NCBI RefSeq assembly: GCF_000001735.4 | Contig: NC_003075.7 | Span: 9,301,001-9,365,000, forward strand | Source of the DNA: Arabidopsis thaliana | Taxonomy: Eukaryota > Streptophyta > Magnoliopsida > Brassicales > Brassicaceae | Direction of reading: 5' to 3' | Length of the DNA stretch: 64,000 nt | In this document: piece after piece, positions 1 through 64,000 of the stretch | Numbering within the stretch: position 1 is the first letter of the stretch | Layout of the letters: every line of letters begins with the position of its first letter | Notes under the pieces: model-generated | Databases searched by the model: none | The model's input: the letters and a program-made list of their open reading frames with translations, nothing else | Told to the model about the DNA's origin: nothing | Program-made: the position numbers and the translations under genes

Positions 1-529
1 CCTGGTTTAATCCCAAAAAAATCTAGGTCTTGAACTCCGTCTAGCAAGGATTGATCTTCGTTGATGTATGTATAGACTAACCTTACTTGGTTTATTCCAA
101 AATTCTTAGGTCTCTTAATATTCCTATTCTCTCATTATTCCAAAAAGGCTTAGATAAAGTTTACCTGCATACGTAATCAATGTAAACTCTTCCATTCTCC
201 CGAAACTTGTCTTTTAATTACGGGCTACATTTAGAACATGGAAGTTTACCCAGTTATATTACCGAGTCGCGAACAAAGAAAAAAAAAAACAGATCATGTC
301 AAAACTCACGGTCGACGCACGTGTTGTATGCGTTGCATCATTATCCTGTCGGTCGATTCAATCCAAATGCAGATCCATCTTAACGAATTCTCATAAAACA
401 TAAGTTTGATTTTATTTTTAATTCCACAGATATTACCAACAACAACACAAACGTCAGAGTCTCAAATCATCAAAAGCTAGATAGATATACCCGAGAGAGA
501 GATCGATCTACAAAAATCCAATTAAAGAT

Positions 530-883
530 CTATAACGCCTTGAAAGACTCAAGGCTCTTAGAATGAAGCCAAAGCTTTTCAACAACAACAGCCTCATAGT
601 TCTTGATCTTACCACCACCATCCTTCGCCGCAATTTTCAGATCGTACTTTGTACCGGAGACCACTTGCGTCGTTCCCTCCACAACCTTGACGAAAACCAA
701 CTTCTCCTTCGACTCCTTGTTATGTTCCTCGATGGCATACTTGGCGACCGCAACAACATCCGGATCAGATACATTCTTGATCGGCTTCCGGCTACCAAGA
801 CCACCACCACCACCGAGACCTTCCACGACGGAGACAAGTGGGAGGAGGATGAGAGAGAGACAGATCAACGACTTCATCATCAT
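530..883 (-). CDS. CYS4: Secreted phytocystatin (cysteine protease inhibitor)
   Basis: Single-exon gene for a 117-residue cystatin that should block papain-like cysteine proteases in the secretory pathway or apoplast. Residues 1-22 form a hydrophobic signal peptide. A Gly-rich stretch follows, with the N-terminal trunk glycine near residue 30. The plant-cystatin helix signature appears as [10 protein letters not shown] (46-55). The first binding loop QxVxG is QVVSG at 73-77. The second loop, usually PW, is LW at 104-105, a mild departure. Length fits a one-domain phytocystatin without a legumain-inhibiting extension. ATG at 883 is the first of three consecutive Met codons; the stop is TAG at 530-532. 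It is transcribed away from the YbaK-domain gene and shares its upstream region. Matches my memory of At4g16500 (AtCYS4). The antisense frames through it are shadows. Confidence 0.95.
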
Positions 884-1815
884 ATTTTCGTTTCCTTAAC
901 CTTTTTTAATTTTCGTGTGTTTAATGGTCTCTGGTGTTTATTATATAGACAAGACTTGTAGATTTGGTTTTGCTTTGGAATGTGGGCTGATAGTTCCAGA
1001 AATTTACGGAGATCTCAATTGTGTGTTACGCGGTGACGAGTGAATTGTCTTTTTACACCGTCAGATTTGACAACTGGATAAGTCCACGTGGCGAAAGATA
1101 ATGTACAACATGTTAAAGAGTCAACGAGGGTTGTCCCGTCACGTGTACTCGTAGTGGAGCAGAGCACTAAATGGGCCCATATATGTTGATTTGGGCCAAT
1201 CTAGATTTGCGTCGGCAACTCAGTATTTGTAGTACGACGTCGGTTTTGCTCTTTAGTCAAGAACTATGTTCAATGTTCATTCCCTGCTTCTTAATAGCCT
1301 GGTTTGACTGGTTGGCCCGTTGTTTTATTCCCTAGGGTGGAAAAATCCACAACCGTTAAAACCCAAACCGTGGTTAAATTGATTTGTTATTGCATTTAAA
1401 TCTCTCTAAATTAATATCCAGTATCCAATATAATGTTAATTCTAAATTAAGACCAAACTCGAAAACCAAGTTACAAATGGTTTTATATAATTTTAGTTTC
1501 TAAAAAAAAAACAAAAAAGGCAAACTGAAATCAAACCATAAACCGGATTAATCATCCATAAACCATAGTTATTGGCACAACACTAAATTGGCCCATATTT
1601 GTTTATTTGGGCCAATATCTACATATAACGTCTAGTGTTTTCCGAGCCTGGTTCTGGCCCAGAGTTTTTATTTTCCACAAGACGCAAGACAAATTCAACG
1701 GCTCAGATCATCCTGTTCCTTTCTAATTTACCGTAGACACGAGCACAGATGATTACGAAATCAAACGTAAGAAACGAAACAAAACTTTTGCTGCGGCGAC
1801 GATCGGCAATTCGAA
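884..1815. promoter_or_regulatory. Divergent promoter region between CYS4 and the YbaK-domain gene
   Basis: About 930 bp separate the two start codons. CACGTG G-box cores lie at 1086-1091 (within CCACGTGGC) and 1140-1145, on the CYS4 side, and fit the ABA or stress control typical of phytocystatins (inference). A 39-bp block with two TGGGCC/GGGCCA site II motifs occurs twice as an imperfect direct repeat, at 1164-1202 and 1580-1618, with about five mismatches. The second copy lies about 200 bp before the YbaK start. No convincing ORF is present. Confidence 0.6.
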
Positions 1816-3869
1816 ATGGACGACGGAGAAGGCATGGAAACTGCAGCGGCAGAGCTTGAGAGACTCCAAATTGAAATCCTCCACAAAATCTCCATTCTTG
1901 AGAGCTCTTTTCTCCCACAGAATTCCTCTGCTGCTCCGTCGCCTTCTCTACCGGTTGATGAAAACGAAACTGTGACTCGCCTCTCCACCATTCTCCAGTC
2001 CGGCGGCGTTAACGACTTCTGCTTCAAGAGAGTTGCTACCGATTACTATGACTGGCCTCTCGAATCTCGTCGCGACGTTCTCGGCGCTTCCTCAGTCGAC
2101 CATCTCTGCAAGAGTATTGTTCTGGTACTTCAATTGCTATATAATTGAATTCTATCGGATTTAGTGTATTTTATGGAACAATTTTAAAATCTTCGTTGAT
2201 ATGTGATTGTGACACTACACATTGAATCTCTGTGCCTGTGTTTGTTTCCTCACTAGATGCTGACTATATTACAGGTTAATACTCAAGCTGCATCAAATAT
2301 TTTGGATTGCAGTGATCCAAACAACTCAAAATACTATGTGGTTGTGGTTCAGGTGCTCCTCATGGTTCCTGTAGAATAGCATTTTCACCTTTGTTTCGTC
2401 TTTAATCGTATTCATCTGACTATTTTACTTATGGTAGTATACTGCTAGATTCAATGCTGAAGCAGTGAAGCAGTTTCTTTATTCACTAAACGAGGGCAAG
2501 ATCCCAAAGAAAAGATTTAATCGTTAGTGCTTCTTATTTCTATGATCTGTTAACATATTGAAGTGTATATGATATGTTGCTTCTTTATGCTGAGGCTTGT
2601 GTTAACCTCTGTGTAGTGAGACTTGCTCCTGAGGAGACGTCGATTAAATTGACGGGGTTTGAGCATAATGGGGTAACCTGTATTGGTATGAAGACAAACA
2701 TACCGGTAAGTTTTGTTTCCACACCGTTATTTCTGTGATAGGTTTAAAAATCTTTGTTTGATTGAAGCTGGCCAACTTTTCTACATCATGCATTATTGAC
2801 ATGTTTTGGGCGTGCTTGCTCAATGCTGCTCTACACTATTAATTACATATTAGACATAGGAGTAGTATGAGAGGAACCTCTACCCACTTATGTTTTCTTC
2901 TCCTAGACAAACAGTTTCGTGTTGTATTTTGTATTGAGAAATATTTACAGAGAGTTTTCCCTTTCATACACATGTTCTTGCCAAGCGTTTTGCAGACACT
3001 ATAGTTTATTGTCCTGTCCTAGAGGCCCGGAAGGTTCCAGTGCCTAATGAGTTACACAGCTAGGTTTGGCCTTGTTTTGTTTCTCTTAGTCTGTACAGGA
3101 GGGTGTGGTGCATTATAACACAATTTGAATTGGTACAGAGCAGAAGTTAAGAGTTTCCGTGTGAGCCAGCTGCTGATTGTCCCACTCATTGTCTTTAGTA
3201 CTTTCCCCGTTGATAGTAAAAAATTAGAACCTCCGTTTTTACAGTTCAATACCTTCTTTGCATTACAAGTGCGAGAGTTAGTAATTGGTGTCAGTCAGAG
3301 AGACTTAAATGGCGTTATTTTTGGTCTGTGTATATATAATCTTAGGCACGTACCCTACTGCATTGATGTGTTTATCTTCCTTTCCTTATCCGGAATTGGC
3401 CCACTTCAGACAACACACTATTTGTGCTACTGTGACACATGAGTCTTTCAATATCATCTTTAGACCTCAGTAATTAAGTAAATGAGTTTCCCTTTAGGGT
3501 AATTAGTTAGGTTGCTTATGCTCTCATGATGAATTACTTGATCTCAATTGGATATGTGCAGATTGACTTGGTATTTCGAAGTATTCATTCATAGTGGAGA
3601 TATGGAGTTTAGTATTAATTCATGTTTAGAGTTTCCATGGCATATTCAGACTAATCGTGCTTTGAATTGAAATAAACTTTCGATATATTGATACTGACGA
3701 GTTGGATGGGGGGGGCTTTGGGAAATGTCAGGTTATATTGGATGAGGCTATAACCAAACTTAAACCGGATTTCTTCTGGTTGGGTGGTGGAGAAATCGAT
3801 CTGAAGCTCGGTGTCAGAACATCCGAATTCCTTGAATTTGTGAAACCATTCATTGTTCCTTGCAGTTGA
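1816..3869 (+). CDS. YbaK/aminoacyl-tRNA synthetase-associated domain protein
   Basis: Five exons: 1816-2124, 2275-2352, 2438-2522, 2617-2705 and 3732-3869. All have GT-AG borders, phases close, and they encode 232 residues. The C-terminal two thirds read as a YbaK/ProX-type domain (CKSIVLVNTQA near 100, a KIPKKRF segment, LAPEET, then LGGGEIDLKLGVRTSEFL), a family whose bacterial members deacylate mischarged tRNA or act as prolyl-tRNA trans-editing factors. An N-terminal region of about 60 residues is specific to eukaryotic members and looks helical. Substrate cannot be told from sequence. No targeting peptide is obvious, so it is probably cytosolic. The fourth intron is long (1,026 bp) and holds the dispersed repeat described separately. 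Matches my memory of At4g16510. Confidence 0.85.
2985..3440. repeat. Dispersed repeat copy 1, in the fourth intron of the YbaK-domain gene
   Basis: This intronic stretch shares patchy but clear similarity with 14083-14412. Shared landmarks include GCGTTTTGCAGACA, TATTGTCCTGTCCTA, GTGCCTAATGA followed by TTACACAGCTAG, TGTCCCACTCATTGTC and ACAACACACTA, all in the same order and orientation. No protein is conserved in any frame. I could not find target-site duplications or terminal repeats, so its class is unknown. Confidence 0.55.
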
Positions 3870-4385
3870 AATCAGGAATATGTATAACACTATTTTTATC
3901 ACCCTGTTATGAAATGTTAGGCTTAGCTTTAAGATTTTAGCTTCAATGAAGGTTTTTATCTCTTATACACATTGGTATTCTTTGTAATGATACTTTTGTT
4001 ACGTGCTACTTGGAGCTAAAATGGCGGCAAAGAGATCTATTTGAGTCTACATGTCGATTATTCTAGATTGGTTATTGTTGATTTAGCTTCAGGCTCGGTT
4101 TAGTTTCTGTATTTAAGATCTCTTGTACATTCAAAGCTTAATGAAGAATTTTCACAATTCTGTTTCTCAAATGTTGAAAATCTTTTATGCAATACCCATA
4201 AGAAACAGAGTAATTAATAGGAAGCACCTTGTTTGTTGTATACGAGGAGAAATAGAGAACAAAGAAGTTGGTCATGAATATATATAGAGATAGCACAAGA
4301 GTCATTACAACCACCAACATGGTGAATGCATATGCATATAACAGTATGATATATTTAGAGAGACTGGTATATATGGATCGGGTAA
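3870..4385. other. Convergent 3-prime intergenic region
   Basis: Short AT-rich spacer between the convergent YbaK-domain gene and GLV1. It should hold both 3-prime UTRs. No gene is visible. Confidence 0.5.
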
Positions 4386-4646
4386 TTAAGACTTCTCGTT
4401 GTGGATCGGAGGCTTACGATGAGGCTGAGGATAATCCATGACTACTACTTCTTCCCCTGTCTCGACTCCACCCAACGCCCGCCTCCTTTCTCCACCATTG
4501 AAGACGTCCAAAGAAGCAACCTTGTGATGATGATGCTTATGTGACCTTAAACGACGAGCGGCAGAGGCACATCCAACATTGGAAGACAAAAGCAGAAGAA
4601 TGAAACAGAACACTATCACGAGTCCACTCCTCAAAGAGCAAGACAT
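4386..4646 (-). CDS. GLV1: GOLVEN/RGF/CLEL secreted signalling peptide precursor
   Basis: Precursor of 86 residues. A signal peptide (about 1-29: MSCSL..., hydrophobic core, ending CASA) is followed by a basic, His-rich variable region and a C-terminal peptide DYPQPHRKPPIHNE at 71-84. The Asp-Tyr start is the tyrosylprotein sulfotransferase motif, and the family peptide is tyrosine-sulfated and secreted. It is known to act in gravitropic and root or hypocotyl growth through auxin-carrier trafficking. The reading frame stays open upstream to 4988, but that extension is low-complexity 5-prime UTR and promoter; the ATG at 4646 directly precedes the signal peptide and gives the known family length. 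Also called RGF6/CLEL6; matches my memory of At4g16515. No intron in the coding part. Confidence 0.93.
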   Translation of the reverse strand: MSCSLRSGLVIVFCFILLLLSSNVGCASAARRLRSHKHHHHKVASLDVFNGGERRRALGGVETGEEVVVMDYPQPHRKPPIHNEKS

Positions 4647-5498
4647 GACTTCTCTTATTCTTCTTCTTGTTCTTGAGATACTTGTGTATATATGCTGTGT
4701 CTGTATACAGGGAGATGAGACTAGAGCAGGACAAAGAAAGTTTGAAATGTTGTTAATTGGTGTAAGAGAAGAGAAGAGGGAAGGAGAGTATTTGTAGGCA
4801 GAAGAGAGTAAAGAGAGTAAGACAAGCATTAAATACAGGTGGGGGGAGGGGTCCTTCATTATCATAACATGCTCTTGTTCCTCTTCTCTTTTATTTCTTT
4901 TTAATCTTCTCTCTTGTCTATTATTCAAATATATTTTACATTCAACATACATATCTATCGTATGTATATGGGTGTCTTGATCGGCCAAACCTTTTGTCTA
5001 CTTGAGAGTCTTCGTGGGGTCATCATCTCCTGCATTCTCATTTTCCTTTCTTCCATTTGCTCACCTTATTCTCCGGTTCTTCACCTTTTTCATCCACGCC
5101 ATTATTGTATGACCGACGTGTTTACTCTCTTAAGTCCTAATCGATCACCTTCTTATCACTACACTATTTGACATTGATTTCTTTGGACAAAACACTCACA
5201 AGTTATGAAAAGCTTTTACATTCAACTTTCACTTCAATGGTCCAAAATCCCAAAAACACAACCGCGTCTCTCATGTTCCACGTGACCGGTTGGAACCTTG
5301 AATTACAATCTTTGACGATCATAAATCGAGCTAAAACTGTGAACAAATAAATATATGAAACAAAAATCAATATTGAAAAGTGTAAGATGAGAAACAAGCC
5401 AGCATGGTCCGACCGTCTCCTCCTTCTCTCCGTCAACGACAATGTGGGACCTTTATAAGATCGTCGCCGGCCAACCTTCAACCGGTACCGACCATGTC

Positions 5499-5510
5499 TG
5501 CCACGTGGCA
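5499..5510. promoter_or_regulatory. 12-bp palindromic G-box
   Basis: TGCCACGTGGCA is a perfect palindrome with a CACGTG core, the preferred site of PIF/bHLH and bZIP factors. A second CACGTG is at 5279-5284. Both lie 630-860 bp upstream of the GLV1 start and downstream of the ATG8F stop, so GLV1 is the likelier target (inference). The 4647-5881 stretch otherwise shows only GLV1 leader, promoter and ATG8F 3-prime UTR. Confidence 0.5.
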
Positions 5511-5881
5511 CAGTTCCCTTGTGCTTGCACTTCTATTGAGTTTGGTGATATAACTTCTCTTCACTTAGGCTTTGCAATTTGGAACTGTCATGGCCCATGT
5601 GCCATAAGCGACGTGTTATGTCGGCTTATAGATTGAAGACATCAAAAAAAACACAACAAAGTCAAGAGGGAGATGTGATAGATTCACCTAAAGTAGGTTT
5701 TTAGATCCTTGAAAGAAGATTATATACATTATTTTATGTTTTCTGTACATATTAACGCCCGACCAAAGGTCCTTAGAGAATAAGTACATAGGTGGCTTGC
5801 TTGCTTAGTAATTAATAAGAAGATGAAATATTTGGTGAAAATAGAGAGGAGTAAAATGAAATATCCAGCAAGAGGTCTCTA

Positions 5882-7113
<1,232 letters not shown>

Positions 7114-8642
7114 TCCTTCCACGCCTACACACACATAACAAATAGGTGACACCAATCAGACAACCATCAAAACAAATTTAACACTCAAATCAAATCATCA
7201 ATTCCCAAACTCTGGAACTCAGATTATCAAAATTCCCACAAATCTATCAGTCGATCATGTTAAAGACCCAACCTTTAAGTAATCTAAACGAAAGTACAGG
7301 ATCGCAATCAAACCAAAAAAGAAGTTAAGAACTCAGTGATCAAACCTGTAGACTACAAAGAACGAAGCTTTTCTGCGATCAAACACTTCTCCAGAGCACA
7401 ACGCTATCGTTGAAGATAACAACAACAATTAACGAAAAAATATGAAAGAAAAAGCAAATAAGCAACCTACAAAAATTCTGCAAAACATTAAAAAATTATG
7501 CGATAAGGTCAGAGATTCTCTACAGATGGTGTATGGTAACATCTAAACACTTCAGCTGACGTTGTATGCTTAATCTGTTCAGTGAGAATCTGACGGTAGA
7601 TATTAGCTATTTACTGAAATAGGAATCTCAACCGTCCATTTTACTGAAGGTGTACGAGGTAACTGTCTACGTAGATATTGCCTCCAACAAAGGATAAAGA
7701 AGAACCGGATATGCTGGGATCACGTTTCTGCATACGATATGACACGTTTACCCCTAGAAAATGTGTGTTAGGTGAAGAGTTCGGAAGGGTAATAGTTGGA
7801 AATTGAGAATGTCGCTTATAAGCTTTGCCTCTTCTAACAAAATGTAGGGCCTAGTGCAGTAATGGGCCTTGCAAATAAACGGATGGAAATATGAAAACTA
7901 ATAAATAAAGTATAGGCAGAAGTTTTTTTATGACTGTTATAGAGATCTGGAGATGTAGGTCTTGGTGTATGGACAGCTTAGGATTTCAAGCTTAGGCATT
8001 TCGAAATCAAGGGTTGAAAGCAATTACTGTATTTGAGAATATATCTTCAACACTGCACAAAACTCATTTTGTAATTTATTAAAATACCGGAATTGAGTGA
8101 TTAATGTCAAAACCGAGAATTTACAGGATAACAAAGATAATTAATCAAAATGAATCTTTTATCAAAGTAAGATAAGTTTTCTAACAAGTTTTTTACTTAT
8201 AGATATAAAATATTATAGTTGTGAAAAGACATAAACATTTTTAAAAGTTAAGATTGAGTTTTCTGAAGTTGAAAAAAAAATCAAAATTATTTTTTAATCA
8301 TTATCCAAAATCATTACTTAATCCAAACCGATGCCCACCCTAATTATTTAACTATATTAATAAGGTTTGTAAGCAATAGTATATAAAAAGCTAAAAAAAA
8401 TATAAGGGTATCTCACTACGTATGACACTTATCAAGTTTGTTAGAGCATATGGGGCACATATGTGGGAGTATGCACTTTTTCATGTTTATTTCACTGCAC
8501 TTTTTCATGTTTATTTCACTGTTTCAAAACAATCAATACAATTATATCCTTACTCTCGTAACCTCAGGTCAAATAGCATGGTTAAGAAATGCCTTTGACG
8601 AATGATTTAGCTGTGCAGCAATATATAGTACTTTGAACTGCT
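7114..8642. other. ATG8F leader/promoter and intergenic DNA with a 24-bp tandem repeat
   Basis: The first 300 bp should contain the ATG8F 5-prime UTR and a leader intron. Further on I see no gene. A perfect tandem pair of 24-bp units lies at 8473-8496 and 8497-8520 (GCACTTTTTCATG...). The rest is AT-rich. Confidence 0.5.
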
Positions 8643-9236
8643 CTAATGGGAGTGGATTGTGGATTTTCCTTTCTTCTGTTTCTTAATCTTGACATTAGAT
8701 TTCCACTCCACCCCATCTTCGTCTAGTACCTTATAAGTCGTTCCAGCAATGTAGAAGGTGACTTTCTTCTCTTCAAGGTACCTCACAAAACGTTTAGCAA
8801 ACTCAATGGGTGTTGAATGGCTTTTGTACTTTGATAAAAGACTCACAGCAATCTCCTAGTTAGGCTTGAAAATCAAAGTCTTGACAACTCGTTATGCCTC
8901 ATCAATCACTTTTCCTCTAGCCAAGCCGTCTAAATATGTCCCCATTATTTCAATAGTTGGTTCTATCCATAGAGTCTTGACTATCCTTGCAAGAAGATAA
9001 TGCCCATACTCAGTTTGTCGAGCATGTGTACAAGTTACCATCACGTTCCAAAATGTTGAGTGAGTTTTGATCAAGGTGGAAGGAATGTTCTCAAAGACTT
9101 GGATTGCTTTGAAGCATTCACTATTTGTGCCTAAGGTTGATATAAATGCATTCCACATACCTATACATGTAGCTCCAGATTTACCGCATTCATGAAAGAG
9201 TTTTTCTGTTAAGAAGAGTTTCAAACTCCAACTCTT
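8643..9236 (-). pseudogene. Decayed pentatricopeptide repeat (PPR) gene fragment
   Basis: Reading 9236 down to 8643 in one frame gives PPR-like protein (LFHECGKSGATCIGMWNAFIS, AIQVFENIPS, WNVMVTCTHA, DGLARGKVIDEA), interrupted by a TAA at 8892-8894 and a TAG about 40 bp further on. It then continues in the same frame with CFK-like segments and a C-terminal KVTFYIAGTTYKVLDEDG block. A TGA upstream in the same frame removes any N-terminus. PPR proteins are organellar RNA-binding factors. This copy lacks a start, most repeats and an open frame, so it is a pseudogene. Parent unknown. Confidence 0.75.
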
Positions 9237-9479
9237 AAGATTGGAGAGATATATTAGTCACATGGTAACTTTGTTAAGGAAAACAAAAACTCAAATATTT
9301 TTAAAATTTGTTAATCAAATAATTTTAAAATTGATTTCTTGTATAAAAGTATTGTTTTTTTGTGTATTTTAAATTATATTTTTATTTTTATTAAGTTATT
9401 ATGAATCAAATATTTAAGAATTAAATTGAATTTTGATTTATACTTATATTCCAATCTTGTATATAAGTTAGTCAGATTG

Positions 9480-9860
9480 AAATATATGGTCGAAAATTGG
9501 TAAAAAATAATATTCACCATTATTTTGGTCATTAAGTTTTGACCACTTTTTGGTAAGATGTTTTCGACCACTATTCTCGGTCAAAAATGTCAACCGATCA
9601 AAATATTTCTACCATTTTTATTGGTCTAAAATATTCGAAGCAAATGTTTAATTCAGTATAAACATGCAACCAACAATTTACAAATGGTCAAAGAATTTCT
9701 ACCAATTTTATTGGTCAGAACTCAACTTGCAACCAACAATTTACATCAACTTCGTTTTGGTAAAAAAAATATCGATCGAAGATAGGTGTTTTTGACCAAA
9801 CTGATGAATGTATCAATTCTAATCGTAATACATTTTCGACATTTACCACACTGATGAATG
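9480..9860. repeat. Degenerate internally repeated element with TTGGTC/GACCAA motifs
   Basis: A block of about 380 bp repeats short motifs: CTACC(A)TTTTATTGGTC twice, GCAACCAACAATTTAC twice, and GGTC or GACC cores throughout. No coding potential. It resembles the interior of a non-autonomous DNA transposon, but I could not define ends or a target duplication. Flanking 9240-9480 and 9860-10060 are AT-rich without genes. Confidence 0.35.
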
Positions 9861-10066
9861 GTTTTTACTGTTAGGGTCGAACAAAAAAAAAATCCAAATT
9901 GATGTTAGCTGTTCTGATGTCTCTAATTTCGATTAATTCTACCAAAACATTAATAACTTGGACTACATTTTAGTTGAAATTTACCCCTTAAAAACATCCA
10001 AATTGGGTGATACATTGGTGAGAGAGAAACCAAACCTCATTTAAAGTCATAAGTTATAATAATGCA

Positions 10067-10230
10067 GATGAGGACAAATATAGATTAGGATATGGTGTTG
10101 CTGGTAAAGGTGTGAAGCGACTTTGCCTCCTTGGTACCTTGAGAAATGTAATGATGAAGATGATAGTGTTCGTGGTGAGGATGATGATGGTGGATATAGA
10201 GGTTATGAAGCTGAGTGGGAAGAAGAGTTA
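10067..10230 (+). pseudogene. Fragment copied from the LENG1-like gene
   Basis: This 165-bp stretch is about 90 percent identical by eye to coding positions 13197-13370 of the LENG1-like gene: GATGAGGA, TATAGATT(A/G)GGATATGG, GTTGCTGGTAAAGGTGTGAAGCG, CCTTGGTACCTTGAGAAA and GAGGATGATGATGGTGGAT occur in order. It has a small insertion (GACTTTGCCTCC), a deletion in the Lys-rich codons and no start or stop of its own. It ends about 125 bp before the DUF577 start and so may sit in that gene's promoter or 5-prime UTR. Confidence 0.8.
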
Positions 10231-10354
10231 TTGGCCCATAATTCTAAAAATATACGACAGCCATTTTGAATGATTTCAACTAAACATACGGTTAGTTCCG
10301 GTTTATATTCAGTTTCGTAACCAAAGAAAAACGCAAATCCCAAATTTTCCGGAA

Positions 10355-12082
10355 ATGGAGGAATATTTGAATCTTATGTTGAAAGCGAGAGAGATTCTTG
10401 TTAGTGAAAGCCATGAAGAAGTAGCGATGGTCATCGATCATCTCTTTAAGCGTCAAGACTCCGAAGAGTATAAAACATCGCGTGCGCTGTACGACATCTG
10501 CGTTTCTTGTAACCCAGGTTGCTTAACCCTAAAGCTTCTTAAAGTCTATCAATCTTCTTCCAGTGGCATTCTCAGACTCCGATCAATCTCTCAACTCTCT
10601 GAGACCCTCACCTATCTGAAAAATCAAATCGTATTTTCCAAATTCTCTCTCGACTCTCTCTATGAAATCAAACCCCTTTTGATTTTATGCCTTACAATGC
10701 AAGAAACCAAAGAATCTGACATCAAGATCCTCAGGAAAATCGTGTCTTTTGTAACTTACAATGTCGTGGAGTTGCATAAAGACAAATGGGACGAGCTCGG
10801 TGATTGTATCTTATCCCTAGCGAGTAGCAAAGAACCTGTCAAGGCTTTTCACGTCTTCATCGATCTGCCACCAGTCTACAAGAGTTTCATCGGCAAGTTT
10901 TTGGACAAAATTTTAGAGGAAGCTAGTAATGTCTTTCTTTATCCTTATAGAGTTGAAGATTGGAGCTTGGCTTTACAAACTTTTGTTAAAATGTGGATTC
11001 AGCTTGAGAAAACAGGGGTGACAGTAGAGTTACTAATGGCGTTGATGGAGATTTGGATTTCCTCTGTTGTGAATTCAGTAAAGAAGCTAGTGGAGATGAA
11101 AAAAGAACAGTTTTTGGTACGAGGGCTTGAAGATTTCGAGAGTTTCTTCTCAGGAGACATGAATCTGTATCATTACACTAAAGACCAATTCCATTTTGTG
11201 TTGGCTTCCATGAACGAGATCGAAGGAGTAGTCGGAACAGAGACAAAGGAGATTGTGAGGAAGATCAAAATGTTGGTGACAGAACCATATGATGATCTTA
11301 AGAATCGTAGAGAAGAGTTTGAACGTGGCTGGTATGACATTTTGAAGGATTTATCATCACTGGAAGTGTTAAAGATTCTTGCGTCCTCTGAACTTGAAGA
11401 TAGGTCCAAAGAGATAGCAATCAGACGACTCAATGTCTTACTCTCTGATCACACTTCAAAGAAAGTGCAGATAGACATTTCAGAGATGAGACAACTCCAA
11501 CCATTGCTCATCTCTTGCTTAAAGGAAGAAGGACTTTCCTTTAACAGTATGTTCAAAGTCCTAGGTGAGGTGGTGAACCATGTTGCATATGAGATGTTGA
11601 TCTACCAAGAGGAGACATGGTACGAGCTACGAGATTATATTGCATCGAGTAAAACAGAGTTTCATAGAGCGGTTTATATCTTCCAGTGCTTAACAATGGC
11701 ACTTATTGACGACGATTTTGTGATTCCTGTGATGGAGAATCTTTTCCTAGAGATAATCACAAGGCTAGACCCACCAAGAGAGTTGTTGGTAGATAACAGT
11801 AGCTGGGTCTTGGCGTTTATGGGTGGCTTTTGTTTAGCAATTCACTTGATAGAGATGTCAAGTAAAGCTGAATCCGTTAAGGAGATTGCACATAAGATGA
11901 TAGATTCTATAAGAGAGCTAATGGAAAGAGAAATGGAAGTTGGGCTTGTGAAGAGAGGTTTCAGAGATGTGGAAAGCATCGTGAAGAAACAATTGGAATG
12001 GTATAGTACGAGCCAATACAAATTCATTAAGGGTCTGCTTTGGAGACTGTATGCAATCAAAAGGCATGAAATGGGAAAGTAA
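10355..12082 (+). CDS. DUF577 family protein, probable C-terminal frameshift
   Basis: Single-exon gene for 575 residues, rich in Leu, Glu and Lys and predicted all-helical, with an internal two-fold pattern: LRIV/LKNQ and ETLTYLKNQI-type segments recur around 70-170 and 330-480. It resembles the Brassicaceae-expanded DUF577 family of unknown function. ATG at 10355 starts the family-like MEEYLNLMLKARE. The frame stops at 12080-12082, but the +1 frame downstream from about 12063 stays open and reads coherent protein (WESKIVLWRINVIVERGVKE, then acidic ELPENEFDWLNLNAE) to a TAG at 12186-12188. This suggests a one-base indel near 12055-12065 that removed about 40 residues of the ancestral C-terminus. 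No targeting signal seen. Matches my memory of At4g16530. Confidence 0.85.
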   Translation: MEEYLNLMLKAREILVSESHEEVAMVIDHLFKRQDSEEYKTSRALYDICVSCNPGCLTLKLLKVYQSSSSGILRLRSISQLSETLTYLKNQIVFSKFSLDSLYEIKPLLILCLTMQETKESDIKILRKIVSFVTYNVVELHKDKWDELGDCILSLASSKEPVKAFHVFIDLPPVYKSFIGKFLDKILEEASNVFLYPYRVEDWSLALQTFVKMWIQLEKTGVTVELLMALMEIWISSVVNSVKKLVEMKKEQFLVRGLEDFESFFSGDMNLYHYTKDQFHFVLASMNEIEGVVGTETKEIVRKIKMLVTEPYDDLKNRREEFERGWYDILKDLSSLEVLKILASSELEDRSKEIAIRRLNVLLSDHTSKKVQIDISEMRQLQPLLISCLKEEGLSFNSMFKVLGEVVNHVAYEMLIYQEETWYELRDYIASSKTEFHRAVYIFQCLTMALIDDDFVIPVMENLFLEIITRLDPPRELLVDNSSWVLAFMGGFCLAIHLIEMSSKAESVKEIAHKMIDSIRELMEREMEVGLVKRGFRDVESIVKKQLEWYSTSQYKFIKGLLWRLYAIKRHEMGK

Positions 12083-12479
12083 GATTGTGTTGTGGAGAAT
12101 CAACGTCATTGTGGAGAGAGGAGTCAAAGAAGAGGAAAAAGAGCTACCAGAGAATGAGTTTGATTGGCTCAACCTTAATGCTGAATAGAAAACTAGTTTT
12201 TGGTGTTCACTATCTGATATTGTGCAGAATCTTGTTTTTGGTGTATATACAGTTTGCATTGAAGAAGAAAATAAATAGATAAGAGTTTTGGAACATGTAC
12301 TTAGTAGTTCTTAAAGCACTTTAATTTTGAGAGTTACTTAATAATCTTTCATTTACTAGCACTTTTATCTTGATGCTAAAACAAATTCGTAGCATCAACA
12401 ATACTACATGTGTCACAGATTTTCTCAACAAGAATCTGAAACAGAGATTCATTACTGTTGTTGACGTTGCATCAGTCTA

Positions 12480-12720
12480 AAGCAGATCTATTGGGCCTTT
12501 GATTATTAAAATATCACTTAATGGGCTCAATGGGCTCAATAGGCCTCAAAGTTAACTATATCAATAATTAGGCGATTTTCTCTAACTTCTCTGCCAAAAT
12601 TCAATTTTATTCCGATCAAGTTTTTATTTTCCAATTCGCTTCGAAGTTCTCTCATCCATCTCCTGGTTCGATTCAATCTCATCGTTTGAAAACCCTAATT
12701 TTGTTTGGTAAGATTAAGCC
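12480..12720 (+). promoter_or_regulatory. Site II and telobox promoter of the LENG1-like gene
   Basis: TGGGCC at 12492 and TGGGCT at 12522 and 12531 are site II (TCP-type) motifs. An AAACCCTAA telobox is at 12690-12698, just before the start codon. This combination is typical of housekeeping and RNA or translation-related plant genes. The 12189-12480 interval holds only the DUF577 3-prime flank. Confidence 0.55.
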
Positions 12721-13476
12721 ATGGGAGGTCACGGTGGTTTGAATATTCTTCCACAGAAGAGGTGGAACGTTTACAACTTCGACAATCGAGAAAAAGTCCG
12801 AAAGGAGGAAGAAGCTGCCGCTAGAGAAGAGCAGATCAAACGCGAGGAAGCTAGAAAACGAGATGCTGAATCTCGTCTCGAAGTGCTTCGTAACGTCCGT
12901 GGCTTGGCGCCTCTCAAACGAGCGTCTCCGGAGGCAGAGAAGGGTAAGGATGAAGCGGTGGTGGCGGCGGCTGTTGTTAAATCGACTGCTGTTGTTGTGG
13001 AGAGTGTTGAATCGGAGGAGCCTAAGACGGGTCATATTAATCTGTTCGAAGGGATTAGGATTTTTGATCCGATTGAGATCAAGAAGAATGATAAGCCTGC
13101 GGATGAGGAAGATCAGAGAAGGAAGAAGATGAGGAAAGAAGCGGCTGCAACGGCGAGAGCCTCTGCGAAAGATGCTGCTGCGAGAGCTGGTGATCCTGAT
13201 GAGGAGAAGTATAGATTGGGATATGGAGTTGCTGGTAAAGGTGTGAAGCGTCCTTGGTACCTTGAGAAACGTAACGATGAAAATGATAGTGTTCGAGGTG
13301 AGGATGATGATGGTGGATGTGGTGGTTATGAAGCTAAGAAGAAGAAGATGAGTGGGAAGAAGAGCTTAAAGGAGTTGAGGGAAGAAAGGTTGAAGAGGGA
13401 GAGGGTTGAGAAGGAAAGAGAGAGAGCCCTTTTCATGAAACAGAGCCAGAGAGCCGGTGGTTTTTCCCGGAGGTGA
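12721..13476 (+). CDS. LENG1-like protein with CIR_N domain
   Basis: Single-exon gene for 251 residues. The N-terminus MGGHGGLNILPQKRWNVYN followed by NREKVRKEEE is the CIR_N domain found in LENG1 and CIR proteins, which associate with the spliceosome or with corepressors. The rest is charged and coiled-coil-like, with a short conserved block HINLFEGIRIFDP (about 106-118), the motif YRLGYGVAGKGVKRPWYLE (about 163-181), and a Lys/Arg/Glu-rich tail that can act as a nuclear localisation signal. A nuclear RNA-processing role is inferred from the family only. A fragment of this gene has been copied to 10067-10230. Matches my memory of At4g16535. Confidence 0.85.
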   Translation: MGGHGGLNILPQKRWNVYNFDNREKVRKEEEAAAREEQIKREEARKRDAESRLEVLRNVRGLAPLKRASPEAEKGKDEAVVAAAVVKSTAVVVESVESEEPKTGHINLFEGIRIFDPIEIKKNDKPADEEDQRRKKMRKEAAATARASAKDAAARAGDPDEEKYRLGYGVAGKGVKRPWYLEKRNDENDSVRGEDDDGGCGGYEAKKKKMSGKKSLKELREERLKRERVEKERERALFMKQSQRAGGFSRR

Positions 13477-14790
13477 GTTTTGGGATTATATTGGTGGCTC
13501 TGGTTTCACACTTACTGATGAAATCATACGTTATTTGCATTGGGTTTGTACAAGTTAGTAGTTAACTGTTACTTGATTCATATCCCAAGTATTGGTTTAT
13601 TAACGCTACTCGATGCTTGTACTGTATTAGTGCTGATAGAACCATGTACATAGGTTGGAGTTTGATAGATATTTGGCCATTTGGGGATCTAGGAATCAAT
13701 AGTTTATCAGGTCCTATCCTTTAGCATGTTCTAAAGTTTAGTGAAGCATGGTTGTCTGTTAGTTTGATGGTAGCTTTTAGACCCTGAAAGTTTGAACTTT
13801 GTGAGTACAATTTACTTGTTTCAACATTGGGTTGGTAGCTGATAATCCCATTGGTTCTAACTATAACAGGCACTGCAACGTATTGTCATCAGAAGAAGAG
13901 TATGTAATTGAATATATCTGTAGAGATGTTTCAACAGATAGAAAAAGAGGAAATGATGTGAAGTGAATTTGGTGATAGTTTATTCCTTCCTGCTCAGAAA
14001 CTAATAATGCACGTGTGTGAGCAATAGCATAGTAGTTCATTTGTGCTGATAGAATCGTGGTATATAGTTTAGAGTGCGTTTTGCAGACATCACAGTCTAT
14101 TGTCCTGTCCTAATTGTCACAGGTCGTGGAAGGTTTCAGTGCCTAATAGATTACACAGCTAGTCTTTTCTTGATTGTTTCTCTAAGCATGTACAGGAAAT
14201 GTGGTATATTTTCACAATATGCATTTGATATGGACCCAGTGTTAGAGTTTTCTTGAATCAAGCTGCTGTTTGTCCCACTCATTGTCCTTGGTATTTCCCT
14301 CATTAATAGAAAAAACCTAGAACCTCCTTTTTGACAGCTCAAAACCTAGAATCTTAGGCTCGTAACCACTTGAAACAACACACTAGTTTTGATTCTGTGG
14401 CATATCACTGTTAGGGCCTCAAGTTAGAGAACTGTTTTGGTAGCTAAAATCCCATTGTTTCCTACTTGAATAAGCACACCAAACTTTTAGTTTTGAGAAC
14501 AAGAGTATATCGATGATTGCTAAAATTAGTTTGTGAAATTCCTGCAGGCGGTGATTAAATCACAAAGATAACAAAGAAGACTTAATCTAGAGATTCAAAG
14601 GTGGTTCCACGTCTGAAAAGCCCTTTTTAATCTATATGTGTGTGTATAGAGAATTAGAGATGTTTCAACAGATAGAAAAGTGGAAAGGATGTGTATTGAG
14701 TTTGATGGTGGAAATCATTTGTCATTGCGTCATGCTCAAAGAGTTATGTGGCCTTAAATTTGATACTCATAGCAAAAGTTTTGTAAAACT
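13477..14790. repeat. LENG1-like 3-prime flank with repeats, including dispersed repeat copy 2
   Basis: Positions 14083-14412 are the second copy of the repeat found in the YbaK-gene intron. On either side are related segments: GGTAGCTGATAATCCCATTG near 13835 versus GGTAGCTAAAATCCCATTG near 14438, and AGAGATGTTTCAACAGATAG near 13922 versus near 14655. The dispersed repeat therefore lies between two diverged direct copies of the gene's 3-prime flank. No coding region is evident; the 14636-14887 frame is not protein-like. Confidence 0.5.
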
Positions 14791-15022
14791 GTTTGCAATT
14801 CAACAGACTTCGGAAAATGATAACAAACTAGCCGAAAAGTTGAAACATATCAAAATAAATTGCGTCTTTGAAACATTACCAAAATAAGTTGCGTCGTAGA
14901 GACATAATCCCAAAATAAGTACTGATAAAACATAAAACGACACGATCCACAAAACAAACGACACCATCCCAGAGAAAGGGTCCACCATACTAGAAAGACA
15001 AAGTTTCATCATGAAATCATCA

Positions 15023-16153
15023 TCAAAATGGAGGGATAAGGAGACGAATGACACCGTCCTTGGCGATGGTCTTGATCCTACGGCTGGGAATGTCAACAGG
15101 AGTGGAGAGCATAGCGCCGTCACCAGAGTAGAAACGGCCACTTGAGTCATGGCTCAGAGCAGGAGCTTCACCAGTCACCTTGACTCGCCCATTCGTGACA
15201 GAGACAGTGAAGTTTTCTTTGGGAACACCAGGCATGTCTGCACGCACGAATAGTTTGCCGTTTGGGAGCTGCTTCGACTCATAGGCCATAGTCGATTGTG
15301 GGAACGCAAGTACAAATACTCTCATTTTAAACACCCAATCTCAGTACTAAATATAATTACTAGGACAAGAGAGTTGTACAGGAGAATACCATTTGGATCG
15401 GTGCCACGGAGATCTACCGACCACAAACACACAGAAAAGACAAACATTTAAAGATGAGTAAACAATTTTCGAAAGTTCGTGTAGGAAAAAGCCAAACTTT
15501 TAGATATTGAAAGTTTCTGGAAATGGTAGATGGATTAAAAATGGAAATACCTTCACGGAAACCTGAGCAACCAAGAACTGTTGACAAAAGCATAAACTTT
15601 TCATATCAGAAAAATGATCTATAAACGACGAGCATATAATATATTAGAGAAAGATGGGTGATACTGACCGATGCAAGAAGAGCGATTTGGATCGATGCGA
15701 GTCTTGGAGAGGGTAAGTCTAAAAACACCGTCGGACATGTGAGTGGTCATGCTTGAGATCGCACAGCAGCTGCAGCCAATTCCAGTCATCGTTAGGTAAC
15801 GACGTTCGGTGGAGTCGTGTGTGTGAATCTTGGGTGCTTTGGCGTAAACAACTACAGATTCCTCCGACCGGTTATGATAAACACTCATGCCGCCTTCATC
15901 AGGAACTCCAGGCAAATCCATCCTCACGAACATGTCTCCGTTCGCTAGAATCTTGAGCTCAGAGAACCCTTTTGGCCCATTCGTCTGAAACTGGTTGTTG
16001 ATTGCGTAAAAACCTTCTGCTTTCTCCAACATATCAAAACAGAGATAAACCAAACAAATCAGAGAAATGAAACGCAAATCAGTGAAAATTTGAACGAGAT
16101 GAGAGAGGAATCATACCGGGAGATTGAGGACGAGCAGGAAGAGGAACGGCCAT
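15023..16153 (-). CDS. HSP20-like protein with two alpha-crystallin-like domains (cluster unit A)
   Basis: Exons 16117-16153, 15669-16016, 15551-15577, 15390-15413 and 15023-15339 give 250 residues with every internal junction in phase 1. Exon 1 encodes MAVPLPARPQSP. Exon 2 holds the first domain (GFYAINNQFQTNGPKGF, MFVRMDLPGVP, CSCCAIS, MSDGVFRLTL). Exons 3 and 4 are linker microexons of 27 and 24 nt, the second encoding LRGTDPN. Exon 5 holds the second domain (YESKQLPNGKLFVRADMPGV, HDSSGRFY, AKDGVIRLLIPPF). The start of exon 5 differs from its paralogues: it reads DWVFKMRVFVLAFPQST instead of a DPxxTG segment. The fold is that of small heat-shock proteins, but chaperone activity is not shown and no heat-shock element was recognised. 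Probably At4g16540. Confidence 0.85.
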
Positions 16154-16252
16154 TGCCAACAAAGATTCAAGCTTTCTCAGTGCTTAAGGGTTTTTGCATT
16201 TGTAGCAAGTTTTAGCATTTAGTGGCTTCGGGAACTTTATGGGCATGGGAAG

Positions 16253-16773
16253 TAGGCCTGGGCAGCGAATATCCGGAAAATTTGGGATATTTGTTATTCG
16301 ATTCGTTTTAATCGAATACTTAATTTTATTATTTGCTTTGATCTGAAAATTTCCGGAATATCCAAAAATACGAATATCCGGATTTTTGTGTGATATTTGT
16401 CGGATATCCGCTTTGCTTTGCTATATTCAAATATTTTTAAAAAAAATTATTTAACATGATTCAAATTTCTTACCTTATGGCTTACGAGTGTGAGATTGAG
16501 AGCAACTAGAAATTTTCTTGTTATAAATTATGTAACCAAATTGAGTGATAAAAATAGTGAAAAGTCGAAGAAAGGAAACAGAAACGTCGCTCTTATATTT
16601 GATGGATTGAAAACTAAAACGACAATTTTAGGATAAAATATAAAATATGAAACAATTTTATTTTAAAAAATTCCACTTATCTAATAAAAATTGTGTCACA
16701 AAAAAAAACACATGCCCAAAGGATACAAATACAAGCCCAAATCCCAACATATACAAATTCACAACCTATATTA

Positions 16774-16809
<36 letters not shown>

Positions 16810-16989
16810 GGTTCGAAGCGAATATCCGAGTTTAGAAAAAATAGTATTTGTTATTTGCTTCGATTTTTACGAATACTACATTTTCCTATTTGCTTTGCTC
16901 CAAAATCTTACGGATATTCGGATTTTTCGAATCAAATCAAATTGAATAGCGAGTCAAAGCGGATCGAACGAATATTTTGCCCAGACCTA
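16253..16989. mobile_element. Non-autonomous hAT-like transposon
   Basis: A 737-bp AT-rich element bounded by terminal inverted repeats TAGGCCTGGGCA (left) and the complement of TAGGTCTGGGCA (right). The repeats continue into GAATATCCGG-like subterminal repeats found near both ends. Flanks ATGGGAAG and ATGGAAAT match at 6 of 8 positions, consistent with a decayed 8-bp target duplication. TIRs of TAG...TGGGCA with 8-bp duplications are hAT hallmarks. It has no transposase. It lies 100 bp upstream of HSP20-like unit A. Confidence 0.75.
16776..16808. repeat. (AT)n microsatellite
   Basis: Uninterrupted AT dinucleotide tract of about 33 bp inside the hAT-like element. Likely length-variable between accessions. 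Confidence 0.95.
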
Positions 16990-17441
16990 ATGGAAATGCT
17001 ACAAATGGAAATATCTAATCTTCTCACCTGACGTGGCATGTTTACTTTTGACCTTTGACGAAATGTATGAAAGAGAATCTGACGGTCCATATTATTAGCT
17101 GATATTGAAACCAAAATCACAGCCGTCCAATATTATCTGCTTTCACACTTAAAGATTATTTAAGAAGTTATACTTAATTGTTTTGTTGCATAGTATTTGT
17201 ACACGTTATTAGTATATCTTCTGGTTATATTCTTAGATAATTTTTTTTGTAATTTTACCTAATGCAAATCAATAGAGACCTTGAGAAATTGGTAACAATT
17301 TAGAGACTAATACTAGACACACACGTAAAGATTGTCTTTTTGAAACATATCCAAAGTTGATAAAAACTTAATCCCAAAATGACGACATAATATCTCTAAA
17401 GGAGAAGTCCACAAGATGTCACGAATTTAATAATTATGGAA

Positions 17442-18727
17442 TCAAACGGGAGGGATGATCAGACGAATGACACCGTTCTTAGCAATGATCTTGATCTTAC
17501 GGATGGGAATGTCGAAAGGAGTGGAGAGCATAGCAACGTCACCAGTGTAGAAACGTCCACTTGAGTCGTGGCTAATGGCAGGAGCTTCACCGGTCACCCT
17601 CACTCTCCCATTCATGACTGCGACAGTGAAGTTCTCTTTGGGAACGCCTGGCATGTCTACACGCACGTATAGACCACCGTTTTGAAGCTGCTTGGACTCA
17701 TAAGCCATCTCTGATCCATAGTTCACACATGGGTGTGGCATCAATATCCGACCCGTTAATTTCGGATCTGCTCCACATAAAACACAACAACAACAACAAC
17801 TATTCCCATTTAGACTAACCAATCTCACTACTATATACTACTATATATAGTGTTTGATTCCTATTTAATACTCTTGCTATGTATAGCATAAGCTTGGAGA
17901 AGGGAAATATGAGTGTACCATTAGGATCCGTGCCATGGGGAAATTTGTGAGGACCGTTGCCACGCAGATCTATGACCATAATTAGAAAAGACAAGATTTT
18001 CCAAACGTTAATGAAGGCAAAATCAAGACTTTTTTTTTACCCAAAGAAAAATGAAGACTTTGTAATAAATGTTGAGAGACGATATATCAAAATAGAAAGT
18101 TTGGTGAAAACGACAGATCGAATAAAGTACCTTCTCTGAAATCTGGGCCAGCAAGAAACGCTGTAGAAAAACACAAATTCATCAAAAGTTTTTATTACCA
18201 AAAAAGGTTCCATAAATTGAAGTGACTGAATAATAAAGGTAATTACAGATGCAGGAGGAGCGTTGTGGAGTGATGTTGGACTTGGTGAGGAGAAGCCTAA
18301 GAACACCATCAGACATGAAGGAAGTGAATCCGGAGATTTCACAGCATTTGCAGACGAGTCCGGTGGAGGTACCGTAGTTCCGTTCAGAGTAGTCGTATTT
18401 GTGTTCCTTTGGTGCGTCGGCGAAGATACAAACAGCTTTCTTCGACTGGTCAAGAAAAACCCTCACACCATCTCTTGGAACGCCGGGAAAATCAATCCGA
18501 ACGTACATATCTTCGTTCTCCAACATTTTGAACTCCATGAACCCTTTTGGCCCATTTGCTTGAAACTGGTTGTTTATTGCATAAAACCCCTCTGTTCCAA
18601 TCAACACCAAAAAAAGGAGTAAACTTTGGGTTAAAAGAGCAAATGTAGTGTAAGTGAGATTTGAGATTTGGTTTAGAAAGATGTTAGTACCGCGAGATGA
18701 AGGAATAGCTCTGAGAGGGACGACCAT
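17442..18727 (-). CDS. HSP20-like protein with two alpha-crystallin-like domains (cluster unit B)
   Basis: Exons 18691-18727, 18247-18591, 18131-18160, 17919-17969 and 17442-17767 encode 262 residues; all junctions are phase 1. Exon 1 is MVVPLRAIPSSR. Domain 1: GFYAINNQFQANGPKGF, MYVRIDFPGVPRDGV, HKYDYSERNYGTSTG, CKCCEIS, SDGVLRLLL. Linker microexons of 30 and 51 nt encode SFLAGPDFRE and DLRGNGPHKFPHGTDPN; the second looks like two RG-x-x-P units fused. Domain 2: AYESKQLQNGGLYVRVDMPG, VTGEAPAISHDSSGRFYTGD, AKNGVIRLIIPPV. It appears the least damaged member. Its 3-prime flank and that of unit A share sequence, marking tandem-duplication borders. Probably At4g16550. Function unproven. Confidence 0.88.
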
Positions 18728-19268
18728 GATGATTCGACTGAGATTTCTGGTTAGCTACTTTGGGATTAGTTTTTTTCTGCTTTCTCTCTGGGTTTTGGCA
18801 TTTAGGGTTTTTGGGATCTTTATGGGAGGGAAGGCAACAGGACGGAGTTGTCAGGTGAAGACAAGACAATACTATGGGGACACGTGTCTCTTTTGCATTT
18901 GTGATTTGCACCAGTATTAGTTTGACACGCGTTGTCCTCTTTTTGTGAAACAACTGTCGTACGTTGCTTTGCATTTTATTGTATTGGTTGACAAAAGTAA
19001 TGTTAAATTCATTTTGCAATTCAATAGTGACCTTTGAAACTGATAAACAATTTAGAGACTCATAAATGGCAGTGGGTTATAGACCAAATAAGTTGTGTCG
19101 TTGAAACACATCCAAATATGTTTTGTCATTGAGACATATCCAACCAAAGAACTAAAACATGAAACGACATAATAATCCTTAAGACAACGACACTATCCCG
19201 AAAAAAGGGTCCACTCTAGAAAAACAGATTTTTAACAGACCCAAACACAAAGTTTCACCACGAGATCA

Positions 19269-19299
19269 TCAAACAGGAAGGATGACCAAACGAAGCACG
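19269..19299 (-). pseudogene. C-terminal stub of split HSP20-like unit C
   Basis: Only the last nine codons and stop (VLRLVILPV, compare GVIRLIIPPV of unit B) survive, followed by about 250 bp of 3-prime flank (19010-19268) that aligns with the flanks of units A and B, including an AAAGGGTCCAC block. At 19300 the gene is cut by an LTR-like sequence. The 5-prime exons of a gene lacking its last exon lie in the same orientation at 22443-23254, so both are probably halves of one gene. Confidence 0.7.
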
Positions 19300-19551
19300 T
19301 GTTGAAAGTTAAACTTGATTTTGAATCAAGTTTAATTATTGGATCAATTATCCAATAATTAATTATGGCCAAATCCAAGTTTTAGAGTTTTCTCTAGAAA
19401 TATCATCATCTTCCACCTCCTTAAACATAAAAATCTAGATACTCTAATAGAATAATCTAGATAATTTGAATAATGTAATCTAGATCTTATGTAAGACCTC
19501 TCTAGACTTAGGATTAAAATATTTTAGATATTTTGTAGTTTGGAGGCTATA
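19300..19551 (+). mobile_element. Truncated LTR of a retrotransposon
   Basis: Starts TGTTGAAAG, as plant Copia LTRs do. Two perfect adjacent hairpins follow: AAACTTGATT-TTG-AATCAAGTTT and AATTATTGGAT-CAATT-ATCCAATAATT. The segment ends near GGCTATAAA, an LTR promoter TATA box, so it looks like a U3 region cut at or near the transcription start. Beyond it the sequence is HSP20-like exon 2. Family not identified; no internal domain or second LTR is in the window. Confidence 0.6.
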
Positions 19552-20064
19552 AAACACCATCTTCCAACAAAGGTATGAATGTTGTTACTGATTTCCACAG
19601 CAGTCACAGAGTAGTCCCCACGGAGGTTCCATACTTGCGGTTAGAAGCATCGTGTTTGCTGCTCTTAGCTGCGTCTCCGGTCACAGTAACAGCTTTTTTG
19701 GATGGTTCGAGAAGGGTAAGTGGGTAACCACAGTCTCTTTCTTGACTCCAGGCAAATCAAGCCTCACGAATAGATCATGGGTATCTTCCAGATACTTGAA
19801 CTCAGCAAACCCTTTTGGTCCGTTCGCTTGGTACGGATTGTTCATAGCGTAAAAACCATCTACACATATACACCAAAAAACCAGAAATGTATGCATATCA
19901 CGTGGAGAAAAATCTAAGATTTTTAAGAAATGGTGAAGTAATTGTAAACTTTGGGTTTAAAGATCGTTACTATGAGCGTGAGGCGCCGGAGCTATGGGCG
20001 TGATAGGCGTGATCATTCGGGGGCTGGTAGGGATGTTGATTCTGACTCGGCGGCGGATAGGCAT
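19552..20064 (-). pseudogene. HSP20-like fragment D-prime (5-prime part of unit D, duplicated)
   Basis: Contains exon 1 (19971-20064 from the upstream ATG) and most of exon 2 (about 19553-19859) of unit D, then ends abruptly at the LTR. It carries the same 8-bp frameshifting insertion as unit D (TTACCC-AC-TTACCC) and in addition several single extra C residues, for example near 19569, 19601 and 19619. It lacks the linker and second domain. Dead copy. Confidence 0.85.
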
Positions 20065-22352
20065 GATGATGATTCGGCGGCCGAAGATTTCGGTTTGGGT
20101 TTTTTTCCTTTTGCTTTTTGAGATCTCTCAATCTCTCTCTGTCTCTCTCTGGTTCTAGGGTTTTAAGATGTTTAATGAAGCGAAGTTCAATAAAGTAAAT
20201 GAAGGTGAGAGTATGGCGGTGTCAGGTGAGAAACGACAAACAGTCTCTAGACTGACACGTGTTCTATTTTCATTTGCTGACATTTTCTAGTGCATCATTT
20301 TTTATTTTATTTTCATTTTAACCATGCATTAGACGAAGATTAAAAACATACGAGTGCGACAAAAAAAAAACATACGAGTGAATATTTTCATACACGTCTT
20401 ATACGTACATATGTATTAAAGTCCATTTAATTAGTGTTCTTGAAATATTCGGGAATCCAAAAGAAAAAGACAAACATATGCATGTCCCAATATTGTTTTA
20501 AACATGATGATTAATTCCAAAAGCATGATCTTAATTAAGAGCCGATTCATTAATTAGTAGGGAGGGATAGTGAGACGGATGACACCATGTTTGGCGATTA
20601 TCTTGATCCGACGCCAGCATAGCCTCTAGGGACAATGGCGACCTTGCATACGTAACTACGCCCACTTGAGTCGTGCATAGTCGCAGGAGCTCGTCCCATG
20701 ATGGTGACGACACCATTGCCGTCCACTGCCACAATGAAGCCGTCGCTAGGGACACCAGGCATGTCAATTCGCAGATACAGACCACCGTTTGAGAGCTGCT
20801 TTGTCTCGTAAGCACTCGTGGATCCCTCCAACACTGACGGGTGTGGTCGTATGGTCGGACCAGTGAACGCCGGATCTGTCCAACGTTCAAACACAAAATA
20901 TAAATCAGTAAGCATCTCTTAAGTCTTTTGTTTGCGCATAGTAATTGATACATATAACTACAATTACTATATTTGGAAATTATGTCACAATGGAGAGATT
21001 AAGTTCATACCAAAAGGGTCAGTGCCACGACAACCTACGATGATAAAACAATTAATGAAATCAATCAAAACAATTTATGAAGTTGTCTGTCTTTAGACGA
21101 ATTAATAACAAGATGATACCTTCTGGATTAAGTCCACGAAGATGAGCTGCAAGATTCAAGAACAGAAAAAAAAGAGGATTTTTATTTTTAAAACAAGTCA
21201 AAGAAAAAAAGAAATGGTAAAAAGGTATAGTCAAAGGTTGATGTTATACATACCAAGAGGATGGCCACCTGCGACTGCAACAATTGGAATCAACAACACA
21301 AACCCATGAAAAATGTCAGATACGTTTACTATACTAAAACAACGAAGACTAGTTTCTAAAAGAAGCTCAACTGATAAGTCTGATCTATTAACCAGAAAAT
21401 AATAGAAGAAGAAAGAAACATAAAAAATCATATACCTTCTGGGTTATAACCACGAATGATGTTAGCTGCCAAAAGTCATATACAAAGCACATAGTTTTAT
21501 TAATAAACAAACGATAGATCATAATGACAAATAAGAACAATTAATCAAAAGATTACACAGATAGAGACATTACGAGAAGCATCAGTAGGCATTCTTGCAC
21601 CTCCGACTGAAACAATACAAGACAAAAATGTCAGATTTTTTTTAGTATCCTTTAAAATGTTAGAAGTAAATCTTTACCAAAAATAAGACAAAAAAACAAA
21701 ACATTTTGAAGATTAGTGATCTTACAGGAACAGAAAATAGGAACACGAAGATTGATCTTCTGCTTGGAGAGGATAAGTCTAACGACACCATCACCAACAA
21801 AACACTGAATGTTACTGATTTCACAGCAGTCACAGATTAGACCCGTGGCGGTTCCATACTTACGGTGAGAAGAATCGTGTTTGCTCTCTTTGGGTGCTTC
21901 TCCGGTCACAATGACAGCTTTCTTCGATGGTTCGAGAAGGATTATCACACTCTCTTTCTGGATTCCTGGGAAATCAAGCCTCACGAACAGATCATGGGTC
22001 TCTTCCAGATACTTGAACTCAGTAAAACCTTTTGGTCCGTTCACTTGGTACGGATTGTTTGTAGCGTAATACCCATCTACACACACACATACACACAAAA
22101 ACAGAAATGTATATGTATCAGTCGACAAAATAAAAGATTTTTATTGAAATGGTGAAGTAATAATCTTTGGGTTTAAAGATCAGTACCGCGAGGGTGAGGT
22201 ACCGGAGCGATGTGCGGGATAGACATGTTTCGGCGGCTGGAGATTTCAGAGGCTCTTTAGGGTTATGGTTTTGCTTTTTGAGATCTCTCTCTCTCTGGTT
22301 CTTTAGGGTTTTTGGAGGTTTTGTGAGGCGAAGAAGCTCATAAAGCAAATGA
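19553..22352. repeat. Segmental duplication, copy 1 (2.8 kb)
   Basis: Nearly identical to 24959-27754 at a shift of 5,402 bp. It carries fragment D-prime and the whole of unit E1. Differences I found are confined to the first 650 bp: five single extra C residues, one A/T change, and GTTCAAT versus GCTTTCAT. The remaining 2.1 kb looks identical. The left end joins the LTR fragment and the right end joins intron 4 of unit C. Confidence 0.92.
20598..22226 (-). CDS. HSP20-like protein, cluster unit E1 (C-terminally truncated)
   Basis: Eight exons: 22187-22226, 21726-22076, 21574-21606, 21436-21465, 21254-21274, 21120-21146, 21011-21034 and 20598-20875. All internal junctions are phase 1; 267 residues. 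Exon 1 is MSIPHIAPVPHPR. Domain 1: GYYATNNPYQVNGPKGF, LFVRLDFPGI, CDCCEIS, GDGVVRLIL. Five linker microexons of 33, 30, 21, 27 and 24 nt encode units such as PNIIRGYNPE, VAGGHPL, AHLRGLNPE and GCRGTDPF. Domain 2: AYETKQLSNGGLYLRIDMPG, MHDSSGRSY. Relative to unit D, a one-base deletion in the codons after VPRGY shifts the frame, so the protein ends AGVGSR and loses the GVIRLTIP strand; those codons remain readable in the other frame. Same coding sequence as unit E2. Confidence 0.75.
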
Positions 22353-22442
22353 CTCTTCTCCTATTCCTATATACAATGAAATTCTCTAAATAAAAATTCT
22401 AAAGTTTCCATGTATAAGCTTAAAGGGGAATAATGTGAATAC

Positions 22443-23254
22443 CATTAGGATCCGTGGCATGGGGAAAACCATCAGTAGCCGTGCCAACGCGATCTATAAC
22501 CAGAAAATCAGAGTGCAAAACAATTCTAATTAATTAAGTAAGTAAGCTATATTTCAAAAGTTTATGGATGAAATTAAAACAGAACTAATAATACCTTCTC
22601 CGTCTGAGCCACCAAGAAAAGCTGTAGAAACAAAAATAAAAATAATGGTTCATATCAGATAATTATCCTATTACAAATTTCTATTTTTCGAATAAATAAA
22701 TAAAAAGGGTTAGATAGAAAATATACAGATGCAAGTACAAGAAGGACGTCGTGTAGAGGCGTGGCTCGTGGTGAGAACGAGTCTTAGAACACCATCGGCC
22801 ATGTGAGAAGTAAAGCCGGAGAAGAACTCACAGCATTTGCAAGGGATCTTGGTGTTGATACCGCCGACACTGATCTTGGGTCTTAGCTTGGTACCGTCGT
22901 AGTTACGGTGCGACGAGTCATACTTGTGTTCCTTGGGAGCGTCGGCTAAGATATTCACTGTATTATTAGGTTGGTCTAGTAAAACAGTGACGCCGTCTCT
23001 TGGAACTCCGGGGAGATCGAAGCGGATGTAGCTTTCATTATCCAAAGTCTTGGCCTCTAAGAAACCCTTTGGACCATTCACAAGGAATGGATTGTTTATT
23101 GCGTAGAAACCCTCTGCTCAAATCAACAACAAAGAAAAAAATGACAACTTTATCGGAAATAAAAGAAAGAGGTTACGATTTGATGAGAACGAAAAAAGAG
23201 AAATAGTTAAAACATACCTGGAGATGGAGGAGCAAGAGTAACCGGGGAGACCAT
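22443..23254 (-). pseudogene. 5-prime part of split HSP20-like unit C
   Basis: Exons 23218-23254, 22727-23113, 22595-22621 and 22443-22493 have good splice sites and encode 167 residues. They comprise MVSPVTLAPPSP, domain 1 (GFYAINNPFLVNGPKGF, YIRFDLPGVPRDGV, CKCCEFFSGF, ADGVLRLVL, with an insertion of about 14 residues before the CxCC motif) and two linker microexons (SFLGGSDGE, then RVGTATDGFPHATDPN). Intron 4 begins with GT at 22442 but is cut near 22352 by the start of the duplicated segment, so the second domain is missing. Read-through of the donor would add a few residues and stop. The missing tail is probably the stub at 19269-19299. Confidence 0.8.
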
Positions 23255-23745
23255 GATTAGGCGGCTGAAGATTTCGTTAGGGTTTTTTTTTAATGCTTTT
23301 TGAGATCTCTCTCTCTGTGTCTTTAGGGTTCTTGGAGGTTTTATGAAGCGAAAGCTGTAAAGCAAATGAATGAGAGAGTGAGGAAGAGAGTATTATGGTG
23401 AAATACGACAAAAACTCTATACTGACACGTGTTCTATTTTTTGGAGCAATCTAGAAGCACACGTATTAGTTGAGCTGTATCGCGCCACTCTAGACTTTGA
23501 GTCAATCTCTCTTGAAATCAATTACAGTACTAATAGTGAAGTAGCAAATTCGTTTTACCAGGACTATTAACCATATGCATTAGATGGTGACAAAATTAAG
23601 CATAATTAACATGCATAAACATACGAGTGAAACGTCTTAATTAGGTACATATTAAAGTTGTTGAAACATTCGGAAATCCAAAAGAAAAGACAAACAGATA
23701 GATATGCTCCATGCATAAGCATGATCTTAAGATGCGATTTATAAA

Positions 23746-25466
23746 TTAGTTGGAAGGGATAGTGAGACGGATGACACCATGCTTGGGGACCAATTTGATC
23801 CGACCCCCGTCATAGCCTCTAGGGACATTGGCGACCTTGGCTACGTAAGTACGCCCACTCGTGTCGTGCATGGTCACAGGAGCTCGTCCCATGATGGTGA
23901 CGACACCATCGCCGTCCACTGCCACCATGAACTTCTCGCTAGGGACACCAGGCATGTCAACACGCATATACAGACCACCGTTTGAGAGCTGCTTTGTCTC
24001 GTAAGGCATCATGGGTCCCTCCAACACTGACGGGTGTGGTAGTACGACCGGACCAGTGAACGCTGGATCTGTCCAACGTGAAGCAACAAAACATATACCA
24101 TTAAGCCTCCCTTAATTAAGTCTTTTGTTTCAGTATAGAGGAATCTATTTATAGAAATCATGCATGTGATATAAACATACTATAATGAAACTAATATATT
24201 GGGAAATTATGTTACAGTGGAGAGATTAAGTTCATACCACCAGGGTCAGTGCAACGGCGACCTATGATGAAACAAATAATGAAGTAGATTAGTTAATTAA
24301 TCAACCACAAAGTTTTATGGAGTGGTAAAAATATCAAATCAAATATATATATACCTTTTGGGATAAGTCCACGAAAATGAGCTAAGAGATTCACTACAAA
24401 ATTAAAAAGAAGAAGATTTTAGAAAACATGTCAAAGGAAAAAGAAAAAAAAATGGTAAAAACTAAAAAGGATTAGTCAAAAGTTGATGTTACATACCATA
24501 AGGAGTGCCATCTGCAACTGCACCAATTGGAATCAAACACAATAAACCCATGAAAAAATGTCAGATATATATATACACGTTACTAAATAAAACAACCAAG
24601 ACTAATTTCTAAAAGAATCTCAAATGATAAGAAATATCAAATATCTCTGATCTATTAACCGGAAAATAATAGAAGATATAAAACACATCATTAATATAAA
24701 CAAACCATAGATAATGACGTATAAGAAGTTAAGAACAAATAATCAAAAGATTAAATGGATAGAGACTTAACCAGGAGCATCACCAGTAGGGATTGTTGCA
24801 CCTCCAACTGAAAACAATACAACAACAAAAATGTCTTGAATAAATTATTATCTTTCAAAATGTCAGAAGTAATTTTACCCAAAAAAAAAAATGAATTTAC
24901 AAGAACAGAAATTAGGAGCATGAGGATAGATCTTCTTCTTGGAGAGGATGAGTCTAACAACACCATCTTCAACAAAGGTATGAATGTTGTTACTGATTTC
25001 ACAGCAGTCACAGAGTAGTCCCACGGAGGTTCCATACTTGCGGTTAGAAGCATCGTGTTTGCTGCTCTTAGCTGCGTCTCCGGTCACAGTAACAGCTTTT
25101 TTGGATGGTTCGAGAAGGGTAAGTGGGTAACCACAGTCTCTTTCTTGACTCCAGGCAAATCAAGCCTCACGAATAGATCATGGGTATCTTCCAGATACTT
25201 GAACTCAGCAAACCCTTTTGGTCCGTTCGCTTGGTACGGATTGTTCATAGCGTAAAAACCATCTACACATATACACCAAAAAACCAGAAATGTATGCATA
25301 TCAGTGGAGAAAAATCTAAGATTTTTAAGAAATGGTGAAGTAATTGTAAACTTTGGGTTTAAAGATCGTTACTATGAGCGTGAGGCGCCGGAGCTATGGG
25401 CGTGATAGGCGTGATCATTCGGGGGCTGGTAGGGATGTTGATTCTGACTCGGCGGCGGATAGGCAT
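23746..25466 (-). pseudogene. HSP20-like unit D, disrupted by an 8-bp insertion in exon 2
   Basis: Exons 25373-25466 (or from the inner ATG at 25418), 24901-25262, 24772-24807, 24497-24517, 24355-24381, 24238-24261 and 23746-24068. Splice sites and phase-1 junctions are intact, with four linker microexons (36, 21, 27, 24 nt; the 30-nt microexon of unit E is absent). Exon 2 contains TTACCC-AC-TTACCC where paralogues have one copy, an 8-bp gain that shifts the frame after KKETVV and stops it 20 codons later. Removing the insertion conceptually restores VTLLEPSKKAV and the rest of domain 1 (CDCCEIS, EDGVVRLIL). Domain 2 is complete (MPYETKQLSNGGLYMRVDMPG to HGVIRLTIPSN), so decay is recent. Confidence 0.8.
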
Positions 25467-25999
25467 GATGATGATTCGGCGGCCGAAGATTTCGGTTTGG
25501 GTTTTTTTCTTTTGCTTTTTGAGATCTCTCAATCTCTCTCTGTCTCTCTCTGGTTCTAGGGTTTTTAGATGTTTAATGAAGCGAAGCTTTCATAAAGTAA
25601 ATGAAGGTGAGAGTATGGCGGTGTCAGGTGAGAAACGACAAACAGTCTCTAGACTGACACGTGTTCTATTTTCATTTGCTGACATTTTCTAGTGCATCAT
25701 TTTTTATTTTATTTTCATTTTAACCATGCATTAGACGAAGATTAAAAACATACGAGTGCGACAAAAAAAAAACATACGAGTGAATATTTTCATACACGTC
25801 TTATACGTACATATGTATTAAAGTCCATTTAATTAGTGTTCTTGAAATATTCGGGAATCCAAAAGAAAAAGACAAACATATGCATGTCCCAATATTGTTT
25901 TAAACATGATGATTAATTCCAAAAGCATGATCTTAATTAAGAGCCGATTCATTAATTAGTAGGGAGGGATAGTGAGACGGATGACACCATGTTTGGCGA

Positions 26000-27628
26000 T
26001 TATCTTGATCCGACGCCAGCATAGCCTCTAGGGACAATGGCGACCTTGCATACGTAACTACGCCCACTTGAGTCGTGCATAGTCGCAGGAGCTCGTCCCA
26101 TGATGGTGACGACACCATTGCCGTCCACTGCCACAATGAAGCCGTCGCTAGGGACACCAGGCATGTCAATTCGCAGATACAGACCACCGTTTGAGAGCTG
26201 CTTTGTCTCGTAAGCACTCGTGGATCCCTCCAACACTGACGGGTGTGGTCGTATGGTCGGACCAGTGAACGCCGGATCTGTCCAACGTTCAAACACAAAA
26301 TATAAATCAGTAAGCATCTCTTAAGTCTTTTGTTTGCGCATAGTAATTGATACATATAACTACAATTACTATATTTGGAAATTATGTCACAATGGAGAGA
26401 TTAAGTTCATACCAAAAGGGTCAGTGCCACGACAACCTACGATGATAAAACAATTAATGAAATCAATCAAAACAATTTATGAAGTTGTCTGTCTTTAGAC
26501 GAATTAATAACAAGATGATACCTTCTGGATTAAGTCCACGAAGATGAGCTGCAAGATTCAAGAACAGAAAAAAAAGAGGATTTTTATTTTTAAAACAAGT
26601 CAAAGAAAAAAAGAAATGGTAAAAAGGTATAGTCAAAGGTTGATGTTATACATACCAAGAGGATGGCCACCTGCGACTGCAACAATTGGAATCAACAACA
26701 CAAACCCATGAAAAATGTCAGATACGTTTACTATACTAAAACAACGAAGACTAGTTTCTAAAAGAAGCTCAACTGATAAGTCTGATCTATTAACCAGAAA
26801 ATAATAGAAGAAGAAAGAAACATAAAAAATCATATACCTTCTGGGTTATAACCACGAATGATGTTAGCTGCCAAAAGTCATATACAAAGCACATAGTTTT
26901 ATTAATAAACAAACGATAGATCATAATGACAAATAAGAACAATTAATCAAAAGATTACACAGATAGAGACATTACGAGAAGCATCAGTAGGCATTCTTGC
27001 ACCTCCGACTGAAACAATACAAGACAAAAATGTCAGATTTTTTTTAGTATCCTTTAAAATGTTAGAAGTAAATCTTTACCAAAAATAAGACAAAAAAACA
27101 AAACATTTTGAAGATTAGTGATCTTACAGGAACAGAAAATAGGAACACGAAGATTGATCTTCTGCTTGGAGAGGATAAGTCTAACGACACCATCACCAAC
27201 AAAACACTGAATGTTACTGATTTCACAGCAGTCACAGATTAGACCCGTGGCGGTTCCATACTTACGGTGAGAAGAATCGTGTTTGCTCTCTTTGGGTGCT
27301 TCTCCGGTCACAATGACAGCTTTCTTCGATGGTTCGAGAAGGATTATCACACTCTCTTTCTGGATTCCTGGGAAATCAAGCCTCACGAACAGATCATGGG
27401 TCTCTTCCAGATACTTGAACTCAGTAAAACCTTTTGGTCCGTTCACTTGGTACGGATTGTTTGTAGCGTAATACCCATCTACACACACACATACACACAA
27501 AAACAGAAATGTATATGTATCAGTCGACAAAATAAAAGATTTTTATTGAAATGGTGAAGTAATAATCTTTGGGTTTAAAGATCAGTACCGCGAGGGTGAG
27601 GTACCGGAGCGATGTGCGGGATAGACAT
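26000..27628 (-). CDS. HSP20-like protein, cluster unit E2 (C-terminally truncated)
   Basis: Eight exons: 27589-27628, 27128-27478, 26976-27008, 26838-26867, 26656-26676, 26522-26548, 26413-26436 and 26000-26277, encoding 267 residues. The coding sequence appears identical to unit E1, including the C-terminal frameshift, so that lesion predates the duplication. Two alpha-crystallin-like domains flank a linker of five phase 1-1 microexons. Domain 1 has CDCCEIS. Domain 2 stops shortly after VPRGY and lacks the conserved GVIRLTIP strand, which may impair folding. The upstream leader has AAACCCTA and a CT-rich block shared with the other units. Confidence 0.78.
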
Positions 27629-27658
27629 GTTTCGGCGGCTGGAGATTTCAGAGGCTCT

Positions 27659-27723
27659 TTAGGGTTATGGTTTTGCTTTTTGAGATCTCTCTCTCTCTGG
27701 TTCTTTAGGGTTTTTGGAGGTTT
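27659..27723 (-). promoter_or_regulatory. Conserved leader block of the HSP20-like genes
   Basis: On the minus strand: AACCTCCAAAAACCCTAAAG, then AACCAGAGAG repeats, GAGATCTCAAAAAGC and AAACC, ending about 30-40 bp before the ATG. Variants occur before unit B (18770-18815), fragment D-prime (20098-20165), E1 (22257-22321), C (23279-23340) and D (25500-25570). It combines an AAACCCTA telobox with a GA-rich tract and is better conserved than the introns, so it may be core promoter or 5-prime UTR control. Confidence 0.55.
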
Positions 27724-27754
27724 TGTGAGGCGAAGAAGCTCATAAAGCAAATGA

Positions 27755-28932
27755 AGGTGAGAGTATGGCGGTGTCAGGTGAAAACGACAAACTCTCCCTA
27801 CACTGACACGTGTTTTATTCTTGTTTGCTGAGATTTTTAAATGCATCATTTTATTTCATTTTTGGTATTAATAAAAGATCATTTTATGTTTCTAAACGTT
27901 TCGTTTTCAATTGTCCGTACACTGTAAAAGTGTAAAAGGTGAGTTTTTCTTTTTAATAAGAGAAAGAAATTAAATATTAAGCGGTTTTGATATGTACAAA
28001 ATATTTCGCAAATTGTTTTAAGTAATATCGAAGTTTAGTAGGTGAATAAAATCCAATAATTAATCTGGACTGACATTACAAAAATGTCAAAAACAGTTTA
28101 CTAATTATGTTATTTTGGGGTTAATAATGTTTCGAGCAAATTAATAATGAGTTACTGTATATAGAAATTTCATCGTTAAAAGCTAGTATGATATTGTACA
28201 ATGTATTGACCTGGATTAAGATGAACAAACTTTCTGCGATATAACTTTGGGATCCTTGAACTTTGGATTGCAAGCAAACTGTAAAAATACATTAGAGAAT
28301 AAAAGTTAATTTGGGATGTGTGTGATACAGTTTTACATATTCCTTTTGAGGTCTAGTGGGTTTGGTCTACGTGTAAATAATTCACTGTAAGAACTAAGAA
28401 GACGCGGAACACCAACGTGTTTGCTGTTTCCGCCTCTCTAGACTTTTATTGCAAGTCAATCTCTCTTGAAACAAATCAATAATTATCAACTTCTTGGTCG
28501 CCTCATCATCTATGGTTACTAGTCATTAAAGAAATTTTGGTACCTCCCCCCTAATTGCTACTTCATATATACCTATCCTATTTGGTGTCAATTTAATACT
28601 ACTATTTATTAAAATTGGCTCTCAATTAATTTTAAAAAGCGATGCTTAACCGACATATAATATAACAACCTCTTTTAATTATGACGAAAAAACAAAATTA
28701 ATATGACATCTATTTGAAAATTGTAAACACTTTTATGTACTTTCGAGTATGGTTTCATCGAAATTATTAAGGCTAGCTACATCTATTTTACGTACTTCCC
28801 AACAACGTAATTACTGTTCGATAAGACCTCATCCCCAAAACATGATCATAACCAATCCGGTCCACCGGTCAAACCGGAGAGGCTCATGTTAGGCTTATTT
28901 CAAAGATTTATTGGCTTCAGCGCATGTTAGGC
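27755..28932. other. Intergenic region, promoter of unit E2
   Basis: AT-rich and without credible ORFs. A short stretch near 28425-28480 (CTCTAGACTTT ... GTCAATCTCTCTTGAAA) resembles the unit C upstream flank near 23490, suggesting the original tandem unit extended this far. Confidence 0.45.
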
Positions 28933-30432
28933 TTATTTAAGCGAATCCCATAAAGATGCGCACTTCCTCTTAGCAAACCCAACTCTTCTGTTCAACAGAT
29001 CATAAACCACCTCAAACCCTTGTTGCTGGTAATTCCCCAGAATAGCCCCAGTACCACCTCGAAGTTCTGATTCATCTCCACCGTTCATCAACATCAAACA
29101 TCCAATTTTCCTCTTCTCTTCTTTACCATCTCCACCGTCCATAAATTCGTAAAAATAATTTCTCCTGGGGAGCGTCACACTGGATCTGTTCCCGGCAAAA
29201 TGCAAAACCAGAGCTGGAACTTTAACCGTCTGGTTTAAATAGTAACAAGGACTCATACCCGAACTCGGTTCGACCCGATCAGCCCGTTCGTGAACCCGCC
29301 CGACCCGACTATCGAATTCTTCAACCACCGAATTGTAGAATTTCGCCGGAAGCATCGTGAACGTTGTCCCTGAGTCAACAACAACTCCTCCGCCACCGTT
29401 TTTGTCAATTCTTCTGAGCATCGCCGGAGCTGGAATATTCCGTTTTCCGATTGAGATTCCTTGGAGTGAAACAGAGTAGAAGTAGGGATGCTTTGGGTTT
29501 TCAAGCATCTCTGTGAAGACGAACTCATTTTTCTTCTTCTTCTCATCATCACCGTCATCATGATCATCGGTGGTTCCGACACGTTTCTCTTTTTTATCGA
29601 CGAAGCGACCGAGGATGAGCGGACTCGGACGGCGGACTCGGTCCGAGTCAAAAGAGTGAGAGACGAGACAATAAGAGAAGCTATTACCGAGATGAGGAGA
29701 GTGAACAGCGAGCTGAGCGGGAAGAGAGAGACGTCCACGGCCGAATCCAGCGACGCCGATAGGTTCAGCGAGAGTGGTGTGAGCGCAGCCGAAGGTGAAG
29801 TTAGAGACGGAGACGGAAGGGAGAGAGAGTGAGTCGGAGTAGAGTTTTGCGACGAGAGAGCCGTCACCGTAAGCGTAGTAGAAAGGAGGACAAGGGTAAG
29901 AAGAAGTGTTGCAATCTCCGGTTTCGATGAAATCAAGAGGACAGTTGGAGATAGCGCAGAGGTCGGAGGAGGGAAGGGAAGAGTGAGCGGCGGAGCAAGA
30001 AGGGGAGGAGCAGGAGACGGTGGTGGCGGAGGAGGAGAGAGATGAAGGAGGAGAAGGAGGGAGTGGTTTGGATTCACAGAGGATGCAAGTGAAAGGACGG
30101 CAAGGGAACCAAACGAGGTCGCTTCCGGTGTCCAAGTACAAGGAGACGGCTGAGGAGGAGGAGCCGACGGAGAGGGAGATGAGATAATCGCTGCCGGAGG
30201 AGATAGGGAGTGAAAGTTGTTGTTGTTGTTGTTTGTGGTGGTGGCGGCGGAAGCGGGCGGAGGAACGGGAGGAGGATGATTTGAGAAGGTGGAGAGGAGA
30301 TGAAGAGTGTTTTGAGGTTGAGAGAGAGTGGGAGAGATGGAGGAGAAGAGGTGTTGATAATGATGACACAGAGAAGTGGAAATAGTATTGGAGAATTGTT
30401 GTGTAGAGGAAGAAGATCAAACAAGTTTTCAT
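28933..30432 (-). CDS. Secreted pepsin-like aspartyl protease (A1 family)
   Basis: Single-exon gene for 499 residues. The frame opens further upstream without an ATG; the first ATG at 30432 precedes a hydrophobic signal sequence (MKTCLIFFLYTTILQYYF). A Ser/His/Gln-rich prosegment of about 70 residues follows. Both catalytic motifs are present: DTGSD at 101-105 (DTGSDLVWFPC) and DSGTT at 353-357. Cys residues around FTCILCES and the YAYGDGSL flap fit the plant nucellin/CND41-like atypical group. A Lys/Asp-rich loop (about 280-302) is a low-complexity insertion. No GPI-like C-terminal hydrophobic tail is seen, so it is probably soluble in the apoplast or vacuole. Matches my memory of At4g16563. 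The long antisense frames here come from Ser/Pro codon bias. Confidence 0.93.
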   Translation of the reverse strand: MKTCLIFFLYTTILQYYFHFSVSSLSTPLLLHLSHSLSTSKHSSSPLHLLKSSSSRSSARFRRHHHKQQQQQLSLPISSGSDYLISLSVGSSSSAVSLYLDTGSDLVWFPCRPFTCILCESKPLPPSPPSSLSSSATTVSCSSPSCSAAHSSLPSSDLCAISNCPLDFIETGDCNTSSYPCPPFYYAYGDGSLVAKLYSDSLSLPSVSVSNFTFGCAHTTLAEPIGVAGFGRGRLSLPAQLAVHSPHLGNSFSYCLVSHSFDSDRVRRPSPLILGRFVDKKEKRVGTTDDHDDGDDEKKKKNEFVFTEMLENPKHPYFYSVSLQGISIGKRNIPAPAMLRRIDKNGGGGVVVDSGTTFTMLPAKFYNSVVEEFDSRVGRVHERADRVEPSSGMSPCYYLNQTVKVPALVLHFAGNRSSVTLPRRNYFYEFMDGGDGKEEKRKIGCLMLMNGGDESELRGGTGAILGNYQQQGFEVVYDLLNRRVGFAKRKCASLWDSLK

Positions 30433-33400
30433 GGTGGATAATAAAACAGTGGAGTCCAAGGAATGGTTTTGAATTTTTGAAGCAGAGGAGGTCGAGTGTT
30501 TTTATAGGACAGAGCAAAGACATATTGTGAGACGATTAAAAAATAAATTATTGTTGGCTTTCATTTCAGCAAATATAGATATTTATGCTTTTGACAAAAA
30601 GATATTTACATAATTATTTTGAAACTAAAGAAAAGGCTTGAGCGATGAAAAGAGTGGCATGCAGAGTTTTAGTCCTAGATAAAGAATTAGATTTAGACAG
30701 GAAACCAACACCATTACATATGCCAAAACGCAGCAGTATGTTGAAACTTGCACTGTAATAGTAATACTATTGTCTAGCTAGTCTTTGATGATTGGCAAAA
30801 CTCAAAAGTCAACTGCATTGTACATTGATGAGATGGGGGAGTTTCGCATGCAACCATACATGATACATTTATTAAACCTACGTTTGTTATCTTCTCTTGT
30901 TTATGTTTCATTTATTAAAATTCAACTTCATTGGTTTATAACATATCCAATCCACACCCTCGGATAATCTCAACTTAAAGGAAAAATATCAAAAGCCTTG
31001 AGACGCTAAAAAACATAAATAGTGGAAATTGTAAAAAAAGCAAAGAAGAAAGTAGAGTCCAAGCCAGGTGGGATATTGCCATGGCATGGACAGGGTTAAA
31101 GCGTCGAAGAGAGAGAGAAAGGTACGTGTACCTCACTCTTCTCCACACACAAATACAACTTAAATTCCTCTTCGGTATTGTCTCACCTGACAATTTTCTA
31201 TTTTTTTACTGCATTTCTTTAGAAAATTGCTCTGCTAATATGAAGTCTAACCAAAAAACCAAACATTTAACCAATTAATCAAACATCCAATCGAGCCGAA
31301 CCACAACACCTAGCCAATTTGCCGACCGCAGCTTGAATAATCATCTATCATGCAGCCGAACTTTATCATTCCATACATATTCGTTACAAGTGTATGATAT
31401 CATGGGTTTTATGGATTTTGTAAAAGATAAAAAGGGATGCATTGTTTATCCCAAGAGACTATATCTTGTTACCGATTTTCATGAACATATAATCTAAACT
31501 AATCAATCATCACAAAAAGATTAGATAACAATTAAAAGCATTAATATAAAATGCCAGTGGCTATGTTGTATTGAAGCTAGATTAGGTAGAGAGAATCGCT
31601 AGAGGACAAATGGTCTTATAAAATTCACCAACCTCCTCCAGTACAAGCCGATACTTTTTCGATTTTAAAATACGAAAAAGTAATTTATAGGATAAGTTTC
31701 CCGCATTGAAAATTTGGAACATCAAAAATACTTTGACTTATTTTACTAAAAAAGTATTGGAAACTTTGAAATACGAAACGAAACCGTGTCAATGGTTTTG
31801 GATATGATGGGATTCGTCAGCTCTTAATTAAAGAGAGCATGGATTCTTTTTGTTTTCTTTTAAATCTAAAATTTTGGATACAGCTGTTAACAGAGAGGCG
31901 ATTTCGAGAAATTATGTAGGAAAATTAAATTAGCTGTACTCTGAAAATACAAAAAACGAGAAGAAGGAACCAATGAAGCAAAAGCAAACCTGAGGTTTGA
32001 GACTTGAGAGTGACGTTTATTGCAGCTTTGTAGTTTTACGGCAAAAAAAATAAAATCAATACGTTGGTTCGTCGCTACAAGAAGAAAAGGCTCAAGCCTG
32101 TCTTCTTCACCAGAGCTGTTGTCCTCACAAGCACCAGCTTTAGCTTTTTTTTATAGCTTTCTTGTGTCACCATTAACACAAAGGTTACTAGAGATTTGAT
32201 TTCATCAAAAAGCTAGTCGTCGGTACATGAGATTACCATTTATTTCCATTAATTGCATACACTACTTATTTCCATAAACTGCATACACTTCCAAGTGGTT
32301 CATCTGCGAATATGATGATCCTATAAACTACTGGAATCAGCAAATGTTTAGACAGGTAGTATCATCATAACACAAGTCACACAACTGTAACAAAACAATG
32401 AGACATGGGAGGAATCATAACTTATTGAGAGCCCTAAGAGTTGTATAACCAAACAGACAAGAAGACGAACTCACCAACCTATTCATCTATAATCATTGCC
32501 AATCAACAAAACAAATTGATATTTTATTGTAAAAATTCTCTCTTTTAGAAGTGCATGATCACCCTGCAACTTTGTTCAAAGGCATTACAATACAAAAAAA
32601 ATTATAAGGACATGACCAACCCGGTTTAAAATATCAGGAAAATAAGAAGCTTTGTTGATGTCTATATGTCGTATATAGACTTTATGAACTAAAAAACAGA
32701 GCAAGAACCAAACAAAGAGTTGGTATTTGACAGGGGTGGTTGAGGATTACAAGTAGATCCATCCAAAAAATGCTTATAATTTGTGGGCCTAAATACTTCA
32801 AGACAATGGCAACCCAAGAATTTCAATTATTGCAATTTCCTACTCATTTAGAACATAACACCATTAAGAAGTTTTGTTGCTTTGTTATCTCATATACTTG
32901 ACTTCTTCTAGTGGTTCCTATCAAACGTCCCCAGAATGTTATACCATAACAAATCTCAGAAAAAACTATCTTAGAAACTGTATTCCCGCATCCAAATCAT
33001 CACTCAAAGAAGCTAAAGGCAGTGCAACTGCAAGCTGTACTTCTATCTAACTACACAAGTTGCATGTGAAGTGTGAACAGAGAAGATTTGGTCTCAATGG
33101 CATCTAGTACTTAGATAAGCTCAGGTTTTTAGTTATGATCACCCAAAAGTCTTATCCATGCTATTGATACCTAAGGATCCCCCTACAAGGGAAAACGAGT
33201 AATCTGAACCGCCTGAGTATAGGCGATAGTCTGAAACTTAATGCTAGATTTTCAATCTCTTTTGTTCCCCTAATCACAGTGCTTAATACCTCCTAAAATT
33301 TGTTAGCATGACCTATACTGTTTCCACCTCACACGATCACAACACAGAAAGGTCACTACTAACGTACAAGTTCATTCAAGACGTGTTTACCTGTTATGTG

Positions 33401-33872
33401 GATAACTATGATGTCGCAAGAACACATCTGCACCAGTTAAGCTGGAATAGGATGATGATGATGATCTCATGCACTGCAACCAGTACAAACCCCTACATTT
33501 TAGAGATGACATAGCATCAAAGCAACACAAGAAGGCCCACATATACCAGAGATCCTTTATGGAAGTAAGGGGTCTAAATCTCTGATTAAGTCTAAATTTC
33601 ATGGCAATTATTCCAGAGCTTATATCAGAATCCTTCATGTATACGTCTCATACCCATAAAGCATGGAAACAATGAGATTGGTGTTAAGTGTTAACTATTG
33701 GACAATGGCAGAAATTACATATAATTACTTGACACATCCTTCTTTCATATACAAAATCTCTAATAATATTTGGCATTTGTTCACAGATTTGCCAGCAAAA
33801 GAATAGAAAAGAGATATTGCACAGTTTTAGCAAAGAGAAGCAACGCAATGCGGTTAAACAAGTTGGGTTCAG
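30433..33872. other. 3.4-kb intergenic region without recognised genes
   Basis: Contains the protease promoter and, at the right end, the HINT4 3-prime UTR. Scattered short frames (for example 31081-31278 and 33387-33638) lack any family signature. A diverged short tandem repeat is at about 32237-32290 (TTATTTCCAT, then TGCATACACT). I found no tRNA, snoRNA or transposon that I could support. Non-coding transcripts cannot be excluded. Confidence 0.4.
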
Positions 33873-34884
33873 TTACACCTTTGAAAGAAGAGGCCTTATC
33901 TTCTCTAGCAGTGTCTCGGCTTCAATAAATCCACCCAAAGGTCCCAAAGACTTGTACTTGATGGCTTTCCATCTGTTTTGATGACAATATTGATAACAAA
34001 GCTTATTATCTCACAGTTTTCAAGCCATGGGAAAGTAAGAGAGAGACGCAAAGAATTTCCCAAAAAAGATCAACGAGTATGAAGCATATATATACCTGGG
34101 CACATAAGGCAATGCAAAACAGTGGAGATGGAGATGATCAACACTGTTAAATGGTGGCTGGTGAAAACCAAATCTGTGAGAAGAAAGTACAAATCAGGTT
34201 AATGCTACAGAAGTCACCAAAAGGAGCCTTACTTACTCCAAATTCATAATTGATTTCATTGAGTGTATGTAACCAAGAAAGCTCACCTATGAATGCTTTG
34301 AGGAGCATCTTTCTGCAACAGTTGTTGTCCCACACTAAGCATGTGTCTTACTGCTCAAATCATAAAACAAACATCCTCATCGAAACTTTACATAGGCACA
34401 ACAGAAAATGAAGTATAAAAATGTTTAGATAACCAACCAAGTGAGTAGTCTTCATCTCTTCTCTGAAGGTCATTCACAGTAGGAATATGTTCTTTTGGAA
34501 TCACCAAATAGTGCCTACATCATCAGTGCTTTGTTCATAAATACCAGTAAATGATAGCTAAGTAAGCAAGGAGATGCAAATTGATTACAATGGACAAGCT
34601 TAAGTAAACGGAATCAAACTCAATTCACAAAACTCGATAGAGCAAAGTGAGTGAACAGAGACACAAACCTCTGGGCTGCAGGCTTGATGTCTTGAAAGGC
34701 GATGACTTTCTCATCCTGAAAAAAAGATAATCGCAGACGTAAGAAAACTTGTTCAATTTAGCCTCTGATGATGAACCAAACAAACAAGAGAAGGGAAGAA
34801 GAAGATAACGGTGTGAAGGAGACGAGTAGTGGTTGGATTTCGCACGATCTCACAGAAGATACACGCCTGATTCACTCCCGCCAT
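33873..34884 (-). CDS. HINT4: Histidine triad (HIT) nucleotide-binding protein
   Basis: Six exons: 34810-34884, 34669-34715, 34438-34514, 34287-34350, 34096-34173 and 33873-33972; phases close to 146 residues. The N-terminus MAGVNQACIFCEIVRNPTT is HINT/HIT-like; DEKVIAFQDIKPAAQRHYLV is the HIT core; the active-site triad is HLHLH near residue 105. Plant HINT4 proteins hydrolyse adenosine 5-prime-phosphosulfate and related nucleotides to AMP. The first exon is not obvious as an open frame but is supported by the ATG context, the donor and exact phase. It diverges from PRMT7. Matches my memory of At4g16566. Confidence 0.92.
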
Positions 34885-35814
34885 AATTCTTACGTTTGGA
34901 ATTTGAAATCGCTGCTAACCAAAATTCGAAATGGATTTCGATTTCCAAGTTGTGGAAATGGGAAAGTTGTCTTCTCCGGCCAAAAGCCTCTTTTTTTCTC
35001 CGAAACTAAATATTTGGATCTTTCATTTTAACCCCACAAATATTTTTATTGCTAAGTTAAACCCTTAACTCATATACGTTCCGATTTAGTATAGTCTTTA
35101 CTTGTATTAATTTTCAAAAATATGGAAAATTTGCGCTACACCACCGAATAACCATTCTAACTGACGAAAAAAATCTATATTTGATTTGTCCTTTTTGTAG
35201 ATTAATTTTGTTTTAATATAAGTATAATTGATAGAAGGGCTTCCAGGATTTGGTATTTTGTATTTCTCAAATTTTTGTAATATTTATTTTATTATTTGAT
35301 TACTCTTAAATATAAATGTACCGTATAATCAATTTTTTTTTTGTATTTTATTTTATATAAATATTTTTTAATATGTGTATAAGTTCTTATTTGTTTTTCA
35401 ATTGTAATATATGTAGATATTTTCAACGAATATTATACATCAAGAGCTTTAGTTTATTTTCGTTAAAGTTTTCATTCTTTATTTTAATATTAGATCACAA
35501 TAATTATGCTATAAGGTGATTCTATGACATTTGTAGAGTAGTTTAAATATTTTTGGTATATTGTTCCAACAAAGGTATATGGGAAAGTTGAAATTCTATT
35601 ATCTCTGATTTAGTAATAATAGTGTTTGGCCTATTTGGCATCACAAAAGAGTTGGCAGTTGGGATTGTTTTACTTGTATTTAAAATTTCGAAAGTCTGGG
35701 GTTCATTTGCAATAAAAAGAAAATGATGAGGGCCTAAATAAACAATAAACATAAACAATCGCCGGAAAGTTTCTTCTCACGACTAATAAAAACCTTAAAA
35801 GCTCTCCTCCGTTA
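34885..35814. promoter_or_regulatory. Divergent promoter between HINT4 and PRMT7
   Basis: About 930 bp, very AT-rich, separating opposite start codons. No ORF or repeat stands out and no clear TATA or G-box could be assigned. Confidence 0.4.
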
Positions 35815-38800
35815 ATGTCGCCTCTGTCTTCTCTTCCTCCCAAAACATTTATCTCCTCCTTCCATTGCCACTCAGTGACTCGCCTAAGAAGGTCCGTCAC
35901 TGCTCGAACCATGAGCTCTCAGTCTAGTCAACGCGTCTTCCAGCTCAGACAAGACCCTCTCACCGGAAATTCCGAATGGATTGTCATTGAGGACAATGAC
36001 CAACCCGGAACTTCCACTGACGGCCTACTCGCGACGACGTCGTATCTCGACATGCTCAATGATTCTCGCCGTAACATAGCTTATCGTCTCGCTATCGAGA
36101 AAACCATCACTGAACCTTGCCACGTCCTGGACATTGGGTTCGTCTTCTCATTGAGTCATTTCCATAAACTTGATTCAATTCTTGGTTTAAACACTCAGAT
36201 TTTGATAAAGGAGAATGTGGAATTTGTGTGTATAGTGCTGGAACTGGGTTGCTATCAATGATGGCTGTGAGAGCAATGAGAGGTGATTCAAAAGGAATGG
36301 TGACGGCGTGTGAGTCTTACTTACCGATGGTTAAGCTTATGAGGAAGGTTATGCATAAGAATGGAATGACTAAGAACATTAACCTTATCAACAAACGATC
36401 CGATGAACTCAAAGTTGGATCAGAAGACATTGCTTCACGAGCTGACGTTCTTGTGAGTATACAAAGATCTATACTTTGTAGTTAATTTTTCAGAAGGAAA
36501 TAACCATAAGTGTGTCTCTCTTCTTCATTAGGTTAGTGAAATATTGGACTCTGAGTTACTTGGTGAAGGTCTAATCCCAAGTTTACAACACGCTCATGAC
36601 ATGTTGCTGGTTGATAATCCCAAAACAGTGCCATATCGAGCTACTACTTATTGCCAGGTTCGTTATTTAGTCTAATCGAATTTTGGTCATTCTTTAGCTT
36701 GATTGAATTCATTCTCACATTGTTTCCCTTTGCTCTGTCTTTACAATATTTTCAAGCTTGTTGAAAGCACATTCTTATGTAACTTGCAAGATCTACGAAA
36801 TAACGAGGCTAAAACATCCGATGGTGTTCGTCTAGTTCCTCCTGGATTAGAGAGTCTATTTGGTATCAAGTCACAACAGTATAGCATGCATGTTGATGCT
36901 ATTGAGAAAGAGATCAAACTGGTACTAGTATCCTGAACTTCTCCCTACAGTTTTGCAATGAGCTTTAGTTTATAAACTCAATTCATATATTCATCCAGTT
37001 GTCAGAGCCCGTCAAAATATTTGAATTTGACTTTTGGAAACGGCCAGAAAGTAATGGAGAGCTTGATGTGCACATAGAAGCAAAAACCACGGGTAGTGTT
37101 CATGCTATTATATCATGGTACTGTATCCTTTACTGGCTTTCTTCTTTTCGTTTTTAGGTGTTTGAACTGCATATATCTTCACATATTAGTAGTTAGTACT
37201 CTACAACGAAAAAGTACACTTTTCTTTTTTGGTGATGCATTATCATGCATTCCACCTAAAAGGCCTTGGCAGAGGGCTCAAGACTTGACCTGTTTTACCA
37301 GTATGATATGAAGAATCGTTTTTTTTTTGGTTCAGGTGGGTGCTGCAGCTTGATAGTGAAGGAACAATCTTCTATTCTACCGCTCCCAGGTGGATAGATT
37401 CAAATTCTGAGATAGGTGAGTTACACCTTACTGTGACTTATGTCAATTCTCACGCTGTTATATGGTTTAGAGGAATCCCTTTTTCCCCCAGTTGCAGTAC
37501 ATTCAGCTCCATTGCGATCGAATAGGTTGTTGATCACTGAGTCATTTGACCAATTTTGGTTTTCTTTTCTTGTTAAACAGGTGTTAGAGACTGGTGTGAC
37601 CATTGGAAACAGTGTGTTTGGTTTACTCCAGGAACAGGCGTGTCCATATCCAAAGGAGAAAAAGTTCATTTGCATGCTTCTCATACTTGTACTAACATCT
37701 TGTACAATCTGAAGAAGACTCAAAGCTTGACACATGAGAGGACACACTTTCCTTTAAGTACTGGAGATCTACACCTCACATTACCACCCGAAAGAGTCGC
37801 AATATATGGTGACAGTATATATAGACAATCCTTGTTTGAGGCCACAAGAAAAGCTGTAGGTTCTAAATTCTATGTCTATCGTATATTTACAAAATATTCC
37901 TCTGGAAATTGCATAAGGTTGTGGTGATATTTTGGCTTGTTAATCCTAATAAGGAACACTACTCTAATCCATCGTAAGAAATTTATTCATACTTGTCATA
38001 TTATATTTCTCCAACATTCCGGAGCACACTTTAATGTTTCTTCTCCTATTTTCAGTTACAGGGGAAATCGTATCCACAATGTCTCGTCATTGATGACAGT
38101 CTTCTCTTACCACTTATGGCTCTACATATATCGAACAGATCACGGGTTTTATCATTGTCACCTGGGTTGCAAGAGAATGCTGCCAGATACTTTGAAGCCA
38201 TTGCTGATTCAAATGGCTTTTCAAAAGATCGTTTCGAATATTTCAGAGATGGGAAGACAAATTTGGCCAAAGCGTATCCAGGCAAGGTACACTTCCATTT
38301 GATGCACATCATATTCAAAATTCATAAAAAGTTATGGTTTGTTGCCGAACTCTTGAAAAGTTATGTCCCCTTAGTTTAGTCCTTTTGCTTAGTCATTTAA
38401 TTCCTTAATTGTTTTTTGGGTTCCATTTTGATTATGTGTCCCTATGTTTTAATCAACAGATTGATCTGCTGATTGGAGAGCCATATTATAGCGGACTTGA
38501 AAATGGGCTTCCGTGGCAAAATCTCAGATTCTGGTAAATGTTGATATTGAATTGGTCACGTTGCTTTGTCAAAGACGCTAGTTTGTTAACAATATAGCCT
38601 CAATTACTGTCTGGTATGCGTGAAGGAAGGACAGAACTCTACTTGATTCTGTCCTGTCAGAAGATGCAGTGGTAATGCCGTATAAAGGGGTTTTGAGAGG
38701 TTGTGCGATGTATCTTCCTGTAAGTACTGTGTCGTTCGTTTCCTAGCTATTCTAAAACAGAAATGCGTTTGCTTGTTTATTCATGAAATGGGTTATGATG

Positions 38801-39692
38801 CAGGATCTCTGGAAGAGCCGTTGTTGCCTGGGAAGTGTAGAAGGGTTTGACCATACTCTGGTGAATACAACCTTAGGGGGATGTGGTGATCTACCTTCTG
38901 GTAAAGACAGTCCTTGTTTGCCCTTCTTCATCTGGCAATGTGGAGAGACAAAGGTAAACAGAAGTTGTTAGATTTATATGTATTGGCAAACTTTGGGAAT
39001 GTAAAGATGGTTCCTTTTCTTGGACAATTTTCAGATACTTAGCAAGGAATTCACAGTCATGGAGTTTGACTTCTCCAAGCCCATCACAGGTCCATGTTCT
39101 GGGGAAGTTCAGGTATGTTAGTTGGAAATTCACATACATGCAGTTTGCAGAGGCATCAGTAGTACACAAATAACTCGGATGAATGCTTTTAAGAAATGTT
39201 TTTATTCCTGCAAACAGATTGAGTTTATAAAACCCGGCGTATGCCATGGAATTGCATTGTGGATGGATTGGGTGATGGATGAAGAAAACTCAACCGTGAT
39301 CTCAACAGGACCAGGTATGAGATTCTTAACCTTGAGTACTTTGCTTGAAAGGGATCAAATAGTTTGATCGTTGCAGGCTGATGCTTACGGTTACCCCTGT
39401 AAATTTTGACAACTAAAGGGCAGTTTTTATAGATTGTCCTCTTAGCTGGTTTCAGTAGAGGATTGGCTTTTTCCCCAACATGTTACTTTCAGGGCTTGCA
39501 CGATCTATAAGGGGAATAATTAGCGGATTTGTTTCTCTGCGTACAGATGATAAGTATTGGAAACAAGGAGTGAAGCTCTTAGGGAAGCCAGTCACAGTAA
39601 GAATGGAAGGTCCTTCCTCATCCATAGGAATACAAGCTTCCTTAGATTTATCTTCAAACAGCGAGCTCATCGTCACTCATACTATTTCTTGA
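35815..39692 (+). CDS. PRMT7: Protein arginine N-methyltransferase 7
   Basis: Fourteen exons: 35815-36137, 36236-36452, 36532-36657, 36757-36921, 36999-37117, 37336-37415, 37581-37855, 38056-38286, 38460-38533, 38626-38719, 38804-38953, 39035-39112, 39218-39314 and 39547-39692. They sum to 2,175 nt, 724 residues, with all phases consistent. The first methyltransferase module has motif I VLDIGAGTGLLSMMA and the double-E loop SEILDSELLGEG. A second, degenerate module begins near LLIGEPYYSGLENGLPWQNL, the tandem arrangement typical of PRMT7. The enzyme monomethylates arginines (type III) using SAM. The first 33 residues contain two possible starts; the second ATG at 35911 (MSSQSSQRVFQLRQDP) may be the cytosolic start and the longer form could carry an organellar signal. 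Matches my memory of At4g16570. Confidence 0.95.
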
Positions 39693-40151
39693 CTGTTTTT
39701 TTTTTTTTGTCTTAATCCAATCCTGTTCAATTTCTTAAATATGAAACTTTAGTAAATTTGATTTTGTGATATGTATCCTCTATTGATTGTTATGGTTGCA
39801 GTTATGTACATAGACACATTTTATTTCGACAGCACGAATCATGATTGAATCTCTACTTTGACGGATTTATAAATGGATTGGAAAAGAAGACAAAAATTGA
39901 AGTCTAAAAAAGTGACAAACTCCACTGGCTTTTTTAACTGTGGGCGTGTTAACAGATTGAGTGAGTCCGTGGGTGTCAATCAAAGACTAATCCAACTCAA
40001 GTTCTCTTTATCTTTTATTTACAATATATATCAAAAAAATCAAATATAATCAGATGAGAATGCTCACAAACCATTAAGCAAAACAAGAGAGGTCTCTGCA
40101 AAACACAAACTTTATAACTCAACACATGACACATCTGTATTTGTCTCTTCA
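39693..40151. other. Convergent 3-prime region between PRMT7 and the PP2C gene
   Basis: About 460 bp of AT-rich DNA expected to hold both 3-prime UTRs. A T-rich tract follows the PRMT7 stop. No gene seen. Confidence 0.45.
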
Positions 40152-41555
40152 TCAATGTTTTCCTTCTTCTTTCGAAGCCGCCACATAAGAGACAACAACT
40201 GTAATGTCATCAAGCTTACCACCGTAGTATCTGAAGCCAGCATCTTGTGCTGCTGTCGAGAATGGAGTTTGTCTGTTTTTGTCCTGTGCTCTTTGTCGCG
40301 CCAATGCTGCAATCTTCTGCGCTGTTACCTGGGGATCTATGTTGGCTCTCACAGCGTGAACCACTATGGCTGTGATCTCGTTGTTGTACAGGTTGTCAAA
40401 CAACCCATCTGTTCCAGCTATTATGACGTCTCCAGGAGCGACAGCAACAGTGAAAACCTGACCTGAGCTTGGCAAATCGCCGTTTCTTCCACTCTCCAGC
40501 TGATAGGTGAAGTTGAAGTCATGCTGTTGAACAGGGGAACGGAAAACCGTATGCCCTTCACGAACAACCATGAACCCGCTGTCGCCTAAATTGATTGCAT
40601 GAAGTCCCTGGTTGGTTAAGGCTATGATGCAAGCTGTTGAAGACCCTTGCGACTTTGTGCAAGTATGAGCTTTTTCCAATACTCTGGCTGGATCAATCGA
40701 ACCTTTAGGCTCATCTTGGATTGCATTCACTGAGTTAGACATAAGCTCCCGAGAATAGTAACCTGCATCAATACCAAGCTCTGCCCAACCCCCCACACCA
40801 TCTGCCACACCTAATGCTTGCTCTTCAGCACAGATAAAATGTGCATCCTCTCCCCCAGTGGCCTCTTTATCAGGATGCGGTAGATAACACGACCCCGAGA
40901 CAAGCTTCAGAGGCTTAGTACATAGCTTAGCCGCTACAGAATCCGAAGAATCTCTAACCTGTTCGTCAGTAACAGAGTTATCTAAAGAGACATCAGGCGC
41001 ATTCCCAGCTGATAAGCGATTAGAGAGTGAGCTATGCAAGCCTCTAAATCCCATTCCTCTTCTTTGCTGATTCAAATAAATCCATCTCTTAGCACCTCTA
41101 TAAGCAAAATACGCACAGATCGTAGACTTCTCATTGTGATCTTTACCTCTGAGTCTCATACTGATTCTTCCACGGTTAGGACCATCTCCAGATACCATAC
41201 CACCAGTGAAACGCTTTGAAACAAGAGAAGCAGAATGACGATCCACAAACAAAGACTTAGAACCTAAACTCGCCATTGATTTACACGGATCCGAAAGCAA
41301 AAGATCAATGTGATATCCACAGACCTGAAAGGCCGGACCAGATACAGAAGGAACAGAGAAAGTTCGAGAAACAGCACCAATAACAGAAAGATTCCTCCTT
41401 TCGTTAATCAACAACAAATCAGAGCTAGCTGGTTCTAAAAACCCGTTAGGGTTAGTAAATCTAGTGTACAATCCTCTATAACCACCAAACCCTAAATTCC
41501 CTAATCCAATCAAAATCTTAACTTGTTTCTGAAGACTTTCTCTCACAGGTAACAT
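40152..41555 (-). CDS. Protein phosphatase 2C, SpoIIE/PPM type, probably organellar
   Basis: Single coding exon for 467 residues from the ATG at 41555; the upstream part of the frame uses non-ATG codons. The N-terminal 200 residues are Ser/Arg-rich with few acids, as in a chloroplast or mitochondrial transit region. The catalytic part shows PP2C motifs: EDAHFICAEEQALGVADGVGGW with metal-binding Asp, GSSTACIIAL, INLGDSGFMVVREG, GTDGLFDNLYN and KLDDITVVVSYV, in the order seen in the Azr1/PPTC7-like branch. It would dephosphorylate Ser/Thr in a Mg or Mn-dependent way. A GTAAGT donor at about 41724 suggests a leader intron. Matches my memory of At4g16580 (PP2C 55). Confidence 0.92.
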   Translation of the reverse strand: MLPVRESLQKQVKILIGLGNLGFGGYRGLYTRFTNPNGFLEPASSDLLLINERRNLSVIGAVSRTFSVPSVSGPAFQVCGYHIDLLLSDPCKSMASLGSKSLFVDRHSASLVSKRFTGGMVSGDGPNRGRISMRLRGKDHNEKSTICAYFAYRGAKRWIYLNQQRRGMGFRGLHSSLSNRLSAGNAPDVSLDNSVTDEQVRDSSDSVAAKLCTKPLKLVSGSCYLPHPDKEATGGEDAHFICAEEQALGVADGVGGWAELGIDAGYYSRELMSNSVNAIQDEPKGSIDPARVLEKAHTCTKSQGSSTACIIALTNQGLHAINLGDSGFMVVREGHTVFRSPVQQHDFNFTYQLESGRNGDLPSSGQVFTVAVAPGDVIIAGTDGLFDNLYNNEITAIVVHAVRANIDPQVTAQKIAALARQRAQDKNRQTPFSTAAQDAGFRYYGGKLDDITVVVSYVAASKEEGKH

Positions 41556-44210
41556 CTTAAGCACAAGAATCTCGAAACCCAGTAATAACCAGAGATAGAG
41601 AAGATCATATCTTCCAAAGCATCACTTTTTTCGTCGATTTAAACGCTTTCACCAACGAATCTAAAGATTGATCCAACACAAACCCTTGAAACTCAGAGCT
41701 CAATCAAATACGAATTCGGAACTTACCAGGACCCACAAATTCTCTTTTCACCTCCTTCTGGAGAAGATAATGTCAAAGTCACAACAGAAATTGGCTAGAA
41801 TCCAGATAAGTTTCTGAAAGAAGAGATGACAAATTTCACGAAAGAACCCTAGCCAAATCTGATCTTTAAGACAAGAAACACAAAAGCTGGTGGTCAAAAG
41901 CAACTCGCTTTTTTCTTTTGTTCTAAAAAAAACAAAACCAGTGAAATTTTGGGATGTCTCAAAAAAAATTTCTGTATTTGAGGTTTTTGTGCGATGGGTA
42001 CAGATTATCAGAAATTCAGAATGTTCCTCTCACATCTTTTTGGATATAAGTGATTTTCAGCTGTTGGATCATACATTTAACAATCTCAGCCGTACATTTT
42101 CTGTTTTTATAAAATAGACTAATAACGAGAAACCGAGTCGTGGAGATTAATGGGCGTACAAAAGCCCATTAGAGTAGCAATCAAAGCCCATGCATCGGCA
42201 TCAAATTGTTTTTGAGGATCATTTGTCAATTGTCAACGAGTAGAGCCGTGCATACCATACAACATAAAGGGAAATAGCCATAGCTAGGCCACAAAAAAAA
42301 TTCTACTACTTAAAACGCCACATTTTTTATACAAATTATTTGATTTTTTTGGTTACACTAAGACTTTTTTCCACTAAAATAGATTACTTTTACATTAGAA
42401 ATATGTTATAAAGTTGTAATTTTGTGAAAATACCATTCCTATAAATATTTTAAGATGCTTGAAAATCATATTTTGTCAAAATAATAGAATAACGTTTCTA
42501 ACGATAATTAGAAATCATAAAATAATATACATGTTAAAATAAAATAAAATAAATAAGTAGTCAGTACAAAAGAAAGTTTACATGTATAACAATTTGCCAT
42601 AGGCCTCCATAAATCCATCATATCAGACCACTCTAATGTTTTTACTTGTAAATATTTGATGGACAAAAACAAATGCTGGGCCTACTATAGCTACTATCAT
42701 ATGGATGTTACATGCAGAAACAAAACATGCTTTTCTCTCTGAATAACGAACTAAACATGTTATGGATTAGGCCCTAATAGCTAGTCCAGTTAGGATTTTA
42801 AGATTTTCCGATGTATATTAAGTGTCAATGTGTCATACATGAGCCTCTAATAAACACACGCCCAAAATCAATAGAACTAACTAACCCTATACACCGAAGT
42901 AATATAGAACCAGCACGAACTCTAGATCTGGAAAATATAAATACAAAATATCTTTTAAAATGTTTTCTAAATATTATTGTAATTATCATATGAAAAAAAA
43001 ACTATTCATAAAAAGTAATTATCAACATATGTAATCTTTCAAAGATGCACTTGATGTGTGTATCTTGTTGGTTAGAATTTTAATTTATTAATCGATAACT
43101 TGGAAGGCAAATAACAGTAAAAATAATAATCTAACTGTAGTAAATATCTCCCCACACGTCATTTTTTTTATTTTTTTTTATTTTTTATTTTGGCAACTCA
43201 CATGGTTTGATTCATTGATAAGTCAGTTTCAATTTTATTTTTCTCAAATTTAAATAATTCTCCATTTCTAAAAATAAAGGGGCAAGGTATTGGTACGCAC
43301 ATGAGACTAACATTCATACCTTTTTATGAAATAAATAAAACAAAAAGGGACACAAGAAGGAACGCAAGAATTTTAAACTGAAATGATTGTATCTCTAAAT
43401 TGAGAAAAATCCCAAAAAGAATTAGTAACAAATTAAATAACTAAGCGGTGTTGTTTTATTCGGAGGTAAAATATATATATGGAGGGTATAGCGTCAACTC
43501 GCTTTTTTACTACATTTTGATTTCTCTCCCAAAGTTCTTTAATTTTTGTTTGGGTATCACATTTGTAGTCAGAAACAAAATTGTTGAATGAATTATCGAC
43601 GACTATTTTCACTCGTTGGAATAGTCGGGATTCAATTTATTAAACCGTCGTAAGGAAGCTAAAGATGTAAAAATGATGATATACAGACAATTTGGCTAGC
43701 TCATTCACTTTTTAAATGGGCAAACCAATCATGAATGCTAGTTTAATTTATCGTGTGATTGATTTTTTTTTTATATAAAAAAATAGAAGTAAAATTGTAA
43801 CTTTTTATGAAAACCGTCGTAATCGTACGTCACTAAGCTACAAAAATACAACAAACAGTGACTAATAAGAAAATGTAGAGTGATATTAGATGAATTTAAC
43901 ACGTGGAAAAATCATGAGGAGGAGATGATTTTTTCTGTTGCATTCCCTTCTGTGGTTACCAGCTACGATAACGTTCACGCCCTCCTCCACTTAAATTAGA
44001 ATGTGAGAAAATAAAATAGCAAGAAATTGGAGATCACAACAGTATTGAGTGTAGGACATATTACAAAGGAGACAAAATCAGTCAATAGTAAAAAGGTATC
44101 ACAATAAAAAAAAATGTCAATAAAAAGGGGCCATTGTATGACATGAAAGAACAAAATTAAGTGATCATCACTTCTCCTCCTTTATCGAGAGCTTCAGTTT
44201 TAGAGCAACA
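41556..44210. other. 2.6-kb AT-rich intergenic region
   Basis: Holds the PP2C leader and promoter on the left and the CSLA1 promoter on the right. Site II-like TGGGC(C/T) motifs occur around 42150-42190 near the PP2C side. The middle is very AT-rich with poly-T runs (43160-43190). No gene or defined transposon recognised. Confidence 0.45.
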
Positions 44211-47200
44211 ATGTCTCTATTTCTGAAGCCCTTCCTCTTCCTATACGACACCACTCTTAGTCTTCTCTTACTTCTGGTACTTTATAGCTCGATCTCTCTA
44301 TATATAAATACTTAAATAATTACTGTGACATTAAGTTAATTGTTATTTCTCATGCATGAATTAGTTCAATGGATGGAGTCTTGAGGATACAGCAGCAGCC
44401 CAAAAGAGGCGTGAAGCAGACAAAAATGCTGCAGAAACTGAATGGATCCAACTCCAATACTTGTGGACCAAAACAAGGAGTGTTGTACTACTTCCCGTTT
44501 TCAAGGGTTTGGTGGTTATGTGTTTGGTTCTATCCATTATAGTGTTCTTCGAGAGTTTTTACATGAACTTTGTGATACTCTTCGTCAAGTTATTTAAACG
44601 TAAACCCCATAAAGTGTACAAATGGGAGGCCATGCAAGAAGATGTTGAGGTTGGACCCGATAACTACCCAATGGTTCTTATCCAAATACCAATGTACAAT
44701 GAAAAAGAGGTATACGCATATATATACTACCTTTATTAATTACACTCTTTTATTATATGGTTGATTTAGTAGTTCAAGTTGTAGATGATTCTACGGATCC
44801 GGCCGTAAGGGTAAGTAGCTTGTTCGAATTCCTTTTTTTTCTTATTTATTAATTAGATATTACAAAAAAAAAACTAAACAATTCATACAACATGTTAAAA
44901 ACAATGGACAAACCAATCTAAAGTTCAAAACGCATTGGTTAAATATTTATTCAACCGATTTTTTGACCTAGACCGCTCTAATTACTTGGTTAAGAACATC
45001 AGACTAATATATTTTTAAAATTTAAATTTATTTAATAAATAACCACAAAAGTGGAAAAATATTTTGAAGATACGAATATATAAAAATAACATCATGTTTT
45101 ATTTTAATTTGAAAATAGAAAATATATTGAAACATACATAATTTCTGTAACTATCATATATATTTTATTAATTAAACAAAAATAAAATAATATGAAAATG
45201 TTTCCGAAATTTTTTGTTTAATTAGTTAGGTGTTAGACTTAGACCCCCTTCAAGCGCTTGATTAGTGCCTAATTTTTTTGCACAAACTTTATTTTGTGTT
45301 TCTTATCTTTTATTGGAGAAACAAACAATATAATTGTTTGCTTAATTTTTTCTTTTATAATACTTTTAACTATTAAATTTAAAATTTGTTTGAGGTTTAA
45401 ATAGTTCTCCTTATATATAGAATTTCCGATAATAAATAGTATAGTGTGTAACACTTTTCTCACAATTTTTTCACCTAAGATGTTTATCTTTTTCCTATAA
45501 TTGAATCTTCTTTTGATTTACAAATCAAAGATATATCACAAAATTTTGATATAGACGGGACTTCTATATCGATCCATCACATATTAGAATGCAAACATTG
45601 TAATTTGTATATATAGTATGATGAATGTGAAAGTGTAAGCAGGAAGGTGTGGACGTAGAGATTGCAAAATGGCAAAGCCAAGGCATAAACATAAGGTGTG
45701 AAAGGAGAGATAACAGGAACGGCTACAAAGCCGGAGCTATGAAAGAAGCTCTTACGCAGAGCTACGTCAAGCAATGCGACTTCGTAGCAGTCTTCGATGC
45801 TGATTTCCAACCCGAGCCCGATTATCTCATCCGCGCTGTCCCTTTCCTTGTCCACAACCCTGACGTTGCTCTAGTTCAAGCCCGATGGATATTTGGTATG
45901 TTTACAATCATTTTAATTTGTGTAATGTATTTTTTTTTCCAGTAATAATGAACGGTAATTTTCTGGCAGTTAACGCGAACAAATGCTTGATGACGAGGAT
46001 GCAAGAGATGTCTCTCAACTATCATTTCAAAGTGGAACAAGAATCAGGGTCGACTAGACATGCTTTCTTCGGGTTTAATGGTATGACTAATTAAATCTCC
46101 AAGCATATCAAAATAACACAAGCTATTAGAAAAAATGATAAGAATCATGAGACTACTTACTAATTGATTATATATGAGTTGGAAGTCATCTACCCTAAGG
46201 ACGGGTTAGTCAAAAAAATTAAGGCGATGATCCTTAAGGATTGCCATCTTAACCTAAGAGAGAGCATAGTGTGAACCTTAAACTAAATGGGAAATATGAG
46301 GAAGTATAAAAAAATTTCATAGAAAGATGAACATTAATTACTTAGCTCCTTCACTTATTATTAGACTCGTTCAAAACACCTTGTGGACGTCTATAAGACA
46401 TATTTTTTAGACCATATATATATGAAATAGAAGTGAGATATTAATAAATATAGGAACCGCGGGTGTATGGAGAATATCGGCAATGGAAGCAGCAGGAGGA
46501 TGGAAATCAAGGACCACAGTAGAGGACATGGACTTGGCTGTTCGTGTTGGTCTTCATGGCTGGAAATTTGTCTACCTTAACGACCTCACGGTAACACACA
46601 CGTTTTCCTTAATAAATTAAAGAATTTGTTACTCAAAATCATTAGATTGCTAAATACATAAGGCTCCTTTTGTTATCACAAACAAAACAATAAATGGCTA
46701 ATTTGGCTGTATGCAGGTGAGAAACGAGCTTCCAAGCAAATTTAAGGCCTACAGATTCCAGCAACATAGGTGGTCCTGTGGACCGGCGAATCTATTTAGA
46801 AAAATGACGATGGAGATCATTTTCAATAAGGTCATTTTTGTCACTTTGCTTCATTCAGACCCCATGTGTCAGTGACTGATGTCCTGGTTATTTTGTCTTT
46901 AGATGTATTGGGACCCCCCGATAGTTATAAGCAGGGTGTCCTGTTTGAACTAGTTGAGGACCAGTGTTGAAAGACACGTTTCAGTGATTGATTGGTTTAA
47001 GTCCTTCTCTTTGTCTCTTGTTTGGACCGGGGTAGTGTGATATGTACGGTCTAATATCAACCAGTTTGGCTAACTAATTAGGGTTTGTTCGGTTTCAACA
47101 TGGTTCGATTTTACTAATGCTTGATCGAACCAAACTTCAAAATGATACTTCCGTTATTAATCAGTGGGTAGGGTTTAATGTGGTTCAGTCCTTTGTTTGA

Positions 47201-48039
47201 TATTTTATTTCATTTTCCAGTTTAAGAAGTTTTGAGGATTGACTTTATTAACAAGGAATGTTTGTTTTGGAACAGAGAGTATCAATTTGGAAGAAGTTTT
47301 ATGTGATCTACAGCTTTTTCTTCGTAAGGAAAGTGGCGGTACACTTCTTGACATTCTTCTTCTACTGTATAATTGTGCCAACAAGTGTCTTCTTCCCTGA
47401 AATCCACATCCCATCTTGGTCTACCATTTACGTTCCCTCTTTGATCAGTATCTTCCACACCCTGGCAACTCCAAGGTACGTCTTAATCACTCATCAAGAT
47501 TAATATGTCTTCTAACTTTAAATTAATGCATGTTTATATTTGAATCAACCAGATCCTTCTACCTCGTGATATTTTGGGTCTTGTTCGAGAATGTAATGGC
47601 TATGCATCGAACCAAAGGTACGTGCATTGGCCTACTTGAAGGAGGAAGAGTAAACGAATGGGTTGTGACCGAAAAACTAGGAGATGCTTTGAAGAGTAAG
47701 CTACTCTCTCGGGTAGTCCAAAGAAAATCTTGTTATCAAAGGTTAGGAAAAAAAAAGACGTATATATATTTTTCCCTTTTTGTTAGATTAATCAAGAAGT
47801 TGTAAATATATAATGTTTCCGTTGATGTTATGATGTTTTGTAACGAATACACATTGTTATAACAAAATAAAAGTGTGCTATTTTGTTGCAGAGTGAATTC
47901 CAAGGAAGTGATGGTGGGGGTATACATATTAGGATGTGCACTCTATGGCCTGATCTATGGGCACACATGGTTACATTTCTATCTTTTTCTTCAGGCCACA
48001 GCCTTTTTCGTCTCCGGTTTTGGTTTTGTCGGAACCTAA
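44211..48039 (+). pseudogene. CSLA1: Cellulose synthase-like A (glucomannan synthase family), missing an internal exon
   Basis: Recognisable exons: 44211-44276, 44365-44709, 44770-44810, 45643-45895, 45970-46080, 46454-46590, 46717-46830, 47276-47475, 47553-47741 and 47892-48039. Encoded parts carry the GT2 motifs QIPMYNE, DDSTD, DADFQPEPD, EDMD and QQHRW plus transmembrane segments at both ends, as expected of Golgi beta-mannan synthases. Between the exon ending KE at 44709 and the one starting at 44770 only 60 bp remain, and the family segment corresponding to YQLSIGAACGLSWPSDR is absent. Direct joining gives GAG then TAG, a stop. The summed exons (1,604 nt) are 3n+2, so 3n+1 nt are missing; 58 nt would yield 553 residues, the length I remember for CSLA1. 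All other junctions are in phase. Either a null allele or an assembly loss. Confidence 0.8.
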
Positions 48040-49038
48040 GAACCTTCCCGGCCCATTATTTTTAGTCACCAAATAAATTCTCCATGTTTTAGTTCTTATT
48101 TACACTTTTATTTATTTTGACACCATTGTACGGTTTGGACCCCATATCATCATGTTGTATAAGTATAACGAATAATGATTTTTTGTTTGTTTGAATGTAT
48201 GCGTCACTCGGTAATTTCCCCATTATTATTTATCATCCTTTATTTGAAAATCGATATAATAAACCTATCTGACGAATTTTACCTAAAGAAAATTTTTAAA
48301 AAAGAATTCGAAAGGCAATGTATCAAAAAAAATTTATTTTTCAATGATTAAGATAAACAAACCATCAATATAACTATAATTTCTATCTCATATCTTCACA
48401 TCTCTTTTCAAATCAAGCGATTGTGTTAACGAGCTAGTGGATATATTATATATGCTCAACGACCATTCGTTTTCTAATCCCTCAATTTTGTTTGATTTCG
48501 CTCTACGTTTAGCCAATTTAATGACATGTTTTTTGGTAAAAAAAAATGCTTACTATCCAAATATACTACATCCACTAGTGGAGTTTAAGTAATAAGATGC
48601 AAATGTTCTGACCAAGAAGAAGAAAAGTCCGATATGACACAGGAAAAAATGTATATTTTACAGAAAGAGCATGTATTAGAATTCTCAACGTCCATTAAAT
48701 TTTGAATTTTGGGTGTTCAACTTCAACCACAATCCCCCCAGTTTTGGTTAAACATTTCCAAAATATTTATTTCTCAAAATGGAAAACTCGGAAAATAAAT
48801 AATTTATTCTAATATTAGTTTCCTATTGGCCACTGGCCAGTCACAACTATACGACCTTTTAAAGTCTTCCCAGTCTCCTAGAAACATCTGTCTTTCATAA
48901 TTCCATTACCTTAAGTGATTACATTTGTATCTGTAAAAAACCCAAAAACAAAAAGCATGAAAATTGAAATTTCCCACAAACCCCATTTCTGAAAATTCTC
49001 CTTGGTTTGTTTGTACAGTATAAAGAACAAATTTAAGC
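48040..49038. other. Intergenic region between CSLA1 and PGSIP8
   Basis: About 1 kb with the CSLA1 3-prime flank and the PGSIP8 promoter. AT-rich; nothing else supported. Confidence 0.4.
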
Positions 49039-51707
49039 ATGGATTTACAAAGAACTTTGATGTTCTCTTGTTGGGTTCTGTCTCTTTTGATCATCAAAAC
49101 GACAGCGTATAACGAGAAACAGCTGTTCCAGCCGCTTGAAACGGAAAACGCAAACGCGATGACCGCGGTTATGGAGCGAGGATTAAAGACGCAGCGGCGG
49201 CCGGAGCACAAGAACGCTTATGCGACGATGATGTACATGGGAACACCAAGAGACTACGAGTTCTACGTTGCGACACGTGTCTTGATCAGATCGCTTAAGA
49301 GTCTCCACGTGGACGCTGATATCGTCGTTATAGCCTCCCTCGACGTTCCTATCAACTGGATTCACGCTCTGTAAGCGTCTCATCATCTTCTTTTTCTTCT
49401 TCTCTCTTTACATCGTCAAAACGCCACCGTTTAATTGGTTAGAAAATTCTGAAGTCTTTTTTTTTTCTTTTCTTCTTTGAATCAAGGAAATAACATTATT
49501 TTGTAGAATAGTTTTTCTAACCTCATTTGGATTATACAAATTAATATATACTATGTTTTTTAATTTAGAGTAAAGAGAACATGGAAGAGCAGTAATGCGG
49601 GAACGAGCATGAAATTAATTTTTAAATTTTTCAAAATTTTATTATTTGGCTCTTTAGTTAAAGAAAAAAAGACTTATTAAAATTGAGAATGTCCAGAACA
49701 AGACAGTCTTTGGTCGCAGACGTGTTTCCACGACCTTTTTTTGGAGTGTGCTTGTCTTTTTTTTCGTCTATTGTTGATATAAAATATCTCAGCCATAAAT
49801 AAAAAAATCACAATAGGATTTTCTTTCGAACATAGAAGCTTACTTATAAAATGATTTATTTCTTCTTTTGTCAGTATTATTTCATATTCATGTTACCTTT
49901 TTCATTTTCATATTCAAACTTACATGAGTTAGGTGGAAATTTGGTGTTTCTCTTTTGTGTAGTGGAAAGTGAGAATTTAAGAGATTGGATGTGTAAAAAT
50001 AAATAAATATATTAGTGGGATTGCTTGTTGATTTTATTATAAAGAGAAAGAAAATATAATGTTGTTAGAAAGAGTAATTTGGCTGTCAGATACCTTATTA
50101 TAGTAACTAAAAAGTCTCAGACCTTTTCTTTGTTTTGGTAAAAGGAATGAATTATAATTAAATTTTAAAAAATATTTTGAAAGTTTCAGTATACATAATA
50201 TTTTATTGCTGCATTTTATACATAATGCAAAAAAAATCTGTTTTGATCTTATTATAATTCATTAATGAGGTATGTAGGGAAGAAGAAGATGGAGCTAAAG
50301 TAGTGAGAGTAGAGAATCTTGAGAATCCATACAAGAAACAAACCAACTTCGACAACAGATTCAAGCTTAGTCTAAACAAGCTCTACGCTTGGTCTCTCTC
50401 TGATTATGACCGTGTTGTAATGCTTGATGTCGACAATCTCTTTCTCAAGAACACCGACGAGCTCTTCCAGTGTGGCCAATTTTGTGCTGTCTTCATCAAC
50501 CCTTGCATCTTCCACACTGGTCTCTTTGTGTTGCAGCCATCAATGGAGGTCTTTAGAGACATGCTTCATGAGCTTGAAGTAAAGAGAGATAACCCTGATG
50601 GAGCTGATCAAGGCTTTCTTGTCAGCTACTTCTCTGATTTACTCAATCAGCCTCTCTTTCGTCCTCCTCCCGATAACCGCACCGCGCTTAAGGGACATTT
50701 TAGGCTTCCTTTGGGATATCAAATGGACGCATCTTATTACTGTAAGTGGCTACTATACTCTGCATTTCAACAACCACAAAACATTTTGCTAATCTTTTTG
50801 TGTGTTACTATCTTTATTAGACCTTAAGCTCAGATGGAACGTACCATGTGGACCAAACAGTGTGATAACGTTCCCAGGAGCAGTATGGTTAAAGCCATGG
50901 TATTGGTGGTCATGGCCTGTTCTTCCTTTAGGCCTTTCATGGCACCACCAACGCCGCTACACGATTAGGTACGTTTCAGTTTATAACAGACCGAAACCTA
51001 GACAATAATACTCACAACATGACCCTGTGAATCCCATTGGATACATGCTCTCAATTACTATTGTAGGCATATATAGTGGTTGCATGTTTTTGGGATTTTT
51101 ATGGGTTTGGACCTCTGATTCTCACATATATTTTTGGTAAGGACTAATCCTCATGTGTCATTTCAGTTATTCAGCAGAGATGCCTTGGGTCCTAACCCAA
51201 GCAGTGTTCTACCTAGGAATTATACTAGTCACACGTCTAGCGCGTCCCAACATGACCAAGCTATGTTACCGACGTTCTGATAAGAATCTAAGCATGATCC
51301 AGACAGCTTTCAAGTTTGTTGCACTCCTCTTTATCCTCTCAGCCTACATTATACCATTCTTCATCATCCCACAGACGATCCACCCGCTCATTGGTTGGTC
51401 TCTCTACTTAACCGGCTCCTTTGCTCTCTCTACCATACCCATCAACGCCTTCTTGCTTCCCATTCTCCCTGTCATAACACCGTGGCTTGGCATTTTCGGG
51501 ACACTCCTCGTGATGGCTTTTCCTTCTTATCCTGATGGCGTTGTTAGAGCATTGTCGGTTTTCGGGTATGCATTTTGTTGTGCACCGTTTCTATGGGTCT
51601 CCTTTGTGAAGATCACATCGCATCTTCAGATTATGATTGACAAAGAGGTTTTGTTTCCGCGGTTGGGTGAATCCGGAGTCACTTCTGGTCTCAGCAAATT
51701 GTACTGA
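49039..51707 (+). CDS. PGSIP8: GT8 glycogenin-like glycosyltransferase with C-terminal membrane domain
   Basis: Four exons: 49039-49370, 50278-50741, 50821-50968 and 51167-51707, encoding 494 residues. The N-terminus has a signal sequence (MDLQRTLMFSCWVLSLLIIK). The GT8 domain includes YATMMYMGTPRDYEFYVATRVL, the Mn-binding DxD in VVMLDVDNLFLKN, HTGLFVLQPS, and DGADQGFL. The last exon adds about five hydrophobic segments. This layout is that of the plant group containing the inositol phosphorylceramide glucuronosyltransferase IPUT1, so a Golgi glycosphingolipid or cell-wall role is more likely than starch initiation (inference). The first intron is long (907 bp). Matches my memory of At4g16600. 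It follows CSLA1 in the same direction. Confidence 0.93.
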
Positions 51708-53567
51708 TTAAGACGGTAAGATTTTGATCAACTTAATGGATTGCTTATGTACATAAAGGTTAGAGACGATTAACAAAAATGAAAGATAATCTCTCACATT
51801 TTCTAGGTACTTTGTTCACTAAGATTCAAAAGAAATGCAAGTTCATTAGAAAGGAGTTTCTAAATAGTAAATACATATCATCATCGACTTAACAGAACAC
51901 TACAAAAAAAGTTACATAGGTTGTGGTTGTTGTGACTGAGCACATCCAAAATGGGCCTGATCAAATGAGACCCATAATGGCCCATCAAGCATCTTCTTCA
52001 GATTTAAGTTTAATTCAGATTCCCGACACGATGTCGTTTTACAGCAAGGTCTTCCCAAATGCCACTCCACTGTTTTACAGTGGGCCCTAATGAATTAATA
52101 TGATATTTTTGTCAAAACATTTTAGGTACATGACTCCGAATAATTTTCTTACAAATTGTTATTTTGTGTGAATATGATAAAATTATCACCAAATGTATGG
52201 TGAACATGAATATTACTTAAAATTTGGTAGCTCTAAAATAGAAAACAAAACATAAAGGAATATGGGTTCATGTTTGTATGATCGGTCCACACATTTTCCA
52301 ACGGAAGCTTAAAGCAAAAAAGTTGTGCCACATGTCCCCGACCTTTATATGATATGACAAACTATCCAATTTACTAAAATACCCTGCATCTCCATTTCTT
52401 CAGACACATACTGTAATGTTTTTGTTCCTCAAGAAAATTACTCAAGCAAACTAAAAAATCTCAAAATATATAAAAAAGACTCTTCGTTTAATTATGGTGT
52501 CGATCTGTCAGTGGATAATTGTTTGTTTAACACTGAGAGTCAGGCAAGGGTAAACATGCAGAAACGTGATTTTGAAGATGGTGGATTCAGGGATATTTCT
52601 GTAATAAATAAGTATGTTACTTAATGACCTTGCGAATAGAAAAAAGAAAGTGTGTTGTCTTTTTTTTTTGTGTGTTAAGAAAGAAACATAAATGGTTCTG
52701 TTTTGATATAAAACTACTACTACTAGACAGAGTTACACAGATGCAGCTGGCGACACGAACTACACCACAAACAAAATAGGAATTAAACTACCAAATAAGT
52801 AACTATCCTCTCTTATTTTTTGTCAATAAGTAATTGTCTTTTTATTGTTTTAAGAAAAAGTAGTACTCCATAAGGTAGATATAAACCGATATATCAAAAA
52901 ATTTATGATATACGATCTCTGATTCATATAATTATTCGTAGCTAGTTTGTCAGAGGTTCAAGAAGAGAATTACAACACTATTCAACGAATAGTATTCATT
53001 GCATTTTTGGAGAAATATCTCAGCATTTTTGAGTTTAGATATTTCACTTATCGAGATATTTTTGAATGTTTATGATCTAATCATATTTTGGATGGTTTTA
53101 TGTATCACCACAGTGTCTATAGATTCTAGTTGTGACTTGTGATAGAATAATATTTACAATTTACATAGAGCACACACTTGTGTGAGTTGTGTCATAAAAA
53201 AATGTAGTTGAAATTAAATAGTTCCATTAAAAACACATTACTAAAATCAAAGATCCAAGATCCAAAGATCATGCAAAAGAATCATCTCAAGAATTCCAAA
53301 TATCAAAACGACATAACAAAGATCCAACAATTTATAATCAAGAAAGCTCAAATTGTTAAGAAAACTAGAAACAGAGCTAGTTCCTTTGGTTTCTTTGGTT
53401 TTTGTTGTTGTTGTCTTACATCAAAAGTACATTGTTTTGATAATATGATCCCAAAGATTCCAAAACCAATAAACGGTTTTCTCTAATAAAGAATAATTAT
53501 CTTGAAGACAAACCAAATCATCAAGATTCTTTGATTTTTTTTGATGTTACTCTAGACTCTGAAACCT
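51708..53567. other. Convergent intergenic region
   Basis: About 1.9 kb between the 3-prime ends of PGSIP8 and the C2H2 gene. The 53208-53486 frame is Lys/Asn/Gln-rich, reflecting AT-rich composition, and has no family signature. No gene called. Confidence 0.4.
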
Positions 53568-54182
53568 TTATATGGCTGAAACGACGGTGACAGCTTCAGC
53601 TTCTTGCGGCGGAGGAAGATTCAGATCTATCATACAGCGACGGAGCTCAGGGAAATGTCTTTTTTCCGGCTTCCTCTCTTCCTCCGGTTTTTTCAGTTTA
53701 ATCTCGAGCTCCCTTGAATCTCTTGACAGCATCATCAAGCACATAGCTAAATCTTGTTCAGGAGAACCATCAGAGACAGAACTCGCTGGTTCTGGTGACT
53801 CGTGAATTGTCTTTTGCTTCTTCGAGTTCTCAAACACTCTCTTACTCTTTGCCTTCTTCTTCTTCTTCTTTGAAACATCTCCTCTGACCCGTTTCTTAAC
53901 CGGGTCTCCGGATTCAGGTTCGGTCTCTGTCTCACTGTTGTAAATTGTGGATGACTCAGGATCCGGATTAAAGACCCGGAAACTCTTCCTCGGGTTCTCT
54001 CGTAACCCGTAGGCGAGCGCTTTACCATCGGAGGAAGAGGAAGAAGAAGAATAGACCGAGTCACCTAGTTTCTTCCGAGCTGAAGACTGAGATGAGACCA
54101 AGTGAGACTTCATGTGACCACCAAGTGCTCTGCCATTACAGAAACTCTTGGAACAGAGCTTGCATTTGTGTTTGTTCTGCAT
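53568..54182 (-). CDS. Single C2H2 zinc-finger protein with EAR repression motif
   Basis: Single-exon gene for 204 residues. One plant-type C2H2 finger sits at 7-27 (CKLCSKSFCNGRALGGHMKSH), with the plant signature QALGGH altered to RALGGH, which may change DNA contacts. The middle has Ser-rich stretches and a strongly basic segment (KKKKKKAKSKR) usable as a nuclear localisation signal. The C-terminus has DLNLPPP, an EAR-type motif that recruits TOPLESS corepressors. Related ZAT-like factors usually carry two fingers. ATG at 54182 places the finger near the N-terminus. Likely a small nuclear repressor; target genes unknown. Matches my memory of At4g16610. Confidence 0.9.
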   Translation of the reverse strand: MQNKHKCKLCSKSFCNGRALGGHMKSHLVSSQSSARKKLGDSVYSSSSSSSDGKALAYGLRENPRKSFRVFNPDPESSTIYNSETETEPESGDPVKKRVRGDVSKKKKKKAKSKRVFENSKKQKTIHESPEPASSVSDGSPEQDLAMCLMMLSRDSRELEIKLKKPEEERKPEKRHFPELRRCMIDLNLPPPQEAEAVTVVSAI

Positions 54183-57100
54183 TTTGCCAAAAGAAACAAG
54201 AACAGAACAAAAAGCAAGAAAAAGAAACCTAAGAAGACTTTAATAAGTTTCTTTTGTCAAATCTCTCTCTCGATGTCTCAATTTGATTAGAGAGACTGTT
54301 GTAGTAGAGAAGCTATGAGAGAGAGAGAGAATGAGAGAAGTTAATAAGAGTAGGTAACAAGCATTCCTCTCTTTTTCACAAACCCCCAAAATTAACAATT
54401 ATGACTTTTTGGTCCATACGATAACTACCACTAATGATACGTAAAGATAAGTTTTTTTGTTTAGTTTTAGTAAGAAAAATTAAGAGAAAACTATACTATT
54501 TTTAATTCTGGCTGACAACGATAACCACCGAGTGAAGAATCTCGAATTAATGCAGAAAGATTAAAATTTGAATTATTAGTTAATTACAAAGGTTTAAAAG
54601 ATAGACTAACAAAGCACAAAACAAAAAGCTGTTGTTTTGCTTCTTTAGTTGATTATTGACTTCTTAAAGCATAAAAAGAGTTTCTAAGCATAACAAAGTA
54701 TGTGTGTGTGAATTATGTTGGTTGGGTTAGTTGGAGGAATTGTAATGGCAGAATCGGTTGAAGTGTCGAGGTTGGAATTATATAAACGATTGTTTTAGTT
54801 GCATTGATTTTAATTGGGTGTTGAGGTTTTAATGCTGAAATGTCATTTTTAACGGTTAAACGTTTAAATAACTTGATACTCATGAGTTTTTATTAGTGGT
54901 TCGAGTGTTTGAACAATAAAAACTAAACAACATATAATCATAACATTTATATAATTGTACTTAGGTTGGTATCCTTTAACATACGATGGTGTCGACACAT
55001 AAGTGAATGACTACACAATGATGATTGGAAAGGTCCAAGTAAGTTGAACCACTAGACCACCATAAATCCAAATTTCCGGTTTGGTTATTTAGTTTTTTTC
55101 TTAAAGAAAAATTTATTTTAAAAATAGAGAAGTATATGTTTTACATGACTTCAACATGTTTTGCATTCGGTTCCACTTTGTTTAGCTGAATTGAGAACTC
55201 TTGGCTGTCATTATTTTGTTTGCAGCAGAGAGATTATACTCATTGCTGTTATAGTCTCATTTCAAATGAAAGAAAAAGACAAAAAAGTTTTTAAAAAAAT
55301 GTAATTGTTTGCGAGTGTGATAAGTGTCTTAATGTTTTGAATTTTCGAACCGGGACTGAATTTTGTTTATGATTGCAAGTTCAACAAACTTGACATTCAT
55401 ACTTAAATCTCTATTTAGTTTTACTTTAATTTCTACGTAATGGGTTAATGATAAGAACTATAAAATGATTACCATTGGTTCAATGATAGTATAGTATTCT
55501 GATTTAATTACCAATAATACAGATGATACTAATAAATGTGATAGCTTCTCCGATTCGAAAAACTTACTTATGTGTTTTGGTTATCCAAAACAAGTTGGTT
55601 TATACTTTCTAAGCAATTAGAAGTTACATAATTATTTGTCGTATTAACTATAGTAACAGTTCTTGTTTTGGTTCATACAAAACATGTGGATGTCAAAACA
55701 GTAAATATGACTACTAATAAAAAAAAACTAATACTTTTTTAACAGAGGAAAATACCATGTATTAAAAATGTTATTTCTTTGATAAAGTGTATGAAAGATG
55801 TTGCATAGTCACACAGACGTAGCAGTAGTCAAGAATCCATTAAATTGATAATATACCTTTGGTAATCATGGTTTTATTGAAAAGGTGACAAAGAATACAT
55901 ATGTTAACATTACCAGCAAGGATTTGAATTTGAGTTGTTGGAACTTTAATACATAGTTGAGTAAAGAAGAGGCTTACACAATGGAATCTATCGTGTTAAC
56001 TACTTAGCTTTGCTTCAATCTCAATTTTCAGTAACTACGTAACTCTTCAGATGCAAACAAAAAAATCTCTGTTCAGTGTTTAATATTAGTTAACTTTTCA
56101 TCCAAATAAATATATTAATTGACTATAAGAAAGAAATCGTGGAAACCTCTTGGTCTAATGGTTGACCAAAAGTTCATTAATGCTTTTACATCCAGAAGTC
56201 TAATGTTCCAGTTCCAGCTACTGCGATTTATTAGCAAATTTGCAGATTAATGGAAGCACGTATGCATGATATCTACAACGAAGTACAATTATAGTCGTTC
56301 GCCAAGATTTTATGTAGAGAAGATATTGAAGGTATCCATCAAGCGCATGGAGAAAGAGAAGAAGATATCGACATTGATGGAGGAATTGTAATCCTTCTTT
56401 TGTCCCCAACACACATGCCTGTGAAATTTTTAAAACTTGAGAGCAATACACCATTTGAAACAAAGTGATGAAAACCTTTAGGAGGACGAAACTAAGTTAC
56501 CATTTAAGCCAACATCCCATCCCTTAATGACTTTACCATGACCTGCATGTAACAACAACTTCATAAGTATCACGTACCAATCACATAACTCCATCCCTTA
56601 ATTGCCATATCACATAAGTATTAAAAGGTGCTTTTCCAATGGTGGAATCGAAGATCTTCCCGTTCTCTTGAAGCTTTCCGATATAGCGGACACTAACCTG
56701 CTTGGTCATCTGCTATGTAATGACAATTCTATAAATACCCTGACTTGCGTTTTTTTGTTTCTACCTTGTTTGTCATTATCTAACTCCATCTCCACACCTG
56801 ACTTATACTCTGGCTCAGCTTTTCTTTGGGAATAGGAAAACAGTCTTTGGCGTGTATTTGCTTAGTTCCATTCGCATTCTCATATTAGGTAGGTTTATCT
56901 TCATCTTCTAACTCAACGGTAATTTTTATTTATATATAAATATACCTTCACATTGAACAACTTTTTACATAACATCGTTTAGGCCCTTTTTCTTCGCCCT
57001 GTATGTATGTGATGTTTTTTTTATATCCAACTATTTTAGTATCACACACGAACATATACTGTAGTCTACAGCCTACTACATGTATATCTAACCGAATTAT

Positions 57101-57184
57101 CTGTAAAGTAAAATTGTCTTACTTCTTTAAACCTAAACTAAATTCACAAGAACATTAAGAAGAAGAAAAAAAAAAGACTTTGAA
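54183..57184. other. 3-kb intergenic region with tRNA/SINE-like relics
   Basis: Left end is the C2H2 promoter with a GA-rich tract (54315-54335). Three tRNA-like scraps are visible: GTGGTCTAGTGGTTC on the minus strand near 55040-55060; a minus-strand stretch 56010-55911 with GCTAAGTAGTTAAC and later ATTCAAATCC; and a plus-strand stretch 56151-56220 with TGGTCTAATGGTTGACC and GTTCCAGTTCC. The arrangement resembles pol III A and B boxes of old SINEs. No protein gene found. Confidence 0.4.
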
Positions 57185-58871
57185 CTAAAGCAAGAGAGGC
57201 TTCTGAAGATCAAACTCTGTTCTAAGCAAACTTTCTTCATCATCTTGTTTCATTTCATCTATTTCTTCACAATCCTCTTTTCCTTTAGCCCACAGAACGA
57301 AGTAGAGTCCTCCGAACATCAACGCCATTCCCGCAAAGCTAATTTGACAGAGAAAAACAAACAAGAAAGAAGATAAATGACTTCTCTTTCTGTCTAAAAG
57401 ATCATACAATGAATGCGAAAAGCTGCAAAAATGTACCTTCCTAGGTTGAAACTCTCTTCCATGGTAAAAGCAGAGACAACAACACATACCACAGTTGCAA
57501 TTGGACTAAAGAGAGACACAATCACTGGTCCTTTCCTCTTAATCACCCATGCATTGAAGCTTAACCCTCCTCCACTCACCAACCCTCCCTAGAAAAAAAA
57601 CAAAAACATTTTCAACACATCCAAATGTTGCCAACCATATATGATTTATGACGTACCAGTATTGCGTATCCCACAAGGTGGCCGAGACCGATTACTGATG
57701 CACTTCCCATTTCCATACTTCCCTTAAGAGCATACTGCAAAGCTACTGTGGTGATCCCACCCATCAAAGATACCATCGAGAACATTGATATAGGCGCCGG
57801 AAACTCGGCTAGTATGGATGCCTAATTAGGACGATCAAAGTGATTTCACAAGCAAAGAATCAGATTAATTAGCACAACCGGATATATGATAGCTCTAGGG
57901 CTAAGAAGGGGTATAAGGTGAAACCTGAAGGACAATACTAGAGGACAAGCCGCAAATGGCAAGGAGGAGATAGAGGCAACCTAAGATCTTGTCCTTGTCC
58001 ACAACGACTTCGTCAGGGACAATAGGTATAGTCTTAACCGAGCTTAAAGTAGCGGTAGTACTGTGCATTAAGCTCATAATGAGAGCTCCCATCACACACA
58101 ACACTGTCCCTCCCATCTTAACTCTACTATACATACAACTTAGCTTCACTTTCTCCATCCTTAACAATTACAATTTATTCAAATAACACATTAATGAAAG
58201 CTCTAATCTTCAAACACTAAACAGATTAGATTAACACAAAAGTAAAAGATTTACCCAGCAGCCCAAGCAATGACAAAAATGAAAGCAGGGCAGAGATTAG
58301 GCATAGCTGTAGCCATTGAAGCAGAGGTGTGTTTCATTCCTTCCAAGAATAACCCCTGGAACAGAGTCACTCTGTTTCAAACACAACTTCTCTCTTAATT
58401 AATCCCTTGTTATGAATTTTTAATTCTTCTCCTTCTCTTTAACGTATAGAAGAAGCAAGGTAAGCATCTATTAATCAAAACATGCAGAAATAAATAAAAA
58501 GAGGAGTTTTTACCCAGCAAGAGCAACCAAAACTAGTTTTATCTTCAACTTGAAACTTAGACTTCTAGGCCAAAGCTTCCTACAAATACACACCACAAAA
58601 ATCCAAATTTTTATTAGAAAAAGAATGTAGAATAAAGTTCGAAACAGAGATTTTGTAAATTAAAAGAAAGAAGAAGATACCTTTCAAGGAGAAAAGCGAG
58701 AGGGGTGATGAGAAGAACTGATGCAAAGGTGCATAAGATAACGATAAGAAGTGGGTCAATTCCGAGAGACAGCAACTGACTCAGTAGCTCCGAGTTTCCG
58801 GCGTAAATCACCTGAGCTCCGGCCAATCCTCCGATTATTCCTGCTTCTATTAACGTCTCTCTCTTCATCAT
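57185..58871 (-). CDS. WAT1-related/UMAMIT drug-metabolite transporter
   Basis: Seven exons: 58681-58871, 58514-58579, 58255-58371, 57925-58159, 57657-57821, 57437-57588 and 57185-57338. They sum to 1,080 nt, 359 residues. About ten hydrophobic segments are arranged as two EamA repeats, the layout of plant MtN21/UMAMIT bidirectional amino-acid and metabolite facilitators. Recognisable segments are LEGMKHTSASMATAMPNLCP (repeat 1) and KRKGPVIVSLFSPIATVVCV with GLYFVLWAKGKE (repeat 2). The tail is acidic and ends in FDLQKPLLL, where the leucines could act as a tonoplast-sorting dileucine signal (inference). The start has two adjacent Met codons; the first is used here. Matches my memory of At4g16620. 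Substrate unknown. Confidence 0.92.
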
Positions 58872-61175
58872 TTTTTCAACACAAAAAAAACACGAAGAAA
58901 ATAAAAAGAATAATAACGGACAAATCAGTTGGAACCCATTTGGTAACCGAACAGAAGGATTCGATTTTGTGGGGGAACTAAAAAAGCAGAGAAACACTAA
59001 TTAAGTTTTTGGTTTTGTTGTTGTTGATAAATGAAAATAGAAAAGATGCTTTGTTTGTGATCTCTCTTTTTGGTAATGTGTAATGCTTGAAGTTGAAACT
59101 TTCTCTATCTTTCACTTCTTGCTTTTAAAGACATGTGTCCATTACATTGCATTGGTTTTATTATGGAGTGTCTCGCCATTATAGCTTTTTGGGGAAGCGC
59201 AGATTTTAATTTATTTTTAGTCTAAAACGGTGATTATTTTTATAACACATAGAGTCCTCAAATTTTGGTGCAATGGATTTAATATGTATGAAATAAGACA
59301 AAACAAAAATTTGAGAGCGGTTAGCTTAATTTGTTAAGAAATAAATATTTCGGTGAGTCTGATATTTCTTAAATAGAACAAATAAATAAATAAATAAAAT
59401 TCGCCAAATCGGCTAGGCAAAAATTTAAGATTATTCAAATTGTCAAGATTTTTATTTGGGAAGTTGCCACTATATTAATAAAATTTGGAATATAAAACCA
59501 TAGTTTTGATTGGTAAAATAACGTAATAAAAATAGCAAAATTATAAAACAAGATTCTATTTATTTAAGACTAAAGAATAATATGTTTATTTTGTCAGTAA
59601 AGTCATTTAAAAAAAGGTGGAATGATCGATCATAAATCGCCCTCACACAAATTTATGTTAAAGATGAAATTCTGTACTACAGTGAAGTTTAAAAACATGC
59701 AGAGTATGAAAAAGAAAGATAAACCAAAAAGAAAGGAGAAGAAGGAAAAAAAGACAGATGCAATAAACTCCGTCAGATTCGGGGACCTTGGCCTTTTCTC
59801 GGGGGAGTAACAAAAATATTTATCAGTGTTCTTCTTTTGTTTGTATTCTTATTTTTGGATATATAATACGACATCTTACCATCTTCTCCTTTATTCGTTT
59901 TACGTATCTGACTATCTGTTCACTCTTTACTTCCTTCTTTTTTTCTTGCATGCAAATATGGAATGTCTTCATATTTGTATTTGTCACAGTCTCACAGATA
60001 AATCATATGTGTATGCCATGTGCCTACCTACCTATAATCATTTTTATTGGTAAAAAAAGCTTCCTATTCTAATATCCTTGTTAATGCTAATGAGATGGTT
60101 TAGTGATCTGTTTTCATACCGAAATGTTTTAGTTATTTAACCCAAAACACCAAAGGATGGTTTAGTGATTCGTTTTCACACCGAAATAGTTTTATGATCA
60201 AAATATTTTCTAGGGATCAGTTTTAACTAGAAAACTAGACTAGAGTCTATAACGAATTAGTTATTTTATAATAAATGATGTGCCTATGAAAGATTTTTAA
60301 TTGGAGATGTATAATATTGGAGATGTTGTGTGGAGTGTAAAATATGGTAGGTGAAGCGTAAGATAAGAAAAAATGAGGAGTGTAAGAAAGAAAAGAGCAA
60401 AAGTGGGGATGCTTACACGTCAACAATCCTCAGTCTCTTTTCCAATGACTTGTGAAGCGTGTTATCGTCTCTCTTTTCTCCCCCTCTTTTTTTCCCAACA
60501 AATATAATATGCGATCTATCTAAATATATTAAGTTAAGAGTTTAATCTTTATCCACATACATTTTTTTCTTTTGTAACATCTGTTATCCATATCATGAAA
60601 ATTTAATGCGTTTAAAAGCTTAGAAACATTTCACGCTGACCAAAAAAAAGAAAAGTTCACGCTCAAAACACTTAAGACTTAGTTTTATAGACCCTAACTA
60701 GTATCAAAACCCCTTGGTGTGAAATAAAAGGCATCTTGAATATGCAGAAACTCATATTAGCTCCTAAACCGGTTCAAAACATTCTAATGACTAATGAGTT
60801 GTGCCACGTACGAACAGACAAAAGGTTACAGTCTCAAGTTCTGAAGTCTGTGAACATACATAGTCTTCTCACGTGCCCACGCGTCTACAACTACAACCGT
60901 CGCCAACTCACGTGACTTTTTACCTCTTCTTTTTTTTTTTAATTTTTTTTTAAACCACTTTTTGCTTCTTCATACTACGAATAATCATGGTAAAGCTTTA
61001 TGAAAGATTATAAAAACCATAGGACAAAGAAAACAAAATTTCGAACATCTTAACCAGTTTTGTTCTAAATTATGATATTACAACAATAATTTAAATTGTT
61101 TAAACCCTTCTCAATGAAATGTCCTTCTTCTCGTGGGATTGTCCTTCGATATCTTCTCAAAAATGCTTTTTCCTT
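58872..61175. other. 2.3-kb intergenic region
   Basis: Holds the transporter promoter and the RH28 3-prime flank. Includes an AAAT-type microsatellite near 59381-59400 and the short direct repeats listed separately. No coding gene supported; the 59622-60072 frames are composition artefacts. Confidence 0.4.
60092..60198. repeat. Diverged tandem repeat, 65-bp period
   Basis: GATGGTTTAGTGAT(C/T) followed by TGTTTTCA(T/C)ACCGAAAT occurs at about 60092 and 60157, with a weaker third copy near 60205 (GATCAGTTTTAACTAG). Non-coding. Confidence 0.6.
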
Positions 61176-61627
61176 TTACCTACGCTTATATCTGCACGAT
61201 AAAAGTAGAAAATACCGAGTTAAACCAACAAATTACAATTTATGTTACTGGTAAATTTCATGTTTATGATGAAATGTTTCTTACCTGGCTTTGCTCTTGA
61301 ATGAGTTCTTCGACTTCGTCCGAGGTTTTGCTGCAGCCGCGGCACCGCCTCTGCCCTGTTTCTTCTCGCCCATATCACTCTTGAACAGATCTTTCATCTC
61401 TTCACCACGAGGCTGGTTTCTTGGTTTACTCCGGCTTTGTTTCTTGTCCGGCTTTGGTCTCTCCATCTTACCGGAATCAATTGCTCTCTGTTTTGCTTTC
61501 ACCGCTTTTGCTCTCATGTAACCAAGATCCTTTAGTGTCAATCCCTTCTTATCTGTCTCCTGTTTTTTCTTGTCTTTCCCCTGAAAAAAAACACACATTT
61601 AAAATCAATACAATGTTTGTCATCCCG

Positions 61628-61681
<54 letters not shown>

Positions 61682-64000
61682 TGTGTATCTCTGAAATACT
61701 TACTCTTGATCTTCCTCTCTTTTCGTCTCCTTCTTCGTCTTCTTCCTCTTCTTCTCCTTCGTTATCTTCTAGCATCTCTCTGGCAGCTTCTAGCTTTCTA
61801 CGTTTTTTCCTAGGAAGATTCTTCTGTACTTGCATGGTCAAGAGAATTGTAAGTTCTCTAGGAAGAAGCAATCAACACTAAACTAGAACGATAATGCAAC
61901 TGAATAGTGAAGAGCTTCTTGATAAACAGACCTCGCGTTCACGTTTTCTCTTCTCCTTCATCTTGAGGTCCTCTGCTCTATCAGCACTAACTAGTTCGCC
62001 TCCAGCAGGGTTCCCTGCAGAATCCTATTCAGAGAAAGTATAAAGAATGATTCAGACAAGTGTATCCCTCTCTCTACAACAACAACCTCAGGAAATTAAA
62101 AGAACACCTTTTCAGCCTGTGCCACGAGCTTCTTCTCCTTCTCTGTCATGAACCAAGTCCTTTTTGGGCGTGCATATATTTCATCTCTGTGCTCAAGCAT
62201 GTTCTCCGCCTGCAGAAACAAGCCCATAATCACGAATTTGAAATTATTCCCACAATAATTGAACAAAGACAAGAACCAAAGCTGCCTACCTTTGCAAATT
62301 CCATTTCAGCTTTCCTTAGAGCTCGCTCATCCCTGAAATTGATGAAAACACCTCAAAGCTTAAGTATACAGATCAACCAATTCTCCTGGGATACCATAAT
62401 TCTTTGATGAGTGTGAATGAAACCTCTCTGCTGAAATAACAGCGGAATATTGATCTTCCATTTCATCGATTATCTGAGACCACTTGACGATTGACTGCTC
62501 TGGGATGACTCGGCTCTTCAACTTTGAACCCACCTTCTTTGCCTTTAAACAAAGAAACAAAGTCGATTCAAATGTCTAAACAAAGCGATAATGAATTGGG
62601 TAAAAGCAAGATCCATGTATGTCTGATGATTCACTTACAATGACTTTCAAAAGGGATCGGTCACTATCAGTCACAAACGTTACAGCATAACCTTCCCTTC
62701 CAGCCCTAGCTGTTCTACCAACTCTGTGAACATAACTGCAAAATCAAAGGAAAACATATTGTCCTCACATCAGTTAAAGAGAACAAAACTAGTAGCTTTT
62801 TAATTTAATCATAATACAGGAAATATATCTTGTTTACCTGTCTATTTCCCGAGGACAAGCATAATTTATAACTGTTTGAACACCAATGATGTCAAGTCCC
62901 TGGAATGATCAAAGCAGACAGTGTTCAAGAGGTTAAATAGCAGAGCTACTGAGAAGAGAATCTTGAAAATAAGTTTTTTGCTTCTTATACTTACTCGAGC
63001 GGCTACATCGGTAGCAATGAGAAAATCGACCTCCTGCTTTCTGAAAAGCTCCAGAGACTGCAAAATGATACCATTAAGTACTTGCAAACAGAGAACAGAA
63101 ATATTCATGTACAAATAAAGCTGATGTGCCCAAGTTTCTTACATCAAGACGTTGTGCTTGAGTTAGGTTTCCATGAAGCTCAGCTGCTTTGAGGCCAGCT
63201 AATCCGAATAAAATTTTCAGTCTATGTGCAGCTTGTTTTGTTCCACTGGCGCAAGAAGGGACAAAAAATTCTCTCAGCTGAAATACAAAATGCCAAACTA
63301 TGCAAGCACTTTATGGAACTTGGATTTGAAAGGCATCATATTTATAGTGGCTTCTAACCTAAAGATAATGACTTTTGATTTAAAAGTCCTTGTGCACAAT
63401 GATAGAAGAACAGCTTCCTGATTTGCCTCACGAGTCCTGCGTATTCTTACCACCCTACAGTTAGGAGATCACGAGTTAGCTAATTGGCATACATGATGTA
63501 TATTCATAAGCTATTTGTGGATAAATATTTTGGCTCTTGAAAAGGTTGAAAATGATAAGTAGTGGCTGACATACTCCTCAGTCAAGCCTGGTGGCCTTCT
63601 AGCTGATGGATCAGCTGAGAGCCGCAACGGTTTGTTCAAGGAAAGTTTGACTAGCTCTTTAACTTCTTCAGTCATTGTGGCTGAGAAGAGCATTGTTTGC
63701 CTTCTCTTGGGACATAAGCGAACCTGCATATAGATGTGGACTCAAATATAAATCAAATAACGAACAGCATAACATAATCTCTCCTGTTAAGTCAAATTAT
63801 ATAGTGTCCACTTCTTCAGATTAGAAACTAACAAAGACAAGAAGTTATTGACTACAATTCAATACTAGGTGTCACAGGAACCGACCGTACGAAAGAGATA
63901 AACGCAAAGAAATCAGAAAGATACCAGCTCTGTGATTTCAGTGGCAAACCCAGTCTGTAGAAGGCGGTCTGCCTCATCAAGGATTAAAACCGCTAGATCA
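61176..64000 (-). CDS. RH28: DEAD-box RNA helicase, C-terminal part (5-prime end outside the window)
   Basis: Exons in the window, 5-prime to 3-prime: beyond 64000-63925, 63575-63723, 63359-63454, 63143-63245, 62995-63057, 62838-62899, 62639-62735, 62424-62542, 62290-62332, 62108-62209, 61932-62024, 61704-61823, 61285-61580 and 61176-61191. Phases close, and the last exon is only 16 nt (ending RYKRR). Motifs: II in [16 protein letters not shown] in MLFSATM, IV-V in [13 protein letters not shown] and [21 protein letters not shown]. The tail is very basic and acidic by turns ([18 protein letters not shown], then KKQ-rich), as in the Drs1/DDX27 branch that matures the large ribosomal subunit in the nucleolus. 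Without the 16-nt exon the frame would stop one codon after KAR. Matches my memory of At4g16630. Confidence 0.93.
61630..61678. repeat. (GA)n microsatellite in an RH28 intron
   Basis: About 24 uninterrupted GA units (CT on the coding strand) within the intron between exons 61704-61823 and 61285-61580, forming a long pyrimidine tract upstream of the acceptor. Likely polymorphic. Confidence 0.95.

Follow-up and report, generated by a model that had tools for sequence, protein, structure and literature searches.

Plant LTR retrotransposons are partly removed from the genome by illegitimate recombination. For repair in maize genes, fillers of 1-131 bp are described (PMC2686159), and for rice, filler insertions of 10-1000 bp, a range that the design of the study may itself have set (PMC7407515). 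The microhomology at joins made by polymerase theta in Arabidopsis averages about 3 bp, and classical end joining is associated with an overlap of 0-1 bp (PMC10923293). The locus considered here, which lies in an array of HSP20-like genes of Arabidopsis thaliana, is a clear and well-preserved case of an already known kind of genome scar. It shows at base resolution what would be the insertion of a retrotransposon, followed by the loss of the end of the host gene and the duplication of its neighbours within a tandem array.

The array of HSP20-like genes

The window, that is, the whole 64-kb stretch of DNA that was analysed (G000:C4:9301001-9365000), belongs to a genome of 119.66 Mb in seven contigs, which was the scope of the genome-wide searches. 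The array is found on its minus strand, with the order, from right to left, E, D, the 5' part of C, the segment E' and D', the tail of C, B, and A. Unit E (27628-26000, minus strand) was modelled with eight exons, and unit D, also HSP20-like, occupies about 25.5-23.75 kb on the same strand. Unit B (18727-17442, minus strand) has five exons in total and, of the units compared, is the most closely related to C, and four leading exons were modelled for unit A (16153 to about 15023, minus strand). The layout of the four leading exons is common to A, B, and C, and phase 1 holds for every intron modelled in units A, B, C, E, and E'.

In the Pfam scan, unit B scored above the gathering cut-off of PF00011 (HSP20/alpha-crystallin; 25.7 versus 20.8) and unit E slightly under it (18.7), and exons 1-4 of C gave no match. 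The assignment of C to the HSP20-like family is based on its similarity to B, with which it shares 77 of the 114 aligned residues of exon 2, the corresponding values being 57/114 for A and 50/114 for E. The genes of the array are presumably those named At4g16540, At4g16550, and At4g16545/16555/16556/16560. A literature search for At4g16540 returned no papers. At4g16550, an HSP20-like gene presumably of this array, is listed in a table of one paper as altered by stress treatments, which has no bearing on the fusion of C and E' discussed below, and the names At4g16545/16555/16556/16560 led to a paper on flowering in Chenopodium. Elsewhere in the window, 10062-10215 and 13193-13338 are partial duplicates of each other, 85-90% identical and 3.1 kb apart, the second being inside the open frame 12721-13476.

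The two pieces of unit C

The 5' part of unit C (23254-22353, minus strand) contains exon 1 (23254-23218), exon 2 (23113-22727), exon 3 (22621-22595), and exon 4 (22493-22443), all on the minus strand, followed by 90 bp of intron 4; the acceptor of this intron and most of exon 5 are absent. Across the four exons the frame is open, the donors are GT, the acceptors are AG, and all introns are in phase 1, in a layout that matches the first four exons of B. In unit B, 447 bp separate exon 4 from the sequence equivalent to the tail. Given that C retains 90 bp of this distance, approximately 357 bp of C, as scaled on unit B, would be missing, namely the left part of intron 4 and exon 5 up to the tail.

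The tail of unit C is found 3.1 kb downstream in the same orientation (19299-19269, minus strand), where the sequence reads C GTG CTT CGT TTG GTC ATC CTT CCT GTT TGA and encodes the last nine codons (VLRLVILPV) and the stop. When these 31 nucleotides were compared with all positions of the 64-kb window on both strands, the best other matches were with the ends of B (24/31) and A (21/31) at their stop codons, both in register, followed by an unrelated site with 20/31. The 3' flank of the tail (19010-19268, minus strand) can be aligned in part with the corresponding flanks of A and B. With 19000-19299 as query, and with base shuffles as a mild control, the flank of A scored 98, against at most 27 in 300 shuffles, and that of B scored 58, against at most 29 in its shuffles. 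The scores obtained with the flanks of D, E, and E' (19, 20, and 20, respectively) were inside their shuffle range; on this ground, a unit of the D/E type was rejected as the origin of the tail. Because the best matches and the flank alignments both lead to A and B, 19269-19299 is assigned to the end of a unit of the A/B type.

The 5' part of C is itself a unit of the A/B type that lacks an end of this kind, and the two are complementary pieces of one such gene. Outside the array, the best candidates scored included no further copy of C or its tail at E<=0.001, which is a weak negative result, and the genome search with 19010-19268 gave no other match, at a sensitivity too low to recover the flanks of A and B. 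These results bear out the earlier note, which had taken 22443-23254 as the first four exons of a unit without its last exon and 19269-19299 as the last nine codons of a unit. They also support its proposal that one gene, C, was split in two, given that both pieces belong to the A/B subtype, with exon 2 nearest to B and the tail and its flank of the A/B type.

The LTR fragment and its retrotransposon family

The truncated LTR (19300-19553, plus strand) has an exact LTR start, carries an internal deletion of 41 bp, and is cut after CTATAAA, with base 19553 being assignable to the LTR or to the copied segment. Apart from the 41 bp, it covers positions 1-295 of a 440-bp LTR, the last two bases (19552-19553) included, and shows 2 or 3 substitutions versus seven other copies. 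With a 266-bp LTR query, 30 sites in the genome were matched, counting the query itself, and eight pairs of them have starts 4354-4752 bp apart. The three elements examined as LTR pairs all have 440-bp LTRs, TG...CA ends, and 5-bp target duplications. Their paired LTRs are near-identical (440/440, 439/440, and 440/440 positions), which argues for a young family. In one element, the open frame adjoining the 3' LTR (L004:600-1514) contains a partial match to the copia-type reverse transcriptase domain RVT_2 (PF07727; profile positions 185-243 of 244) with an E value of 9.3e-14 and 52 bits versus a cut-off of 31.6. The family is judged from its sequence to be of the Ty1/copia type. Among its LTR copies, one on C1 (G000:C1:17201300-17202200) carries an internal stretch of some 350 bp of extra DNA, and one on C5 (G000:C5:4208100-4208800) has an internal expansion of 22 bp.

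From TGTTGAAAG at 19300 onward, the window agrees with all seven aligned LTR copies (7/7). Upstream of this point, the flanks of the three 5'-LTR copies are unrelated, the four 3'-LTR copies are preceded by element-internal sequence absent from the window, and the switch from host DNA to element DNA in the window falls exactly at the LTR terminus. This coincidence indicates that the left boundary arose by integration and not by capture during repair and, given that an exact LTR end means integration, the insertion into the last exon of C would have preceded the loss of sequence. The 5 bp to the left of the LTR, GCACG (19295-19299, plus strand), are presumed to be the left target-site duplication, since 5-bp duplications flank the three elements examined; the right-hand side has been deleted. 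The 41-bp stretch missing from the window LTR is carried by all seven aligned copies and by six more (40 or 41 of 41 positions), which rules out the gap as an older subfamily state, and the gap is put down to a deletion between near-repeats. The LTR fragment that the earlier note had placed at 19300-19551 is present, but it starts exactly at the LTR terminus and is not an unrelated filler of the repair. It is to be read as the putative stub of a retrotransposon insertion that preceded the rearrangement.

The copied segment and its junctions

The segment at 19553-22352 (2.8 kb, minus strand) contains a complete E (E') and, of D, the 5' part (D'), and aligns to 24959-27754 (minus strand) in D and E with 99.6% identity in blastn, which confirms the local copy from 5.4 kb away proposed in the earlier note. 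The copy is in direct orientation, the donor segment remains in place, and the offset between the two is constant at 5402 bp over 20190-22352. Because D extends beyond 24959 and the similarity of E to other upstream regions extends beyond 27754, whereas the copy stops at both points, D'-E' is the derived copy. The conceptual gene E' (20598-22226, minus strand) has 8 exons, with introns in phase 1, and encodes 267 aa, its protein being the same as that of E. Both E (at 26000) and E' (at 20598) share a premature stop approximately 15 codons before the end of D, with one base fewer than in D, as seen for E. Exon 2 of both D (25090-25200) and D' (19687-19797) has an 8-bp frame-shifting insertion versus E, and it looks as if D was already a putative pseudogene when the copy was made.

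Copy and source have eight separate differences, namely five insertions of a single C in the copy (19564, 19595, 19616, 19901, and 20107), a T to A change at 20165, a 2-base gap at 20185, and a 1-base insertion at 20189. The changes at 20185 and 20189 may be one compound change, in which case the total is seven. All the differences are inside the first 637 bp (19553-20189 versus 24959-25591), beside the junction, and the other 2163 bp are identical. If differences were uniformly distributed, the chance of finding all of them in 637 bp would be 7e-6 for eight and 3e-5 for seven, for a part that was picked with the data in view; when eight differences were simulated, equally tight clustering anywhere was obtained in 29/200,000 cases. 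The error rates of polymerases are far below 8 differences in 637 bp, which disfavours error-prone repair synthesis as the source of the differences at the junction side. Most likely, the cluster reflects a problem of base calling in the reference, the zone being about the length of one Sanger read, or a later gene conversion between E and E'.

At the junction of the LTR and the copy, after CTATAAA, a single base is shared (A at 19553). The seven LTR copies read ctataaatacctcc at the LTR/D' join and continue with TACCTCC after CTATAAA, and the base ahead of the source D differs. The microhomology AACACC that had been suggested for this join does not hold, given that the seven LTR copies and the source D allow 1 bp only. 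The extent of microhomology is thus 1 bp at the LTR side, and the parental sequence at the C side has been lost. A search for the junction sequences in viral_contigs, where stray plant contigs were sought, gave 0 matches for each of two patterns.

History of the locus

The history that is slightly favoured here over a duplication with a later deletion, and that we hold tentatively, at slightly below even probability, is an insertion into exon 5 of C followed by a single break repair with a 2.8-kb local copy. A Ty1/copia-type LTR retrotransposon inserted into the last exon of the HSP20-like unit C, a step shown by the exact LTR end, and a double-strand break would later have occurred at the inserted element. 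Its repair would have lost everything to the right of the CTATAAA of the LTR, that is, what remained of the element plus some 357 bp of C, and the gap would have been filled by a direct-orientation copy of the D-E segment, the ends of which would have been joined by end joining, with 1 bp of overlap at the LTR side. This overlap is short of the polymerase theta average and inside the range of classical end joining. Both edges of the copy are at one site of the former C, the left one in the element in exon 5 and the right one approximately 357 bp away in intron 4, which is what one repair event predicts. By a rough estimate, two unrelated events would meet at that site by chance in 6-7% of cases for an array of 10-12 kb. 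The single repair event has the fewest steps and accounts for both edges, but a filler of 2.8 kb would be unusually large versus the reported plant fillers. As for the earlier proposal of error-prone break repair or template switching with two unrelated fillers, the 2.8-kb local copy with its donor in place agrees with it, and the LTR piece, as the stub of an earlier insertion, does not.

The same structure could have been reached through a tandem duplication by end joining of 22353-27754 (about 5.4 kb, with the 5' part of C, D, and E), giving the order A-B-C-D-E-C(5')-D-E. The retrotransposon would have inserted separately into the C on the left of the two, and a deletion running from within its LTR as far as exon 2 of the D next to it would have taken away the 5' part of this C and the 3' part of this D. 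Such a history is a real possibility, with a probability somewhat below that of the single repair. The direct orientation of the copy with its constant offset and the position of E', which abuts the 5' part of C as a tandem-duplication junction would, both fit such a series, in which every step is ordinary by itself. According to a review, tandem duplications between 3 kb and 1 Mb in size are common in cancer genomes and often have microhomology at their ends, which suggests alternative end joining (PMC7407515). Nonetheless, one more event is required, and the edge of the duplication in intron 4 and the insertion site in exon 5 of C would have to lie, by chance, no more than about 360 bp apart.

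It is improbable that two separate former units, each now missing its other half, gave rise to the tail at 19269 and to the 5' part at 22443. The split gene is pieced together from its parts, and an uninterrupted C is not among the sequences compared, but both pieces are of the A/B type and fit each other, and no further fragment of this type was seen in the array. Least probable of all is that the structure stems in part from a mistake in the reference assembly or in a sequenced clone, which would account for the base differences, confined as they are, with the five inserted C's, to the length of a Sanger read next to an identical remainder, but not for the architecture, and would not put the LTR terminus exactly at the end of the C tail.

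Consequences for C and E'

C is left without its second domain. With intron 4 retained, the conceptual frame of C reaches a stop seven codons past exon 4 and encodes 174 residues. Because the modelled introns are all in phase 1, exons 1-4 of C could also be spliced in frame onto E', and a conceptual splice from exon 4 of C to exon 2 of E' gives 421 residues. At about 160-190 bp ahead of the start, the motif ACACGTGTC can be aligned in B, C, D, D', and E, the starts of D and D' being approximate, and its core ACGTG was not found in the 330 bp upstream of E' nor in those upstream of A. From this comparison, E' has apparently lost the upstream ACACGTGTC box seen in its relatives and now stands behind the exons of C. 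The absence of the core suggests that E' is either poor in promoter or driven from C. A new gene, in which the promoter and exons 1-4 of C are spliced to exons 2-8 of E' and E' is expressed under the control of C, is a rather unlikely outcome; its predicted protein of 421 residues would have one C-type and two E-type crystallin-like regions. More generally, where all introns are in phase 1, breakage within an array can yield in-frame domain fusions at once.

Comparison with known systems

The LTR at the C locus resembles the remnants left by illegitimate recombination, given that it is truncated, retains one intact terminus, and has lost the rest of the element. It is unlike them in that host exon sequence was also lost and that a duplicated gene segment follows the stub. 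The patch-mediated double-strand-break insertions of rice (Vaughn and Bennetzen 2014, cited in PMC7407515) are likewise direct copies of nearby DNA. Those insertions are of 10-1000 bp and include tandem duplications (PMC7407515), whereas the copy at the C locus is larger, is not adjacent to its source, and came with a concurrent loss. The chimeric p2/p1 gene of maize, in the P1-wr array, also belongs to a tandem array of plant genes in which break repair removed a 3' part including the last exon, and there, likewise, the filler was copied locally and a chimeric gene was made, as described in PMC2686159. In that maize case the filler is 50 bp and comes from two sites (PMC2686159), whereas at the Arabidopsis C locus it is 2.8 kb from one site, with an LTR stub at one side.
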